From: Polyangiaceae bacterium
GTDB lineage: Bacteria; Myxococcota_A; Polyangia; Polyangiales; Polyangiaceae
Length of the DNA stretch: 64,000 bases
Assembly (NCBI GenBank): GCA_025936115.1
Contig: JAICTZ010000005.1
Span: 62,001-126,000 of the forward strand
Direction: 5' to 3'
The translations under genes were made by a program, and so were the position numbers. Below are positions 1-64,000 of this stretch, piece after piece (positions within the stretch are counted from its first letter, which is position 1; each line of letters starts with the position of its first letter). A model generated the notes under the pieces. It saw only the letters and a program-made list of their open reading frames with translations. It was not told the DNA's origin and did not search any database.

Positions 1-456
1 GTAAAACCAGGGGCTCGGCGCGAACACGACGTAAAAGCCCGTATAGAACGCGAGCCATACGATGCGCATGGGCCACGACTGGCTCAGCTTATCGAGGAAG
101 GGCCACTCGGGCGTGGCGGCGGCGAAGCGGGCTTCCGGCTCGACTCGGTGATAGGCGAAGTCGTCGTAGCGGTGCTTCGTTTCCCACATCATCTTGAAGA
201 TGTTGGGCTCGAACACGGGCGAGTGCGGATCGCGCTCCGTGTCGCTGTACGCGTGGTGCATGCGGTGCAGGATCGCGTAGCCGCGGGGGTGCAAGTAGCT
301 TGCGCCCTGCGTCAGGTAGGTGAGCAGGTGGAACGTGCGCTCCCAGCCGCGCGACAGCTCGAACTGCCGGTGCGCGCCGTAGCGGTGCAAGTAGAACGTC
401 TGGAAGAACACCGACGAAAGCCAGTGCCCGAAGAAGAAGATCAAAATGGCGGTCAT
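1..456 (-). CDS. Fatty acid desaturase, partial (3' end outside window)
   Basis: The first 152 codons of a membrane-bound acyl desaturase are visible; the reading frame runs open off the left edge. Two of the three histidine boxes of the di-iron desaturase family are present: H24-RYGA-H29 and H64-RM-H67-H68. The N-terminus is hydrophobic and there is another hydrophobic stretch near the window edge, as expected for an integral membrane enzyme. By family, it would insert a cis double bond into acyl-CoA or lipid-linked fatty acids using O2 and an electron donor. The ATG at 456 starts directly before the first membrane segment. The third His box and the C-terminus are not visible, so the regiospecificity cannot be guessed. 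Confidence 0.85.
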   Translation of the reverse strand, partial: MTAILIFFFGHWLSSVFFQTFYLHRYGAHRQFELSRGWERTFHLLTYLTQGASYLHPRGYAILHRMHHAYSDTERDPHSPVFEPNIFKMMWETKHRYDDFAYHRVEPEARFAAATPEWPFLDKLSQSWPMRIVWLAFYTGFYVVFAPSPWFY

Positions 457-646
457 GCGTGCTCGCTCCGTCGCGCGAGCGGAACCTTAGAGCGGGTTCG
501 GAGCGTAGGGAACTGCCCGGCGGAAGTGCTGACAGAAGCATGACAACGCCGCGAAGCCGTTTACGCCGCAGAACCTGACGCGGGGCGCCGTACGCGGCCC
601 CGATTCGCGCCGGAGCGGATCGGGCGCGGATTCTGGCTCCGCCGGT

Positions 647-1666
647 TCATCCGGTGCGTTCGACGTGACCGTCCGCGTGCTTGGCGAAACGCCCCTCGGC
701 GCGGGCGTGTACGGGGCCGTCGCTCGGCCACGGCCAGCCGCCGAAGCGCGTGCGCTGATAGTCCTGAATCGCGTTCTGGATTTCTTCGCGTGTGTTCATC
801 ACGAAGGGGCCGTACTGCACGACCGGCTTGGCGATGGGCCGCCCTTGCAGCATCAAGAGCTCGCATTCGCCGGCTCCGGCTTCGAGCTCGATGGGCACGT
901 CGGCGCGGACGCGCGCGGCCACGGGCGACGAGAAATTGCGCGCCCCGATGCGCACGCCCGGGCCCTTGAAGAAATAGAGGGTCCGCACCACGCCGTCGTC
1001 GGCTGCCGGCGGTAACGTCCACGTGGCACCCGCGGCGAGCCGCACGCACCAGATCGCAACGTCGGTGTTCGCCTGCGACGCCCACGAGCTCGGGGGCGGC
1101 GAGGGGGCGCCTTTGCCGTCGAGCGTGCCAGCGACGACCATCACGTCGACGGCGCGACCCTGCGCGTCCAGCGCCTGCACGTGAGGAATGTCGTGGGCCC
1201 AGAGCATCGTGAAGTGCGGTGCGACGAACTTGCTCTCGGGCGGCAGGTTCAGCCAAATCTGAAAGAGCTCGAGGGGGTTTTCGCGCTCGCGCTCGACGAG
1301 CGGGAACATCTCCGAGTGCACGATGCCGGCGCCCGCCGTGAGCCACTGCACGTCGCCCGAGCCGAACCGCGCCGTCGCACCGAGTGAATCCGAGTGATCG
1401 ATGAGCCCGCGGCGCACGATCGTCACCGTCTCGAAGCCGCGGTGCGGGTGCTGCGGGAATCCGGGCACGACGTCGCCGTGATACATGCGCCAGCCGTCTT
1501 TACCCTCGAAGTCTTGTCCGAGGTTGCGCCCCGCGAGCGAGGTGTCCGGCCCGAGCTCGGCGTTCCCCTGGGGGTAGCGGTCGAGGTGGTGGACGCAGAA
1601 GAGGAACGGATCGGCACAGACCCACGGAAAACCGAGCGGCAGTGTTTCGAGGACGAGATCACTCAC
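647..1666 (-). CDS. Pirin family protein
   Basis: A 339-residue protein of the pirin (bicupin) family. The metal-binding residues of the N-terminal cupin are readable: H73 and H75 in QHPHRGFETV, then H117 and E119 in GAGIVHSEM. Bacterial pirins bind Fe(II); several act as quercetin 2,3-dioxygenases and others as redox sensors, so the function here is open. I choose GTG at 1666 because the pirin-like sequence begins immediately after it; no ATG lies nearby in frame. The frame stays open far upstream, but that part only mirrors the metallopeptidase gene on the same strand in another frame. It is about 40-50 residues longer than typical pirins, with a short insert near residue 200. Confidence 0.85.
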   Translation of the reverse strand: MSDLVLETLPLGFPWVCADPFLFCVHHLDRYPQGNAELGPDTSLAGRNLGQDFEGKDGWRMYHGDVVPGFPQHPHRGFETVTIVRRGLIDHSDSLGATARFGSGDVQWLTAGAGIVHSEMFPLVERERENPLELFQIWLNLPPESKFVAPHFTMLWAHDIPHVQALDAQGRAVDVMVVAGTLDGKGAPSPPPSSWASQANTDVAIWCVRLAAGATWTLPPAADDGVVRTLYFFKGPGVRIGARNFSSPVAARVRADVPIELEAGAGECELLMLQGRPIAKPVVQYGPFVMNTREEIQNAIQDYQRTRFGGWPWPSDGPVHARAEGRFAKHADGHVERTG

Positions 1667-1728
1667 AGTCGAATGACAGTAACCACGGCCTCGCTCGGTC
1701 GCAATCGGGGCACGCGGGCGCCGCGTGT

Positions 1729-3894
1729 TCAGCGCCAGGCGTAGGGACCCGCGGCCGTCACCTCGTTCACGCTCGTGCCGCCCGGGATGCAGGTCGCCGT
1801 ATCGACGAATCCGGAGCAGGTGCCGCTCGTGCGCGCGTAGCCCTGCCCCCTGAACTCGATGTCGCCGTAGAGCAGCGCCCCGCCGGAGATGCTCTGCCCG
1901 CCTTCGAAGAAGCCGAGCGGGTAGAAGCTCGCGCGCGCCTCGCCGCCCGTGACGCTGAAGCCGTTCATGAGAATGCTGAGGCCGCCCACGGTCCCCGCCG
2001 AGACGGTCCCGGCCGTGACGACGGCATGGTCCTCGATGCGTGCGTTGCCGCTGACCGTGCCGCCGAGGACCTGCGCGTAGGGGCCGACGTAGACCGTCGC
2101 CGGAGGGCTGCCGACCACGCAGCCGCCGCCGTTTGCCCAGCGCGCGCCCATCGCGCAGGCGTCCTGTTTGCCGCCCTGGAAACCTGCGGGCCACGCGCCG
2201 TCGAACGCGACCATGTACGGATAGCGATAGATGCTCGGGTATGCTTGGTCCCACACGATGTGCTGCTGCTCGCTCGGCGTCGCCATCACGACGAGGAACA
2301 GCGGCTCGCCGGGATTCACGCAAAACGAGAGCTCGCCGTCCGTGCCGCGCTCCAGTGCGCTGTAGCGCGACTTGGTGATCGCGGCGTCGGTCGCGACGAG
2401 CGCCCAGCGAAAGTCCGGGTGCGCCTCCGCCTGCACCACGCCGCGAAACGTCACTTTGACGCGTGTCGCGCCGGCGTCCGGGTACACGCGCACGACGTTG
2501 TAGCCCCAGCGTTCGGGCGCCCACAAATAGGGCGTCACGAAGCGTCGATTGTTCGCCACCTCGTCGTCGAGCGGCTCGAGCGCCGTGAGCCGCAGGCGCC
2601 GCTCCGGCTTCGACTGGTCGGTGATCGCCTTGTACGTCGCGCGAAACGCCGCGCCCGGATCCGCGGGATCGTTCGGCACCGTCGGCGCCGGATTGACGTA
2701 GTCCCAGCTCACGTTGTGCAGCGCCCACTCGCCGAAGAAGTCGTTGAGCTGGTCGGTGGACCAGCCGCGCGTCGTCGCGATGTTCGTGAACGGGTCGTTG
2801 CTCTTCGGGCTCGCCGTCCAGATCGCGTTCACGGCGGCATAGCAATACTTGTCCTTCAGGTACTCCATGAACTGCCAGTTGCAGTAGCGATCGCGCGTGG
2901 AGCCGAGATAGAGGTGCGGCGCGTTGAAGAGCATCTCCGAGCAGTGCACGTCGCTGCGGTACTCGGAGAGCTGATGCGGCATGAAGTTCGCGTGGCTCTC
3001 GTAAATCCAGCCGCAATAGTTGTTGGAGGCGGCGCCGCCACAGTCGAGACCCTTGGTCTGCGACTGCACGGCGTGCATGAACTCGTGGGCGAGTCCCCAG
3101 TGGTCGGCCGTCGCGCCGGGGCCGATCCACATGCCCATGTAGCCGTTGCCGAAGCCTCCGCCCGTCAGGCCGTAGTCGGCGTGAACGACGATGCTCGCCT
3201 TGTACTTCGTGGCGGAGCTGCAATACGGCTCCGGAAAGAAGATGGGACTGCCGAAGTACGTCGGCCAAACCACCTGCTCGAGCTCGGTCGTCGCCTGCTG
3301 CCCCTCGCTCGCGCCGATCGCGCCGTTCGAGTAAACGGCAAAGTGGTCGGATTCGTAGACGAGCGTATCGCCGTCGTTGCTCGAGCCGGCGGCTTTCCAG
3401 GTTCCCGCGACGCACGTCGTGGCCGTCGAGGTGGCGCAGTCCGTCGCCCACGCCGTCTCGCTCGAGCCGGGGTCGCACGTTCCCGCGCCGCTCGTCCCTC
3501 CGCTCGCGCCGGCCGCGCCCGCGGTGGTGCCAGCGCTGCCCGCAGCCCTACCACCGGTCGACGGCGTGCCACCGTTGCCGGCAACGGTGCGGCCGCCTGC
3601 CGCCGTGGCGCCGCCCGACGTGCTCGAGGGCATGCCGCCGCTCGCGGCCGTGACGGCGCCGCCCGCCTCGTTCACTGAGCCGCCGGTCGCGCTCGTGTTG
3701 CCGCCTGCGCTCGCTCTGCCGCCCGAAGTGCCGCTGCCGCCGCCTTCCGCGAAGCTCGTCGTGCCCGCGACCGACCCGCCGTGGTGTCCCGCTCCGCCCC
3801 CGCTCTGCCCGCTCGAGCCGCAACCGACGACGGCGAGCAGCCCGGCGGCCGCGCCCGCACGAACGGCGGTCAATTCGCGAAGTCTCAGGGTCAC
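1729..3894 (-). CDS. Secreted zinc metallopeptidase lipoprotein (Svx/AvrXca, DUF6055-like)
   Basis: A 721-residue exported protein. The signal peptide ends in a lipobox (VVGC, Cys25), followed by a Gly/Ser/Thr/Ala-rich linker to about residue 140. The catalytic region carries H270-EFM-H274, with a downstream WIYESHANF segment that could supply the third zinc ligand, as in gluzincins. The combination of an N-terminal ATDC-like segment, a HEFMHAVQ helix and a long beta-rich C-terminus reminds me of the Svx/AvrXca secreted proteins; this family assignment is from memory and moderate. It probably acts on the cell surface on proteins or glycoproteins. It stands alone, 62 bp before pirin on the same strand. 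Confidence 0.7.
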   Translation of the reverse strand: MTLRLRELTAVRAGAAAGLLAVVGCGSSGQSGGGAGHHGGSVAGTTSFAEGGGSGTSGGRASAGGNTSATGGSVNEAGGAVTAASGGMPSSTSGGATAAGGRTVAGNGGTPSTGGRAAGSAGTTAGAAGASGGTSGAGTCDPGSSETAWATDCATSTATTCVAGTWKAAGSSNDGDTLVYESDHFAVYSNGAIGASEGQQATTELEQVVWPTYFGSPIFFPEPYCSSATKYKASIVVHADYGLTGGGFGNGYMGMWIGPGATADHWGLAHEFMHAVQSQTKGLDCGGAASNNYCGWIYESHANFMPHQLSEYRSDVHCSEMLFNAPHLYLGSTRDRYCNWQFMEYLKDKYCYAAVNAIWTASPKSNDPFTNIATTRGWSTDQLNDFFGEWALHNVSWDYVNPAPTVPNDPADPGAAFRATYKAITDQSKPERRLRLTALEPLDDEVANNRRFVTPYLWAPERWGYNVVRVYPDAGATRVKVTFRGVVQAEAHPDFRWALVATDAAITKSRYSALERGTDGELSFCVNPGEPLFLVVMATPSEQQHIVWDQAYPSIYRYPYMVAFDGAWPAGFQGGKQDACAMGARWANGGGCVVGSPPATVYVGPYAQVLGGTVSGNARIEDHAVVTAGTVSAGTVGGLSILMNGFSVTGGEARASFYPLGFFEGGQSISGGALLYGDIEFRGQGYARTSGTCSGFVDTATCIPGGTSVNEVTAAGPYAWR

Positions 3895-3996
3895 GGCTCT
3901 TCAAGTGACGTTTCGCTCACGAAAGGCGTCACAAAAAGTCCGCCGGCGTAGCGGGACTCGCCATGAGCTCGCCGCTCGCGTGGCTCGACGGTCAGC

Positions 3997-5454
3997 TCAG
4001 GTCGGGACGCTGACGACGGCCGACGGGATCACCTTACCGGTGCCGCCCTGCACGAGCGCCGTGTCCATCTGCGACTGCGGGATGCCGAGCGCCGCGCCGA
4101 GCGTGCGCGCCATCGCCACGTGCGTGTCGAGGCGTGACACGTCGCCGCCCGAGGCAACGACCGCGCCCGAAGCCGAATCGATGTCACCCGCGCCAAGCGC
4201 CGTGGCGCTGCTGCCGAAGCCGCCCGAGACGTTGGTGACGCCGCCCGTGACGCCGGGCGCGACGTTCTTGCCGATCATGACGGCGACCGAGTGGCTGCCG
4301 TAGTGGTCGCGGCCCGCTTTCGACTCCGTCTTCGAGATGCCGTTCAGGTTCCGGCCGAAGACGTTGAGCGTCGAGAACGTCGTCTTGTCCTGCAAGCCGT
4401 TGTCCGCGAGCGCCTTCAGGATCATGTTGATGCCGGCGACGCCGCGCTTCGAATCGGTGTGGGCAGCGACTTCATTCGCGAGGTTACTGTCGCTGTGGTT
4501 GTCGCCGCCGAAGTCGATCTTGACGGTGACGACGGGCGTCACGTTCGCGGCGATGAGGGCCGCGGCGGCGAGGGCCTGGCCCTGCACGTCGTCGGCGTTG
4601 ATCGACCCGAGCAGCGTCCCGAGCGTGTCCTTGAGTGAGCGCACTTGGTCCTGGCTCTTGGCGAGGGCGTCGAGGAACTTCTGCTGCACGCCCGTGCCGT
4701 CTTGCTTGGCAAGCTCGTTCAGTTTGTCCAGGTAAGTGTCACGCACGGTGCGCAGGGAAACGAGAACGCTCTGCGGGTTGCTGCTCCCGCCGCGACCGGG
4801 GGTGCCGCCGAAGCTGCTGCCCGACGAACCCGTGAGCAGCTGGCGGAGCTGCGTCGGTGAGACGGCCGGCATGGTGCGGCCCTGATAACTGATGAGCTCG
4901 GTCGCCGTGGTGCCCGCCGCGAGCGACACGGGCTCGGCCTGCACCGTGCCGAGACAGCCCGAGAGGAGCTTGGCGTAGGCGGAGACGAGCATCTCGCCGC
5001 CCGTCGTCGCGCCCATCAAGCGTGACACCTTGGCTTGATCGCCGTGGTTGTTCGCGAGCGTGACGTGGTGGAAAAAGTTCGTGCGGCTCTTGGCGGTATC
5101 GAGCAGCGTGCCCCACGGGGTCGCCGCCGTGTACATCTTGGAGCCGAGCGCGACCTGCACGGGCGCCATGGTCGCGTCGTCGGGGTGAATCGCGGCTGCC
5201 GCGTCGCCGTCGTACGTCCCTGGGCAATTGCAGCTGATGGGATCGCCCATGCTGGAGACGTTCATGATGAGGTACTGGAGGCTGTCTTTCGACTGGATCG
5301 CGCACTCGAGATCCGCGGCGGTCGCGCTGCGCGGATTGGCGATGAACCAGGCGGGCAGCCCCGTCGCGATGGCCTTGAGTCCGAGGTAGCCGGAGCCGAA
5401 GAGCCCGCTCAGGAGCGCGTTGCGTCGAGTTAGGACTGGTTTCGTCATGGTCAA
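3997..5454 (-). CDS. DUF1501-family Tat-exported protein
   Basis: A 485-residue protein with a twin-arginine signal (T9-R10-R11-NALL followed by a hydrophobic stretch ending near residue 45). The body, with NNHGDQAKV and DFGGDNHSD, fits the DUF1501 family, whose members adopt a sulfatase/alkaline-phosphatase-like fold. The family's function is not established. In myxobacteria and planctomycetes such proteins sit beside DUF1592/1588/1585 proteins carrying CxxCH motifs, as here: the upstream gene ends only 7 bp before this ATG, so the two form an operon. Export of a folded protein suggests a periplasmic or surface role, possibly with a bound metal. Confidence 0.75.
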   Translation of the reverse strand: MTMTKPVLTRRNALLSGLFGSGYLGLKAIATGLPAWFIANPRSATAADLECAIQSKDSLQYLIMNVSSMGDPISCNCPGTYDGDAAAAIHPDDATMAPVQVALGSKMYTAATPWGTLLDTAKSRTNFFHHVTLANNHGDQAKVSRLMGATTGGEMLVSAYAKLLSGCLGTVQAEPVSLAAGTTATELISYQGRTMPAVSPTQLRQLLTGSSGSSFGGTPGRGGSSNPQSVLVSLRTVRDTYLDKLNELAKQDGTGVQQKFLDALAKSQDQVRSLKDTLGTLLGSINADDVQGQALAAAALIAANVTPVVTVKIDFGGDNHSDSNLANEVAAHTDSKRGVAGINMILKALADNGLQDKTTFSTLNVFGRNLNGISKTESKAGRDHYGSHSVAVMIGKNVAPGVTGGVTNVSGGFGSSATALGAGDIDSASGAVVASGGDVSRLDTHVAMARTLGAALGIPQSQMDTALVQGGTGKVIPSAVVSVPT

Positions 5455-5461
5455 AGCTCTC

Positions 5462-7870
5462 TCAGAGGCCGAGCGAAACGGAGGTCGGCGATTGGCAGGC
5501 GAGGGAGAAGGTGGACTGGAGCGCTTGAGTCGCGTTGTGTCCCGACAGCGCTTCGGCGTAGTGGTCCTTCAAGATCTGGAGCGCGGGCGCGTACTTCGGA
5601 TCGCCGGACGCGTAGCCCATGATCTTTTGGACCAGCGTGTCGTAGGCGGCGTCGAGGTTCGTGCTCGAGAAGGGTGAGTTCGTTTGATCGACCACTTGGG
5701 TCGCGACCTGCTCGCAGATGAGCTCGGTCGCGGCGCGGTAAAACAACGTCGGATCGGCGAGCGTCACCGGCACCTCCGAGCCGCGGCTGAAGCCGTCGGA
5801 GGGCATCGCGCCCGCCAGGCGGTTCATGGCCTTGGGCGTGGAGTAACTCGAGTTCGACTGCGAGAAGCCGTTCGAGAAGGGGAACGCCACGTGCAGCCCG
5901 CACACATCGTTCATGCCGAGCCGGTTCGAGAGCTCCTGGCAGAACTGATCCTTGCGCGCGATGCTCACGACGACGTCGCGGTTCTTGAACGTGTAGGTGT
6001 CCGACTTGCCGGTGACGAGCGGCGAAGCCATGAGCTCGCGTAGCATCGTCTTGAAGTCGTACTGCGAGTCCTGGAAAGCCTTGACGATGCGGCGGAACTC
6101 TGGGTCCGACTCCGTGCAGGCGGCCGAGTCCGTGTAGTAACAAAGCTTCTGCGTGAACGCGACGGCGAAGCGATTGAGCGTCGTCAGGCCGGCGTCCATT
6201 TGCGGAGCGTTCGGATCGGAGACGGTGTCCGTCACCTGGCCGAGGAGCTTACCGAGGTCGTCGAGCGTGACGCCGTTCGCGTTCACGTCGCCGAACGCCA
6301 AGGCGCCGCCGTTCGTGCGATCCGGCTGCACGGTGGTGCTGCCGAACGTGCTCTTCGGGAAATCGTTGCGATCGGTGAAGTCGTAGTAGCTCTCCCAGAA
6401 TTGCTTCATGGGATCGAGAATCTTGTGGCAGCCGTAGCACTCGGGGTTCGTGTTCGGCGAGTGATCCGGCTCGAGCCCGACGGTGCTCACCGGCGTGATC
6501 GAGTTTTCACTCGTGAGGCCCTCCCCGAGCGCGACGAGCAGCGTCTGATTCGCAGTCACGCGGTGCTTGTTGCTGTCGTTCGTCGTGAAGGTCGCCATGA
6601 ACGCGGGCGTCGTGAAGAAGCCCACGCGCGGCAACGCGAGCCCGAGCGTCGTGGTCTGACGCAACGTGGGCAAATCGTACATTTGCGGCGCATTTTTGCC
6701 CTGCGTGATCGTGACCGGGCGCCAGTCGCTGAGGTCGCTCGCCGTGTAGTACGGCAGTGATTCGTGCTCGATGCACTGAATCGCCGCCGAGAGTGGCGTG
6801 CGTGGCGTGAAGCCGAACAGGCGCTGGAACAGAATCGCGTAGCCGGGTTCGCTCTTGATTTCGGGGGTGCAAGTGCCGCCGAAGTTGCCGCCGAAGCCGG
6901 TGTCGCCCATCGCCGGTGCGCGATCGTCGAAGATCAGCGTCTTGACCGGGTCAGTGGCGCTGCCGTCCATGGCAAACGCGTTCGCCATACGGTCACCGTC
7001 CGTCGGCGTGCCTTTCGAGCCGGCCACCGTCATGTCGATCTGCCACTTGAAGATGTTCTTGTTGTTGAACGAGCCGGCGCCGAGCGGCGCGTCGTTCGGA
7101 TTCTCGATCTGGATGTAGAGGCTCATCAACGCCGTCGTCATCATGTACGTGCGCGTGGTGAGCACGTTCGAGAACGGCTGCCCCTTTTCCATGATGTCGA
7201 AGGCCGTGCGCGCGAAGCTCTCTTGCAAGTTTTGCACGAGCTTCGGGAAGGCGTCGTCGCCGTAGATGTAGAGCGGATTCAGATCGAAGCCGCCGTACTC
7301 GAGCAGCTGCCCCTTGAAATCTTCCGTGGGTGCGAAGCCGATCTGCTCGAACACGTTCGTGAAGAACGTGATGAACTTGTCTTTGAAGAAGCCGTAAAAT
7401 TCCGGGTGACTCGGATCGGTCCAGGTATCGATCAACGTCTTGAGCGCCGCATCGGGATCGGGCGCCTTCGCGACCGACTGCACCTCGTCCTCGGTCGGAG
7501 CGAGCCCGGTGAGTATCCCTTTCACCTTACGGAGCTGTGCGCGAAGTTCCACGGGTTCCATGGGACCGACTGGTTCCATCCCACTTGTGCCGGCGGTGTA
7601 GGTGCTGCCACTACTTCCATCGGTACCGCCGGTCATGCCCGAGCCGGTTCCACCAGAGCCCGTGGTGCCTCCCGCGGCGCCGGAGCCCGAGCTCGCGCCA
7701 CCTGAGCCGGTCGCGCCCGAGCCCATCGCGCCCGACCCGGTCCCCGTGGACGCGCCGGAGCCATTGCCTTTTGTTGAGCCCGGATGCGTGCCGTTGCTGG
7801 AGATGTTGCCCGTACAGCCGAGCAGCAAGCCGGCAAGCGCTACGAAGGCTCCAGTGCGCGTCGACATCAT
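5462..7870 (-). CDS. DUF1592/DUF1588/DUF1585-like lipoprotein with CxxCH motif
   Basis: An 802-residue lipoprotein: MMSTRTGAFVALAGLLLGC gives a signal peptide with lipobox Cys, then a Gly/Ser/Thr-rich linker. The C-terminal half has ECYGCHKILDPM, a CxxCH site of the type seen in DUF1588, and ends with a helical segment (KLCYYTDSAACTES, FKTMLRELMASPL) that resembles DUF1585. One c-type haem is possible but not proven. It is the first gene of a two-gene operon with the DUF1501 protein. I start at ATG 7870 (a second ATG is adjacent) because GGAGG and GGAAG lie just upstream; an in-frame start 39 bp earlier lacks this. Confidence 0.72.
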   Translation of the reverse strand: MMSTRTGAFVALAGLLLGCTGNISSNGTHPGSTKGNGSGASTGTGSGAMGSGATGSGGASSGSGAAGGTTGSGGTGSGMTGGTDGSSGSTYTAGTSGMEPVGPMEPVELRAQLRKVKGILTGLAPTEDEVQSVAKAPDPDAALKTLIDTWTDPSHPEFYGFFKDKFITFFTNVFEQIGFAPTEDFKGQLLEYGGFDLNPLYIYGDDAFPKLVQNLQESFARTAFDIMEKGQPFSNVLTTRTYMMTTALMSLYIQIENPNDAPLGAGSFNNKNIFKWQIDMTVAGSKGTPTDGDRMANAFAMDGSATDPVKTLIFDDRAPAMGDTGFGGNFGGTCTPEIKSEPGYAILFQRLFGFTPRTPLSAAIQCIEHESLPYYTASDLSDWRPVTITQGKNAPQMYDLPTLRQTTTLGLALPRVGFFTTPAFMATFTTNDSNKHRVTANQTLLVALGEGLTSENSITPVSTVGLEPDHSPNTNPECYGCHKILDPMKQFWESYYDFTDRNDFPKSTFGSTTVQPDRTNGGALAFGDVNANGVTLDDLGKLLGQVTDTVSDPNAPQMDAGLTTLNRFAVAFTQKLCYYTDSAACTESDPEFRRIVKAFQDSQYDFKTMLRELMASPLVTGKSDTYTFKNRDVVVSIARKDQFCQELSNRLGMNDVCGLHVAFPFSNGFSQSNSSYSTPKAMNRLAGAMPSDGFSRGSEVPVTLADPTLFYRAATELICEQVATQVVDQTNSPFSSTNLDAAYDTLVQKIMGYASGDPKYAPALQILKDHYAEALSGHNATQALQSTFSLACQSPTSVSLGL

Positions 7871-8189
7871 GATTCTTCCATCCTCCGCTCTCCCGAATGC
7901 GAGCGGCACGCTGACCTAGTAACCGTGGGCCGTCGAACGATGGCTGTCAGTCGATTTAACTGCGGCACTCGTTTCGTCCGTCTGCGATCGAGATGCCCAG
8001 AGCGTCGACCAGGTATGTCTGCTGCGAACGATTTATGGAGAATTAACGCACGTGCGCGAGCAAATTTGCCGCCGTCCTAGAACGCGCATCACGCGCGCTG
8101 GGGTGCGTGACCGCCACGCGCGACGCTGATGTGCACGCCGGCCGAATCGAAGGGCACCCCGCACGGAATGGCCCACTTTGCCGAGCGAC
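7871..8189. other. Intergenic region, 319 bp
   Basis: This spacer lies upstream of the DUF1592/DUF1501 operon and downstream of the fibro-slime gene, both on the minus strand. It must hold the operon promoter, but I cannot point to a convincing -35/-10 pair. There is an AT-richer patch at about 8028-8046. The short open frames crossing it lack codon bias and are not genes. No hairpin with a T tract is visible behind the fibro-slime gene. Confidence 0.5.
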
Positions 8190-10757
8190 CTACCTCGTGA
8201 CGACGATGTCTTGTTTGCAGTTCGAGCAGCCGTCGCCACTCTTGGTATTGCCGTCGTCGCACTCTTCGTAAGGTTCGTTCGTCGCCGGATTGATCGAAAC
8301 GGCGATGCTGTTGTCACCGCAGTACGGACCGAGCACACAGCCCGGAGCGCAACCGCCGTAGGCGCCGACGTTCATGCCGTCGTCGCAGACCTCGCCTTGA
8401 TCCTTTTGCACGACGCCGTCACCGCAGCGTGGACCTGGCTGACAATCGGGGCCACAGCCGCCGTACGTGCCCGCATTCACGCCGTCGTCGCACGCCTCGC
8501 CCTGGTCCTTTTGCACGACGCCGTCGCCGCAACGCGGACCGAGGAGGCAGCCCGGAGCACACCCGTTGTAGGCGCCGGTGTTGTGACCGTCATCGCACTC
8601 CTCGCCCGGGCCCACCATGGCGTCGCCGCAATCGGTGACGCAGAGGCTCGGTTGCATGTTGAAGCCCGCGAGCGTGAGCTTGAACGAGGAGCCTTGGACC
8701 TCGCGTTCTGCGTGGAAGACCTGAATCTGATAGACGTTGCCGTCGGTCAGCCCGTAATCCGCGGCTGTCCCGCGCTTGGTCGTCGCGGTGCCGACGCCCA
8801 TGTCGTCCGCCATCAACTGCGTCGTGACGGAGACGTTGCCGCCATTAATCGTCAGCGTCCCCGGGAGCGGTACGTGCCAGCCGCCGAGATCGACCGCGAG
8901 GTGGCCGTTCAAGAACACCCACACGTCGTCGTCGCCCAAGAAGTCGAGCGTCGCGTTCAGGGTCTTACTGTACGTAAACCAGTACTTCACCTCGGTCGTG
9001 AAGCTGAAGTTGTGGGTCTGCGTCGGGAAGGGTGCAGTGGCCGTGGGAATAGCGGTCGTGACGCCGAGCTGCGTGTCGACGCCGTCCGTACAGGCGTCTG
9101 CGGCGGGGTGGCCTTTGCACGTCTCCCAAGGCCAGCCGCTCCAGCCGTACTGCGCCGGCACTTTGGCACCGGTGCGCGTTTCCATCAGGATGCCCTTGGC
9201 CGTGTCGAGCGGGAAAAATAGCGGATTGCCGTCGTACGCCTTGGGCATGGGCATCCCCGCGCAGCACGCTTGCGTCTGGCCCGCCCCCCACGGCGTGCAC
9301 GGGTCGTAACACATCTGGTTCGCCGTCGGCATGCAGCCCTGGTTCGGGTAGTTCACGTCGTCGTAGCAGCCCAGGCCTGCTTTGAGACCGGCCGTAATCG
9401 GACCGTAATCCGACTGCATCACCTTGCCTTGCCACTGCTCGCCGTTTGCGCCCCAGCGGTTCACGTAACCCATCTTGCCGTTGTCCCAGAGCACGATTTC
9501 GCCCGGGATGGGTCCGCTCGACGGCGGATCGTTGCGGTACCACTGCGCGAACCCCGTCTGGCCGTGCATGAAGCCGCCGGCCGCCGTGGCGCTCGCCTTC
9601 GTCGAAAGCTGAGGCTTGCCGTCTTTGTCGAGGGTATCGAGCACGAGGCCCTGAACGGCGCCGTTCGAGGTAGTCCCCGGCTGGAAGTCGGGGTGCCCGC
9701 CCGTCGCCGTGCTGGCGTTGAAGTCGCGGAACACGACCGGCACCGTCAGCGTGCACACGTCGCCCATGGCGCCCGTGGTCACGTCGAAGCCCATCTTCTT
9801 CGTGCATGGGGCGTCGTTGTTGCAGACGTAGCCGTCCTCCTGCTTGCACTTGCTCGAGCAGCCGTCGCCGTCGCGCACGTTGCCGTCGTCGCATTGCTCG
9901 TCGCCGAAGACGATGCCGTCGCCACAGCTCGACATGCAGGCCGTTCCGGTCGGGCAGGTGGGCTCCGCGCGGCAATCCGGCGAGCAACCGTCGAACGCGA
10001 CGGTGTTGCCGTCGTCGCAGCTCTCCGCGCCTTCCTTCTTGCCGTCGCCGCAGGTCGTGGGCGTGCAAACGCTCGGGGCGCCGTCGCACTTGAAGCCTTG
10101 CTCGATGCGGCAGTGGTCGCTGCAGCCGTCGCCCGGCATGTTGTTCTTGTCGTCGCAACCCTCGTTCGGGTCGGGGATTCCGTCGCCGCAGGTGTAGTGG
10201 TGGATGCACGGCTGACCGGGCACGGCGCAGGAGTAGCCGAGCTCGACCGAATGGCAGTCCGACGAGCAACCGTCGCCGCTCATCGCGTTGCCGTCGTCGC
10301 ACGCTTCACCCGGGCCGCGCATCCCGTCGCCGCAGACGATCGTCGTGTGGCACGCCTCGCCCACCGGGCACACGCAGTACGGTTCGACCTTGCAGGCGCC
10401 CGAGCAGCAGTCGCCCGGCAGCGTATTACCGTCGTCGCACTCTTCGTTCGCGGGGTTGAGCATGCCGTCGCCGCAGGCTGGGGCGAGCACCGTGGTGCAA
10501 CCCTCGGGCAAGCCGGCCGCGGCACACGGATCGACGTCCCCGCCTTCCATCATGGTGATGATGATGGTGCCGCCCGTGCCACCGCTCTGCGACGAACCAC
10601 CCGTCGACGAGCCTCCGGAACTGCTTCCACCCGAGCCGGTGTCAGGGTTCGTGGGATCGAGCCCGGGGCTGTTGGTTCCTCCTGCGCTGCAACCGGCGCT
10701 GAGCGCGGCGCCTGCAAGGGAGACGATGAGTAGAGAAGGAATCCAAGCCCGCAACAT
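8190..10757 (-). CDS. Lipoprotein with nine myxobacterial Cys-rich repeats and a fibro-slime domain
   Basis: An 855-residue surface lipoprotein (signal peptide ending LSAGC, then a Gly/Ser linker). Five repeats of the CGDG..E.CDDGN..GDGCS..C type (myxobacterial disulfide repeat, DUF4215/TIGR02232-like) come first. The middle domain, containing FLGDDDVWVFLNGHLAVDLGG, fits the fibro-slime domain (TIGR02148) known from cellulose- and surface-adhesion proteins of Fibrobacter and Dictyostelium. Four more Cys repeats follow, two of them almost identical (CGDGVVQKDQGE) at DNA level, suggesting recent duplication. A role in adhesion or extracellular matrix is an inference. ATG 10757 is preceded by GAGGTG at good spacing; the open frame extends 17 codons further without support. 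Confidence 0.85.
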   Translation of the reverse strand: MLRAWIPSLLIVSLAGAALSAGCSAGGTNSPGLDPTNPDTGSGGSSSGGSSTGGSSQSGGTGGTIIITMMEGGDVDPCAAAGLPEGCTTVLAPACGDGMLNPANEECDDGNTLPGDCCSGACKVEPYCVCPVGEACHTTIVCGDGMRGPGEACDDGNAMSGDGCSSDCHSVELGYSCAVPGQPCIHHYTCGDGIPDPNEGCDDKNNMPGDGCSDHCRIEQGFKCDGAPSVCTPTTCGDGKKEGAESCDDGNTVAFDGCSPDCRAEPTCPTGTACMSSCGDGIVFGDEQCDDGNVRDGDGCSSKCKQEDGYVCNNDAPCTKKMGFDVTTGAMGDVCTLTVPVVFRDFNASTATGGHPDFQPGTTSNGAVQGLVLDTLDKDGKPQLSTKASATAAGGFMHGQTGFAQWYRNDPPSSGPIPGEIVLWDNGKMGYVNRWGANGEQWQGKVMQSDYGPITAGLKAGLGCYDDVNYPNQGCMPTANQMCYDPCTPWGAGQTQACCAGMPMPKAYDGNPLFFPLDTAKGILMETRTGAKVPAQYGWSGWPWETCKGHPAADACTDGVDTQLGVTTAIPTATAPFPTQTHNFSFTTEVKYWFTYSKTLNATLDFLGDDDVWVFLNGHLAVDLGGWHVPLPGTLTINGGNVSVTTQLMADDMGVGTATTKRGTAADYGLTDGNVYQIQVFHAEREVQGSSFKLTLAGFNMQPSLCVTDCGDAMVGPGEECDDGHNTGAYNGCAPGCLLGPRCGDGVVQKDQGEACDDGVNAGTYGGCGPDCQPGPRCGDGVVQKDQGEVCDDGMNVGAYGGCAPGCVLGPYCGDNSIAVSINPATNEPYEECDDGNTKSGDGCSNCKQDIVVTR

Positions 10758-11176
10758 GATGCACCTCGAACGGAGACGCGGTGAAGTCAGCCCGCGCGCG
10801 GCTGACATTCTAACAGACGGCTAGCCACGACGCTGGCGCCGGCACCGAAGAAAATGTGCCGTTTTCTCGCCGCACCGATCCCGAGCAGTGGCAGGTCGGC
10901 GCACGGATGGCTCAGGTATCTGTCGTGATTCGCGTGATTCGCGTGATTCGCGTGATTCGCAGCACTCCGGTGCGGTCACTATTTTCCAAGCTGGCGCGCA
11001 CGCATGCGCCAACGGGTGCTACACCGGCGCGCAGCTGTCGTGATGCAACCAAAACAACGCCCGGACACAAGCCTGCGCGAGGAGTGCGCATTTTCAGAGC
11101 GCGCACACCAGCCGGCCGCGAAATTCGGCGATCGATGCCGGCGGTCGCGGGTGTACGGTCGCCGCGCCTAATCACC
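10758..11176. other. Divergent intergenic region, 419 bp
   Basis: It separates the minus-strand fibro-slime gene from the plus-strand phosphoesterase gene and so should hold both promoters. The only striking feature is a four-copy 9-bp tandem repeat at 10924-10959. An open frame runs through the region in phase with the phosphoesterase but has repeat-derived, unlikely composition. I see no other gene or RNA. Confidence 0.5.
10924..10959. repeat. Four-copy 9-bp tandem repeat
   Basis: The unit CGTGATTCG occurs four times in a row without mismatch, in the divergent spacer. A 9-bp unit does not match the DNA helical turn, so it may be a slippage-prone tract rather than an operator array. It could also bind a repeating regulator; nothing in the sequence decides this. 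Confidence 0.9.
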
Positions 11177-12217
11177 ATGCATTCGGCCGCGCTTTTCGTT
11201 CGTCTCCGCGTCGTTCGTGCCGTCACGTGGGGCGGGATCTCGCTCGCGCTCGCGTGTTCGCGGCGGCCTCCCGAGCCCACGGCGTCGCGGGAAGCGTCAC
11301 CGCTCACCCCGACTTCTTCGGCGAACCCCGTCGCGACTGCCTCGCCGAACCCGTTGGAACCCGCGGCGACGGCGAGCGGACCGGTCAGTCCGGCAGCCGC
11401 TGCTGCGCCTGCGGCGAAGGCGTGGCCCGAGGGGTTTCGCTTCGCGGCGATCGGCGATTTCGGTGCGGCCGGTCCCGCCGAGCGTCAGGTCGCCGACCTC
11501 GTCAAAGCGTTCCGTCCGGAAGTCGTCATCACGCTCGGTGACAACAATTATCCAAGGGGGGGCGCAGAGACGATCGACGCCAATATTGGACAATTCTATA
11601 GCGAATTCATAGGCCATTATGCCGGCAAGTTCGGCAAGGGCGCGAGCGACAACCGTTTCTTTCCGGCGCTCGGCAACCACGATTGGTACACCGAAAGCGC
11701 CAGGCCCTACCTCGACTACTTCACCCTGCCCGGTAACGAGCGCTACTACGCCTTCAGCCGTGGTCCGGTCGACTTCTTTGCGCTCGACAGCGATCCGCAA
11801 GAGCCGGACGGCACGGCACCCGGGAGCAAACAGGCTACATGGCTCAAGGCCGAGGCACGGAAAGCGCGCGGTGCCTGGCAGATCGCCTACATGCATCATC
11901 CGCCCTATTCGTCCGGGCCACACGGCTCGACGCCAGACACCGAATGGCCGTACCGCGACTGGGGTATCGACCTCGTGCTCGCGGGGCACGATCACATCTA
12001 CGAGCGCTTCGTCGTCGGCGGAGTCACGTTCCTCGTGAACGGGCTCGGCGGCGCGACCGAATACGAATTCAAGCAACCCGTGCCCGACAGTCTCTTTCGC
12101 TACCAGGCGAAGCACGGCGCCCAGCTCGCCGTGGCGACCAAGGACGAGCTCCATATCACCTTCGTGAACGTCGATGGCGTTCGCGTCGACGAAGTCGTTT
12201 TACGCCATGACCACTGA
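11177..12217 (+). CDS. Exported calcineurin-like metallophosphoesterase
   Basis: A 346-residue phosphoesterase. The five metal-binding blocks of the calcineurin/purple acid phosphatase superfamily are all present in order: IGDFG, LGDNNY, LGNHDW, MHHPPY and AGHDHIYER. The overall layout resembles purple or tartrate-resistant acid phosphatases. A signal peptide ends near Cys27 (LALAC), which may be lipidated, although the residue at -3 is not ideal. A Pro/Ala-rich linker separates it from the catalytic domain. ATG 11177 is chosen because the signal peptide starts there. The stop overlaps the start of hflX by 11 nt, so the two are probably co-translated. Confidence 0.85.
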   Translation: MHSAALFVRLRVVRAVTWGGISLALACSRRPPEPTASREASPLTPTSSANPVATASPNPLEPAATASGPVSPAAAAAPAAKAWPEGFRFAAIGDFGAAGPAERQVADLVKAFRPEVVITLGDNNYPRGGAETIDANIGQFYSEFIGHYAGKFGKGASDNRFFPALGNHDWYTESARPYLDYFTLPGNERYYAFSRGPVDFFALDSDPQEPDGTAPGSKQATWLKAEARKARGAWQIAYMHHPPYSSGPHGSTPDTEWPYRDWGIDLVLAGHDHIYERFVVGGVTFLVNGLGGATEYEFKQPVPDSLFRYQAKHGAQLAVATKDELHITFVNVDGVRVDEVVLRHDH

Positions 12218-13637
12218 CGCGCCCGCGGACGCGACGCCCGACGCGGACGCAAAGCTGCAGGAGGCGGTGCTCGTCGGCGTGAAGCTGCCCGGCGTCGACG
12301 AGTCGGAGTTCGAGTCCGGGCTCGACGAGCTCGCACGCTTGGTGACGACGCTCGGCTATCGTGTGGTCGCGCGCGTGACGCAGGCGCGCGACAGCTTGTC
12401 GCCTGCCGCCGTGCTCGGCGAGGGCAAGCTTGCCGAGCTCGTCGAGCTCACGGGCGGCACGGGGCGCACGCATGGTGCCCCGCCGCGCAAGCAGTCGAAA
12501 GCGCAGAAGCGCTGGACCGCGGAGGCAAGGGAGAACGACACGCCCCGGGCTCGCGCGGGCCGCGCCGCGCCGTCAGCGCCGTCAGCGCCGGACGACGAGG
12601 ACGCGAGCGACGAGCCGCGCGTCGCGCTCGTGGCGGTCGATCACGAAATTTCGCCGAGCCAGGCGCGCAACCTCGAGCGGGCGGCGGGAACGCCCGTGCT
12701 CGATCGCGCGGGCGTCATCATCGAGATCTTCCATCGTCGCGCGCAGAGCCGAGCGGCGCGCCTGCAAGTGGAGATGGCGCGCTTGTCGTACATGGCGCCG
12801 CGCGTGCGTGAGTCACCCTCGGGCAAGGAGCGGCAACAGGGGCGCGGCGCGGGCGAAGCGGCCATCGAGCTCGACCGCCGCAAAATTCGCGATCGGCTCG
12901 CGGAGCTGCGCGAGCAACTCGAGGCCGTGCAGCGCGAACAAGACGTGCGTCGCGCGCAACGCCGCTCGCTGCGTCGCGTCGCGCTCGTCGGCTACACGAA
13001 CGCCGGAAAATCGTCGCTGATGCGCGCGCTCACGGCGAGCTCCGTCAAAGTCGAGGATCGCCTGTTCGCGACGCTCGACACGACGGTGCGCGCGCTCGTG
13101 CCCGAGGTGAAGCCGCGCGTGCTCGTGAGCGATACGGTCGGCTTCATCAAGAAGCTGCCGCACGATCTGGTGGCGAGCTTCAAGTCGACGCTCGACGAGG
13201 CGCTCGAAGCTTCGCTCTTGCTTTGCGTCGTCGATGCGGCGGATCCGAGCTGGGAGACCCAGCTTGCGGTCGTGCGCGAGGTGCTCGCCGATATCGGCGC
13301 CGAAGGCGCGCCAGCGCGCGTCGTCATGAACAAGATCGATCGTCTGGCGCCCGAGGCGCTCGAGCTCTTGCGCCGATCGGAGCCGAATGCCTGGTTCCTC
13401 TCGGCGCACGATCCGCGCGCCGTGGCGGCGCTGCACGACCGTATCGTGGAGTTTTTCGAAGCGAGCTACGTCGCCGCCGAGCTCGTGGTGCCGTACACGG
13501 GCCAGCGCCTGGTCGCCGAAATGCACGAGTCGGGACGGGTCGAAGCGGAGCGTTACGAGCAAGACGGCGTGCACGTGCGGCTCCGCGCGGAACCCGAAAC
13601 AATCCAGCGTTTGCGGGCGAAGCTCGGCGCGATTTGA
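12207..13637 (+). CDS. hflX: GTPase HflX
   Basis: A 476-residue ribosome-associated GTPase of the HflX family, which splits stalled or heat-damaged ribosomes. The N-terminal HflX domain shows VLGEGKLAEL and, later, EISPSQARNLERA with DRAGVIIEIFHRRA; a coiled linker follows; the G domain has G1 GYTNAGKSS (about residue 261), G3 DTVGF and G4 NKID. Residues about 86-134 form a charged, Ala/Pro-rich insert splitting the N-terminal domain, not usual for the family. ATG 12207 lies within the end of the phosphoesterase gene; the frame continues upstream but would only add residues from the overlapping gene. Confidence 0.93.
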   Translation: MTTDAPADATPDADAKLQEAVLVGVKLPGVDESEFESGLDELARLVTTLGYRVVARVTQARDSLSPAAVLGEGKLAELVELTGGTGRTHGAPPRKQSKAQKRWTAEARENDTPRARAGRAAPSAPSAPDDEDASDEPRVALVAVDHEISPSQARNLERAAGTPVLDRAGVIIEIFHRRAQSRAARLQVEMARLSYMAPRVRESPSGKERQQGRGAGEAAIELDRRKIRDRLAELREQLEAVQREQDVRRAQRRSLRRVALVGYTNAGKSSLMRALTASSVKVEDRLFATLDTTVRALVPEVKPRVLVSDTVGFIKKLPHDLVASFKSTLDEALEASLLLCVVDAADPSWETQLAVVREVLADIGAEGAPARVVMNKIDRLAPEALELLRRSEPNAWFLSAHDPRAVAALHDRIVEFFEASYVAAELVVPYTGQRLVAEMHESGRVEAERYEQDGVHVRLRAEPETIQRLRAKLGAI

Positions 13638-13786
13638 AGCAGGCGTGAAATCACTGCTCGGAGCGCGGTGGGCGCGTGGTCGATACTTGAGCTAATCCCT
13701 CGCATTCGAGGTACACGGCAATCGAGACCGACTGAGTCAGGATCACTCGAAAGGCGCACCGGAGCGCGAGGGACTAAAGTACAACG

Positions 13787-14515
13787 ATGCCCATGTCCAC
13801 GGACGAGCTCGACGCTGCCGCGCTCGACGTAGTCTTGGAGGTGGAGGAGCGGCTCGAAAGCAATCCCCTCGCCGCCCTCGACATCGCCGAGCACGCGCCG
13901 CCGGAATCTGCCGCTCATCCCGAGGTGCAGCTCGCCCGCGCGCGTGCCCTCGTCGCCGCGCGCGGTCCCGCCGCTGCCCGCCCCGTGCTCGAGGCGCTCG
14001 CCTTGCGCGAGCCGGATTTCGCCGAGGCGCGCCACCTTTACGCGCAGGTGCTCGAGGAGGTGGGTGAACACCAGGCTTCGGTGCGCGAGATGCTCGTCGT
14101 GCGGCGGCTCGACGAAGCGTCCGACGCGAGCGAAGGCTTCGAGCTCAAACCCGTCGAGCGCACGATCATCGAGACGGCCGAGAAGGTCGTGAGCGAGCTC
14201 CCCGGGCGTTTCAAGTCGTTACTCGCGGGCGTGCCCATCCTGGTCGAAGAGCGACCGAGCGAGGAGCTCGTGCGAGACGGCTTCGATCCCCGAAGCCTCG
14301 GCCTCTTTTCAGGGCCGAACCAAGAGGAGCGCGCGCTGCCGGGACCCGTGCCCACGCCGACGCGCATCGTGCTCTACGCGGCCAACCTCGCCGCCTTCGC
14401 CGATCCGAGCGACGCCGAAGAGCTCGAGCACGAAGTGGAGGTCACGCTCCTGCACGAGATCGGCCACTACTTCGGCCTCGACGAAAACGGCCTCGAAGCG
14501 CTCGGGCTCGGCTGA
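13787..14515 (+). CDS. TPR-like protein with C-terminal minimal zincin (DUF1025/MMP)
   Basis: A 242-residue protein. Residues 1-120 are amphipathic helical repeats of the TPR kind (acidic, Ala/Leu-rich). The C-terminal 110 residues fit the Zincin_1/DUF1025 family of minimal metalloproteases, with H223-EIG-H227 followed by YFGLDE, where the Asp is the expected third zinc ligand. The stand-alone family is only about 120 residues, so the N-terminal extension is the unusual part. There is no signal peptide, so it should be cytoplasmic. A second ATG two codons in is an equally possible start. Confidence 0.75.
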   Translation: MPMSTDELDAAALDVVLEVEERLESNPLAALDIAEHAPPESAAHPEVQLARARALVAARGPAAARPVLEALALREPDFAEARHLYAQVLEEVGEHQASVREMLVVRRLDEASDASEGFELKPVERTIIETAEKVVSELPGRFKSLLAGVPILVEERPSEELVRDGFDPRSLGLFSGPNQEERALPGPVPTPTRIVLYAANLAAFADPSDAEELEHEVEVTLLHEIGHYFGLDENGLEALGLG

Positions 14516-14694
14516 GGCAAACTCAGGCGGCGACGAACGCTGCCGGATCGGCAAATCGCAGCTGTGCCAGCGCTTGGCGTCGGAGTGGCACACGGCCGGG
14601 GCCGTCGGCGACAAAAAGCGCTCGCTTTCTTGCGTCGGTCCTCGACGAGCTCAGGGTACGGCGATTGCTTACGCGTGGGACGGAGGCGACCGTC

Positions 14695-16140
14695 GTGAAG
14701 AGGCTACTTGGAGTGCTCGGGCTCGTGGGATGGGCGGCGGCGGCCTCCTGCGGCGGTGAGTCGACGTCGCACGATCGTGGCGGGGCCGCTCGTGCAGGTA
14801 CTTCGAACGCGGGGAGTCATGGCGCTGACGGCGGCCGCTCAGGTGCAGCACCACGTGCCGGTCGCGGCGGCACGGGCGGCTCGAGCGGACACGCCGGCGG
14901 CGGAACGTCTGGCGACGGCGACAGCGGCGGCGCCACTGCCGGCAGCGGCGATACGGGTGGCAGCGGACTCGTCGGGCCGGGCCCGTGCTCCGTCGAGCCG
15001 GCGGAGCTCGACGGCTTGAGCTTCGATGTCGAGTTGTCCCCTGGGGATGACCAGGTCTTCGTCTTCCACTTCGTCGACGGGCCGGACGGCTTGGAAGTCG
15101 TGATCGGCAGCGACGGCTACGCCACGCGCAGCCTGCTCGACGTTCACGCCGGCAAGCTCGAGCTCGTCGGCAACCTCGAGATCCGCGACGACAGCGGCTT
15201 TGGAGCGTGGACCTCGGACAACGGCAAGTACATCGAAAATCTCGAGCTCTGCGTCGAGCCGCCGCGCGACAGCGCCGGACGGCTGCGCGGCAAGGGCTCG
15301 GCGCTCGTGATTGCCAACGCGGACGACTACGAGGATCAGTGGGAAGAGCCAATCGATTTCGACGCCGGCGTCGATACGCGCGCTCCGAGCTTCCCCAACG
15401 CGATGAAGCTTTATCCCCTCGAGCCCGAGCTCATTCCGCTCAGCGAGCCCGTGGCGCCCGGCGCGTCGGCGATGCTCTCGGAACCACCCGCGTCGCTCGA
15501 CCCCATCGTCATGGCCGGTACGGTGGTCGGATTTCGCGCGCCCATCGTGTTGCCGCTCGGACTCGACTCCGCCGTGACGGCGTCTGCGCATGACCTTGGC
15601 GGTCTCCGCCTCGCTTCGAGCTTGCGTCTGTCCACCGACGCCGATCCGGGGGTCCAAGCGCAAGACGGCTTCGAATCGGAGCTTCACTCCATCGACTACG
15701 GCTATCCGGCCGAGCTCGTGCACGGCAGCCGGGCGCTCGAGGGTTCGGCATCGCTGTTCCTGCCCGCCGGCGCCGAGACGGTGCTCCACCTCACGCGGCC
15801 GTCGCCGAGCGCCAAGCTGCTTCGCCTCGAGCTCTTGCCAGAGCCCTTCCTGCTCCAGACTTCGGCCAACATCGTCGTGCGGGCGGGCGTGATTGGCGGC
15901 ACGAAGATCGAGTCGTTTGCCATTCCGTTCGCGGCCGACTGGTCCCTCGATGGCTCGCTCGGCGCGGCGGGCGCGGGCGGCGGAGGCGGCGCGGGTGCGG
16001 GCTCCGCAGACGCCATCGCCGTCGAACTCGAGCTCGGCGATGCCGGCGATGACGTGCTCGTCTCGATCTCGACGCCTCTCATCGAGGAGTCCTCGTCCGC
16101 CGTCGTGGCGGCGGTCATCGATCGGTTGCGCATCGAGTGA
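14695..16140 (+). CDS. Hypothetical lipoprotein with Gly/Ser linker
   Basis: A 481-residue exported protein of unknown function. The signal peptide ends in a lipobox (AASC), followed by a Gly/Ser/Ala/Thr linker to about residue 100. The rest is beta-rich with many Asp/Glu and no motif I recognise; a glycine-only stretch occurs near residue 430. GTG at 14695 is preceded by GGAGG eight bases upstream, which makes it a better start than the TTG ten codons earlier. It is monocistronic as far as the spacing shows. Confidence 0.7.
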   Translation: MKRLLGVLGLVGWAAAASCGGESTSHDRGGAARAGTSNAGSHGADGGRSGAAPRAGRGGTGGSSGHAGGGTSGDGDSGGATAGSGDTGGSGLVGPGPCSVEPAELDGLSFDVELSPGDDQVFVFHFVDGPDGLEVVIGSDGYATRSLLDVHAGKLELVGNLEIRDDSGFGAWTSDNGKYIENLELCVEPPRDSAGRLRGKGSALVIANADDYEDQWEEPIDFDAGVDTRAPSFPNAMKLYPLEPELIPLSEPVAPGASAMLSEPPASLDPIVMAGTVVGFRAPIVLPLGLDSAVTASAHDLGGLRLASSLRLSTDADPGVQAQDGFESELHSIDYGYPAELVHGSRALEGSASLFLPAGAETVLHLTRPSPSAKLLRLELLPEPFLLQTSANIVVRAGVIGGTKIESFAIPFAADWSLDGSLGAAGAGGGGGAGAGSADAIAVELELGDAGDDVLVSISTPLIEESSSAVVAAVIDRLRIE

Positions 16141-16167
16141 GCGCAGAGCGCGCGATTTGACGGGCGT

Positions 16168-16440
16168 ATGACCAAACGGTATTACGAAGCCATGGCTGCG
16201 GTCGTGAAGACGGTCAAAGTACCCCGCGCGCTCGCGGCTCGGCTTGCCCGCGTCGCAAAAACGCGTGGTTGCTCCGAATCGGAACTGATTCGTGAGGGCA
16301 TCGAGCGCGTCGCACGCGAGGATGGGGGGCTCGACATGCAAAAGCTGATCGGCGCGGATGTCGGTAGTGGAAAAGGGCCGCGCGACCTATCGGCTAGTCG
16401 TCGCCATATGGTCGGATATGGTCGGTCGCGCCATCGTTGA
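16168..16440 (+). CDS. Ribbon-helix-helix antitoxin (CopG-like)
   Basis: A 90-residue protein whose middle reads as a ribbon-helix-helix domain: KTVKVPRALAARLARVAKTRG (split by the turn) then CSESELIREGIERV. RHH proteins of this size next to PIN genes act as DNA-binding antitoxins that autorepress the pair. The start overlaps nothing; an ATG eight codons later (16192) is also possible. The 3' end overlaps the PIN gene. Confidence 0.75.
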   Translation: MTKRYYEAMAAVVKTVKVPRALAARLARVAKTRGCSESELIREGIERVAREDGGLDMQKLIGADVGSGKGPRDLSASRRHMVGYGRSRHR

Positions 16441-16846
16441 CACTGGTTACCTGGTCGCCCTGCTGAACGCATCGGACGCGCATCACGCCTGGGCACGGGA
16501 ACTTCTACCGGCGCTGCGCGGGCCCTGGCTGACGGCAGAAGCTTGCATTTCGGAGACCGTGTTCCTGCTCGAGCAAGCAGGCAAACCTGCCGTCGACAGT
16601 CTCTTCCGCTGGCTGACCGACGGTCTCGTCCTCAGTCGACATTTTCTGCCCGAGGAGCTCGCGACCGTGAGGGAGGAGGTTTTCCGTTACAAGGCGCGTT
16701 GGGTGGACTTCGCGGATGCATGCCTCGTCACCTTGAGCGACCAGCAACCTCGCCTGCCGGTCGCCAGCGTCGACACAAGCGATTTCGCCGTTTACTTCCG
16801 GCGTCGGCCCAAGCGGCGCTTGTTCTTGCCGTCGACGCGGCGTTGA
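16418..16846 (+). CDS. PIN-domain toxin (VapC-like ribonuclease)
   Basis: A 142-residue PIN-domain protein. The acidic active-site set is complete: D in AIVDTGYLVALL, E in TAEACISETVFLL, D in DFADACLVTL and D in ASVDTSDF. PIN toxins cleave specific RNAs with Mg2+ and are neutralised by the antitoxin encoded just upstream. ATG 16418 sits four codons before the first catalytic strand and overlaps the antitoxin gene by 23 nt; an earlier in-frame ATG at 16358 would add 20 residues lying inside the antitoxin gene. It has an Arg-rich C-terminal tail. Confidence 0.82.
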   Translation: MVGRAIVDTGYLVALLNASDAHHAWARELLPALRGPWLTAEACISETVFLLEQAGKPAVDSLFRWLTDGLVLSRHFLPEELATVREEVFRYKARWVDFADACLVTLSDQQPRLPVASVDTSDFAVYFRRRPKRRLFLPSTRR

Positions 16847-16924
16847 GCCCGTCGCGCCATCGTTGCCGGCCGAGGCTTGACGCCGCGGTAGAGGCGCGTG
16901 TAGGTGGGGCCGCTAATTCAAGAA

Positions 16925-17099
16925 CTGTCGGACGGAGGCAGGGAAGCCGGTGAAAATCCGGCGCGGTCCCGCCACTGTGATCGGACCATGACGAAGCCGT
17001 CGGACGGAGCGTGACGCTCCGGCCGGGCCACTCGGGAAGACCGGGGAAGGCCGTGCCGAGTCGAAACGTCCGAGAGCCAGGATACCTCCCCGTCCGAGC
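16925..17099 (+). promoter_or_regulatory. Cobalamin riboswitch
   Basis: The conserved core of the B12 riboswitch is readable: GGGAAGCCGGTGAAAATCCG, then GGTCCCGCCACTGTGA, and the 3' B12 box GAGAGCCAGGATACCT at about 17072-17086. The closing stem is supported by TCGGAC (16928-16933) pairing with GTCCGA (17092-17097), with GGAGG and CCTCC continuing it. It should bind adenosyl- or methylcobalamin and turn down expression when B12 is plentiful. A short hairpin with CCCCA/TGGGG arms (17108-17124) follows and may be part of the expression platform; there is no T tract, so control at translation is more likely than termination. Confidence 0.92.
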
Positions 17100-17212
17100 C
17101 CACTGAACCCCACGGTCGATGGGGCGTGGAAGCACGGCGGCGTGCATCCATGCTCACTCGTCCTCGGTGTTCCCGAGAGCCGGCGGACGACCGGCAGGTA
17201 GAGAGCACGTTG

Positions 17213-17713
17213 ATGAATCGAATGAGCTTCGTAGTCACGAAATTGGCCCTGGGTATCGCGCTCGGACTCGCGCTTTCGGCTTGCAGCGGCGACGACGACG
17301 CCGCGCCGACGAACCAGACTCCCGCGCACATCGAGATTGCCGGCACCTGGGCCAATGCGGATTTCGGTGAGACCGACAGCATCGACGACAGCACCTGGTC
17401 GTCCGATTTCGGCTCGGCTCCCACCCTCTCGACGATCGAGAAGTTCTCGAACGCGGAGCGTTACGCGATCCGGCAAGCGCCCGACGACGCCGCGTTCAAC
17501 CCGGGGACCTTCGATCGCGTCGTGTGGACGAAACCCGACGGCGATCATTTCTACTACTGCACGGTGACTTACGGCTGCGACACGCCCGACCTCACCGCCA
17601 CGGGCGACGGCGACGAAGATTCACCGAGCTGCAACGTATCCGACGTCGACGCGAGCGACCCGGAGAACGGCGGCTGCGGAACCTTCCCGTGGACGAAGCT
17701 CACCGCGCAATGA
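17213..17713 (+). CDS. B12-riboswitch-controlled lipoprotein 1, unknown family
   Basis: A 166-residue lipoprotein (MNRMSFVVTKLALGIALGLALSAC split at the lipobox LSAC), then an acidic Asp-rich start and a small beta-rich domain containing IEIAGTWANADFG, ITD-like acidic loops and several cysteines near the C-terminus (YCTVTYGC, SCNVSD, GGCGTFPW) that could form disulfides. I do not know the family. Its position, 114 nt behind a cobalamin riboswitch and overlapping the next gene by 4 nt (ATGA), ties it to B12 or corrinoid handling outside the inner membrane. An upstream in-frame start would put riboswitch-leader sequence into the protein and is unlikely. Confidence 0.75.
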   Translation: MNRMSFVVTKLALGIALGLALSACSGDDDAAPTNQTPAHIEIAGTWANADFGETDSIDDSTWSSDFGSAPTLSTIEKFSNAERYAIRQAPDDAAFNPGTFDRVVWTKPDGDHFYYCTVTYGCDTPDLTATGDGDEDSPSCNVSDVDASDPENGGCGTFPWTKLTAQ

Positions 17714-18465
17714 GCCGAGCGCGCACTCGCGAGCGCGTTTTCGCGACGCGCACGGCCGTTGGTGCGCTCTGTCTCGCGCTCGTCGCGTGCGGCGGCGAGG
17801 GCACGGAGCCGCCGCTCGCTTCGAAAGCGGCCGGTGCGGCAGGCGCGCCGGACGGTGACATGCCGGATCCGCCGCCGGACCCGAACCTGCCGTACGCGAC
17901 CGAGGTCGTGGATTTCGAGCCGGGCGTCGGCGCCGGCTACGGTCAGAGCAAGTTGCCGAACGTCGTGCTCGGGCCGCCGTCGGGTAGCGGGACCGATCAC
18001 GGGTCGCTCGATGTGCTCTCGCTCGGCAAGGGGGGGAGCATCGTGCTCGGCTTCGGCCGCTTCGCGATCAGCGATGTCCCGGGCCCGGATCTGGTCGTGT
18101 TCGAGAACCCGTTTTGGCCGGGGGGCGACCCGAGGCAGGTCTACGCCGAGCCGGGAGAGGTGAGCGTCAGCGAGGACGGCGAGACGTGGCGGACGTTCCC
18201 CTGCGATGCGGCGGGGGACGGTGAGGGACACTTCGCCGGGTGTGCGGGGGTGACGCCGACGCTCGTCTACGACCCCGCGGTCACGCTGCCGCTCGATCCC
18301 GTCGTGACGGGCGGCGATGTCTTCGATCTGAGCGCCGTCGGGCTCGTGACGGCAAATTTCGTTAGAATTCGCGACGTTTCTGCTTTCGGCGATGCTCCCA
18401 TGGCCGGTTTCGACCTCGACGCGGTGGGTATCGTCAACGCGGTGACCCGACCTGCCGCGCCCTAG
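17710..18465 (+). CDS. B12-riboswitch-controlled lipoprotein 2, BtuH/cell-surface-protein-like
   Basis: A 251-residue lipoprotein (lipobox LVAC) with a short linker and one beta-sandwich-like domain. Diagnostic stretches are VVDFEPGVGAGYG, GGSIVLGFGRFAI, DLVVFENPFW and AEPGEVSVSEDGETW. The same order of motifs (GG-I-V-GF, D-VF-N-F, EPG-V-VS-D, W) occurs, as I recall it, in the surface proteins of Bacteroidetes B12 operons near BtuB/BtuG/BtuH; this homology is from memory. It most likely captures or presents corrinoids at the outer membrane. Translationally coupled to lipoprotein 1. No TonB-dependent receptor or ABC transporter follows. Confidence 0.72.
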   Translation: MSRARTRERVFATRTAVGALCLALVACGGEGTEPPLASKAAGAAGAPDGDMPDPPPDPNLPYATEVVDFEPGVGAGYGQSKLPNVVLGPPSGSGTDHGSLDVLSLGKGGSIVLGFGRFAISDVPGPDLVVFENPFWPGGDPRQVYAEPGEVSVSEDGETWRTFPCDAAGDGEGHFAGCAGVTPTLVYDPAVTLPLDPVVTGGDVFDLSAVGLVTANFVRIRDVSAFGDAPMAGFDLDAVGIVNAVTRPAAP

Positions 18466-18531
18466 CCTCGGGCGCTAAAATGGGCCGCAGTGGCCTTGAG
18501 CGCGAATGGTTCCGATGTCGTGAAGAGTCGG

Positions 18532-18560
18532 TTGACAGCGGGCGCTCCGAGGGCTACGTG
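18532..18560 (+). promoter_or_regulatory. Putative promoter of the isc operon
   Basis: A perfect -35 box TTGACA (18532-18537) is followed, 17 bp later, by TACGTG as a weak -10 candidate (18555-18560). The inverted repeat at 18558-18587 begins inside this -10, so a regulator bound there could control RNA polymerase directly. Confidence 0.45.
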
Positions 18561-18587
18561 AACCCTAACCCTAACGTAAGGGTTCAC
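18558..18587 (+). promoter_or_regulatory. Inverted-repeat operator before the MerR-isc operon
   Basis: A perfect 9-bp inverted repeat, GTGAACCCT (18558-18566) and AGGGTTCAC (18579-18587), with a 12-bp centre. It ends 14 bp before the MerR start codon. The likely ligand is the MerR-family protein encoded next, acting on its own operon, but another repressor is possible. Confidence 0.65.
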
Positions 18588-18601
18588 CCCGACTCACTGG
18601 C

Positions 18602-19183
18602 ATGTCCACCCGCCGTCTCCCCCTAGCTGCTGAAGAGCCCTCCCGGCCGGTCGCGTCCGCCGCGCCCGTCGCCGCCGCCGCGGCTTCGAGCGCCAAGGAT
18701 GGCCTAAAAGAGGGAGATCTCCTGCAAGTCGGGGATCTGGCGAAGGCCACGGGCAAGACGGTCCGCGCCATTCACCTGTACGAGGAGCTCGGTCTACTTC
18801 GCGCTCACGAGCGTTCGAAGGGCCGGTATCGCCTGTTCATGAGCGACGCCCTCATTCGGGTGCGCTGGATTTCGAAGCTCCAAAACCTCGGGCTGTCGCT
18901 CTCTGAGATCCAGGAGCTCGTGCGCGAGCAGGACGGCTCGGATTCGGCGACCGTCGCCGCGCAGAAGCTCCGGGAAGCCTATGTCGCCCGTCTGGGCGAG
19001 ACGCGGCGAAAGCTCGAGGAGCTGCGTGAGCTCGAAGCCGAGCTCGAGCAAAGCCTCGCGTACCTCAGCGCTTGCGACTCGGCCTGCGAGTCGCAGCTGC
19101 CCGTTCATTCCTGCCCGAGCTGTGAAAGACACCCCGAGCGCGAGCACGCGCCCGAGCTCGTCACCGCCGTGCACGTGGTTTGA
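18602..19183 (+). CDS. MerR-family regulator with four C-terminal cysteines, heading the isc operon
   Basis: A 193-residue regulator. After an Ala/Pro-rich lead of about 35 residues comes a MerR winged helix (LLQVGDLAKATGKTVRAIHL, YEELGLL, GRYRLF), then the dimerisation coiled coil (about 115-155). The C-terminus has Cys158, Cys162, Cys171 and Cys174 (CDSAC and CPSC), which could bind a metal ion or an Fe-S cluster. It lies 3 bp before iscS in the same transcript, where most bacteria have the Rrf2 protein IscR. I infer that it senses Fe-S or metal status and controls the operon through the inverted repeat just upstream. Confidence 0.8.
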   Translation: MSTRRLPLAAEEPSRPVASAAPVAAAAASSAKDGLKEGDLLQVGDLAKATGKTVRAIHLYEELGLLRAHERSKGRYRLFMSDALIRVRWISKLQNLGLSLSEIQELVREQDGSDSATVAAQKLREAYVARLGETRRKLEELRELEAELEQSLAYLSACDSACESQLPVHSCPSCERHPEREHAPELVTAVHVV

Positions 19184-19186
19184 GTC

Positions 19187-20410
19187 ATGACTCTGAAGCT
19201 ACCCATCTACCTCGACAATCACGCAACGACACCGCTCGACCCGCGCGTGCTCGACGCGATGCTGCCCTACTTCACGCAGGATTTCGGCAACGCCGCGAGC
19301 CGCACGCACGCCTTCGGCTGGCGCGCCGAAGCGGCGGTCGAAGACGCGCGTGAAAGCATCGCGCGCCTGATGAACGCCGAGTCGGGCAAGGAAATCGTGT
19401 TCACCTCGGGCGCGACCGAGAGCGACAACCTCGCCATCAAGGGCGTCGCCGAGTACTACGGCGACAAGGGCAAGCACGTCGTCACGACCGTGATCGAGCA
19501 CAAGGCCGTGCTCGACTCCTGCAAGCGCCTCGAAAAAGAGGGCTTCGAGGTCACGTACGTCGGCGTCGGTAAGAATGGCGTCGTCGATCCGAACGACATC
19601 GAGAAGGCGCTCACCGACAAGACCATCCTCGTGAGCGTGATGCTCGCGAACAACGAGGTCGGCACGGTTCAGCCCATCGCCGAGATCGGCAAGCGCACGC
19701 GGGCGCGCGGCGTGCTCTTTCACGTGGACGCCGTGCAGGGTATCGGCAAGACGCCCTTCGACGTGCGCGCCATGAACGTCGATCTCGCCTCGATCTCCGC
19801 GCACAAGATTTACGGGCCGAAGGGGGTGGGCGCGCTCTACGTGCGGCGCGGGAAGCCCCGCGTGCGGCTGGGCGCTCAAATGGACGGCGGCGGCCACGAG
19901 CGCGGCAATCGTTCGGGCACGCTCAACGTGCCGGGCATCGTCGGCTTCGCCAAAGCCTGCGAAATCCTCGAGCGCGAGGGCGCCGAGGAGTCCAAGCGCA
20001 TCCGCGCTTTGCGCGACCGCCTCTACACGAGGATCACCAAGGCGCTGCCGGACGTCATCGTCAACGGCGACCTCGAGCAGCGCCTGCCGGGCAACTTGAA
20101 CATCTCGTTCGCCTGCGTGGAAGGCGAAGGGCTCATGATGGCGATCAAGGACGTCGCCGTTTCGAGCGGTTCGGCGTGCACGAGCGCGAGCCTCGAGCCG
20201 AGCTACGTGCTGCGCGCCATGGGCCTCGAGGAAGCGGACGCTCATTCTTCGATTCGCTTCGGCATCGGCCGCTTCAACACCGAGGAAGAAATCGATTACG
20301 TGGCCGACCTCGTGATCGCCAAGGTCAGAAAATTGCGCGAGATGTCACCCTTGTGGGAGATGCAGCAGCAAGGGATTGATCTAAAAAGTATTCAGTGGGC
20401 GGCGCATTGA
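19187..20410 (+). CDS. iscS: Cysteine desulfurase IscS
   Basis: A 407-residue PLP enzyme that takes sulfur from L-cysteine, giving alanine and an enzyme persulfide for Fe-S assembly. The PLP lysine lies in [12 protein letters not shown] and the catalytic Cys in [17 protein letters not shown], the IscS-type loop. [10 protein letters not shown] and [12 protein letters not shown] (PLP-phosphate site) are present. Length matches IscS. It starts 3 bp after the MerR stop and is followed by iscU at 28 bp. Confidence 0.96.
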
Positions 20411-20438
20411 GCTCGCCCGTCGGAAGTGAAGGCACGAC

Positions 20439-20879
20439 ATGGCATACAGCGACAAAGTAGTCGAACACTACGAGAACCCCCGCAACGTCGGGGCTTTCGA
20501 TGCGAGCGATCCCGAGATCGGGACTGGGCTCGTCGGGGCGCCCGCGTGCGGTGACGTGATGCGGCTGCAGATCCGCGTGGACGATGAGGGCGTGATTCAG
20601 GACGCGCGCTTCAAGACGTTCGGCTGCGGGTCGGCCATCGCTTCGTCGTCGCTCGCGACCGAGTGGCTCAAAGGTAAGAGCCTCGACGAGGCCGCCACGA
20701 TTCATAACAGCATGATCGCCGAGGAGCTGAGCCTGCCCCCGGTCAAGATCCATTGCTCCGTCCTCGCCGAGGACGCGATCAAGAGCGCGATCGAGGACTA
20801 CAAGCAGAAGCGCGCCGCGCGTCAGGCTCTGTCGGAGCCGCCCGTCGAAGTCCGGGCCGAGGAGCGCCCCGCCGGGTGA
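20439..20879 (+). CDS. iscU: Fe-S cluster scaffold IscU
   Basis: A 146-residue scaffold on which [2Fe-2S] clusters are built before transfer. The three ligand cysteines are visible in APACGDVM, FGCGSAIAS and HCSVLAED, with the conserved Asp after the first Cys. The HscA-recognition motif, usually LPPVK, is present as SLPPVKIHC. A short acidic Pro-containing tail (from about residue 130) extends it beyond E. coli IscU. It overlaps iscA by 1 nt. Confidence 0.96.
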   Translation: MAYSDKVVEHYENPRNVGAFDASDPEIGTGLVGAPACGDVMRLQIRVDDEGVIQDARFKTFGCGSAIASSSLATEWLKGKSLDEAATIHNSMIAEELSLPPVKIHCSVLAEDAIKSAIEDYKQKRAARQALSEPPVEVRAEERPAG

Positions 20880-21283
20880 TGGAAAACCACCAGGTCCACG
20901 AGCACGAGCAGGGCGCGGCTCCCGGAACCGTTCCGCCCGCGTCTGCGAAAAAGACGGTGACCATCACCGACGGGGCGGTCGAGTACGCGAAGAAGCGGCT
21001 CGCGCAGCGCGGCACGCCCGACGCTGCCGTTCGGCTCGGCGTGCGCGGCGGCGGCTGCTCGGGGTTTTCCTACGTGATCGAGTTCGCGGACGACCCGCCG
21101 CGCGAGCGCGACCTCGTGTTCGAGGCGGGCGGCGTGCGCTTCTACGTCGACAAGAAGAGCTTCGTGTACCTCGCGGGCTCCGCGCTCGACTACGAAAAGA
21201 CGCTCGTGTTCCAGGGGTTCAAATTCAGAAATCCCCAGGAGGCGTCGCGCTGTGGCTGCGGGCACTCCTTCACGGTCCGTTGA
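20879..21283 (+). CDS. iscA: Iron-sulfur assembly protein IscA
   Basis: A 134-residue A-type carrier. The conserved cysteines appear as GGGCSGFSY and the C-terminal CGCGHSF. The first about 30 residues (His/Glu-rich, then Ala/Pro) are an extra lead before the VTITDGAVEYAKK domain start. It acts in iron or cluster delivery to apo-proteins downstream of IscU. The ATG overlaps the iscU stop, so the two are translationally coupled. Confidence 0.93.
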   Translation: MENHQVHEHEQGAAPGTVPPASAKKTVTITDGAVEYAKKRLAQRGTPDAAVRLGVRGGGCSGFSYVIEFADDPPRERDLVFEAGGVRFYVDKKSFVYLAGSALDYEKTLVFQGFKFRNPQEASRCGCGHSFTVR

Positions 21284-21305
21284 CGCGGGCGCGGTTAGGC
21301 TCGCC

Positions 21306-21836
21306 GTGAGCGACCCGTACGACACCTTGGGGCTCGCGCCCGTGTTCGAGCTCGATCTCGCTGCGCTCGAGCGGCGCCATCGGGAGCTCAGCCGCGCGCT
21401 CCACCCCGACCGCTACGCGGGCCGTCCGGCGAGCGAACGGCAGCGTGCGCTCGGTCGCGCGATCGAGGTCAACGAAGCGTTTCGTAAGCTGCGAGACGTC
21501 GTCGCTCGCACGGAGGTGTTGCTCGCGCGGCTCGGACGCCCGACGAGCGAGACGAGCGCAGCGCCGGCCGAGCCGGCGCTGTTGATGGAAGTGATGGAGC
21601 AGCGCGAAGCACTCGGGGAGGCGCGGCGCAGCCGTGATCTCGGCGGCGTACGCGCGCTCGTGCGGCAGGTGCAAGCGCGCGAACAAAAGGTCATCGCCGA
21701 GATGGCGAAGGCCTTCGTGCAGCTCCCACCGGATACCGCGCGCATCGAGACCTTGCTCGGCGAGCTCCGCTATCGCCACCGTTTCCTCGAGGAAGCGGCC
21801 GGCATCGAAGACGATCTCGACGGCGCCCTGGCCTGA
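21306..21836 (+). CDS. hscB: Co-chaperone HscB (J-domain)
   Basis: A 176-residue J-protein. The N-terminal J domain begins [10 protein letters not shown] and carries the HPD motif in ALHPDRYAG; the C-terminal three-helix domain (about 85-170) is the IscU-binding part. It stimulates the ATPase of HscA, encoded next. GTG 21306 directly precedes the J domain; the open frame reaches back into iscA with no domain support. Codon 1 lies 22 bp after the iscA stop. Confidence 0.9.
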
Positions 21837-21852
21837 GCGAGGCGCACATCCC

Positions 21853-23771
<1,919 letters not shown>

Positions 23772-23772
<1 letters not shown>

Positions 23773-24125
23773 TGCCGCGCGTGCGTTTCGCCGAACAGAA
23801 CGTCGAGGTCGAGGTGCCGGCGGGCAGCTCGATCTTGCAGGCTGCCCAGCGCGCCGGCGCACCCGAGGGCAGCGCGTGCGGCGGTGTGTGCGCGTGTTCG
23901 ACGTGCCACGTGTACGTCGATCAAGGTGCCGACCTCCTGAGCGAGGCGAGCGAGGACGAAGAAGACATCCTCGACAAGGCGTTCGACGTGCGCATGAACT
24001 CGCGGCTCGGCTGTCAGGCCAAGCTCGAAGGCGACGGCCTCGTCGTCGTGCGCATCTCGAAGGAGAGCCTCGACGCTTACTACAACGAGCACCCCGCTGA
24101 GACGCGCGTCGGCGGCTCGCACTGA
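23772..24125 (+). CDS. fdx: [2Fe-2S] ferredoxin of the isc system
   Basis: A 117-residue adrenodoxin-type ferredoxin supplying electrons to cluster assembly. The ligands are the Cys of ACGGVCACSTCHVYV in CX5CX2C spacing plus the distal Cys in SRLGCQAKL. An acidic stretch SEASEDEEDILD matches the partner-docking helix of this type. A GTG one codon before the ATG is also possible. It is the last gene of the operon. Confidence 0.93.
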
Positions 24126-24138
24126 CAAGCGCGCCGCA

Positions 24139-24167
24139 TGTGCGCAGGTCGGTGTGGCATGCGCACA
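24139..24167. repeat. Inverted repeat after the isc operon
   Basis: TGTGCGCA (24139-24146) and TGCGCACA (24160-24167) form a perfect 8-bp inverted repeat with a 13-bp centre, just behind fdx. It could help end the isc transcript or be an operator for the PilZ gene. There is no T tract, so intrinsic termination is unlikely to be strong. Confidence 0.45.
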
Positions 24168-24229
24168 CGGACATGACGCGGGCCAGCCAGCAATTGATAA
24201 AATAACGGCCCGAGCGCCACGCACTTCAC

Positions 24230-24802
24230 ATGAGCACGGCGGCGCTACGCTGGATTCGAACGTTGAAGCACACTTCCTCGTCTTGGCGGGCCCGACGCGA
24301 GCCGAGCGCGACGAGCACGTCGGAGACGCGGCTGAGCAAGGTCAGCCTCATTCCCGATTCGGCCGTGGTGTGGCCCGAGCCGCGTGACGAGGAGCCTCGC
24401 TTCCTCGCCGAGGAGCGCCCGACGCGGCTCTCGCGCGACGCGTGGGCGCAGCCGAGCGTCGCGCCCGAGCGCCGCACGAGCGATCGCACGCCCTTCCTCG
24501 CAGACCTCGAGTTCGGGGAAGACGCACAATTTTTTACGGGACTGTCGCTCGACATCTCCGCCGGCGGGCTCTTCGTGGCCACTTACACCGACATTCCGCT
24601 CGGTACGCGCCTCCTGCTCTGTTTCGAGCTACCGGACGGCACGGCCATCGAAGCGCGCGGTGAAGTGAAGTGGCGGCGGAGCGCCGTAGTCGACGGTGAG
24701 CGGCCCGGTATCGGTATCGCGTTCACGGAGCTCGGCGACGAGGCGCGTCAACGCATTGCGGCGCTCTGCGCCGAGCAGCCGCCGCTCTACTTCGATCTCT
24801 GA
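24230..24802 (+). CDS. PilZ-domain protein (TIGR02266-like)
   Basis: A 190-residue cytoplasmic protein. Residues about 1-75 are a low-complexity, basic and acidic lead; the C-terminal 110 residues are a PilZ domain of the myxobacterial paralogue type. The c-di-GMP contact motifs are recognisable as RRTSDR and DISAGGLFV. It probably links c-di-GMP level to motility, matrix or a partner protein; no partner is encoded nearby. Confidence 0.8.
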   Translation: MSTAALRWIRTLKHTSSSWRARREPSATSTSETRLSKVSLIPDSAVVWPEPRDEEPRFLAEERPTRLSRDAWAQPSVAPERRTSDRTPFLADLEFGEDAQFFTGLSLDISAGGLFVATYTDIPLGTRLLLCFELPDGTAIEARGEVKWRRSAVVDGERPGIGIAFTELGDEARQRIAALCAEQPPLYFDL

Positions 24803-24830
24803 GTTCGGCCTCGCCCAAAGCGGCCGGACG

Positions 24831-25121
24831 TCAGTGCACGTGCTTTTTGCCCGGTAGCGCGGGGATTTGCGGTTTCGCGCCCACCGGTTCGAGCGTGTCT
24901 TCCGCGGCCTTGGCCGGAAGCACGGTCGCGATGAGCCGCTCTTTCAGGCGCTGAGTCGCCGAACCGAGCTCGAGCCACGCACTGCGCGCCGCAGGGGTCG
25001 TGAAGATATCGAGCGTGTGCTCGAGAGCCGTCTTCTTGCCGAGCGGCACGAATGCGAAGCCGAGCAGCGCGAACAGCGCGACAACGCCTTCGGCGAGGCG
25101 GCGGCCAGCGAGTCCGAACAC
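24831..25121 (-). CDS. Small single-span membrane protein, unknown
   Basis: A 96-residue protein with one likely membrane span (EGVVALFALLGFAFVPLG) and a soluble, helical C-terminal part ending in a basic tail. I do not recognise it. GTG 25121 gives a short N-terminus before the span; the frame is open 71 codons further upstream, but that part is Arg/His-rich and unlikely. It converges with the PilZ gene. Confidence 0.5.
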   Translation of the reverse strand: MFGLAGRRLAEGVVALFALLGFAFVPLGKKTALEHTLDIFTTPAARSAWLELGSATQRLKERLIATVLPAKAAEDTLEPVGAKPQIPALPGKKHVH

Positions 25122-25425
25122 CCGGGCATGGTAGCGGGGACGCCGGAACCCGGCGAAATAACGCGTCAAATGGGAACGGGTTCGCGGGCTGTGGCCGGGT
25201 GCCCGGTCGAATTGTGGGCCGGTTCCGTGGCTGTGCAGAAAGAGGGGTGGTATTCTATTGGCGCCCTTCGCCAGATCTAGCCGAGTACGCTCGCGAGATC
25301 GACCGTGTTTAGTTCTGCGTTGTGCGCATTCCAATGGGTAATCGGAAGCGTGGTTAGTGAGCGTCGAGCGTCGAGCGTTCGTCCAAGGGCCTGAGTGACG
25401 CTGTCTGGATCTGGAGAGGTTTCAA
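25122..25425. other. Upstream region of the RRM gene, 304 bp
   Basis: Divergent spacer. TGGTATTCT at 25248-25256 looks like an extended -10 on the plus strand without a clear -35; if used, the RRM mRNA has a leader of about 160 nt. Two tandem copies of GCGTCGA lie near 25360. No further gene is seen. Confidence 0.4.
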
Positions 25426-25875
<450 letters not shown>

Positions 25876-25952
25876 AGTCAGCGCTTCGCTAAGCCGCAGC
25901 GCAGCTGCGCTGATCGAACCCAACGAGTTCCGTCGCTAATCGGCGCGCCGAA

Positions 25953-25988
25953 GAGCGCGAGTGTGCCCCGTCGGGTGCGTTCGCGCTC
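25953..25988. terminator. Possible bidirectional hairpin between convergent genes
   Basis: GAGCGCGA (25953-25960) and TCGCGCTC (25981-25988) form a perfect 8-bp stem between the RRM gene and the GT-C-like gene, which converge. A 14-bp palindrome AGCGCAGCTGCGCT lies at 25898-25911. Neither is followed by a good T tract, so the call is tentative. Confidence 0.4.
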
Positions 25989-25995
25989 TCGCCGT

Positions 25996-27393
25996 TCAGA
26001 GGCTCGTCTTCGGTGCCGGCGCCACCAAGGCGAATTCGGGGGTTTTCAAGAGCACGCGGCCGACGCGGCTCGCGGTATCGGCGTGCAGTCGGGACACGAC
26101 GAGCCACGCGTCCGGGCGCGCGGCCCAGCGCGCGCGGAGCGCGTCCTCCGAGGCGAACGCATCGGGTGGGCGCGGGCGGCGTGGGTCGTGGTCGTCGAAC
26201 GGCTCTGCGGCCGTCGGTCGGCCGAACGCTGCCGTCACGGCGAAGTAGGAGTAGTCGGGTGTGTCGATGAGAAGACCGGGCGCGCCGCGCGTCCGCGCCT
26301 CGGTTCCGACGCGCACGGCGGGGTCGCGATCGGGAAAGCCGGGCCGAACGAGCGCGCGGAAAAGCCAACCGACGGTGACGACGCCCGCTGGGAGCGCGAG
26401 CCAGACGGCGCGCCCCGCGGCTCGAGCGTCCCAACGTTCGCCCACGGCGTGTCCGAGTGCGAGCGTCACGAGGTACCAAATGGGCAGCGCAGCGCGGCCG
26501 GCGTGGTGGGTGGGACCGCCGCCGGAGAGCTCGCCCGCGGCGAGAAACGCCAGCAACAGCGCGCTCACGAGCGCAGGCCGGAAGTAACGCGAGCGCCAGA
26601 GCGAGGGGCGTACGAACGCGAGTCCGAGCCAGAGCTCCGGTTCTTCGGCGAAGAGCGAGCGCGGCACGGCGCCGAGTCGCTCGACGAGCGGTGGGCTTTC
26701 GCCGAGCGCGTGGCGATAGCCGGCGACCCGCTTCCAGAAAAAAATCGTGTCGCCGTGAACGAAGGTGCCGTGCAAGAGCCAGAGCACGATGGGGGCGAGC
26801 GCCAGGGCCGCCGCGGGAAGTAGGCGAGCGCTGCGGGCACGCGCGGCGTCGTACGCCGTGAACGCGGCGAAGCCGAGCGCGACGGGCCAGGCTTCGTAAC
26901 GGCAGAAACACGCTGCCGCGACGGCGACGGCGCCGAGCGCGCGATCACGCTGCGTTGCCGTCGCCAGCGTCGAAAGCGCGTACACCATGAGCGCCGCCGC
27001 GGGCGCTTCCGGCACCGTCGCGGCGCCGAGCCACGCCGACCACGGAAAGAAGGCGGCGACGAGCGCCGCCGTCACCGCACCCACGTTTCCGGCCCCGAGC
27101 TTTCTTGCCGCGGCGAGCAGGAGGAGGACGGCCCCCACCCCCAAAAGAACAGCCGTGACGCGCGCCGCGCCGAGTCCCACGCCGAGCAGCCGAAAGCCCG
27201 CGCCGTAAACCCAGAACGGCAACGGCAGCCAGCTCGTGCCGCTCGGATCGAGCCGGGGCAGCTCGACGAACCGCTCGGCGATGACGACACGCGCGTAGTC
27301 GTCGTCGCTCACCGCGCGAAAGCCCGCGGCGAGCACCGCGAGCGAGACCAAGAGCTTCGAGGCGCCGACGCCGAGCGCCGATGCGAGCTTCAC
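25996..27393 (-). CDS. Multi-span membrane protein, GT-C glycosyltransferase-like
   Basis: A 465-residue integral membrane protein with about 9-10 hydrophobic spans over the first 340 residues and a soluble C-terminal 110 residues. Near the N-terminus, after the first span, is AVSDDDYARV, the position where GT-C (PMT/ArnT/GT39-like) enzymes carry acidic catalytic residues in the first periplasmic loop. It probably moves a sugar from a polyprenyl carrier to a lipid, glycan or protein; donor and acceptor are unknown. The start is a GTG overlapping the secG stop by 4 nt, so it is coupled to secG. Confidence 0.65.
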   Translation of the reverse strand: MKLASALGVGASKLLVSLAVLAAGFRAVSDDDYARVVIAERFVELPRLDPSGTSWLPLPFWVYGAGFRLLGVGLGAARVTAVLLGVGAVLLLLAAARKLGAGNVGAVTAALVAAFFPWSAWLGAATVPEAPAAALMVYALSTLATATQRDRALGAVAVAAACFCRYEAWPVALGFAAFTAYDAARARSARLLPAAALALAPIVLWLLHGTFVHGDTIFFWKRVAGYRHALGESPPLVERLGAVPRSLFAEEPELWLGLAFVRPSLWRSRYFRPALVSALLLAFLAAGELSGGGPTHHAGRAALPIWYLVTLALGHAVGERWDARAAGRAVWLALPAGVVTVGWLFRALVRPGFPDRDPAVRVGTEARTRGAPGLLIDTPDYSYFAVTAAFGRPTAAEPFDDHDPRRPRPPDAFASEDALRARWAARPDAWLVVSRLHADTASRVGRVLLKTPEFALVAPAPKTSL

Positions 27394-27716
27394 CGCTTCC
27401 GGAGCTTGATCGGCTTGCCGATGCCCTTGCTCATCCCGCCGTTCATGGTCTGCGCCTTCTTCTGCAGCGCTTCGTCCGACGAGGAGGAGAGGTAGGCGAG
27501 CGTCATGCTCGTGACGAAGAAGAGCAGCCCTGTGGCCCAGGTGGTCTTGGTGAGGAAGTTTCCTGCACCGCGACCGCCGAAGACCTGCTGCGCGCCGGCG
27601 GAGCCGAAGATGCCGCCGCCTCCGCTCTTACCCGGCTGCAGCAGGATCACGAGGATCAGGAACACGCACGAGAGCACGTGCATGACCGTGAGCGGCGTTT
27701 GGATGATCTCCGCCAT
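27390..27716 (-). CDS. secG: Preprotein translocase subunit SecG
   Basis: A 108-residue SecG: two membrane spans (residues about 9-26 and 61-77) joined by the hallmark loop LLQPGKSGGGGIFGSAGAQ and FGGRGAGNFLTKTT. It aids SecYE/SecA protein export. It follows the glycolytic genes, as in many bacteria, here with a small zinc-ribbon gene in between. A Lys-rich tail follows the second span. Confidence 0.95.
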   Translation of the reverse strand: MAEIIQTPLTVMHVLSCVFLILVILLQPGKSGGGGIFGSAGAQQVFGGRGAGNFLTKTTWATGLLFFVTSMTLAYLSSSSDEALQKKAQTMNGGMSKGIGKPIKLRKR

Positions 27717-27761
27717 GAGCGCGCCCCGTGTTTAGCCCAACTCGGGGCCTCTTGCACGGGC

Positions 27762-28130
27762 TCAGGGTTTCTTTTCGGAAACCACGTCGTACAGGCGGAG
27801 CGCCTGGTTCACCTTGAAACGAATGCGCGAAGAAATCGGGCCTTCGTCGAGTTCTTGAGCGAGCGCGGACACCTCCGTGAGCGCCTCCCGGCAGCGACGG
27901 AGCTCGGCGAGCAGCCAGCGCACGTCCCCGCCCGTGTTACCGCCCGACCCGGCGTGCGCGCGCTCGATGTCTCGCGCTCTCCATTCGACCAGGACGTGCG
28001 CCGAAGGCAAGTAGCCCGCGCCGCCGCAATCGGGACAAGCCGCCGGGCCGTACTCATTTGCGATCTCCCCCGTGCCGTGGCAGCTCTTGCACTGGGCCGG
28101 CGACTGGTCGCGTTCTTCGCCGCTCGCCAT
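27762..28130 (-). CDS. Small protein with DnaJ-type CxxCxGxG zinc ribbon
   Basis: A 122-residue protein beginning with two CxxC pairs in CKSCHGTG and CPDCGGAG, the type of zinc module found in DnaJ. The rest is helical with no J domain. It sits 2 bp behind tpiA and 45 bp before secG, so it is a member of this operon. Function is unknown; an RNA- or protein-binding adaptor is conceivable. Confidence 0.72.
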   Translation of the reverse strand: MASGEERDQSPAQCKSCHGTGEIANEYGPAACPDCGGAGYLPSAHVLVEWRARDIERAHAGSGGNTGGDVRWLLAELRRCREALTEVSALAQELDEGPISSRIRFKVNQALRLYDVVSEKKP

Positions 28131-28132
28131 GA

Positions 28133-28885
28133 CTAAGCCGGGACCGCGCGCGCGATCTTGGCGAAACCGTCCGCGTCGAGCGAGGCGCCGCCGACGAGCG
28201 CGCCGTCGATGTCCGAGCACGCGAGCAACGCCGCCGCGTTGTCGGCTTTGACGCTCCCGCCGTAGAGCACGGCCGTCTCGGTCGCGAGCTCGGGCGAGAC
28301 GCCCTTCAGGCGTTCGCGGATCGCAGCGTGGACCTCTTGCGCTTGCTCGGTGGTCGCGACTTTGCCGGTGCCGATGGCCCACACGGGCTCGTAGGCGATC
28401 ACGCCGAAGCCCGGACGCGTGCGTAAATCCGCCGTGACGGCGTCGAGCTGGCGAAAGACGACTTCGAGCGTCTTGTTCGCTTCGCGCTCGGCGAGCGTCT
28501 CGCCGATGCACACGATCGGCCGCAGTCCGGCCTTGAGCGCCGCGACCGTCTTCTTGTGCACGAACTCGTCGCTCTCGGCGAAGTACTGTCGGCGCTCGCT
28601 GTGGCCGAGGATGACCCACTTGGCGCCTGCGGCGAGCAGCATCGGGGCGCTCACTTCACCGGTGAAAGCGCCTTTGTCCTCGGGGTAGAGGTTTTGGCCC
28701 GCCACCTCGACGTGCGAGCCGCTGAGATCGGAGCTCACCGCGGCGAGCGCCGTGAAGGGCGGTGCGATCACGATCTTGGCGTTCGTGATGCCCTTGGTTG
28801 CCTGCGCGACCTTGGTGGCGAGCTCGCAGCCGTCGCCGCCGCCGTGGTTGAGCTTCCAGTTACCTGCAATGACGTAAGAGCGCAT
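28133..28885 (-). CDS. tpiA: Triosephosphate isomerase
   Basis: A 250-residue TIM barrel that interconverts dihydroxyacetone phosphate and glyceraldehyde 3-phosphate. Catalytic residues are visible: Lys in AGNWKLNH, His in LGHSERRQYF, Glu in AYEPVWAIGTG, and the phosphate loop YGGSVKADNAA. ATG 28885 has AAGGAAA upstream; the longer open frame would include the inverted repeat described at 28911 and is not credible. Confidence 0.97.
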   Translation of the reverse strand: MRSYVIAGNWKLNHGGGDGCELATKVAQATKGITNAKIVIAPPFTALAAVSSDLSGSHVEVAGQNLYPEDKGAFTGEVSAPMLLAAGAKWVILGHSERRQYFAESDEFVHKKTVAALKAGLRPIVCIGETLAEREANKTLEVVFRQLDAVTADLRTRPGFGVIAYEPVWAIGTGKVATTEQAQEVHAAIRERLKGVSPELATETAVLYGGSVKADNAAALLACSDIDGALVGGASLDADGFAKIARAVPA

Positions 28886-28910
28886 GGTGTTTTCCTTTGC
28901 CTCAAGTTCA

Positions 28911-29132
28911 GCAGTCTTGGAAGAACAGATCTCGATCGGCGCGAGCGGGCACCTGCCACGAACAAACCGGCGAGGCCGGCGCTCGGGCGCGCTTCTCATA
29001 CGAGCGTCGCCTGACTTCGTCCTTTAAAACGAGCGACTCGAGCGCTGTGTTGGCAGCAATGCGCCGGCCTCGCCGGTTCTCAAGTGGCATTCGTCTTCCC
29101 ATGGCGATCGTGATCTTTCCTTCCAAGACCGC
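28911..29132. repeat. Two 70-bp repeat arms in inverted orientation between pgk and tpiA
   Basis: The left arm (28911-28980) and the right arm (29063-29132, reverse orientation) share the outer end GCnGTCTTGGAAG, GATC-CGATCG, TGCCAC and the core ACCGGCGAGGCCGGC. They are separated by 82 bp. The same unit occurs as a compact 103-bp palindrome at 54178-54280, and only its core appears at 30415-30428. The arms could pair in RNA or mark a small mobile palindromic element. It lies in the pgk-tpiA spacer, where it could tune downstream expression. Confidence 0.75.
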
Positions 29133-29143
29133 GCGCGTCGAGT

Positions 29144-30346
29144 CTAGGGACGCAGCGCTTCGACGCCGGGGAGCTTCTTGCCCTCGACGAGCTCGAGCGA
29201 CGCGCCGCCGCCCGTGGAGATGAACCCGATCTTCTTGAGCACGGCGTCGCCCGCGGCCTTCACGGCCGCGACGCTGTCGCCGCCGCCCACGACCGAGAAG
29301 CCGCTCGAGTCGGCGACCGCTTGCGCGATGCCGTTCGTGCCGGCAGCGAACGCCTTGTTCTCGAACAGGCCCATCGGTCCGTTCCAGAAGATGGTCTTCG
29401 CCTTCGCGAGCCGGGTCGCGAAGGCCTTCACGGACTCGGGGCCGATATCGAGCGCCATCTCGCCGTCGGGGACGGCGTTGGCCTTGACGATCTTACCTGT
29501 GGTCGCATCGACACCGGCGCCGACGACCACGTCGGTCGGGAGCACGAGATCGACGCCCTTGTTCCTGGCGTTCTCGAGCAGCGTGCGACCCTTGGCGAGC
29601 CAGTCGGCTTCGAACAGGGACTTTTTCATGTCGTAGCCCTGCGCCGCGAGCAGCGTGTTCGCCATGGCGCCGCCGATGCAGAGCGCGTCGCACTTCTGCA
29701 TGAGGGCCTCGATCACGGCGATCTTGTCGGTGACTTTGGCGCCGCCGAGGATGGCGACGAACGGCCGCTCGGGTGACGAGACCACGCGATCGAGCGCCTG
29801 GATTTCGTTCTTGAGCAGGTAGCCCATGCCGCGGTCTTTGATCAGGCGCGCAAGGCCGTGCACGGACGCGTGGGCGCGGTGGGACGAGCCGAAGGCGTCG
29901 TTGATGTACACGTCCGTGAAGGAGGCGAGCTCCTTGGCGAACGCCTCGTCGTTCTTCTCCTCCTCGGGGTGGAAGCGGAGGTTTTCGAGCAAGCACACCT
30001 GGCCGGGACGCAGATCCGCGATCACCTTCTTGGGCGCGTCGCCGATGCAGTCGTCGGGCAGCGTCACGTCTTGGCCGATGAGCTCGCTCAGCCGTGCCGC
30101 GGCGGGCTCGAGGCTGTATTTCGGCGCGCGTTCGCCCTTGGGACGCCCGAGGTGGGACGCGAGGATCACGCGGGCACCCGATGCGATCGCCTTCTTGATC
30201 GTGGGCAGCGACGCTTGGATGCGCTCGTCGTCCGTGATGCGGCCGGAAGCCTTGTCGAGCGGCACGTTGAAGTCCACGCGGATAAACACGCGTTTGTTCT
30301 GGAGCGGGAGGTCGTCGATCGTTTTGATGCCGTCGAGCATGGGCAT
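29144..30346 (-). CDS. pgk: Phosphoglycerate kinase
   Basis: A 400-residue PGK transferring phosphate from 1,3-bisphosphoglycerate to ADP. Readable: VFIRVDFNVPLD, SHLGRPKG, the 3-PG-binding basic residues, AILGGAKVTDKI, WNGPMGLFE and the C-terminal VGGGDSVAAVK. An in-frame ATG two codons later is equally possible. It lies between gapA and tpiA, separated by 210 and 258 bp spacers, so a single transcript is likely but not certain. Confidence 0.97.
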   Translation of the reverse strand: MPMLDGIKTIDDLPLQNKRVFIRVDFNVPLDKASGRITDDERIQASLPTIKKAIASGARVILASHLGRPKGERAPKYSLEPAAARLSELIGQDVTLPDDCIGDAPKKVIADLRPGQVCLLENLRFHPEEEKNDEAFAKELASFTDVYINDAFGSSHRAHASVHGLARLIKDRGMGYLLKNEIQALDRVVSSPERPFVAILGGAKVTDKIAVIEALMQKCDALCIGGAMANTLLAAQGYDMKKSLFEADWLAKGRTLLENARNKGVDLVLPTDVVVGAGVDATTGKIVKANAVPDGEMALDIGPESVKAFATRLAKAKTIFWNGPMGLFENKAFAAGTNGIAQAVADSSGFSVVGGGDSVAAVKAAGDAVLKKIGFISTGGGASLELVEGKKLPGVEALRP

Positions 30347-30414
30347 GGGAGTTTGAGCTTTCTTCTGGAAGGGACGGGGAGGCGGCCCACGCCATCTGAA
30401 GCGGGCCTTGGCGC

Positions 30415-30428
30415 CGGCCTCGCCGGCT
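30415..30428. repeat. Degenerate copy of the inverted-repeat core
   Basis: GCCGGCCTCGCCGG in the gapA-pgk spacer is identical to the core of the repeat arms at 28911-29132. Flanks resemble the arm only loosely, so this may be an eroded copy or chance. Confidence 0.4.
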
Positions 30429-30481
30429 CCTCGCGGTGGGTTCTTGCGACCCCGGGGCGTGCGGGATCGAGCTGATGAAGG

Positions 30482-30530
30482 GACGGCTCGAGTCGCAGCG
30501 TCGTGGGCTGACGGGCGGGCTCGAGCCGTC
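30482..30530. terminator. Hairpin behind gapA
   Basis: GACGGCTCGAG (30482-30492) and CTCGAGCCGTC (30520-30530) form a perfect 11-bp stem with a 27-bp loop, 27 bp behind the gapA stop on the minus strand. No T tract follows. It may stabilise the gapA mRNA or cause partial termination, giving more gapA than pgk. Confidence 0.5.
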
Positions 30531-30556
30531 TCGGGTGCGCTAGCGCGTGTTCGGGC

Positions 30557-32084
<1,528 letters not shown>

Positions 32085-32975
32085 TTACGCGCGCGCGGTA
32101 CGGCGACGCACGACGAAGAGCACGAACAAGACCCCCGAAAGCGCCCAGTCACCGCGACGGCGCGCCGGTTCGACGGCGCAGCCGGCAGTCTCGCTGATCG
32201 AGACGTTGCACTCGCTCGCGAAGCCGTGGCGCGGCTCGCACGAGTTCGGAACCGGGGTTCCAGGCGGATACGCGTCGCAGATGCCGGCCTCGTCGTCGGG
32301 GCTCAGCGTGCGTAGATCCAAGCCCATGCCGTTCCAACCGGCGCGCATGGTGGAGACGAGATCGGTCTGCGCGGCGTGCGCCATGCCCAAGAAGTGGCCC
32401 ACCTCGTGAGTGAGAATGGATTGCAGATCGACGGTGCGCGGCGGGCCGTCGATGGCGATCTCGAAGTCGTGGCTGTTTACCTCGATGTCGGCGTCGAAGA
32501 TTTCACCGGTCGAGGGATCGAAGCGCACGGTGGTGAGGGCGTAGGCGTCGATCGAATTCGGATAGGGCCACTCGCCGTCGCGGAAGATGACGATGTTCGC
32601 GTTCTTGCCTTCTTCGTTGTAACGCGACTCGTCGCACGCAACGGGACCGAACGAGCCCGGCGCGAGAGCCGGTGACCTGCCGCCGCAATCGGCTGTCTCC
32701 CAGGCGTGGAAGGCCGCGCTGGTCGCGTCGAGGGCTGCGTTGGCGTCGATGCCGAGCTTCTTCGAGCCGTCCTCCTGCACGTCGAACGAGACGCAGCCGC
32801 TCGGCCAGTGCAAGAGATGGCCGCTCGTCACGCAGTTTCCGTCGAGCTCACAGTGCTGCTTCGGATTGGCGGGGTCGCAGGTGCGCGCGCGACAGTACGC
32901 GCCGGCGCGCGCGGCGACACCGAACGCAGCGAGCGAACACACGGCGCCGGCGAGGAGAGCGCGAGCACGCCTCAT
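32085..32975 (-). CDS. Matrixin-like metalloprotease with MYXO-CTERM-type tail
   Basis: A 296-residue exported protease. After a Sec signal peptide (to about residue 26) come several cysteines (YCRARTCDP, HCELDGNC). The zinc site is THEVGHFLGMAHA, the HExxHxxGxxH of matrixins/metzincins. The C-terminus, Cys-containing AGCAVEP, a hydrophobic span and a terminal Arg-rich tail, has the form of a MYXO-CTERM sorting signal, so the protein is probably surface-anchored after processing. Its ATG overlaps the stop of the Tat-exported protein gene upstream (ATGA). Confidence 0.85.
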   Translation of the reverse strand: MRRARALLAGAVCSLAAFGVAARAGAYCRARTCDPANPKQHCELDGNCVTSGHLLHWPSGCVSFDVQEDGSKKLGIDANAALDATSAAFHAWETADCGGRSPALAPGSFGPVACDESRYNEEGKNANIVIFRDGEWPYPNSIDAYALTTVRFDPSTGEIFDADIEVNSHDFEIAIDGPPRTVDLQSILTHEVGHFLGMAHAAQTDLVSTMRAGWNGMGLDLRTLSPDDEAGICDAYPPGTPVPNSCEPRHGFASECNVSISETAGCAVEPARRRGDWALSGVLFVLFVVRRRTARA

Positions 32976-33535
32976 TTCACGGCTCCGCGCACGAGCACGC
33001 GCGCCTGGTCGAGCGTCGTACCCGTGAGCGCCGCGGCGGCCGACTCCTCGGGACGGAGCAAGAGCGGCAAGTGCGGGCTCGGCCGCAAGCGGAGCAGCTT
33101 TTGCGCGTCGGCGAGTAGCCGGTAGTGACCTTGCGCCGCACCCGTCACATAGGCGAGCACCGGCGATATCGGCATCAAAAAGGCGACCGCCGGCTCGCCC
33201 AGGACGAGCTCGGCCTGGCCGTCGACGCGCTCCCCGAGAGCGCCGACGATGCCGCCGAGCACCCGCACTTCCATTTCGCTTGGGGCGGGCGGCTTGCCGG
33301 CCAGCGTCTCTTCGATGCGAATGCGCGTGTCGGTGACGATGCGCCGTTTGCCCCCGATGAGCGCCCAATCCGAGCGTGCGTCGAGCGCCGTCGCGACGAC
33401 GGTGTGCGCGCTCTGCGCGACGAGCTCGGCGAGCGTGAGGCCGCGCGAGAGCGAAGCTCGTGCCTTACGTTCGAACGCGGCCGTGGCGACGACAACACCC
33501 GTTGCGGCCAGAAAAGCCCGCCTGCTCCTCTGCAT
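32972..33535 (-). CDS. Tat-exported protein of unknown function, partner of the matrixin
   Basis: A 187-residue protein with a twin-arginine signal (QRSRRAFLAATG, then a hydrophobic stretch ending ARA). The mature part is a small beta-rich domain (SAHTVVATALDARS, RIVTDTRIRIEETLAG, EVRVLGGIVG) and a helical end. I do not know its fold; such proteins often precede MYXO-CTERM matrixins. ATG 33535 is favoured over one seven codons earlier because GGAAGG lies just upstream. Confidence 0.7.
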   Translation of the reverse strand: MQRSRRAFLAATGVVVATAAFERKARASLSRGLTLAELVAQSAHTVVATALDARSDWALIGGKRRIVTDTRIRIEETLAGKPPAPSEMEVRVLGGIVGALGERVDGQAELVLGEPAVAFLMPISPVLAYVTGAAQGHYRLLADAQKLLRLRPSPHLPLLLRPEESAAAALTGTTLDQARVLVRGAVK

Positions 33536-33845
33536 CGATCCTTCCACCGTCTTCACCTTCGCACTGGGCCTGCTGGTAACTGAGCGGAAACGCCTGAGCC
33601 AGGCGCTCTTCGGGTACCATAATCAATTCTGACACGAAGATGCCCGCGAAGGGCCCGCCGTACTGGCCGGACGGGGAACGCAACGCGGAAAGATTTCGGC
33701 GGGACTGCTATTGCTGCTTGTGGGGAAGCGGCCCAGGTGCGACCACGGGTGTCCGGAAATGGTGGCGGCTGCCGTCACCTAAGCGCACGAGCAAGCCAAC
33801 ACGGGGCGGGCTCCGCGCCAGAGATGGAGCAGAGGCCCCACGCGC
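33536..33845. other. Intergenic region, 310 bp
   Basis: It is upstream of the Tat-protein gene (minus) and before the PhzF remnant (plus). A short perfect stem, CGCCTG/CAGGCG, sits at 33591-33605, and an AT-richer patch at about 33618-33630 may belong to a minus-strand promoter. A 77-codon plus frame here has no sign of being a gene. Confidence 0.45.
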
Positions 33846-33987
33846 ATGGCACGTCACCGCTTTCGGCTACTGAACGTCTTTGCGGAGTCGGCGCTTTCCG
33901 GCAACGTCCTTGCGGTGTTCGAGGATGGCACGCTTGCTCTCGGACGAGCAGATGCAGGCGCTCGCGCGGCAAAGTCGCGGCCGTGGA
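33846..33987 (+). pseudogene. Remnant of a PhzF-family gene (N-terminus only)
   Basis: The frame from ATG 33846 reads like the start of a PhzF-family isomerase (LLNVFAESALSGNVLAVFEDGT). A one-base shift near 33930 is needed to continue into LSDEQMQALARQS, the next conserved block of the family. Homology ends by about 33985, where the tetR gene begins on the other strand. About 45 of a usual 260-300 residues remain, so this is a decayed fragment. Confidence 0.72.
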
Positions 33988-34644
33988 TCAACCGCCCGTC
34001 GGTAGGATGCGCGCGCCCTTGGGCCCGAGTTTCGGCAATGACTCGACGAGCTCCCCGACGGCTCTTCTCACCGGCTTCAGGTCGACCTCGGGTGCGAGCG
34101 CGCGCTCGTCGAAGTCGGCCCGGAGCTTTTCGAGCCCGAACAGCGCACGCGGCAGGACCGGGAAGAGAATTTGGCCGAGCAGTCGCTGCGCCGCTTCCGT
34201 GCTGGCGCGGGATGAGAGACCGAACGTTTCCTTGAGGTAGGCGGCGAGCCGCGTCGGAGCCACGCCGAACATGACATCGAAATGCTGGGCCGCAGCTTCC
34301 GGAAAGCGCGCGCTCTCCGCGAGCGTCACGCGCAGCATCTGCACGGCGGGCTCGTACAACAGCACTTCGAGGTAACGGCCGCAGAACTGCACGAGCGCCT
34401 CGGTCGGCTTCGACGCATACGCGCCCGGCAGCTTGAGGCGCTCGAGGAACAGCCCGCGCACGAGCTCGATCACGGCGAGGAAGAGCTTCTCCTTGCTCTC
34501 GAAGTGCGCGTAGACCGAGCGCTTCGACGTGTGAGCGCGCCTCGCGACCTCGTCCATCGAAGCGCGCTCGAAGCCGAGCTCGAGGAACACGCCTTTGGCG
34601 ACGCTGAGAATGTGCTCGCGAAGCTCGTCGCCGCGTCTCGCCAT
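33988..34644 (-). CDS. TetR/AcrR-family repressor
   Basis: A 218-residue regulator. The N-terminal TetR helix-turn-helix is clear (ILSVAKGVFLELGFERASMD, EVARRAHTSKRSVYAHFESKEKLF); the C-terminal ligand domain is helical and ends in a Pro/Lys-rich tail. It is divergent from the NmrA-like oxidoreductase gene and most likely represses it, and itself, through the inverted repeat at 34697-34723. ATG 34644 is chosen as the closest to the domain; an earlier start adds 11 residues. Confidence 0.85.
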   Translation of the reverse strand: MARRGDELREHILSVAKGVFLELGFERASMDEVARRAHTSKRSVYAHFESKEKLFLAVIELVRGLFLERLKLPGAYASKPTEALVQFCGRYLEVLLYEPAVQMLRVTLAESARFPEAAAQHFDVMFGVAPTRLAAYLKETFGLSSRASTEAAQRLLGQILFPVLPRALFGLEKLRADFDERALAPEVDLKPVRRAVGELVESLPKLGPKGARILPTGG

Positions 34645-34689
34645 CGAAGCGCATCTTCGCGCGTCGGGCCCGCGCACGCCAGCGAGCGC

Positions 34690-34717
34690 TTGACGGAAGT
34701 AAACGGTACGGTATAGT
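34690..34717 (+). promoter_or_regulatory. Promoter of the NmrA-like gene
   Basis: TTGACG (34690-34695) and TATAGT (34712-34717) with a 16-bp spacer, one of the best sigma70-like promoters in the window. The operator repeat overlaps it. Confidence 0.7.
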
Positions 34718-34723
34718 TTACTT
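34697..34723. promoter_or_regulatory. TetR operator
   Basis: A perfect 8-bp inverted repeat, AAGTAAAC (34697-34704) and GTTTACTT (34716-34723), in the tetR/NmrA divergent spacer. It covers the spacer and -10 of the NmrA-gene promoter, so binding would block transcription. Confidence 0.75.
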
Positions 34724-34749
34724 CGTCACCTAGCCAGGGAGAGAACCCC

Positions 34750-35628
34750 ATGATCGTCGTCACGACGCCCACCGGCCAAATCGGCTCCGAACTCGTGCGG
34801 CTGCTGCTCGCCGCCGGCCACTCCGTGCGTGTCGTCGCGCGTCACCCCGAGAAGCTCGCGCCTGAAGTTCGCGACCGCGCCTCCGTGGTGCGCGGCTCGA
34901 GTGACGAGGTGGCCGTGCTCGACGGTGCGCTTGCGGGCGCGGAGAGCCTGTTCCACGTCGTGCCGCCGGTTTTCGGCGCGCCGAACGTGACCGAGCACTA
35001 CCTGCGCTTCACCCGCGCCGCTTGCGCCGCCATGCAGCGCAACGGTGTCAGGCGCGTCGTCAGCGTGTCTGGGATTGGCCGCCGAGTCGACATGAAGGCG
35101 GGGGTCGTCACGTCTTCGCTCCTCAAGGACGCGGAGTTCGAGCGCGCGGGGTTCGACGTGCGCGCGCTCTGGTGCCCGGGTTTCATGGAGAACATGTTGC
35201 GCAACGTCGAAACGCTGCGCACGCAGGGCAAGTTTTTCGGCATGAGCCGGTCCGACGTCAAAGCGCCGTTCGTCGCGACGCGCGACATCGCGGCGAGCGC
35301 CGCGCGGCTCCTGCTCGATCGCAGCTGGACGGGTCCCGGAGGCCTGGCCGTGCTCGGCCCGGAAGATCTCTCGCTCGACGACATCGCGGCGATCACCGCC
35401 GACGTTTGCGGGCGTCCGATCAGCTACCAACGGCTGCCGGCCGCAGTGTACAAGGCAGAGCTGTTGAAACACGGCGCGAGCGAAGACTTTGCGCAAGGCC
35501 TCGTCGAGATGCACGAGGCCAAGGACCGCGGTCTCGATAGCTCCGAGCCACGCAGCGAGGAAACGACGACGCCGACCAGCTATCGTGCCTGGTGCACGGA
35601 GGTCCTGAAACCAGCGCTCGGGCTCTAG
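34750..35628 (+). CDS. NmrA-like NAD(P)-binding oxidoreductase
   Basis: A 292-residue atypical SDR. The Rossmann nucleotide motif is TTPTGQIGSELVRLLLAAG (TGxxGxxG form), followed by VRVVARHPEKL that could bind the NADP phosphate. A strand with VVSVSGIGRR replaces the usual active-site region, as in NmrA/NAD(P)H:quinone-type members. Substrate unknown. Under TetR control, it probably reacts to a small-molecule or electrophile stress. Confidence 0.85.
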   Translation: MIVVTTPTGQIGSELVRLLLAAGHSVRVVARHPEKLAPEVRDRASVVRGSSDEVAVLDGALAGAESLFHVVPPVFGAPNVTEHYLRFTRAACAAMQRNGVRRVVSVSGIGRRVDMKAGVVTSSLLKDAEFERAGFDVRALWCPGFMENMLRNVETLRTQGKFFGMSRSDVKAPFVATRDIAASAARLLLDRSWTGPGGLAVLGPEDLSLDDIAAITADVCGRPISYQRLPAAVYKAELLKHGASEDFAQGLVEMHEAKDRGLDSSEPRSEETTTPTSYRAWCTEVLKPALGL

Positions 35629-35695
35629 TCTCGCCCGATTGCTGCGCCGCAAATCGCGGGGTTGCGGAGCGACTGGGAAGCGCTATGCGTGCGGC

Positions 35696-36439
35696 ATGCT
35701 GACCCATTTTGGAGAGGGAATTTGGTGCGACGCGGGGCCGGTGCGCATCGTCGGCATGCCGCTCACTTCGGCGATGACGGTGCTCCGCGTCGGTCCCGGG
35801 TTGCTCGTTCATTCGCCGCTGCCGCTCAGCGCCGAGCGCCGCGCCGCCGTCGAGGCGTTGGGTCCCGTCACGCACCTCTATGCGCCGAATACGTTTCACC
35901 ATCGCTGGCTCGGCGAGTGGAGCCAGGCGTTCCCGAAGGCACGCGTGCACGCGCCGGCGGCGCTCGCCAAGCGGCGCCCCGACCTGCGCATCGATCGCCA
36001 CCACGATAGCGAGCCGGAACCGGCATTTGCGACCGTGCTCGACGAAGTGCCCATCGCGGGCTTCCTGCTCAAAGAGACTGCGCTCGTCTATCGGCCTGCG
36101 CGCGCTGCCGTGGTCGCGGACCTCGTGCACAACATCGGGCGTCCGAGCGACCGCTGGACGAAGATCTACAGCTCGCTCATGGGCTTCTACGACCGGGTCG
36201 CCCTGAGCCGCGTGATCCGCTGGACGGCTTTCTACGACCGCGGTGCCGCTCGCCGCAGCATCGATGCGCTGCTCGGCCATGACTTCGACGCGTTGATCGT
36301 CGGGCACGGCGCGGCCCTCGCGAGTGGTGGACGCACCGCGCTCACGGCAGCGCTCAGCTTTCTGCCTGCGGCAGCCGTCCCGCGCCTGCCAGCACGCGCC
36401 AAGGAGTCACGCTTCCTCTCGCCCAAGCCGTGCGGGTAG
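35696..36439 (+). CDS. DUF4336 protein (metallo-beta-lactamase-like)
   Basis: A 247-residue protein with the DUF4336 pattern: LYAPNTFHHRWLGEW, then VVADLVHNIG and a late VGHGAAL. The family is distantly related to metallo-beta-lactamase hydrolases, but its activity is not known. ATG 35696 directly precedes the domain. It is 67 bp behind the NmrA gene and may be co-transcribed. Confidence 0.75.
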   Translation: MLTHFGEGIWCDAGPVRIVGMPLTSAMTVLRVGPGLLVHSPLPLSAERRAAVEALGPVTHLYAPNTFHHRWLGEWSQAFPKARVHAPAALAKRRPDLRIDRHHDSEPEPAFATVLDEVPIAGFLLKETALVYRPARAAVVADLVHNIGRPSDRWTKIYSSLMGFYDRVALSRVIRWTAFYDRGAARRSIDALLGHDFDALIVGHGAALASGGRTALTAALSFLPAAAVPRLPARAKESRFLSPKPCG

Positions 36440-36444
36440 ACGCG

Positions 36445-37968
36445 CTACTCGCACTTGAGCGTCGCGAGCCCTTTGCCGGCGCCCGCGAACTTGAGCAAAT
36501 TGCTCCGTAGGCACAGAGCGGGATCGGCCGAATACGTGTAGCCGAGGGCTTCGGGAAAAGGCGCCGTGGTCGTCCAGTCCGTAGCGTCTTTCGTCGGCGA
36601 CGAAGTGCTCGCTTCCCAGGTCAGGCCGTACGTCGCGAAATCCGCCGGCGAGCGCACGTTGTTGTTCTTGAGCTCCCAAAAGCCGAGCGTGTCGCTGTCG
36701 CGCGAGGTGACGGCATTTTGCACCTGCTCGAAGTAGTTGCCCTCGATGAGGCTGTAGCCGTCCATGCGTACGTTGATGCCGGACGTCGTGATCTTGCCGA
36801 AGTAGTTGTTGAGCACGTGGCTCATGCCATGGCGCTGGAGCGGCGTGCGTGAGCCGATGTTCTCGAACACGTTGTGGTGGAAGGTGATGTGCCGCGTCGC
36901 GTCGTCCGAGTCGGAGTATCCATTCAGGCTCACCTTGTGATGGTCGTGCAGGTAGTTGTAAGAAACGGTGACGCGATCGGCGCCTTTCTTCAGATCGATC
37001 AGGCCGTCGAACGAAGAGTCACCCGCGCCCTCGCAGTCGACGAGTGAGCTGAAGAGCTCGTTGTGGTCGAGCCAGATGTCCGTCGGAACCCCGCCGCTCA
37101 TGCCTTCTATCGAGATAGCGTCCGAGGCGTCACCGCCCGGCAAGAGACCGAAGGTCATGTTGCGAACGATGATGTTGCTCGACGATGCGGCGATGTGTAG
37201 GCCGAAATTTGCCGCCGAGCCGTCCTTACCGAGGATCGTGATGTCGTTCTTCTTTTTGATCTCGACGATTTGCGCGTCCTTCTGCCACTGCGCGCATGGG
37301 TCGCTGATCGTCGCGAAGTCGAAGTGTCCGCTGTAGCTGATGACGAGGCCGCCGGAGCCCGTGTACGCGTCGATCGCCGCTTGTAGCTCTGCCATCGTGG
37401 CCACCTGAACGGCCGGCGCCGAGCCTCCGCCCGTCGTGCCCTGCCCGTATCCGAGCGGCTTCGTCTCTGGGGGTCCCGCCGTCGCAGCAGTTGCGCCGCC
37501 CGCGGCACCAGTGCCGCCGGTTCCAGCTCCCGGAGCGCCCCCGCTCGCAGCACCGCCGCGACTGCTCGTCCCGCCCGTCTTGGCACCTCCGCGACCGCCC
37601 GTCGCAGCACCGCCGCGACCACTCGTCCCGCCCGTCGTAGCACCACCGCGGCCGCTCTCGCCGCCGAGCGCGGAACCGGCCGCCCCCGCGGTCCCACCGT
37701 TCAACGTCGCACCCTGGCCACCGTCGCCGCTCATACCGCCAGCAGGGGAGCCCGCTCCAGTACCACCGGCCTGCGCAGCCCCTGCGGGCTCGCCCGCAAC
37801 ACCACCGCTTCCCGAGCGGCCTCCAAGTGCCTGGCTCGCACCCCCGGCGAGGGTGCCTCCCGTCCCGGCGTCGCCGGCGATGACCGGGGGTTGGCCCGGC
37901 GTACCGGGGCCGCTAGCGCACGCACCAACGCCACCCAAAATGAACCATGCGAGCCATCGCGTCGGCAT
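36445..37968 (-). CDS. Pectate lyase family 1 lipoprotein
   Basis: A 507-residue surface lipoprotein: lipobox GVGAC, then a Gly/Ala/Thr-rich linker to about residue 160 with repeated RGGA-TGG units, and a parallel beta-helix lyase domain. PL1 marks are WLDHNELFS, DGLIDLKKGADRVTVSYN and HDHHKVSLNG, the last carrying the Ca2+/catalytic region of the family. It should cut polygalacturonate by beta-elimination. The organism may degrade plant polysaccharide; no other pectin genes are near. Confidence 0.9.
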   Translation of the reverse strand: MPTRWLAWFILGGVGACASGPGTPGQPPVIAGDAGTGGTLAGGASQALGGRSGSGGVAGEPAGAAQAGGTGAGSPAGGMSGDGGQGATLNGGTAGAAGSALGGESGRGGATTGGTSGRGGAATGGRGGAKTGGTSSRGGAASGGAPGAGTGGTGAAGGATAATAGPPETKPLGYGQGTTGGGSAPAVQVATMAELQAAIDAYTGSGGLVISYSGHFDFATISDPCAQWQKDAQIVEIKKKNDITILGKDGSAANFGLHIAASSSNIIVRNMTFGLLPGGDASDAISIEGMSGGVPTDIWLDHNELFSSLVDCEGAGDSSFDGLIDLKKGADRVTVSYNYLHDHHKVSLNGYSDSDDATRHITFHHNVFENIGSRTPLQRHGMSHVLNNYFGKITTSGINVRMDGYSLIEGNYFEQVQNAVTSRDSDTLGFWELKNNNVRSPADFATYGLTWEASTSSPTKDATDWTTTAPFPEALGYTYSADPALCLRSNLLKFAGAGKGLATLKCE

Positions 37969-38049
37969 GGCGTATCAGTTGCGCCGGGGCCCGTCCGCCT
38001 GCCGTGAAAATGACCGCGGTCGTTACGCGCATGAGCGCGGCGAACGGAC

Positions 38050-39033
38050 CTAGAGCCTGGCGACGCTCGCGTGGACGTCCAGCGCGAGGGCGCACGAGTC
38101 GAGCGCGCTCGCGGAATCGACGCGCCGCGCGGCGCTGATCCAGGATGGATCGACGTGCTTTCTCAAGCGAAGTAGCGTGTTCTCGCTGGCCAAGTCGACG
38201 ACGCCGACTCGCACGTCGTGCGGCTTCTCGCCGTCGAGCTCGACGGGACCGCCCGGAGCGCTCGGCTCGTCGACGACGAAGACGAGCAGCCGTGCCTTGG
38301 CGGCCTGGATCGCCGCGTCGATGGGCGCTTTGTCGAATGCAAGCCGCAAGCGGCGGAGCTCCGTGAGCTCGCTTGCGCTGCGCACGCGCTCTGCGAACGT
38401 GGCGGACAAGAAAGGCAAGCCTATGACCGCGTCCCTGAGCGGCCGCACGTGCGCGCTGGCCGACTCGAGCTCACCTCGCGCCGAGTACGCGAGCCGCGCC
38501 TTGGCGAGCAGGGCCTTCTCGGTGCGCGCCGCGGGTGGCTCGAGCAAGCACAGTAGAAACGCGTCTTTGGACGAGCTCTTCGCCGCGTCAGCGACGGCGG
38601 CAACATTTCTGAAGGCCGCCTGCTCACCACGAACGTAGACGGCACTCCGGGAAAAGAGGACCGAGAGCGCCCCAGCCGCTCGCAGTGTCTCCGACGTCAG
38701 ATCGCCCTCGTACTGCCCAGCAGCGCGCACGAGCGAGCTCTCGATCAGATTGAGCGTCCGCAGATCCTGCGCGTCCAGCGCAGCGCGCCGGCGCGCCACG
38801 ACCTCGGAAAGGCTCGCGCGTTCGCGTTCGCGCGTCTCGCGGTCGCGCTGGAGAACGTAGAACACGGCGGCGAATAGCGCGAAAGTGAGCATGAGCACGA
38901 CGAGGCGGGCGAGCACGATGAGGTGCGGCGCGCGGCGCGTGCTGCCGGGCGTCACGCGGCGACCGTTGACGCTCGCTTGCACTCGCGCGGCGAGCTCGGG
39001 GGACATCTTCGGCGTCGTCAGGAACGTGGGCAT
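38050..39033 (-). CDS. Single-span membrane protein, unknown
   Basis: A 327-residue protein: short cytoplasmic N-terminus, one membrane span (HLIVLARLVVLMLTFALFAA), then a helical region (about 65-130) and a mixed domain. It resembles the sensor part of periplasmic receptors but has no kinase or cyclase output. The gene starts 3 bp behind the MutS-like gene and is likely in one operon with it. Confidence 0.6.
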   Translation of the reverse strand: MPTFLTTPKMSPELAARVQASVNGRRVTPGSTRRAPHLIVLARLVVLMLTFALFAAVFYVLQRDRETRERERASLSEVVARRRAALDAQDLRTLNLIESSLVRAAGQYEGDLTSETLRAAGALSVLFSRSAVYVRGEQAAFRNVAAVADAAKSSSKDAFLLCLLEPPAARTEKALLAKARLAYSARGELESASAHVRPLRDAVIGLPFLSATFAERVRSASELTELRRLRLAFDKAPIDAAIQAAKARLLVFVVDEPSAPGGPVELDGEKPHDVRVGVVDLASENTLLRLRKHVDPSWISAARRVDSASALDSCALALDVHASVARL

Positions 39034-39036
39034 CGC

Positions 39037-40713
39037 TCAGCTCTCGCGCTTCGCCGCGAGCGCGCGCGTGTTGCGCTCGACGAGAGCGAGCAGCTGCTCG
39101 CCGGTGACACCGAGGCGCGCGGCAGCGTGGCCCGCGAGGGACGTTTTCGCGACGCCGGGCTTGAATTGATAGGTCGGCTCGTGATTGTCGCCGAGCGACA
39201 CCTGCAGGAACCGCAGCTCCGGAATGGCGCCCTCGCTCTCGAGCCTGCCGGCGAACGCAAGAAAATGCGTCGTGATGAATGCTTGCGGGCGAAGCCGGGT
39301 CAGCATCTGCACCACCAGCTCGAAAATTTCCTCGCCCTCCGAGGGATTGGTGCCCGAACACAGCTCGTCGAGCATCACCATCGCGCCCGGCGGCAAATGC
39401 TCGAACAGCGCGCGAATGCGCACGAGCTCCATACCGAGCCGGCCCTCGGCTTGATCCGCCTTGGTCTCCTGGATGAGCGAGACGACGAGCGACGACGCCA
39501 GTGTGAGCTGCGCGGCACGCGCCGGTACGAACACGCCCGCCTGGCCGAGGAGCTGCGCGAGCGCGACGGACTGGAGCAAGCGCGTCTTGCCGCCGGAGTT
39601 CGGACCGGTGACGAGCACGGTCGTGTCATGACGGTTCGTCGCGATATCGCAGGGAACGGGCGGAATGCCGTGACCGAGCAGCAATGGATTGAAGAGGCCC
39701 GTGATCAGGCGCGGTTCGTCCGGCAGCACGAAGTCGGGCAAGCACACCGCGAGTCCTGCCCTCGCCGCGAAGTCGGCGAAGCCGAGCGCACCGAGGTAAA
39801 ATTCGAGATCGCCGAGCAACGCGACGAAACTCGGGAATAGCGGCTCGAGACCGTCGAAAACGGCAAGGATCAGGCGCGCCATCACCTCGCCGCTGCTGAA
39901 GGAAAATCCGCGTAGAAATAGCTCCGCCCGCGCAAGCCAGCGTTGGAGCGGTGAGCCCACGAACGGGTTCGCTTGATTTTCTGCGACGGACAGCAGCTTG
40001 AAACCACGGATCTTGCCGTCGGCTCCCACGGACACCTTGAGCTCGAGCGTCGCGAGCTTCTCGTCGTAAGCGATGAGATCCGCGAGCGAGCGAAACGCCT
40101 CGCTACTCTTCACCGCCATGCCGAACGTCGCGAGTCGCGACAACCCCGAGCTCGCGCGCCCGAATCCGCCCGCCATGCGCTCGATCAGCTCCTTCACGGC
40201 CGCGAGCACGTCCATCTGACGCCGATTCGGATCCCACTCGGCAGAGCTGCTCTCGAGCAGCTTTCGCAAGCGCTGGAGCACCACGTAGAGCTGCTCGAGC
40301 TCCTCCCGCAGCGGCTTCGAGCTCGAAAGCTCGGCCAGGATCGTGCGACGAAACTCGATGCTACGAGGATCGGACGGTGGAGACCCGAGCAACCTCGTCA
40401 GGTACTGCTGCGCGACCGAGTACTCCCGCTGAGCGATGCGCACCTTACAGCACGACCCGACGAAGCTCCTCAGAAACAGGTCGCTCGCGAAAGCCGCCGG
40501 ATCGAAGGACGACGGTGCGAGCACCGCCCGATCGAGTGTTTCCCCAAAAAGTCCCCCCTGGCCCCCGCCACTGAAAGCCAGGGTCAAGGACAAGCGCAGC
40601 GCCTCCTGATCGAACCGCGCGAACGGCGTTGCGTGAAGCAGATCGGGCGGCTCAGCCCGAAGCGCCCCGAAAGACTCCGACGGAGGGCCCCCAGCGACCG
40701 GTACGGCGACCAT
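39037..40713 (-). CDS. MutS-like ATPase without mismatch-recognition domain
   Basis: A 558-residue protein with the MutS core (lever/clamp helices, about 90-330) and C-terminal ABC-type ATPase: Walker A GPNSGGKTRL, Walker B and signature VMLDELCSGTNPSEGEEI, and TTHFLAFAGRLE. There is no domain I (mismatch recognition) and no MutS2 Smr nuclease. Such short MutS-like proteins have unknown roles. ATG 40713 directly precedes a better start than the upstream ATG at 40782. Confidence 0.82.
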   Translation of the reverse strand: MVAVPVAGGPPSESFGALRAEPPDLLHATPFARFDQEALRLSLTLAFSGGGQGGLFGETLDRAVLAPSSFDPAAFASDLFLRSFVGSCCKVRIAQREYSVAQQYLTRLLGSPPSDPRSIEFRRTILAELSSSKPLREELEQLYVVLQRLRKLLESSSAEWDPNRRQMDVLAAVKELIERMAGGFGRASSGLSRLATFGMAVKSSEAFRSLADLIAYDEKLATLELKVSVGADGKIRGFKLLSVAENQANPFVGSPLQRWLARAELFLRGFSFSSGEVMARLILAVFDGLEPLFPSFVALLGDLEFYLGALGFADFAARAGLAVCLPDFVLPDEPRLITGLFNPLLLGHGIPPVPCDIATNRHDTTVLVTGPNSGGKTRLLQSVALAQLLGQAGVFVPARAAQLTLASSLVVSLIQETKADQAEGRLGMELVRIRALFEHLPPGAMVMLDELCSGTNPSEGEEIFELVVQMLTRLRPQAFITTHFLAFAGRLESEGAIPELRFLQVSLGDNHEPTYQFKPGVAKTSLAGHAAARLGVTGEQLLALVERNTRALAAKRES

Positions 40714-40896
40714 TGACCAGCGCCTGACACTATCAAACGGCGAATGTTCCCGCGCGGCGTGATCGGTTCGCTCTGCATGCACTGAGGGCGGGGTGGTGAT
40801 CCGAATGTCCGAGCGCGAACAGCAAGGGGTGCCAACTTGTGCCGGGTCTGGAGAGTATGGCGGTTTACCTTGGTACGCGTCTTGCTCGGTGGAAGC

Positions 40897-42492
40897 GTGA
40901 TCCGACTTCGATGGCTGTCTCTCGGCGTCTCGTTTCTCGCTGCGGTCGCCTGCGGTGATAGCGCTGGAAGCTCTAAGAGCGGAGCTGCGGGCGGCGATGA
41001 CGCAACCGGCGGCATGCCGAATACGGGAAGCGGCGGCACCTCGGGCGGAAGCGGCGGCACGGCGGGGTCCGGCGCTGACGCCGGCACGGGCGCGGTCGGC
41101 TCGGGCGGGGACACGCAGCGCGATCCCACGTACACGTGCCTGATCCCCCCAGCCATGCTTCCCGCGCCCATGATCGAGGGCATGTCCCCGGCGCTCGCTG
41201 CGAGTATGGCCGTTGGCGGGGAGACGACGGATCTGCTCACGTCAGCAGTTGCGCTGAACGACGGCGGCAGCGCCCTGCTCGTCACGACGGGTATGAGCGA
41301 CGAGGCGTGCACGCTGTACCGCATCTCGGCCGACGACGTGCCTACGGCGCTTTTGAACTTCCCGCACGAACCAGGCCGCGCAGCGCTCGTCGCCGAACAG
41401 GCCGGCAAGCTCGTCGTGGCTGGTGTCGCGACCAGGGCCTTCACTGCAGACGATGTCGACGTCGCCACGACCGACGGTGCGGACGGCTTCATCTACTTGC
41501 TCGACGTCGACGAACACGGAAACGTAAGCTCGAGTCAAACGTTCCCGTTCACGGGAGCTCTCTCGCTCACGGCGCTCGTCGGCAACGCCGAGGGCGATCT
41601 CGTGCTCGCCGGGGCTCTCGACGGCCGCTTGGACATCGGCGATCAGAGCATCGAACCTCCGACGTTCGAGGCCGGGCCGCTCCGCGCCACGTTCGTCGCG
41701 CGCCTCGGTGCGCGGCGCACGCTCAGTTGGCAGCGCGTCTTCCACGCCACGGGCAAGCACAACGATCCGCCGGCACTCGACGGCGCGGGCGGCACGGACG
41801 GCTTCGGTCAAAGCACGGCGACCGATCTCGCCTGGACGCCCGACGACGGCGTCGTCGTGAGCAGCGTTTTCAGCGGTGGTATCGATCTCGACGACCTGCG
41901 ATTTCCCAACGACGACTACACGGACGGGCTCGTCGTCGAGCTCGATCGACGCGGCACGACGCGTTGGGGCGAGCACATCCACGGCCTGATCGGCGCCTAC
42001 GTCGCGGGCTCTCCACCCTCGAGCAGCGGCGGCACGGGCGCGAACATCCCGAGCGACGGCACGCTGCGCGACCTGCGCGTCGATGTGGACGCGAACGGCC
42101 GCGTCGCCGCGACCGCTGCCTTCAGGGGGTACGTCGACAGCGACGGCGTCGAGCTCGACGGCGGCACGTCGGGTCATTTGAGCGTCGTGCTCGACGGCGA
42201 CGGCGCCGTCATCAACGCCCTGCCCGACGGCGGCGACGACGTGTCGTTCGACGCCAACGGAGACGTCGTGCTCTGGAATGGCTCGTCACTCTTCGCGCTC
42301 GCGCTGGACGGCTCGAGCCCGTGGACACTCGCACCGGTGGGGCAACTGCTCGCTGGTAAACCGAGCCGCCTCCGGCGTGGACCGAACGGACTCTGGCTCG
42401 CGGGGTCCTTCCTCGGCGCCATCGATTTCGGCGGTGGACTCATCGCGTCGAACGGGTGTGCGGACGCGTTCGCCGCTCGTTTGGCGCCGTGA
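40897..42492 (+). CDS. Lipoprotein with myxobacterial beta-propeller-like repeats
   Basis: A 531-residue lipoprotein (AVAC lipobox, then Gly/Ser/Thr linker to about residue 80). The body contains repeats of the form G-F-G-IDFGGG-SNG--DAF-ARL (clear at the C-terminus) and LAGALDGRLDIG---FVARL, a repeat common in secreted proteins of myxobacteria. The fold is probably a propeller or solenoid. GTG 40897 is preceded by GGTGGAAG and gives a proper signal peptide. Confidence 0.7.
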   Translation: MIRLRWLSLGVSFLAAVACGDSAGSSKSGAAGGDDATGGMPNTGSGGTSGGSGGTAGSGADAGTGAVGSGGDTQRDPTYTCLIPPAMLPAPMIEGMSPALAASMAVGGETTDLLTSAVALNDGGSALLVTTGMSDEACTLYRISADDVPTALLNFPHEPGRAALVAEQAGKLVVAGVATRAFTADDVDVATTDGADGFIYLLDVDEHGNVSSSQTFPFTGALSLTALVGNAEGDLVLAGALDGRLDIGDQSIEPPTFEAGPLRATFVARLGARRTLSWQRVFHATGKHNDPPALDGAGGTDGFGQSTATDLAWTPDDGVVVSSVFSGGIDLDDLRFPNDDYTDGLVVELDRRGTTRWGEHIHGLIGAYVAGSPPSSSGGTGANIPSDGTLRDLRVDVDANGRVAATAAFRGYVDSDGVELDGGTSGHLSVVLDGDGAVINALPDGGDDVSFDANGDVVLWNGSSLFALALDGSSPWTLAPVGQLLAGKPSRLRRGPNGLWLAGSFLGAIDFGGGLIASNGCADAFAARLAP

Positions 42493-42514
42493 GTCAGGAT
42501 AATGGGGCCGGACT

Positions 42515-42813
42515 GCGTCAACGAGCGCGTAGTCGGCGGTCGATCGAAGCAGGCACCGTCGTCGTGCAGCGCATGGTTCGAGCGGCCGGCGAACGCGTTC
42601 GTGCTCGACTTCCTCGAAGGTCGTGCACGTGAACGCCGCCGGGACGCGCACGAAAGTGGAGCTCCGCGCGGCCGAGCTCGACAAGGAAATGTCCGCCGAG
42701 CTTACGGCCGAGCGCTTCTCCGAGCTCGGTTCGAAGGCGGGGGGACACGGTGTACGTGTCGGCCTGGCGCGCGCACGTGTTCACGCCTGCCAGCTACGCG
42801 ATTTGACGTGGTG
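42515..42813 (+). pseudogene. Decayed cysA (sulfate ABC transporter ATPase) C-terminus
   Basis: No single open frame covers it, but pieces in different frames follow the C-terminal part of CysA-type ATPases: ERVV then FERPANAFVLDFLE, then (shifted) VNAAGTRTKVELRAAEL and LTAERFSELGSKAG, then, after a one-base shift in a run of G, DTVYVSAWRAHVFTP. This matches the TOBE-like domain. At least two frameshifts and loss of the ATPase domain show decay. Confidence 0.7.
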
Positions 42814-42854
42814 ACGGCGCGCGACCGTGCGCGCGTGCGCGCGGCGGCCGAGCG

Positions 42855-43805
42855 TTAGGCGACGAACGCGCCGAGGCGCCGGAAGCGGTCGTAGCGGTCG
42901 TCGCGCAGCGCGTCGGGCCCGAGGGAGCCGAGCGCCGTGAGCTCCTTGAAGAGCGCGCGGTCGAGGAGCTTGGCCGCCACGTCGTGATCTTGGTGCGCGC
43001 CGCCCGGCGGCTCGTCGACGATGGTGTCGACGATGCCGAGCTCGAGCAGGTTCGGTGCGGTGATTTTGAGGCGCGCCGCAGCCTCGGGCGTGCGATCGGC
43101 GCTCTTCCACAAGATGGCGGCGCAACCCTCGGGAGTGATGACCGAGTAGTAACCGAACTCGAGCACGAGCACGCGGTTACCGATGCCGAGCGCGAGCGCT
43201 CCGCCCGAGCCGCCTTCGCCGATCACGGTCGTGACGACGGGCACGCCGAGCTTCGACATGGCCTCGATGGCCGCGCCGATGGCTTCGCTCTGTCCGCGCT
43301 CTTCGGCGCCGATGCCGGGGAAGGCTCCGGGCGTGTCGACGAAGGTGAGCACGGGCAGCCCGAAGCGCTCGGCGAGCTCGTACATGCGGATGGCCTTGCG
43401 GTAGCCTTCGGGGTGCGGCATCCCGAAGTTGCGCGCGACGTTTTCTTTGGCCGAGCGGCCCTTCTGGTGTCCGACGATCGCCACGCTCCGGCCGTGAAAG
43501 CGGCCGACGCCCGCGACGATCGAAGCGTCGTCGGCGAAGCGCCGGTCGCCGCGGAGCTCGACGAACTCTTGAAAGAGCCGGCTCACGTAGTCGAGTGTGT
43601 AGGGGCGATTCGGGTGCCGCGAGAGCTGCACCTTTTGCATCGGTGACAGGTTCGCGAACACTTCGCGTGCGAGGCGCGCGGCCTTGTCCTCGAGCCGTTC
43701 GAGCTCGGGCGTCCATTTCTCGTCGGCGCTCGCGAGCGCGCGGAGCTCACGCACGCGAGCTACCAGCTCGACGACGGGGCGCTCGAACGCGAGGACGTGG
43801 GCCAT
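42855..43805 (-). CDS. accA: Acetyl-CoA carboxylase carboxyltransferase alpha subunit
   Basis: A 316-residue AccA that, with AccD, transfers the carboxyl group from biotin to acetyl-CoA, the first step of fatty-acid synthesis. Family marks: QLSRHPNRPYTLDYV, FHGRSVAIVGHQKG, FGMPHPEGYRKA, PVLTFVDTPGAFPGIGAEERGQ and SGGALALGIGNRV. ATG 43805 is chosen as the usual start; a run of nine G lies 6 bp upstream (43811-43819) in place of a normal ribosome site on the minus strand (it reads as C9). Confidence 0.94.
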   Translation of the reverse strand: MAHVLAFERPVVELVARVRELRALASADEKWTPELERLEDKAARLAREVFANLSPMQKVQLSRHPNRPYTLDYVSRLFQEFVELRGDRRFADDASIVAGVGRFHGRSVAIVGHQKGRSAKENVARNFGMPHPEGYRKAIRMYELAERFGLPVLTFVDTPGAFPGIGAEERGQSEAIGAAIEAMSKLGVPVVTTVIGEGGSGGALALGIGNRVLVLEFGYYSVITPEGCAAILWKSADRTPEAAARLKITAPNLLELGIVDTIVDEPPGGAHQDHDVAAKLLDRALFKELTALGSLGPDALRDDRYDRFRRLGAFVA

Positions 43806-44009
43806 GGGCAGGGGGGGGGCGAATCTCTCTGAATCTTCGCACCATGTCGAGCGATCGCCGCTGACGCGTTGCGCCGTCGTCACACCGCGAAAATCAGTTC
43901 GCGCCCGAGGGCCCGTTTTGTCCGCTGTCGCGCGAAGTGCCTTGACCAGTTCGAGATTCGATTGCGTGCTTCGACGCGCCGCGACGAGAGGCCACGTCGA
44001 ACTCCGCGC

Positions 44010-44861
44010 TCACTTGAAGCCGTGCAAGTGCACGACGTACCACTCGCCACGCCACGAGATCATGCTCGTGAGCTCGAAGCTCTGCTCCTTACCGTCGGGC
44101 TTTTTGAACGTGACGGTGGAGCGCAGCACTCGATAGTAGCCGACGCGATTGCCCTCGCTGCCCGGCTTCATGAATTTGGCTTTGTTCTCCGGCACTTCGA
44201 CCGCGACGAGCACGGCTTTGGCGGCATCGGCGCCGAGCTTGGCGTGGTATTCGGCGATGTCACGTCGAAAAGCCGCGACGAGCCGGTGTTCCCAGTCCTT
44301 CTCGGGCTGTGGGATGTCTTTCACCTGCGCGTAGGCGACGGCAGGGAAGAACGAGGGCAAGGCGGCGTCCGCGTCGCCGGTCGTCACGGCGCGCGCGAGC
44401 AGGCGCATGCGTGCTTCGAAACTAGCGCTCTTCGCGGAGGGGCGCGCGTCGGTTTGCGGCAGAGGCTTGCCGTTCGCGTCGACGAGCGGAGCATCGACCG
44501 TCGCCGCTGCGTGGCCGGGCGCGTAAACGTTCTCTTCGTCGAGGGAAGGTGGAGTCGGGCCGGCCGCGCTCGAGGTGGGGGGCGCCGCAGTGGCTGAATT
44601 CACGGGCGCGGCGCTCGCGGAGGGCGCGGCGCTCGCTGGATCGCTCGAGCTGGCAACGGACGAGCCGGGCGCCGAGGCGTTCATTTCGTTCGGCGGCGGC
44701 GCGCTCGCCGGCGTCAGCGGTGTCGCTCCCGCCGGCGTGCTCAGAACATCCGGCTGTCCCGCGCAGCCGAGCGCCACGAGCAAGCCGACGCTCAAAGCGC
44801 CGGCGAGCGTTTCGTTCCGATGCAGACCAGTCGATGCCCTACGGATGAAGGACGATTGCAC
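44010..44861 (-). CDS. Hypothetical lipoprotein with Pro/Ala/Ser linker
   Basis: A 283-residue lipoprotein (lipobox ALGC) with a Pro/Ala/Ser-rich linker (about 35-105) and a C-terminal soluble domain. The end (DPQ-like start, VTFKKPDGKEQSFELTS, ISWRGEWYVVHLHGF) resembles a small NTF2-like or SnoaL-like fold, typical of regulatory proteins; this is a guess. It lies directly downstream of the FHA-cyclase gene on the same strand. Confidence 0.65.
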   Translation of the reverse strand: MQSSFIRRASTGLHRNETLAGALSVGLLVALGCAGQPDVLSTPAGATPLTPASAPPPNEMNASAPGSSVASSSDPASAAPSASAAPVNSATAAPPTSSAAGPTPPSLDEENVYAPGHAAATVDAPLVDANGKPLPQTDARPSAKSASFEARMRLLARAVTTGDADAALPSFFPAVAYAQVKDIPQPEKDWEHRLVAAFRRDIAEYHAKLGADAAKAVLVAVEVPENKAKFMKPGSEGNRVGYYRVLRSTVTFKKPDGKEQSFELTSMISWRGEWYVVHLHGFK

Positions 44862-45021
44862 GACGAATCACCCATTCTGCCCGGGTTGGTCACTGATTGG
44901 GAAGTGACAAACCGTGCGCGCGGGGCCTCAGTGGTGCCGACGCTCGCGCGCCGGCCTTGCGGCCGAAGGCACGGTCCCGAGCGGGGGCGTCTTCCGAGCC
45001 CATCGCGCGCGTCGCGCTCGC

Positions 45022-46839
45022 TCAGTTCGTGCCCGCGATGAGCGGTACCTGCACGGACGTGACGAGTCGCTTCACGTTGAAAATGCGGAAGGGCTTTTCT
45101 TTGCCCTTCAAATTCGCCGCGGGAAGCTCTTCCACTTCGACCTTGTTCTGCAGGCGCGCGAGCGTCGCTTCGCTCACGAGGATCTGCCCGGGCGCCGCGA
45201 TGCCGCAGACGCGAGCGCTCGTGTTGGCGACGTCGCCAATCACCGTGTAGGAGAGCGCTTTCGAGCTCCCGATGTAACCGGCGACGAGCGGCCCCGTGTG
45301 GATGCCGATGCCGATCGCGAGCGGCTCCTGATTCTCTTCGATGCGGCGGCGATTGAAGCGCGCGAGCACGTCCATCTGCTCGAGCGCGCACGACACGCTG
45401 CGCAGGGCGTCGTCGGGATGCACGACGGGCGCGCCCCAGAGCGCCATGATCCCGTCGCCCATGAACTTGTCGAGCGTGCCCTCGTACTTGAACACGACTT
45501 CGACCATCTGCTCGAAGTACTCGTTCATCATATCGACGACACCGGCCGGGTTTGCGCCCTCGCTCATGCGGGTGAAACCGCGGATGTCCGAGTTGAACAC
45601 GGTGCACTCTTCGACGAGCTGCCCGCCCTTTTTCACCTCGAGCGCGCCGGAGAGCACGCGCTTGGCGACGTTCGGCGAGAGCAGGCGGCTGAAGCGCTCG
45701 CGATTGACGATCTCCTGCTCGATCTTCTTACCGAGGATGGTGATCTCGATGAACATCGCGGCCTGAGCAGCGATGGCCGTCACGATCTCCATGTCCTTCG
45801 GCTGAAACTGCGCGAGCGTCTCGCTGTCGAGCCAGAGCACGCCCAGGATGTCGTTGTTGTGCAGGAGCGGCGCCACGATCGCCGAGCCGATGCGATTGAG
45901 GATCATGCTCTTGCCCTTGGAGGCGGCAAAATCCATGGCGGCGTCGTGCGTGAGCACGGTCGCGCGCTCCTTGATCACGTGGCTCATGATCGTGGACGAG
46001 ACTTGAATCGGCGAGTCGGTGCCGTCGCGCCGCTGGCTCGCGCTCGGCACGAGCTCGCCGCGCTCGTCCATCAAGAAAATCACGCCGCGATCGGCGCGCA
46101 CGAACTTGAAGATCGTGAGTAGGATTTTGGTGAGGAGCTTCGGCAGCTCGCGCTCGAGCGCGATTTCGCGTGAAAGCTCGTGCGAAAGGCGCAGCCGCTC
46201 GTAGTCGGCGGCGAGCTGCTGCTGATTGTTCATCAGCTGCTCGACCGGCAGGAAGCCCTTCTGAATCGCCGCGATCTGCGTGCCGATCGCGCGCGCCTTG
46301 TCGTTCACGTCGACGCGCGTACCGGTTGCGAGGGGCACGATGCCGCCCGGCGCCTGCTGCCCCTGAGAGTACGGCGACATCGCCCCGGGCGCGTTCACCT
46401 GCATGAACGGCGTGGTCGCGGGCGCCGAATGAGCGCCGTACTGGCTCGGTGGCTGCGGTGCGCCTTGCGGTGCCCAAGCGGGTTGCTGGGCCATCTGCTG
46501 CACGGGCTGGGTGTACTGCTGCGGGTGCACCTGCGCGGCGGGCATCGGACGACCGGAGCCGTCGTCGTAGCGCGCGCGCGTCCCGCCGAGCGCGATGTCG
46601 TCGCCGTGCTTGAGCTCGCGCTCGCCGTTGACGCGCTCGCCGTTGACGTACGTGCCGTTCAAGCTGCCGAGATCGCGCAGCACGTACGCGGGTCCGCGCC
46701 GTTCGACGATGCAGTGTTCCTTCGACACAATCTTGTCGAGGAGCTGGATCGTGTTGGAGGGATGCCGCCCGAGGGAGTTGAAGTCGCGCAGCTCCACCAC
46801 CTGCTGTCCGTCGGGTGACACGAGCAAGATGCGCGCCAT
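45022..46839 (-). CDS. FHA-GAF-class III adenylate/guanylate cyclase
   Basis: A 605-residue signalling protein. FHA domain (about 1-95; GRHPSNTIQL, SKEHCIVE, LGSLNGTYVNG), Pro/Gln-rich linker (about 100-165), GAF domain (about 208-363), and a class III nucleotide cyclase (about 405-590). The cyclase keeps both metal Asp (FNSDIRGFT and KFMGDGIMALWG), the Lys before the second one and the purine site with Thr in SYTVIGDVAN plus Arg in TSARV, so it is probably active. FHA binding to a phosphothreonine protein and GAF ligand binding would control cNMP output. Start ATG 46839. Confidence 0.87.
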   Translation of the reverse strand: MARILLVSPDGQQVVELRDFNSLGRHPSNTIQLLDKIVSKEHCIVERRGPAYVLRDLGSLNGTYVNGERVNGERELKHGDDIALGGTRARYDDGSGRPMPAAQVHPQQYTQPVQQMAQQPAWAPQGAPQPPSQYGAHSAPATTPFMQVNAPGAMSPYSQGQQAPGGIVPLATGTRVDVNDKARAIGTQIAAIQKGFLPVEQLMNNQQQLAADYERLRLSHELSREIALERELPKLLTKILLTIFKFVRADRGVIFLMDERGELVPSASQRRDGTDSPIQVSSTIMSHVIKERATVLTHDAAMDFAASKGKSMILNRIGSAIVAPLLHNNDILGVLWLDSETLAQFQPKDMEIVTAIAAQAAMFIEITILGKKIEQEIVNRERFSRLLSPNVAKRVLSGALEVKKGGQLVEECTVFNSDIRGFTRMSEGANPAGVVDMMNEYFEQMVEVVFKYEGTLDKFMGDGIMALWGAPVVHPDDALRSVSCALEQMDVLARFNRRRIEENQEPLAIGIGIHTGPLVAGYIGSSKALSYTVIGDVANTSARVCGIAAPGQILVSEATLARLQNKVEVEELPAANLKGKEKPFRIFNVKRLVTSVQVPLIAGTN

Positions 46840-46936
46840 GGGCGGCCTGAGGCTAGCTTTGCCCAAGGGAGGGTACAAGGGGTAGGACTAGCTACGGATC
46901 CTCCAAGGAATCTAGAGGCAGGGGACCCGGAGCGAC

Positions 46937-48442
46937 ATGGCCACGCATCTCCTTGCGATCGATCAAGGCACGACCGGCACGACGGCACTCGTGATGGCCC
47001 AGGACGGGCGGACGCTGGGACGCGCGACGCTCGAGTTTCCACAGCACTTTCCAGAGCCAGGCTGGGTGGAGCACGAGCCCGAGGAGATTTGGTCGAGCGT
47101 GCTCGGCGCGCTGGCCGAAGCGCTGAAGAACGCAGGTGTGGCGGGTACCGACATCGCCGCTATCGGGATCACCAACCAGCGTGAAACCACGCTCTTGTGG
47201 GAGCGTGCGACGGGCCGCTCCGTGCACCGAGCGATCGTTTGGCAAGATCGCAGAACGAGCGAGCGCTGCGCCGAGCTCAAGGCCGAGGGGGCGAGCGACA
47301 GCGTGCGGCGCGCGACCGGGCTCGTGCTCGATCCGTACTTTTCGGGAACCAAGCTCGAATGGTTGCTCGATCACGTGCCGGGCGCGCGTGCCCGCGCCGA
47401 GGCCGGCGAGCTCTGTTTCGGCACCGTCGATTCGTATCTCGTCTTTCGGCTGGGCGGCGGGGCGGCTTCTGGCCCGCATTTGACCGACGTGACGAACGCG
47501 AGCCGCACGCTCTTGATGCACCTCGAGCGGCGCGCCTGGGACGCGGAGATGTGCCGGCTTCTGCGCGTGCCGCAGGCGATCTTGCCGCGCATCGTGGCGA
47601 GCGCGGCGCGCGTCGCGGTGACGCGCGGCGTGCCGGGATTGCCGGACGGCGTGCCCATCGCCGGCCTCGCGGGTGATCAGCACGCGGCGCTCTTCGGCCA
47701 GGCGTGCTTCGGCGTGGGCGACGCGAAGTGCACGTACGGTACGGGCGCGTTCCTGCTCGTGAACACGGGCGCGCGTCCGGTGCAAAGTCGCGCGGGACTC
47801 TTGTCGACCGTGGCATGGCAGGTCGGAGACGAGATCGCCTATGCGCTCGAAGGCAGCGTGTTCATCGCGGGGGCGGCGGTGCAGTGGCTCCGCGACGGGC
47901 TCGGGATCATTCGGAGTGCGGCGGAGATCGAACCCCTGGCGCGCAGTGTCGACTCGAGCGGCGGCGTCGCGTTCGTGCCCGCGCTCGCCGGGCTCGGGGC
48001 GCCGTACTGGGACGCGGAAGCGCGGGGTATCGTGACCGGGATCACACGCGGGACGACCCGGGCTCACCTTGCGCGCGCGACGCTCGAAGCGATTGCGCTG
48101 CAGGTGGACGACGTGCTCACGGCAATGCAGGCCGACCTGGGGCAGCCGATTTCTCGCCTGCGCGTGGATGGCGGAGCCGCGGCGAACGACCTCTTGATGC
48201 AGCTGCAGAGCGACTTTTCCGCGATATCGGTCGAGCGGCCGACGGAATTGGAATCGACGGCGCGCGGAGCAGCCATGCTGGCGGGCGTGGGCGTGGGGCT
48301 TTTTCCGACTCCAACGGCTGCGGCAGGCATCTGCCGGCTCGACCGGACCTTCACGGCAGAGCTCAAAACGAGTGACCGGACACAATTTCGTGCACGCTGG
48401 GAAGAAGCGGTCAGTCGAGCACGTTCGGTGAAAACAGGGTAA
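46937..48442 (+). CDS. glpK: Glycerol kinase
   Basis: A 501-residue FGGY kinase making glycerol 3-phosphate. Marks: AIDQGTTGTTALV (ATP loop), ITNQRETTLLWERATG, VWQDRRT, FSGTKLEWLLD, TNASRTLL, AGDQHAALFGQACFG, TYGTGAFLLVNTG. Divergent from the FHA-cyclase gene across a 97-bp spacer, which suggests possible shared control. GGAG lies four bases before the ATG. Confidence 0.95.
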   Translation: MATHLLAIDQGTTGTTALVMAQDGRTLGRATLEFPQHFPEPGWVEHEPEEIWSSVLGALAEALKNAGVAGTDIAAIGITNQRETTLLWERATGRSVHRAIVWQDRRTSERCAELKAEGASDSVRRATGLVLDPYFSGTKLEWLLDHVPGARARAEAGELCFGTVDSYLVFRLGGGAASGPHLTDVTNASRTLLMHLERRAWDAEMCRLLRVPQAILPRIVASAARVAVTRGVPGLPDGVPIAGLAGDQHAALFGQACFGVGDAKCTYGTGAFLLVNTGARPVQSRAGLLSTVAWQVGDEIAYALEGSVFIAGAAVQWLRDGLGIIRSAAEIEPLARSVDSSGGVAFVPALAGLGAPYWDAEARGIVTGITRGTTRAHLARATLEAIALQVDDVLTAMQADLGQPISRLRVDGGAAANDLLMQLQSDFSAISVERPTELESTARGAAMLAGVGVGLFPTPTAAAGICRLDRTFTAELKTSDRTQFRARWEEAVSRARSVKTG

Positions 48443-48458
48443 AGTCTTGTTTCCCGAG

Positions 48459-49232
48459 ATGGCAGACGATCTGAGCCGCGGTGCAGGCCAGCCGATGCGC
48501 GACGTTCCCGTCGATTGGGAAGCGCTCGAGGACGCGTTCGAAAACAACGCGCCCGAGGTGCACAGCTACCTGCACGTCGTCTCGGGTGAGGTGCTCCGCG
48601 TCGTCGACGGCATCGCCGATCCCGAAATGCACGCGCGCATCGCCTCGGATCCGGCCTATCTGCGCATCGAGCCCGTGAGCTCGCGCGAACAGTACCGCTG
48701 GATGGAGCGCTTCATCCCGATGGTGGAGGATGCGCCGCTTCGCGGGCAGCTCTCGCAGGCCATCGACGGTAAGGGCGCCTTCCGGCGCTTCAAGGACGTG
48801 CTCATCGCGTACACGACCGAGCGCGAGCGCTGGTTCGCGTTCCGCAGCGAACGGCTGCGCGTCTTCATGGAGGCGTGGCTCGCCGCGAATGCGATGCGTC
48901 CCGTGCCGCGTCCGACGTGGACCGCGGAAGCTACGTCGGAGCCCCAGGCGAGCCCCGGCGCGCAAATCACGCAAGAGGCACTCGGCGGGCGTCGCGCGCG
49001 CACGAGCGACGCGCTCAGAAAGCAGCTCGACGAAGTGCTCGAGGGCATCGGCGCGCGCGATCTCGAGAAGGTGCTCGCGTTCGCGGAGTTCGTGAAGGCG
49101 CGCCGTGCCGCGCGCGCGACTCCGGCGCGCTCCGACGTGACCGCCACGCAAGAAGACGTCGAAAAGCCGAGTCAACCGGGCAGCGCCGACTACGAGCCGC
49201 CCTCCTCCAAGCAGCGCACGGCCGCGCGCTGA
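48459..49232 (+). CDS. UPF0158 family protein
   Basis: A 257-residue protein. Residues 10-140 fit UPF0158: VDWEALEDAFE, then GAFRRFKDVLIAYTTERERWFAF. The family's role is unknown. The C-terminal 100 residues are charged and disordered with a helical stretch (about 180-215). ATG 48459 is used; a TTG four codons earlier is the only alternative. Confidence 0.7.
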   Translation: MADDLSRGAGQPMRDVPVDWEALEDAFENNAPEVHSYLHVVSGEVLRVVDGIADPEMHARIASDPAYLRIEPVSSREQYRWMERFIPMVEDAPLRGQLSQAIDGKGAFRRFKDVLIAYTTERERWFAFRSERLRVFMEAWLAANAMRPVPRPTWTAEATSEPQASPGAQITQEALGGRRARTSDALRKQLDEVLEGIGARDLEKVLAFAEFVKARRAARATPARSDVTATQEDVEKPSQPGSADYEPPSSKQRTAAR

Positions 49233-49269
49233 GCGGAGCCGGGTGCGCGCGCTCGTCCGCGGGATCTCC

Positions 49270-49998
49270 ATGACTTTACGGAGCGCGGGGCTCGCGCCGT
49301 CACGGCCTGCGCTCTGGCCTTCGTGCACGCGCCGCGCGCTCTGTCTCGCACTTCTACCGGGTGTCCTGCTGGCCAGACGGGCCGGGGCCGAGGCCCTGCT
49401 CGTCGATCGGACGGTCGTGCGCTTCGCGGCGCCCGAGCTCGGTGGACCACGTTCGCCGCGCTTCATCTCCGCACGCATGCTCGCGCTCGAAGCACGCATC
49501 GAAGCGCTCGCCGATCCCGACCGTACCGGCGCCGCTTACCGCGAACGGCACGTCTCGGCGGCGCTCGAGCGCCACATCGCCGAGACCATGCTCGCGAGCC
49601 TTCACATCGAGCCCGAGCCGAGCGCCCAAGAGGTGCGCCAGCAGACGGAAGCCGCGCGGCGCTCGATCGAAGAGCGCGTCGGCGGAAGCGAGCCGCTCGC
49701 GGCGGCCGCGCGCGCCGAAGGCATCAGCCGGCGCGAGCTCGTCTCGCTCTTTCAGCGCGAAGCGCGGGCGAGCCTTTACCTCGATCGCATGGTGGCGCCG
49801 ATGCTCGCGCCGAGCGACGCCGAGCTGCGTGCTCTCTTCCGCAACGAAAAGACGCCGTACCGCGACGCGCCGTTCGAAACCGTGCTGCCGGGGCTCCGGC
49901 GCTGGTACGTTTCGACGCGGCTGCAGGCGGCGCTCGCCGCTTATTATCAAAACGCGCGCTCACGATTGCGCATCGTCTTTCTCGCCGACGCGAGCTGA
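49270..49998 (+). CDS. Exported SurA-like protein without a PPIase domain
   Basis: A 242-residue protein with a signal peptide (LCLALLPGVLLARRAGAEA) and a helical mature part. LLVDRTVVRF---SPRF and MVAPMLAPSDAELRALF with a final YYQNARSRLRIVFL recall the N-terminal chaperone part of SurA/PpiC-type proteins, but no parvulin domain follows. It may assist outer-membrane protein folding; the similarity is weak. An upstream GTG at 49243 would add nine residues. Confidence 0.55.
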   Translation: MTLRSAGLAPSRPALWPSCTRRALCLALLPGVLLARRAGAEALLVDRTVVRFAAPELGGPRSPRFISARMLALEARIEALADPDRTGAAYRERHVSAALERHIAETMLASLHIEPEPSAQEVRQQTEAARRSIEERVGGSEPLAAAARAEGISRRELVSLFQREARASLYLDRMVAPMLAPSDAELRALFRNEKTPYRDAPFETVLPGLRRWYVSTRLQAALAAYYQNARSRLRIVFLADAS

Positions 49999-50085
49999 CG
50001 CGAGCGCTCGCGCGCGACGGCGCGAGCGAATTTGTACGAAACGCAGCGCCGATGAAGGGAAAGGTCGCACCGCCTCGAGCGCGCG

Positions 50086-53000
50086 GTGCTCGACCTCACG
50101 CAAAGACTGCGCAATGCTTGCGATTGCATGGGGCCGCCTCGCGCCGCCGTCGAGCCCACCGTGCTCCTCGTCGGGGCAGGGGAGCGTCTGACGCCCGCGT
50201 TCCAGGCGGCCCTCTCCCGTCACAAAGTCCAAGTCGAAACGACGGAGCTGAACGCCGTCGTGGACGCGGTGATCGTGACGGCGCCGGATCTCGTCTTGCT
50301 CGTGGGCGACGCCGCGAAGGACGGCGGCACGTCGGTGCTGCAGAAGCTCGCCGGGCTTTCACAAAATTTCACTGTGCCGGTCGTGGTTCTCAGTGACGAA
50401 GCCGAGCTCGACGCGAAGCTCAGCGCGTTTCGGCACGGCGCCACCGCGGTGCTGCCCCGTTCGGCAAGCATCGACGCAACGGCCGAGCAGGTCGCGCGGA
50501 TGGCGCGCGACATCCCCGAACACGGCACCGACTCACAAGGCGCCGTCGGCGACGCGACACTCGACGAGTTCATTGCCGTGCTCTCGAAGGAGTTGCGCGC
50601 GGGTCTGTCGGGGACGTCCTCCCCCGCGGGCGCGGACACGCCTGATTTGAAGCTGACGCTCGGACGCGGTCGCCCGCTCACGGAGTTTTTGGATTCGTTC
50701 GTGCGGCGGGTGCGGCGTCACGTCGTGCGGGCCGAGCCGTTACACTACGAACTCGGAGGTTTATACGGCGCCGAAGCGCTCGGCGCGACGCGTCCGAGCT
50801 TGCCCGCCGCGGCGCCCGACATCGCAGCGCTGCGCGTCGTGGTCGCCGATGACGACACGCCGCGCGCCGACGCCGTCGCCCAGGAATTGCGCCGCCGCGG
50901 CGTCACGGTCGTCGTCACCGATCTCGATCCGAGCCCGACGCGCCTGCAGACGTTGCGTCAGGCGGATCCCACCGTCTTCGTGATCGGTGAAGAGCACGCT
51001 CACGATGCTGGTTACGACCTCTTGCGCAGCTTGCGACGCGATGCGCGCCTGCGCTGGGCGTCGCTCCTCGTCGTGCGCTGGGAGGAGATTTGGTCCGAGG
51101 AGCGCGGGGCGCCCGCGCTCGGACGGCTGGAATCGACACTCGCGGGACTCGCGGAACCGGAGCGCGCGCTCTTGGCCCGCGCCGAAGCGCGCGTGCCCTT
51201 CGACACGCGGCTCGAGACGACGGGCCCGGCGCGCCTGCTCCGAACGCTCGAGAAATCCGAGCGGCCGCTCCGGGTGCTGATCGAGAATCCGCGCGTCGAG
51301 CTCACGCTCGATATTTCCGACGGCCTCGTGGTCGGCGTGGAGGGGCGGACGCTCGAGCTCGAGCCAAAGCCGCTTTCGGGGGTGAATGCGCTCTCGGCGC
51401 TGCTCGTGCTCGGCTCCGGGCGCGTGCGCGTCGAGCCCGTCGATCAACCCGCGAGCGCGAACGTGATGACCCCGGTCGAAGCGGCGCTCACGATGGCGGA
51501 CGCGGAAACGTCGCCGATCACACCTTCGGTGCCCGCCGCCGGAACCGTTTCGCTGCACCCGCCGCGGCTCGCGCCGGTCGCCTCCATTCGTCCGACACCG
51601 ATCGTGGCCGTCGCGGCGCCGGCCGGCGCGCCACGTCCTGCCGTCCCGCCGGGTCCGCCGAGTCGCCCGCTCGCTCCGCGCCCCGGTTCCGCGCCGAAAC
51701 CGAGCGCTCCACAACCGAGCCTGCGCTCGGCGCCGACGCCGCCCGGCCCCTTCGTTGCGCCGCGCTTGGCCGTCAGCATGACCGGGCCGGCAATGACTGT
51801 GACCGCGCCGGCAGTAACCGCGCCCGCGCCGGCAGTGACCGCGACCCCATCGCTGCCGCTCGCGACGAGCACTCCGTCACACGAGCGGACCGCGCCCGCG
51901 CCGGCAGTGACCGCGCCCGCGCCGGCAGTGACCGCGCCCCCGACGCTGCCGCTCGCGACGAGCACTCCGCCGCACGAGCGCAACCCGCCCGCGATGACAC
52001 TCTCGGCGACGGGCCCGCTGCCCCCTGCGCCGCCGCCGAGTTCGCCCGTGCCGGCTGCGAGTCGCTGGCAGGCGCGCTGGAAAGCGTTCGCCGCCTGGTG
52101 CGCAGCGCAGGACGCGAAGCTCCACGGCAAACGCATCTCCTTCGGCATGACCGCCGTGCTCGTCGGCCTCGGCGCCCTGCAAGGCGTCGCGATCGTGACC
52201 ATCTACGCCGGTGCCCGTTGGCTCACGCGGCCGCGCATCGCGCTCGAAAGCACCGCGACCGCGCGAGACGGTACGCTCGAGCGGAAGACGACCGCTGCGC
52301 CGGCGGCGCCTGCCGCGCCTGCGACTCCGAGCCCCACGTCTGCCGCGATCGTGCAGCCTCCGGCTCACGCCTCTGACGGGGGTTCGAGTGACGGCTCCGG
52401 TCGGAATGTCTCGGACTGTGAAACCTTGCTCCGCGCGGATCCTCCGCACGCAGGCTTTTACCCAGGCGCCGCCCTCCAAGAGATGCGGCGCGGGCGTGCG
52501 GCTATCGTGCACGGCGATCTCGGGGCGGCACAAAGCGCGCTCTGTCGCGCGGCGAGCTACAACCAAAAGAGCGCAGAGATTGCGCTCGAGCTCGCGCTCG
52601 TGTCGCTTCTGCAGCGGGACGGCGCGGAGGCCGAGCGGTGGGCGCGCCGCGCCGTGGCACTCGAGCCGAACAACGCGCCGGCGCACGACGCGCTCGGCGA
52701 CGCGCTCGCGCGGCTCGGCGAAAACGATGAGGCGAAGCAGGCGTTCATCCGCGGAGCGCGCCTCGACGCGCAGAACCAAGCCGGCCTGCACGCACTTTTG
52801 ACGCGCGCCATGAAGCAGGGCGATCACGCGCTCCGGCACGGCGACTTCATTACGGCCGAGCGCGGCTTCCGCCGGGCGACCGTGCTCGAGCCGCGCAGCA
52901 GCTCGGCGGCGAGTGGACTCTCGTACGTGCTCGTGCAGCTCGGTGACGTGAAGTCGGGCGTCGCATGGGCGCGCCGGGCCGTCGAGCTTGCGCCCCGGAG

Positions 53001-53151
53001 CTCGGGCGCGCACCTCGCGCTCGGTGACGCGCTCGCCAAATCCGGGGACAAGGCAAGCGCCGGCACCGAGTGGCGAGAAGCCGCACTGCTCGAGCCGGGC
53101 AATCGTGAGGCACAAAAGCGCCTGCGCGCCGCCGGACTGCCGCCGCCCTGA
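50086..53151 (+). CDS. Large scaffold protein: pseudo-receiver, DUF4388-like domain, membrane span, TPR
   Basis: A 1021-residue protein. Residues about 20-140 form a receiver-like fold (TVLLVGAG---VPVVVLSDE); a second receiver-like unit (about 245-340) starts LRVVVADDD. About 365-460 is a DUF4388-like domain (ETTGPARLLRTLEKSE, VVGVEG). A long Pro/Ala linker (about 480-680) with an internal repeat leads to a span (GMTAVLVGLGALQGVAIVTI) and C-terminal TPR repeats. Such proteins organise polarity or motility complexes in myxobacteria. The start is uncertain: GTG 50086 or ATG 50128. Confidence 0.72.
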   Translation: MLDLTQRLRNACDCMGPPRAAVEPTVLLVGAGERLTPAFQAALSRHKVQVETTELNAVVDAVIVTAPDLVLLVGDAAKDGGTSVLQKLAGLSQNFTVPVVVLSDEAELDAKLSAFRHGATAVLPRSASIDATAEQVARMARDIPEHGTDSQGAVGDATLDEFIAVLSKELRAGLSGTSSPAGADTPDLKLTLGRGRPLTEFLDSFVRRVRRHVVRAEPLHYELGGLYGAEALGATRPSLPAAAPDIAALRVVVADDDTPRADAVAQELRRRGVTVVVTDLDPSPTRLQTLRQADPTVFVIGEEHAHDAGYDLLRSLRRDARLRWASLLVVRWEEIWSEERGAPALGRLESTLAGLAEPERALLARAEARVPFDTRLETTGPARLLRTLEKSERPLRVLIENPRVELTLDISDGLVVGVEGRTLELEPKPLSGVNALSALLVLGSGRVRVEPVDQPASANVMTPVEAALTMADAETSPITPSVPAAGTVSLHPPRLAPVASIRPTPIVAVAAPAGAPRPAVPPGPPSRPLAPRPGSAPKPSAPQPSLRSAPTPPGPFVAPRLAVSMTGPAMTVTAPAVTAPAPAVTATPSLPLATSTPSHERTAPAPAVTAPAPAVTAPPTLPLATSTPPHERNPPAMTLSATGPLPPAPPPSSPVPAASRWQARWKAFAAWCAAQDAKLHGKRISFGMTAVLVGLGALQGVAIVTIYAGARWLTRPRIALESTATARDGTLERKTTAAPAAPAAPATPSPTSAAIVQPPAHASDGGSSDGSGRNVSDCETLLRADPPHAGFYPGAALQEMRRGRAAIVHGDLGAAQSALCRAASYNQKSAEIALELALVSLLQRDGAEAERWARRAVALEPNNAPAHDALGDALARLGENDEAKQAFIRGARLDAQNQAGLHALLTRAMKQGDHALRHGDFITAERGFRRATVLEPRSSSAASGLSYVLVQLGDVKSGVAWARRAVELAPRSSGAHLALGDALAKSGDKASAGTEWREAALLEPGNREAQKRLRAAGLPPP
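51820..51990 (+). repeat. Two imperfect ~80-bp direct repeats in the scaffold gene linker
   Basis: The unit codes for APAPAVTA followed by PLATSTP-HER and occurs twice in tandem with few differences, plus further copies of the 8-residue part. It is a protein-coding repeat that can change in number without shifting the frame. Confidence 0.75.
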
Positions 53152-53235
53152 GGCGCTGCGCCAATGCCAGGCTCTTCCGAGCGCCTTGGCCCGCGTCAAT
53201 GCGAATTTCCGACGGTAGTACTAACGTGCTGACCC

Positions 53236-54177
53236 GTGGCCTCTCACTCGGGCAAGAAGGTAGTCCTTGCAGCGCTCGCAGCGAACGCGGGCATCGCGTG
53301 CGTCAAGCTCGTCGTCGCGGCGCTCTCGGGCAGCGCGACCATGCTCGCGGAGGCCGTGCACTCGGTGGCCGATACGGCGAACCAAGCGTTGCTGCTCGTC
53401 GGCATGACACTCGCCGCGCGCAAAGACATCCAGCGCTACCCGCTCGGCCGCGAGAGCGAGCGCTATTTCTGGGCGTTCGTCGTGTCGCTCACCATCTTCA
53501 TGCTCGGCGGTGTGTTCGCCATTTTCGAGGGCGTGCACAAACTTCGGAGCACCGAGTCGGGAGCGCCGCCGTCCGTGTTCTGGCCGCTCGTCGTGCTCGG
53601 CGTCTCGCTCGCGCTCGAGAGTTTCAGCTTCACGGTCGCCATGCGCGAGTTCAATCGCGACCGCCGCGGCCGGCCATTTTTCGAAGCGCTCTTCTCGGGT
53701 AAGGATCCGACGATTCCCGTCGTCCTGCTCGAAGACACCGCCGCGGTGATCGGGCTCTTGACGGCGTTCTGCGCGCTCGTGCTCTCGTTCCTCACGAAGA
53801 GCCCCTTGCCCGACACGATCGGCTCGATCATCATCGGCGTGCTGCTCTGTGGCATCGGCTTCGCGCTCGCTTACGACACTCACGGCCTCCTGATCGGCGA
53901 GGGCGCGAGGCCCGAGCTCCGCGCGCAAGCCAAGGCCATCGCCGAAGCCACGCCGGGCGTCGAAGCGGTGACGCAGCTCTTGAGCCTGCACCTCGGTCCC
54001 GAGTCGATCCTCGTGGCGCTCAAGGTTCGCTTTCGGCCCGGGGTCACGCTGCCCGAGCTCGAAGCGACCATCGACACGATGGAGGAACGCATCCGCAGCG
54101 CGATTCCAGCGATGAAGCGCATCTTCATCGAGCCGGACAGCGACTACGTCGAGGCGCTGGACCCGTCTGCACGTTGA
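53236..54177 (+). CDS. Cation diffusion facilitator transporter
   Basis: A 313-residue CDF exporter for Zn2+, Fe2+ or a similar ion in exchange for H+. The first metal site is in MLAEAVHSVADTANQ (HxxxD), the second in LLEDTAAVIG, with six spans and a C-terminal cytoplasmic dimer domain. It is the last gene of the plus-strand run, ending at the palindromic repeat. GTG 53236 is the start in the absence of an ATG. Confidence 0.9.
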   Translation: MASHSGKKVVLAALAANAGIACVKLVVAALSGSATMLAEAVHSVADTANQALLLVGMTLAARKDIQRYPLGRESERYFWAFVVSLTIFMLGGVFAIFEGVHKLRSTESGAPPSVFWPLVVLGVSLALESFSFTVAMREFNRDRRGRPFFEALFSGKDPTIPVVLLEDTAAVIGLLTAFCALVLSFLTKSPLPDTIGSIIIGVLLCGIGFALAYDTHGLLIGEGARPELRAQAKAIAEATPGVEAVTQLLSLHLGPESILVALKVRFRPGVTLPELEATIDTMEERIRSAIPAMKRIFIEPDSDYVEALDPSAR

Positions 54178-54280
54178 GCAGTCTTGGAAGGAAAGATCTC
54201 GATCGGCGCGCGTGGGAACTTGCCACGCGACACACCGGTGAGGCCGGTGGTTAGCCCGCGATCTTTCCTTCCAAGACTGC
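54178..54280. repeat. 103-bp palindromic repeat with 21-bp perfect inverted ends
   Basis: The outer 21 bp at 54178-54198 and 54260-54280 are exact inverted copies (beginning GCAGTCTTGGAAG and ending in GATC). Inside is CACCGGTGAGGCCGGTG. The left 70 bp matches the arms at 28911-28980 and 29063-29132. It lies between two convergent genes and may serve as a bidirectional stop, while the dispersed copies point to a REP/MITE-like element. Confidence 0.85.
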
Positions 54281-54294
54281 CGAACTCGAGCCCG

Positions 54295-55263
54295 TCACCA
54301 CTTCACGGTGACGCTCGGCGGCTGCACGCGAGCTTGCGCGCCCGCAAGCTCCACCGTGACGGGCAGCTCGGCCGAACCGTGGCGCAGGTCCTTCAAATCG
54401 AAGCCCGGCGCCTTCATCAGGTTCGCGCGCGGTACGACTTGCTCGGCGCGCAGTGCCTGCACGACCTCGGGCGGACCCGTGACGGTCACATCGACGGCGC
54501 GCGGCGACACGCCGACGATCGCCGGACCCACGACTTCTACGGGCCGTGCGGCGAAGCTCGCTTCGCTGACGCGGCGGGCGATCGTGACCGCGACCGTGGC
54601 GGCGGGCGGCCCGAGGTAGCGCACGCGTGTCGGCGCCGGATCGAGCGCGAGCCGCCGCCGGTGCGAGCCTTCGCTCAAGCCGGAAACGTCGAAGGCCGCG
54701 ACGCGCGCGAACTGGAGCACTTCCACCAAGCTCGCGGGACCGCGCGCCGTGATCTGCTTCGGTTCGACCTCCGGCTCGCCCCTCACGACGTAACCTTCGG
54801 CCGGCTGCCCCGTGATCGCGGCTTGAATCGGGATTTGCCGCGCGATCACGTCTTCCCACTCGAGCTCGATGCTCGGCGGGTCAGCCGCCATCACGTGCGT
54901 GTCGGGCGGCAGCGAAAACATGCGCTCGTTGAAGACGATGCTCTCGCGCTCGCCGTTGCGTAAATCGACCGTGATCGGCGGGATACCCGACTGCACGAGC
55001 CGATCGATCACGTGCGCGGGGCCGCGCAGCGTGACGTGAATCGAAGCGGGGAGCTGCGTCATGAGCTCGCGCGCCGAGTCCTCCGACGGCGGGCGCGAAG
55101 TGAGCCCGACGGCGACAGTGCGCTGCTGTTCGTCGCGCTGGCCGTAGAGGAACAAAAAGAGCCCGAGCGCGAACGCGAGCGAAAGCCCTTTGAGCCCGAG
55201 GTTCTCCGTGAAGGCTTCCCGCACGAAGGTGCCGGCGGCCGTCACCCGTTCGGCGATCGTCAT
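54295..55263 (-). CDS. cdaR: YbbR-domain protein, CdaA regulator
   Basis: A 322-residue protein with one N-terminal span (LSLAFALGLFLFLYGQ) and four YbbR-type repeats outside the membrane. CdaR proteins modulate the diadenylate cyclase CdaA encoded directly upstream. The stop of cdaA overlaps its start by 4 nt. A Gram-negative host is suggested by the window, so this module is not restricted to Firmicutes. Confidence 0.85.
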   Translation of the reverse strand: MTIAERVTAAGTFVREAFTENLGLKGLSLAFALGLFLFLYGQRDEQQRTVAVGLTSRPPSEDSARELMTQLPASIHVTLRGPAHVIDRLVQSGIPPITVDLRNGERESIVFNERMFSLPPDTHVMAADPPSIELEWEDVIARQIPIQAAITGQPAEGYVVRGEPEVEPKQITARGPASLVEVLQFARVAAFDVSGLSEGSHRRRLALDPAPTRVRYLGPPAATVAVTIARRVSEASFAARPVEVVGPAIVGVSPRAVDVTVTGPPEVVQALRAEQVVPRANLMKAPGFDLKDLRHGSAELPVTVELAGAQARVQPPSVTVKW

Positions 55264-56336
55264 CCGTTGCCCCGCGGCAAATCGCTGTCGACGTCGTCGA
55301 GCTCGTCGCCCGCGGACGGCTCCGACGGCTCCGAGGGCGTTACTGGTGGCGGTGGCGTGCTCGGCGCGACGCGCAGGGGCGGCGGCGGTTCACTCGGCGT
55401 GCGCAAGCGTCGCGAGCCGGGATCCTCGTTCACGAGCGTGATGCGGCGTGGCTCCTCCGCGAGAGGGGGCTTGTCGCCCTCGCGTCGCACGCTGAGCGGC
55501 GCCTCCGCGGCCTCGCGCCCAGGCTTGGTCTTGCGTGCCTTCCTCACCTTGGGGCTGAACATCGCTTCGAGCATGGCGTGGAGCTTCGGCCCGTCGAGGT
55601 TCGTCGCGATGTTGCCGTTGAAGCAGAAGCTGATCGTGCCGCGCTCTTCGCTCACGATCACGACGACGGCGTCGGTTTCCTCGGTGATGCCGAGCGCCGC
55701 ACGGTGGCGCGAGCCGAAGCTCTGGTCCATCACGCGCCCTTCGGGCATGGGGAAGAAAACGCCCGCCTTGGCGATGCGCAGATTGCGGATCACGACGGAG
55801 CCGTCGTGCAGCTTGTTCACGCCCTCGGGTACGAACAGCGAGACCAAGAGCTCGCTCGACACCTGCGCGTCGATGAGCTGCCCTTTGTGCACACCCACGA
55901 ACTCGTCGAGGTTCGCGTCCTGCTCGAACGTGATGAGCGCGCCGATGCGGTGACGTGCGAGCTCGGTCGCGGCCTCCACGACCTCGTCGATGACCTTGCC
56001 CTCTTGCGTGCGCGCGAACGTACCGAACCAGGCGCGGCTGCCGACGCGCTGCAAACCGCGCCGGATGTCGTTCTGGAACACGACGACGATGATGAGGATC
56101 ATGCTCGAAATGAGCGCCCCCATGATCGTGAGCACGGTGACGAGCTCGAGCGCTTGCGCCACGAGGTAGAGCGCGAAGAGCACGCCGAGCCCGACGCCGA
56201 CCTGCATGGCGCGCGTGCCGCGCAAGACGAGCAGCGCGCGATAAACGCAGTAGTAGACGATGAAAATGTCGAGCGCGTCGCGCAGGTAATGCACGGGCGA
56301 ACGGCTCGCGACGTAGGCGCGCAGGAGCTCAGGCAT
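55260..56336 (-). CDS. cdaA: Diadenylate cyclase CdaA
   Basis: A 358-residue membrane enzyme making cyclic di-AMP from two ATP. Three spans lead to the DAC domain (about 100-255). The RHR motif is in FGSRHRAALGITEETDAVVVIVS. The usual DGA is DGS here (LHDGSVVI), a mild change next to the catalytic Asp. A Pro-rich 90-residue tail follows that is not in typical CdaA. It overlaps folP by 8 nt. Confidence 0.92.
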   Translation of the reverse strand: MPELLRAYVASRSPVHYLRDALDIFIVYYCVYRALLVLRGTRAMQVGVGLGVLFALYLVAQALELVTVLTIMGALISSMILIIVVVFQNDIRRGLQRVGSRAWFGTFARTQEGKVIDEVVEAATELARHRIGALITFEQDANLDEFVGVHKGQLIDAQVSSELLVSLFVPEGVNKLHDGSVVIRNLRIAKAGVFFPMPEGRVMDQSFGSRHRAALGITEETDAVVVIVSEERGTISFCFNGNIATNLDGPKLHAMLEAMFSPKVRKARKTKPGREAAEAPLSVRREGDKPPLAEEPRRITLVNEDPGSRRLRTPSEPPPPLRVAPSTPPPPVTPSEPSEPSAGDELDDVDSDLPRGNG

Positions 56337-57195
56337 GACGCGCCTCCGCTCGAGCGGGCTCGGCGAGCCGCGCCACGGCGAGCGCTTGGCGTACGGCGAG
56401 GACGTCGTGGACGCGCAGCACGCGCGCCCCGCGCGCTACGGCCGCGAGACAAGCCGCGATGGTGCCGCCGAGGCGCTCGGCGGGTGGCGCGCCGTCGACC
56501 GACGCGATGAACGACTTGCGGCTCGCTCCGACGACGACCGGCACGCCCTCGTGCGTGAGCTCGCCGAGGCGCGCCAAGAGCTCGAAGGATTGCCGCGCGT
56601 TTTTCGCGAACCCGAGCCCCGGATCGAGCCAAATGTCGTCGCTCGCGAGCCCTGCCGCCACGGCGCGGTCGCGCGCGCTTCGCCACTCGGTGAGCACGTC
56701 GTGCACCACGTCGCCATAACCCGAGTCCGGATACACCGAGAAACCGCGCTGCGCGCTCATGGGCCCGCGCGCGTGCATGAGCACGAGCGTGGCGCCGGCC
56801 TGGGCCGTGACGCGCGCGAGCTCCGGCTCGGCGAGACACGACACGTCGTTGACGATGTGCGCGCCGAGCTCGAGCGCTCGCGCCGCGACTTCGACGCTCG
56901 TCGTGTCGATCGACACGAGCGCTCCGCGCGCGATCGCATGGCGGAGCGCCGTATCGAGCCGCGCGAGCTGCTCGTCGGCCGAGACCGTGGCCGAGCCAGG
57001 ACGCGACGACTCGGCGCCTACGTCGATGATGTCGGCGCCTTCTTGCAGCAAGCGATCGATTCGAGCGCGCGCGCTCTCCGGCTCGAGGTAGCGACCGCCG
57101 TCGTAAAACGAATCGGGCGTGACGTTCAGCACGCCCATGACCGCTGCGCCGTGCTCACGACACAACCGATCCAGCGACGAAGACGGAACGCCCAC
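56329..57195 (-). CDS. folP: Dihydropteroate synthase
   Basis: A 288-residue DHPS condensing p-aminobenzoate with the pterin diphosphate in folate synthesis. Marks: MGVLNVTPDSFYDGG, IIDVGAESSRPG, VSIDTTS, IVNDVSC, LDPGLGFAKN and VGASRKSFI. It heads the folP-cdaA-cdaR run, an order seen in many bacteria. Confidence 0.95.
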   Translation of the reverse strand: MGVPSSSLDRLCREHGAAVMGVLNVTPDSFYDGGRYLEPESARARIDRLLQEGADIIDVGAESSRPGSATVSADEQLARLDTALRHAIARGALVSIDTTSVEVAARALELGAHIVNDVSCLAEPELARVTAQAGATLVLMHARGPMSAQRGFSVYPDSGYGDVVHDVLTEWRSARDRAVAAGLASDDIWLDPGLGFAKNARQSFELLARLGELTHEGVPVVVGASRKSFIASVDGAPPAERLGGTIAACLAAVARGARVLRVHDVLAVRQALAVARLAEPARAEARHA

Positions 57196-57268
57196 CGGGC
57201 GACGCTAGCAAACCCCGCGGAACCACGCAAGTTTCAGCCGCTTGCAACACTCGACCGCGCAAGCCACC

Positions 57269-57769
57269 ATGCTCCGCGTGTCGAAGTCCCGAGAGCGGCG
57301 TTCCGAGATCCTCTTCGCGCTCGGCAATCTCGTGCCGGCGCTCGTGCTCACCGTGGGACTTTATGCGCTCCCGGTGCGCTGGTGGCCGGCGGACGTCGTG
57401 GTGGGATCTGCCGTGCTCGCGCTGCCCGTGACGAGCGCGATCGTGTTCGGGCGACCGGCGCTGAGTCGTCAGGCGCTCCGGGTAGGTGGGAGTGTGCTGC
57501 TGGTCGTCGGGCTCGCGATCGTGGCGGCCGCGCTGCTCAGCATTGCGTTCCTTTCCGGCATTCACGGCGACTTCGGCCAGGGTGGCGTGACGCTCATGGC
57601 CTTGATCGGGTTTCTGGTCCTGCCCTACGTCGTCGTCTACCCGGTGTTCGAGCTCTGGTGGCTCGATCGGCACCGCCAGCAGGGCGACCGCCGTGCCGAA
57701 GTCGGCGCCGTTTCCGTAGCTCCGGCGCCCGCCGTCGAGTCGAGAGACGACGGCGGGGCAATCGCGTGA
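57269..57769 (+). CDS. Four-span membrane protein, unknown
   Basis: A 166-residue protein with about four membrane spans and a basic N-terminus. No family recognised. Its stop overlaps the GTG of the following gene, so the two are translationally coupled. Confidence 0.6.
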   Translation: MLRVSKSRERRSEILFALGNLVPALVLTVGLYALPVRWWPADVVVGSAVLALPVTSAIVFGRPALSRQALRVGGSVLLVVGLAIVAAALLSIAFLSGIHGDFGQGGVTLMALIGFLVLPYVVVYPVFELWWLDRHRQQGDRRAEVGAVSVAPAPAVESRDDGGAIA

Positions 57770-59430
57770 GTCCGCGCGCGCTCGGGCGGCTCTTTTCCGT
57801 ATATCTGGCGGCGTTGCTCGTCCTCTGTCTCATGCTCCAAAAGGTGCTCGGGGTGGACCGCTCGCGCGCAGCTGGCCGCAGCATCGTGAGCACGTGGGCG
57901 GGGGGAGTGCGTCGCGCTCGTGTCGCAGTGCCAGGCGGCGAGGACGCGGGAGCGCGCATCCGCGTCGCGCTCGACGACCAGGCCCGCCGCGTCCGCGGCA
58001 TCGGTACCGTCGAAGACGTGCTCGACGACAGTCCGGTGCTGTTCAAGAGCTCGTTCCTCTTCGGCGCGTCCTTCGTGCCGGCGCGCGACGGCGTCGAGGT
58101 CACGTACGACGGACGCGTCGCGTACGCGACCATCGATGACTTGCTGGCGCTCAAGGCCTACGACCATCCGCTCGTGTTCGGACCGATTCGCTTTCAGCTC
58201 GGCATCGACGCTGACGTCGTGTGGGAGGCGCTCGCGAAGGAGCTCGGTGTCTCGGTCGCGGACCTGCTCGAGCACGGTCGCTTTCGGCGACTCGCGCTAC
58301 GGCACCGCGTGCCGCCCGAGCCGGCCCCGAAAGTGACGGCGGACACGCTGCGCGACGCTGCGCTCGCCGCGGGCCGCTACCTTGCGCGCGCCGTGCGAGC
58401 AGACGGTAGCTATCGCTACGAAGTGAACGCGCTCGGCAACACCGAAAACGAGGGTTACAACTGGCCGCGCCACGCGGGCGCCACCTGGTACCTCGCCGAA
58501 AGCGCGCTCTACGCGCAGGATCCCGCGATGCTCGCCGCCGTCGAGCGCGCCGCGCAGCGTTTGGCGGGCAGCGCGCTCATGACTTGCGGCGCGCACCGTT
58601 GCATCGGCGAAGGTGACCGCGCCGACCTCGGCTCCTCGGCGCTCGGTTTGCTCGCGCTGTCCGAGCTCGTGCTCGGCGGCCGTTTGCCCGAGCTCATGCC
58701 GGTCATCTCGGATCTCGCCGCGTTCATTCGCAGCCAGCAACGCCCCGACGGTGAATTCATGCACTTCTACGACCGCACGGAGAACCATCCGGTCGACGTG
58801 CAGGTGCTCTATTACACCGGCGAAGCGGCGTTCGCGCTCGGGCGCGCCGCGCGCGTTACCCATGATCAGAAGGACGTCGACGCGGCGGCGCGCGCCCTCG
58901 ATCGCCTCGTGACGTACCCGGCGTGGTACGTCGGCTGGCACTACTTTTACGGCGCCGAACATTGGACGTGCCACGCGCTCGATGAGCTGTGGGAGCGTGC
59001 TCCCAATCGCAAGGCGCTCCGCTTCTGCCTGGATTGGCAAGCCTTCGTCTACGACACGGCGATTTGGGGACGCGAAGCGTCGCCCGAATACGACGGAGCG
59101 ACGAGCGCAGGTCCCTTCGTGCCGCCCGCGATCGTCGGCACTGCCACGCGCATGGAGGCGGCCGTCGCAACGCTCCGGGTGGCTAAAATCGCTGGGGTGT
59201 CGGCCTCGGAGCTCGAGCGCTTGCAGGCGGGCGTCGACGCCGGTCTCGGTTTCCTGCTCCGCACCGAGCTCAACCCCGGCCCCACGCAGATCATGGTCAA
59301 TCCCGGCATGATGCGCGGCGGCGTTCCCAACACGCCCGTCGATCTCACGGTGCGCATCGACTACCCGCAGCATGCCGGTACCGGCCTCATCGGCTACTTG
59401 AAGCAGCTCGAGCGCCGCGGTCCGGGCTGA
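57766..59430 (+). CDS. Membrane-anchored alpha/alpha-toroid (six-hairpin-like) protein
   Basis: A 554-residue protein with an N-terminal span (VYLAALLVLCLMLQKVLG) and a helical repeat body from about residue 205 with EGYNWPRHAGATWYLAESAL, SALGLLALSEL, RPDGEFMHFYD and GWHYFYGAEHWTCHALDEL, the pattern of alpha/alpha-barrel glycosidase-like proteins. Acidic and His residues are plentiful, but I cannot name the reaction. A role in polysaccharide or peptide modification at the membrane is an inference. Starts at GTG 57766. Confidence 0.68.
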   Translation: MSPRALGRLFSVYLAALLVLCLMLQKVLGVDRSRAAGRSIVSTWAGGVRRARVAVPGGEDAGARIRVALDDQARRVRGIGTVEDVLDDSPVLFKSSFLFGASFVPARDGVEVTYDGRVAYATIDDLLALKAYDHPLVFGPIRFQLGIDADVVWEALAKELGVSVADLLEHGRFRRLALRHRVPPEPAPKVTADTLRDAALAAGRYLARAVRADGSYRYEVNALGNTENEGYNWPRHAGATWYLAESALYAQDPAMLAAVERAAQRLAGSALMTCGAHRCIGEGDRADLGSSALGLLALSELVLGGRLPELMPVISDLAAFIRSQQRPDGEFMHFYDRTENHPVDVQVLYYTGEAAFALGRAARVTHDQKDVDAAARALDRLVTYPAWYVGWHYFYGAEHWTCHALDELWERAPNRKALRFCLDWQAFVYDTAIWGREASPEYDGATSAGPFVPPAIVGTATRMEAAVATLRVAKIAGVSASELERLQAGVDAGLGFLLRTELNPGPTQIMVNPGMMRGGVPNTPVDLTVRIDYPQHAGTGLIGYLKQLERRGPG

Positions 59431-59437
59431 CCGTGCG

Positions 59438-60268
59438 TCAAGTAGCGTTGAGGACGACGTCCACCACGTAACCGCGCCCGGACCATTCCGCGAACCAGCG
59501 CTCGAGCTTTGCGCCGAGCGACTCCACGCTGACGCCTGTGTCGCGTGCCGCGCTCTCACACGCCAGTCCGAGCGGCTCACCGCGCGCGACGTGCTCGAGC
59601 AGCACGAAGGCGTCCGGCTCGAGCTCATCGTGAAAAACACCGAGATTTCTGCGGTGCACGGCCAAAAACACGCGCTTCGGCGCCGGCAGCGGAGGCGCGT
59701 CCGTCCCGTCGTCGCGCGCTTGGATCAGCCGCGTGCGGAGCTCGACCACCGGATACTCGAGCGCGAGCAGGCGCAGCCCAGTGTCCGGCTGTAATCGAGC
59801 GCGCTCCCACGCGTCCTCGGGGACGGCGGCGAGCTTGGCCGGATCGAGCGGCGCCGAATCGGGCGCGGCGAAGACCTCGAGGTGCGCGTACTCGAAGCGC
59901 GCCATCTCGACCACGAGGTCGCGCTCGGGAAGCCAGTCGCGCGTCCCCGCGAAGTCGGCGAGTCCCGCGCCGAGCTCAGCGAGGTCGTAGCTCGTGGGCG
60001 CGCTCGTCGCGAGGAAGTCCCACACGAGTCTGTCCCAGTCGGCTTGTCCCAAGATCCCTCCGACGCCCGGAAAGTCCTCGACGAGGGACGCCGTGTGGCG
60101 CAGATAAAATTGCTCGCGATAAATTTCGAGCTGCTCGACGGGGGAAAGACGAGCGCTGCCCGTGAGGTGCGTTTCCGCGAAGCGACGGGCTTCGTCGTCG
60201 GTGGCGAGATCGCGCCGCCGCCGCAGGAAAGCCGCAATTCGTGTCTGGAGCGCCGCCTCGTCGCTCAC
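59438..60268 (-). CDS. BufC/HvfC-like DUF2063 protein
   Basis: A 276-residue protein with the DUF2063 N-terminal domain (LSPVEQLEIYREQFYLRHTASLVEDFPG) and a helical C-terminus. In bufferin-type RiPP clusters this partner forms a complex with the DUF692 enzyme and presents the precursor. It overlaps the DUF692 gene by 4 nt and is third in the operon. Confidence 0.85.
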   Translation of the reverse strand: MSDEAALQTRIAAFLRRRRDLATDDEARRFAETHLTGSARLSPVEQLEIYREQFYLRHTASLVEDFPGVGGILGQADWDRLVWDFLATSAPTSYDLAELGAGLADFAGTRDWLPERDLVVEMARFEYAHLEVFAAPDSAPLDPAKLAAVPEDAWERARLQPDTGLRLLALEYPVVELRTRLIQARDDGTDAPPLPAPKRVFLAVHRRNLGVFHDELEPDAFVLLEHVARGEPLGLACESAARDTGVSVESLGAKLERWFAEWSGRGYVVDVVLNAT

Positions 60269-61260
60269 GCGGAGGTCACTGGTTCGCGCGGTCCACCTTG
60301 GGTCCAGCCGTGACGTGCAGCGACGGCTTGGGGACGCGCGCGCGCCGCTTTTCGCACGCCTTCGCGCGCCGGCGCGTCGAGGCTCGAGGTACCCGTCAGT
60401 CGCGCTGCGAGCGCCCGATCACGTTCGCGCCGGGCGCGTTCGACCTCGGCGAAGAGCACTTCGAGCTCGGGGATTTGGTCGTCCCATTCGATGAGCGTCG
60501 AGACCGGTCCCGTGCGCTCGAGCGTGAGGCGGTAGAGATCCCAGACGGGCTCGATCACGTGCGCGTCGTGGGTGTCGATGATGTGCGTGCCGAGGTTCGT
60601 GTGACCGGCGAGGTGGATCTGGACGATGCGCTCGGGCGGCACGCTCTCGACGAATTGGATGGGGTCGAGCCCGTGATTGTACGCGGTGACGAAGACGTTG
60701 TTCACGTCGAACAAGATGCCGATGTCGGCCCGTTCGGCGATTTCCGCGATGAATTCCCATTCCGCGAGCACGCTCGAGCGGTAGGTGAGGTAGCTCGACG
60801 CGTTCTCGAGCGCGAACGGCACCCCCAAAAAATCCTCGAGCCGGCGCGCGCGGTCCGCGATCGTCTGCACGAGGTTCCGCGTGAACGGCAGCGGCAACAG
60901 ATCGTGCAAGTGCGCACCCCCCGCGCCACACCAACAAAAATGATCGCTCACCCAGGGCGTCTGCGTTTGCCGTACGAGCTCCCGCAGGCGCTCGAGATAC
61001 GCGCGGCCCGGCTCTTCGGGTCCGCCGATGCCGAGCGAAACCCCGTGCTGCACCACGCGATACGTCGCGAGCGCACGCTCGAGGTGATGGCGCGGCTTAC
61101 CCCCGACGGCCATGAAGTTTTCGCTGATGATCTCGACGAAGTCGATGGGCGGCCGTTCGGCGAAGAGCCGCTTGTAGTGCGGGACGCGGAGTCCGACTCC
61201 AATCCCGAGATCCGGCAGGCCGCGGCGCGCTTCGTTCATCGACGTTTCAGTTCTCGACAT
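60265..61260 (-). CDS. MNIO-family oxidase BufB/HvfB-like (DUF692)
   Basis: A 331-residue multinuclear non-haem iron oxidase. The metal ligands of the TIM barrel are all visible: VQHGVSLGIG, SDHFCW, LENASSY, LFDVNNVFV, IHLAGHT, DTHDAH and IEWDDQIPE. Relatives convert Cys in precursor peptides to thiooxazolone or similar metal-binding groups. A 50-residue Arg/Ala-rich tail is atypical. Starts at ATG 61260 or 61239. Confidence 0.88.
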   Translation of the reverse strand: MSRTETSMNEARRGLPDLGIGVGLRVPHYKRLFAERPPIDFVEIISENFMAVGGKPRHHLERALATYRVVQHGVSLGIGGPEEPGRAYLERLRELVRQTQTPWVSDHFCWCGAGGAHLHDLLPLPFTRNLVQTIADRARRLEDFLGVPFALENASSYLTYRSSVLAEWEFIAEIAERADIGILFDVNNVFVTAYNHGLDPIQFVESVPPERIVQIHLAGHTNLGTHIIDTHDAHVIEPVWDLYRLTLERTGPVSTLIEWDDQIPELEVLFAEVERARRERDRALAARLTGTSSLDAPAREGVRKAARARPQAVAARHGWTQGGPREPVTSA

Positions 61261-61350
61261 ACGGTTGCGGCCGCGGCGTTCTCTTCGAGAGCGTCGCGGC
61301 CGCACGAGCTCACGAACGGCGACTTAGCAAGGGCCGCCGTTCGCGTCGCT

Positions 61351-61683
61351 TCACTTCGGACAGTTCGCGTTGCAGCCGCCCTTGCCCTTGCAGCTGTTCT
61401 TGCCGGCGCAGCCGTTGTCGCTGCTCTTGCAGCCGCCCTTGCCCTTGCAGTCGTTCTTGGCCTTGCAGCAGGCCTTGGCTTCGGGGGCCGCAGCGCCGCT
61501 GTCGGAGGTGGCGCCCGGGGTCGCCGAGTCGGCCGGGGTGGGGGGCGCGGCTGAATCGACGCTGGTCCCGACCGGCGCGGGCGTCTCTGGCGGCGGCTTG
61601 TTACCGCCGCAAGCCGTGATGGCGCCGAGCACGAGGCCGGTCGCCGCGGCGGTCGAGAGCGTTTTCGAGAGATTGAAAGCCAT
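61351..61683 (-). CDS. Cys-rich bufferin-type RiPP precursor with lipoprotein signal
   Basis: A 110-residue precursor. The signal peptide ends in a perfect lipobox, ITAC (Cys25), followed by a Pro/Ala/Ser linker. The C-terminal 40 residues have eight Cys (72, 73, 79, 85, 92, 98, 104, 108) in repeated NDCKGKGGC and NSCKGKGGC units, like BufA2-type precursors. The MNIO enzyme and its partner follow in the same direction. By analogy the modified Cys would bind copper; lipid anchoring would place the product on a membrane. Confidence 0.82.
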   Translation of the reverse strand: MAFNLSKTLSTAAATGLVLGAITACGGNKPPPETPAPVGTSVDSAAPPTPADSATPGATSDSGAAAPEAKACCKAKNDCKGKGGCKSSDNGCAGKNSCKGKGGCNANCPK

Positions 61684-61766
61684 GATGCGGTGTCCTTTTC
61701 GTTTGTTGCGGGCGAGTTCGTCGAGCGGTGCTCAGACGTCTCCGCCTTTGCACCGCTCCTACGCTG

Positions 61767-61796
61767 GCCGAGCCCGACGGTTTCGGGCGGCTCGGC
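61767..61796. promoter_or_regulatory. GC-rich hairpin upstream of the precursor gene
   Basis: GCCGAGCC (61767-61774) pairs with GGCTCGGC (61789-61796), and an alternative inner stem GCCCGA/TCGGGC overlaps it. It lies in the divergent spacer between the bufferin-like operon and the aminopeptidase gene and could shape the leader of either mRNA. No known riboswitch is recognised. Confidence 0.5.
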
Positions 61797-61886
61797 GCGG
61801 GAGTCTATCTGCTACGCTGTCGCCACGGCCAGCTTCGAGCGTTACGTCCTCGAGCGCCGCCTGGATCGCTCGGGAGATTGATTTTC

Positions 61887-63269
61887 ATGCCGTCGGAAAC
61901 GAGCTCGTCATACAAGTCCGTGTTCGCGGCACGACGTCGCCGCTTGGCCGACAAACTCGGTGGGCCCGCGCTGATCATTTCAGGGCTAGCGCGTGCGCGA
62001 AACTATCGCGCTAATCGCTATCCTTTCCGCGCCGAAAGTCACTTTCTGTACTTCGTCGGCAAGGCGCTCGAGGGTGCGGCGCTCGTCGTTCGGCCGGACG
62101 GCTCGATCCTTTACGCGGAGCCGCCGGATCCTGAAGAAGCGCTCTGGACGGGTCCCCAACCGACGCTCGAGCAGCTCGCGACCGAGCTCGGCCTCGAGGT
62201 GCGGCCGATCGACGAGCTCCGCTTGGAGGAGCCGACGGCGACCTTGCCTTCGGCGGACGCGGAGACGGCTTTTTTGCAGAGCGATCTGCTCGGTCGCGAC
62301 ATCGTTCCGGCCTCGGGTCCCGAGCTCGAAGGGATCGATCTCGCGCTTGCAGACGCGGTGATCGAGCTCCGCCTCGTCCATGATCACGCGGCGCTCACCG
62401 AGATGCGCGCCGCGGCCGCCGTGACTGAGCGCGCGCATCGCGCCGGAATGCGCGCCACGCGCCCCGGCTTGCGCGAAGCGGCGATTGTCGGCGCCATGGA
62501 CGCGGAGATCGTCGGCGCGGGCTGCACGCACGCCTACCAGCCCATCGTCACGCGCGAGGGCGAAGTGCTGCACGACGAGCGGCATCATCGCCTGCTCGAA
62601 GCGGGCGATCTCTTGCTCGCCGACGTCGGTGCCGAATCGCCGGGCGGCTGGGCGAGTGACGTGACGCGCACCTGGCCCGTCAGCGGCCAGTACTCGGGCA
62701 GCCAGCGCGCGGTGTACGAGGTGGTGCTCGCCTCACAGCTCGCCGCGATCGACGCGGTGCGTCCCGGCGTGCGCTATCGCGACGTGCACCGCGTCGCCGG
62801 CAAGAAGCTGCTCGAGGGGCTCGTCGCGCTCGGATTGTTCCACGGCGACGTCGAGGAGCTCTACGCGCGCGGCGCGGCGGCGCTGTTCTTCCCGCACGGC
62901 ATCGGGCACCTGCTCGGGCTCGACGTGCACGACCTCGAGGATCTCGGCGATCGCGCGGGGTACGCGCCCGGGCGCGCGCGCAGCCAAAATTTCGGCGATC
63001 GCTACTTGCGACTCGATCGCGATCTCGTGTCGGGCATGGTCGTCACCATCGAGCCCGGTTATTACCGAATCCCGTACTTGCTCGAGCGTCCCGAAGAGGT
63101 CGGCGAGCTCGAGTCCGCGCTCGATCGGCGTGTGCTCGCCGAGCTTGCCGACGTGCGCGGGATCCGTATCGAAGACGACGTGCTCGTCACCGACACGGGT
63201 GCCGAGGTGCTTACCGGGAGCATCCCGAAAGCGCCGGCCGACGTCGAAGCAGCCATGCGCGCCGCCTGA
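61887..63269 (+). CDS. pepP: Xaa-Pro aminopeptidase (M24B)
   Basis: A 460-residue dimetal peptidase that removes an N-terminal residue before proline. N-terminal domain about 1-165, catalytic pita-bread domain after that. Metal ligands: Asp in LLADVGAE and SDVTRTWP, His in FPHGIGHLLGLDVHD, Glu in TIEPGYY and IRIEDDVLVT. Length fits PepP. ATG 61887 has GGGAG upstream. Confidence 0.92.
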   Translation: MPSETSSSYKSVFAARRRRLADKLGGPALIISGLARARNYRANRYPFRAESHFLYFVGKALEGAALVVRPDGSILYAEPPDPEEALWTGPQPTLEQLATELGLEVRPIDELRLEEPTATLPSADAETAFLQSDLLGRDIVPASGPELEGIDLALADAVIELRLVHDHAALTEMRAAAAVTERAHRAGMRATRPGLREAAIVGAMDAEIVGAGCTHAYQPIVTREGEVLHDERHHRLLEAGDLLLADVGAESPGGWASDVTRTWPVSGQYSGSQRAVYEVVLASQLAAIDAVRPGVRYRDVHRVAGKKLLEGLVALGLFHGDVEELYARGAAALFFPHGIGHLLGLDVHDLEDLGDRAGYAPGRARSQNFGDRYLRLDRDLVSGMVVTIEPGYYRIPYLLERPEEVGELESALDRRVLAELADVRGIRIEDDVLVTDTGAEVLTGSIPKAPADVEAAMRAA

Positions 63270-63314
63270 GACGACGTGAAGCGACGATGTGTGCAGCGCG
63301 CTGCGGGTGTCGGT

Positions 63315-63341
63315 GCATGTCCACGCATGTCTGCGCATGTC
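63315..63341 (+). promoter_or_regulatory. Three GCATGTC repeats in 10-bp phase
   Basis: GCATGTC occurs at 63315, 63325 and 63335, exactly one helical turn apart, about 165 bp before the receiver-protein gene. Phased direct repeats of this size are typical of response-regulator or activator binding sites. Confidence 0.55.
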
Positions 63342-63504
63342 AGAAGTGGCGATAAGCGGCGCTGAGGCGGGCCGAGTTGCAAAATCGCACGGCGCTCTAG
63401 CGTCGCGAGCGCCACCTGGCGTCCCGCGACGGCGCAGGCGCGCCTGCACCCGCCGGAGCGCGCGCGATCCGCGCGGCACGTGCGTTGCACGGATAGGGAG
63501 GCAA

Positions 63505-63993
63505 ATGTTAGAGCTCGAAGGGAAGCGGGGAGCTTTGGAATCACCAGTGCATTGGTCCGAGGAGGGCCCGACCGTACCGGGGCTGTCGCCGGAGTTACGC
63601 GTGCTGCTCGCAGAGGACGACGTGGAGATGCGCGAGCTACTCGTCGAGGTGCTGAACGAAGCGGGTTGCCGCGTGACCGTTGCGCGCGACGGCACCGAGA
63701 TGTTGGGCGATCTGCTGCAGGCGGCCTTGCGCCGATTCCCCGAAGAACCGTTCGACTTGCTCATCACGGACCAGCTGATGCCCGGCTGCACGGGGCTCGA
63801 AGCGCTCGCGCGGCTCCGCAGCGTCGGGTATGCGATGCCGGCGCTCTTGATCACGGCGTTCCCCGACGCAGACACGCGCGTGCGCGCGAATCGGCTGCAC
63901 GCACGAGTCTTGGCCAAGCCCTTCGCCCTCACGGAGCTGCACGAGGCGGTGGACCAGGTCACGGTCCTCGCCGCCGACGGAGCGGGCGCTTAG
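63505..63993 (+). CDS. Stand-alone response-regulator receiver protein
   Basis: A 162-residue protein: a lead of about 30 residues and one receiver domain. The acidic pocket is LLAEDDVEM, the phospho-acceptor Asp is in LLITDQLMPG, then LLITAFPD (Thr switch) and LAKPFAL (Lys). There is no DNA-binding output domain, so it works through protein contact. GGGAGG lies four bases before ATG 63505. The cognate kinase is not in the window. Confidence 0.88.
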   Translation: MLELEGKRGALESPVHWSEEGPTVPGLSPELRVLLAEDDVEMRELLVEVLNEAGCRVTVARDGTEMLGDLLQAALRRFPEEPFDLLITDQLMPGCTGLEALARLRSVGYAMPALLITAFPDADTRVRANRLHARVLAKPFALTELHEAVDQVTVLAADGAGA

Positions 63994-64000
63994 GCGCTCG

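Follow-up and report, generated by a model that had tools for sequence, protein, structure and literature searches.

A cobalamin riboswitch and the two lipoprotein genes behind it, here called LipoA and LipoB, probably constitute an outer-membrane corrinoid-capture unit that hands its ligand over to BtuB, as judged from sequence comparisons and a structure model. The window, i.e. the whole stretch of 64,000 nt that was analysed, contains the following features of this locus (positions are those of the window):

16889..17107, + strand: cobalamin riboswitch aptamer RF00174 (cmscan, 67.8 bits, full model 1-189)
17108..17212, + strand: leader from the aptamer to the first start codon, a putative expression platform by position (about 105 nt)
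17213..17713, + strand: LipoA, lipoprotein 1, 166 aa, lipobox LALSAC
17710..18465, + strand: LipoB, lipoprotein 2, 251 aa, lipobox LALVAC
17881..18438, + strand: BtuH-like domain of LipoB, residues 58-243 (structure alignment to 7biz_A)
18466..18601, no strand: junction separating LipoB from the isc regulator (blastn against L006)

The original prediction of a full B12 riboswitch core with a matching closing stem was borne out by the covariance-model search that it had proposed: RF00174 matches the aptamer over its full length (67.8 bits, E 1.4e-14, cut-off 31.5, model not cut off), and this is the sole Rfam match at the gathering threshold in the 64,000-nt window. A whole-genome riboswitch scan recovered the aptamer at the same place (16889-17107), about 36 nt ahead of the start originally assigned to it. 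The closing stem can be read in the sequence, with CGGACGG near 16929 pairing with CCGTCCG near 17090, and the B12 box and the P3-P5 core are present as GAGCCAGGATACC (0 mismatches to the pattern) and AGGGAAGCCGGTGAAAATCCGG. A terminator-like site was searched for in the leader and not found, and the leader RNA folds no better than its shuffles (z -0.45); a clear expression platform was not found there. L006, the closest relative in which the same genes flank the locus, shares the leader segment GAACCCCACGGTCGATGGGGCGTGGA unchanged and differs only in the base that precedes it. Plentiful cobalamin would repress the LipoA-LipoB unit through this riboswitch, if repression by B12, by analogy the usual sign for the class, applies here.

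The reading frames of LipoA and LipoB overlap as ATGA (17710-17713), and in both proteins a lipobox ending in Cys can be read from the sequence. On the 3' side of LipoB follow a MerR-type regulator (18602), iscS, iscU and the remainder of the isc operon, so that the gene order first described for the locus, two overlapping lipoprotein genes and then the isc genes, was found in place. Within 18555-19183 (+), the regulator at the head of the isc operon has a Cys-rich tail and is preceded by an inverted repeat, GTGAACCCTAACCCTAACGTAAGGGTTCAC, which is mostly conserved in L006; a MerR-type protein instead of an Rrf2-type IscR is unusual in this position. Directly upstream of the riboswitch lie a short ribbon-helix-helix antitoxin-like open reading frame and a PIN-domain protein (PF01850; 16170-16846, +), likely a toxin-antitoxin pair, and between this pair and a protease-like gene sits a large Gly/Ala-rich lipoprotein-like open reading frame with no Pfam match (14665-16140, +). 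Neither the pair nor the large open reading frame is found at the corresponding place in L006.

The BtuH domain of gut Bacteroidetes was reported to lack known structural homologs. The kinship of LipoB with the BtuH fold, outside the Bacteroidota, is well supported by profile comparison and by an AlphaFold2 model. The model was built from 5 sequences and has a mean pLDDT of 62, with core blocks mostly at 65-95 and some of them at 80-95. Among 985 PDB chains aligned to it with VIA-align, as had been suggested for BtuG and BtuH, the top match is BtuH2 of Bacteroides thetaiotaomicron (7biz_A, Z 12.9, rmsd 2.9, 154 residues aligned, 20% identity), covering BtuH2 residues 316-592, which form the B12-binding domain. 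The BtuH domain of BtuG1 comes second (8blw_B, Z 12.6, residues 388-660), and the remaining matches form a plateau of unrelated discoidin/CBM32 folds at Z 8.1 or less; Foldseek ranks 8blw_B first (E 1.8e-5). By hhalign, the LipoB profile matches BtuH with Prob 97.8 (E 1e-12), and the cores without signal peptides do so with Prob 97.2 (E 3.8e-11) across the first half of the domain, against Prob 0.2 for reversed-profile controls. A PDB profile search with 39 LipoB sequences also placed 7biz first, at a non-significant E of 0.51, and searches of PDB and Pfam with the single LipoB sequence gave nothing useful. For this comparison, BtuH sequences encoded on plasmids of Bacteroides and Persicobacter were used; all eight published BtuH contact residues sit at their published numbers in the protein of B. 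finegoldii. LipoB itself was searched for in plasmids, where none was found.

The 39-sequence alignment shows the motifs VFENPF, SVSEDGETW, GCAG, GGDVFDL and GFDLDA in the BtuH-like domain. Asn399 and Phe401 of BtuH2 contact the phosphate and the lower ligand of B12 (PMC8941943), and they align with the invariant Asn133 and the near-invariant Phe135 of LipoB. There is no conserved equivalent of BtuH Gln333 in the alignment and no clear aligned counterpart of His476, Tyr510, Trp511, Trp577 and Leu578. As most BtuH contact residues lack a clear counterpart, the LipoB pocket must differ from that of BtuH, and LipoB is a putative cobalamin binder. The protein resembles BtuH2, BtuH1 and BtuG1 of B. 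thetaiotaomicron in fold, in profile, in being a lipoprotein, in its upstream riboswitch and, as a family, in its BtuB neighbourhood. It differs in being shorter than the BtuH domain (about 185 vs 275 residues), in the absence of N-terminal PKD or propeller domains, in a conserved Cys pair of its own, in the corrin contacts, most of which have no clear counterpart, and, within the Myxococcota, in being paired with LipoA.

Among named families, LipoB matches NF033170, the LIC_13355 family lipoproteins, with E 2.4e-11 and 43.4 bits, well short of the curated cut-off of 120; it is accordingly a relative and, by that cut-off, not a member of this family, while belonging to the wider LIC_13355 superfamily. 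LipoA, for which the original prediction named no family, was found to have a named relative as well: it matches NF047669, the LIC13354 family exoproteins, with E 1.2e-5 and 25.7 bits (curated cut-off 130), and is a distant relative of that family, not a member. In the family alignments, every one of the 39 LipoB sequences matches the first of these models and 19 of the 22 LipoA sequences match the second, and the pair, as a pair, is therefore old.

The LipoA family has about 110 residues past the lipoprotein linker, with conserved Trp and Cys residues, the latter in the C-terminal domain, and a C-terminal GCGGFxW motif. A Pfam search with the single sequence gave nothing useful, a match to Porin_4 (E 8.7e-4) was rejected since it is below the cut-off and begins in the signal peptide, and a PDB profile search gave no significant match. 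The AlphaFold model from 4 sequences is poor and yields no meaningful fold, with lipocalin-like entries at just Z 2.5. Kinship with LipoB, BtuH, BtuL, DUF4465 or BtuG was likewise rejected by hhalign (0.1 against BtuH, 0.1% against BtuG); a profile signal between LipoA and LipoB came from the signal peptides and disappeared once these were removed. In several genomes LipoA domains occur in two or three tandem copies per protein, and such tandem domains or a fusion of LipoA to LipoB are found among L051, L062, L073, L077, L078 and L076, the fusion in L076 (one genome). The sole functional evidence on LipoA is the position of its gene.

This position was examined in the survey of homologues that had been proposed, which found both genes strongly linked to riboswitches and LipoB also to BtuB. 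The genomes scanned for riboswitches were mostly chosen for carrying LipoB and include related, non-independent genomes; since the scan scored riboswitch candidates in each genome up to a limited number, the linkage counts are lower bounds. LipoB relatives are present in 199 of 379 Myxococcota genomes; for at least 61 of 104 LipoB genes, from 19 families, a cobalamin riboswitch of the same orientation lies no more than 3 kb upstream (distances 99-1790 bp). Given about 1.9 cobalamin riboswitches per scanned genome, far less than one such case is expected by chance. Several further LipoB genes lie 3.4-6 kb downstream of a riboswitch, with btuB intervening in four inspected cases (L097-L100), and for 29 of the 104 no riboswitch was found on their own contig. 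For LipoA, relatives are present in 126 of the 379 Myxococcota genomes. A riboswitch lies within 2 kb upstream of at least 46 of 57 LipoA genes, where about 0.0003 per gene would be expected by chance, so that LipoA is linked to riboswitches more tightly than LipoB. By the criterion used, 14 of these 46 have no LipoB adjoining on that strand, although in one of them, G292, LipoB lies upstream in the same operon. Nine genomes have LipoA and no LipoB found, and six of their nine LipoA genes are located 104-771 bp behind a riboswitch.

The commonest riboswitch arrangement among 60 inspected loci is riboswitch-LipoA-LipoB with no btuB nearby, and it is seen in several families. Others are riboswitch-LipoB alone, riboswitch-LipoB-btuB with or without a propeller-like lipoprotein, and riboswitch-btuB-LipoB. 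At least 10 of the 60 loci have btuB beside LipoB: the two adjoin in L067, L068, L069, L074, L080, L090 and L095, and LipoB follows BtuB in L097-L100. Neither a riboswitch nor btuB is nearby in 13 of the 60 (L081-L086, L088, L089, L091-L094, L096), many of them from the window's own family. In L007, L009, L013-L017 and L020, all of one family, the pair lies directly downstream of tRNA genes and a small SRP RNA gene. The idea of a stand-alone corrinoid-capture unit, put forward from the window alone, is thus supported computationally, with the amendment that the stand-alone form is common and no oddity of this genome.

The window's genome (8.06 Mb, about 93% complete) holds three cobalamin riboswitches. 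One precedes, on contig C80, a TonB-dependent receptor followed by a propeller-like lipoprotein; the best PDB matches of this receptor are BtuB structures and related receptors, in agreement with the expectation that BtuB would be encoded elsewhere. Another (L005, from C19:157000-171000 of the same genome; 8207-8414, -) precedes NrdA, NrdB and MetE, likely one operon of B12-independent isozymes. BtuF, BtuD and BtuC are found on contig C65, and two MetH-type proteins are present. The original statement that no transporter is associated with the riboswitch therefore holds for the locus in the window, but not for the genome, with its BtuB and BtuFCD, nor for L006, with its BtuB. CbiA/CbiP, one marker family, was searched for in this about 93% complete genome and gave no match above the cut-off. 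With BtuB, BtuFCD and MetH present and CbiA/CbiP not found above the cut-off, the bacterium is probably a B12 user and scavenger that is unable to make the corrin ring.

In such a cell both lipoproteins would be located at the surface, where LipoB, with its BtuH-type domain, would likely be the primary cobamide binder and LipoA a partner with a possible part in binding the ligand, retaining it or handing it on. The captured cobamide would then pass to the BtuB and propeller-like lipoprotein of C80, and from there to the BtuFCD of C65. This uptake would supply MetH, with the riboswitch-controlled MetE and NrdAB as back-up.

BtuG lipoproteins, with their YncE/DUF5074 propeller, are expected partners of LipoA and LipoB in the same pathway, and differ from them in that the BtuG propeller has about 350 residues, compared with 166 aa for LipoA and 251 aa for LipoB, neither of which is a propeller. 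Propeller-like lipoproteins do occupy the BtuG position beside BtuB or LipoB (L004, 4806-6038, -; L006, 8642-9913, +). They have no Pfam match, and their assignment as BtuG was downgraded, given the weak similarity by profile (Prob 45). The jelly-roll proteins of the BtuJ/DUF4465 type are also riboswitch-controlled accessory B12-binding lipoproteins; LipoA and LipoB were rejected as members of this group (hhalign 0.1-0.2%; no Pfam DUF4465 match in 39 LipoB and 22 LipoA sequences). A counterpart in gene order comes from Persicobacter (L103), in which a riboswitch, a stand-alone BtuH, a TonB receptor and a DUF5074 protein follow each other in the same order as in several myxobacteria, making it a Bacteroidota counterpart of the myxobacterial order riboswitch-LipoB-BtuB-propeller.

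The locus in the window may be reduced relative to that of L006. There, a propeller-like lipoprotein follows directly 3' of LipoB and then BtuB on the opposite strand, before the isc genes, with an IS-like fragment between the propeller-like lipoprotein and the BtuB region. The blastn collinearity of the window with L006 is interrupted between window positions 18442 and 18529 and continues on both sides, and the about 4.1 kb with the propeller-like lipoprotein and BtuB are missing from the window at the junction 18466..18601. From this it could be argued that LipoA and LipoB are what is left, in decay, of a larger locus for B12 uptake (the pair, the propeller-like lipoprotein and BtuB), which has lost its transporter part, and that they have little function now. 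I consider this unlikely, as the frames of LipoA and LipoB are intact and conserved, as is the aptamer, and as the arrangement without btuB is the commonest among the inspected riboswitch loci. Moreover, the BtuB of L006 is just 39.6% identical to the BtuB of the window's own genome, which makes a gain in L006 as likely as a loss in the window. The propeller-like protein of L006 is also about 40% identical to its C80 counterpart, and with identities of only about 40% the two L006 proteins are paralogues or replacements of those on C80.

Alternatively, LipoA and LipoB may be surface adhesins or proteins for interaction with host or prey, for which B12 is merely a nutrient signal. This possibility arises from Leptospira, where LipoA and LipoB match one protein each, LIC13354 and LIC_13355, in locus-number order; from these numbers the two genes would be neighbours. 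Both L. interrogans genes are up about 3.7-fold together in host-adapted cells, and the two cobalamin riboswitches reported for this species are located elsewhere than LIC_13355 (PMC3953431). In these riboswitch positions, and in scores below the curated cut-offs, the window pair differs from the Leptospira families. LIC_13355 has been described as a protein of unknown function whose recombinant form reportedly binds plasminogen among other host components (PMC11891782); a discoidin-like fold, moreover, is common among carbohydrate-binding modules. However, the recombinant LIC_13355 used there was recovered as insoluble protein (PMC11891782), BtuH outscores the carbohydrate-binding modules by a clear margin (Z 12.9 vs 8.1), and LipoB adjoins BtuB in many genomes, all of which makes an adhesin function of the pair improbable.

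Least likely of all is that, instead of complete cobamides, the pair handles something else from the corrinoid pathway, such as cobalt, cobinamide or a different tetrapyrrole. Cobalamin riboswitches do control cobalt transport in other bacteria, and LipoB has no clear counterpart of the residues with which BtuH2 grips the corrin ring, but BtuB is present in the neighbourhoods, and the aligned contacts conserved in LipoB sit at the nucleotide loop, a part that is missing from cobinamide and cobalt.

Accessory B12-binding surface lipoproteins have been documented in gut Bacteroidetes. Capture of cobamides by the LipoA-LipoB pair would add to these a lipoprotein set found throughout the phylum Myxococcota, which sequence profiles and modelling trace to the BtuH fold, together with a second family, LipoA, that has no assigned structure and stands behind cobalamin riboswitches even more consistently. 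A bolder extension, which I put somewhat short of an even chance, is that LipoA represents a new cobamide-binding or transfer domain and the LIC_13355 superfamily the BtuH family outside the Bacteroidota. Two uncharacterised NCBI families gain a testable function, and for LIC_13355 of Leptospira there is an alternative to the adhesin reading; if it is true, a lipoprotein studied as an adhesin belongs to B12 scavenging. These observations suggest that bacteria dependent on B12 make more general use of catching it at their surface.
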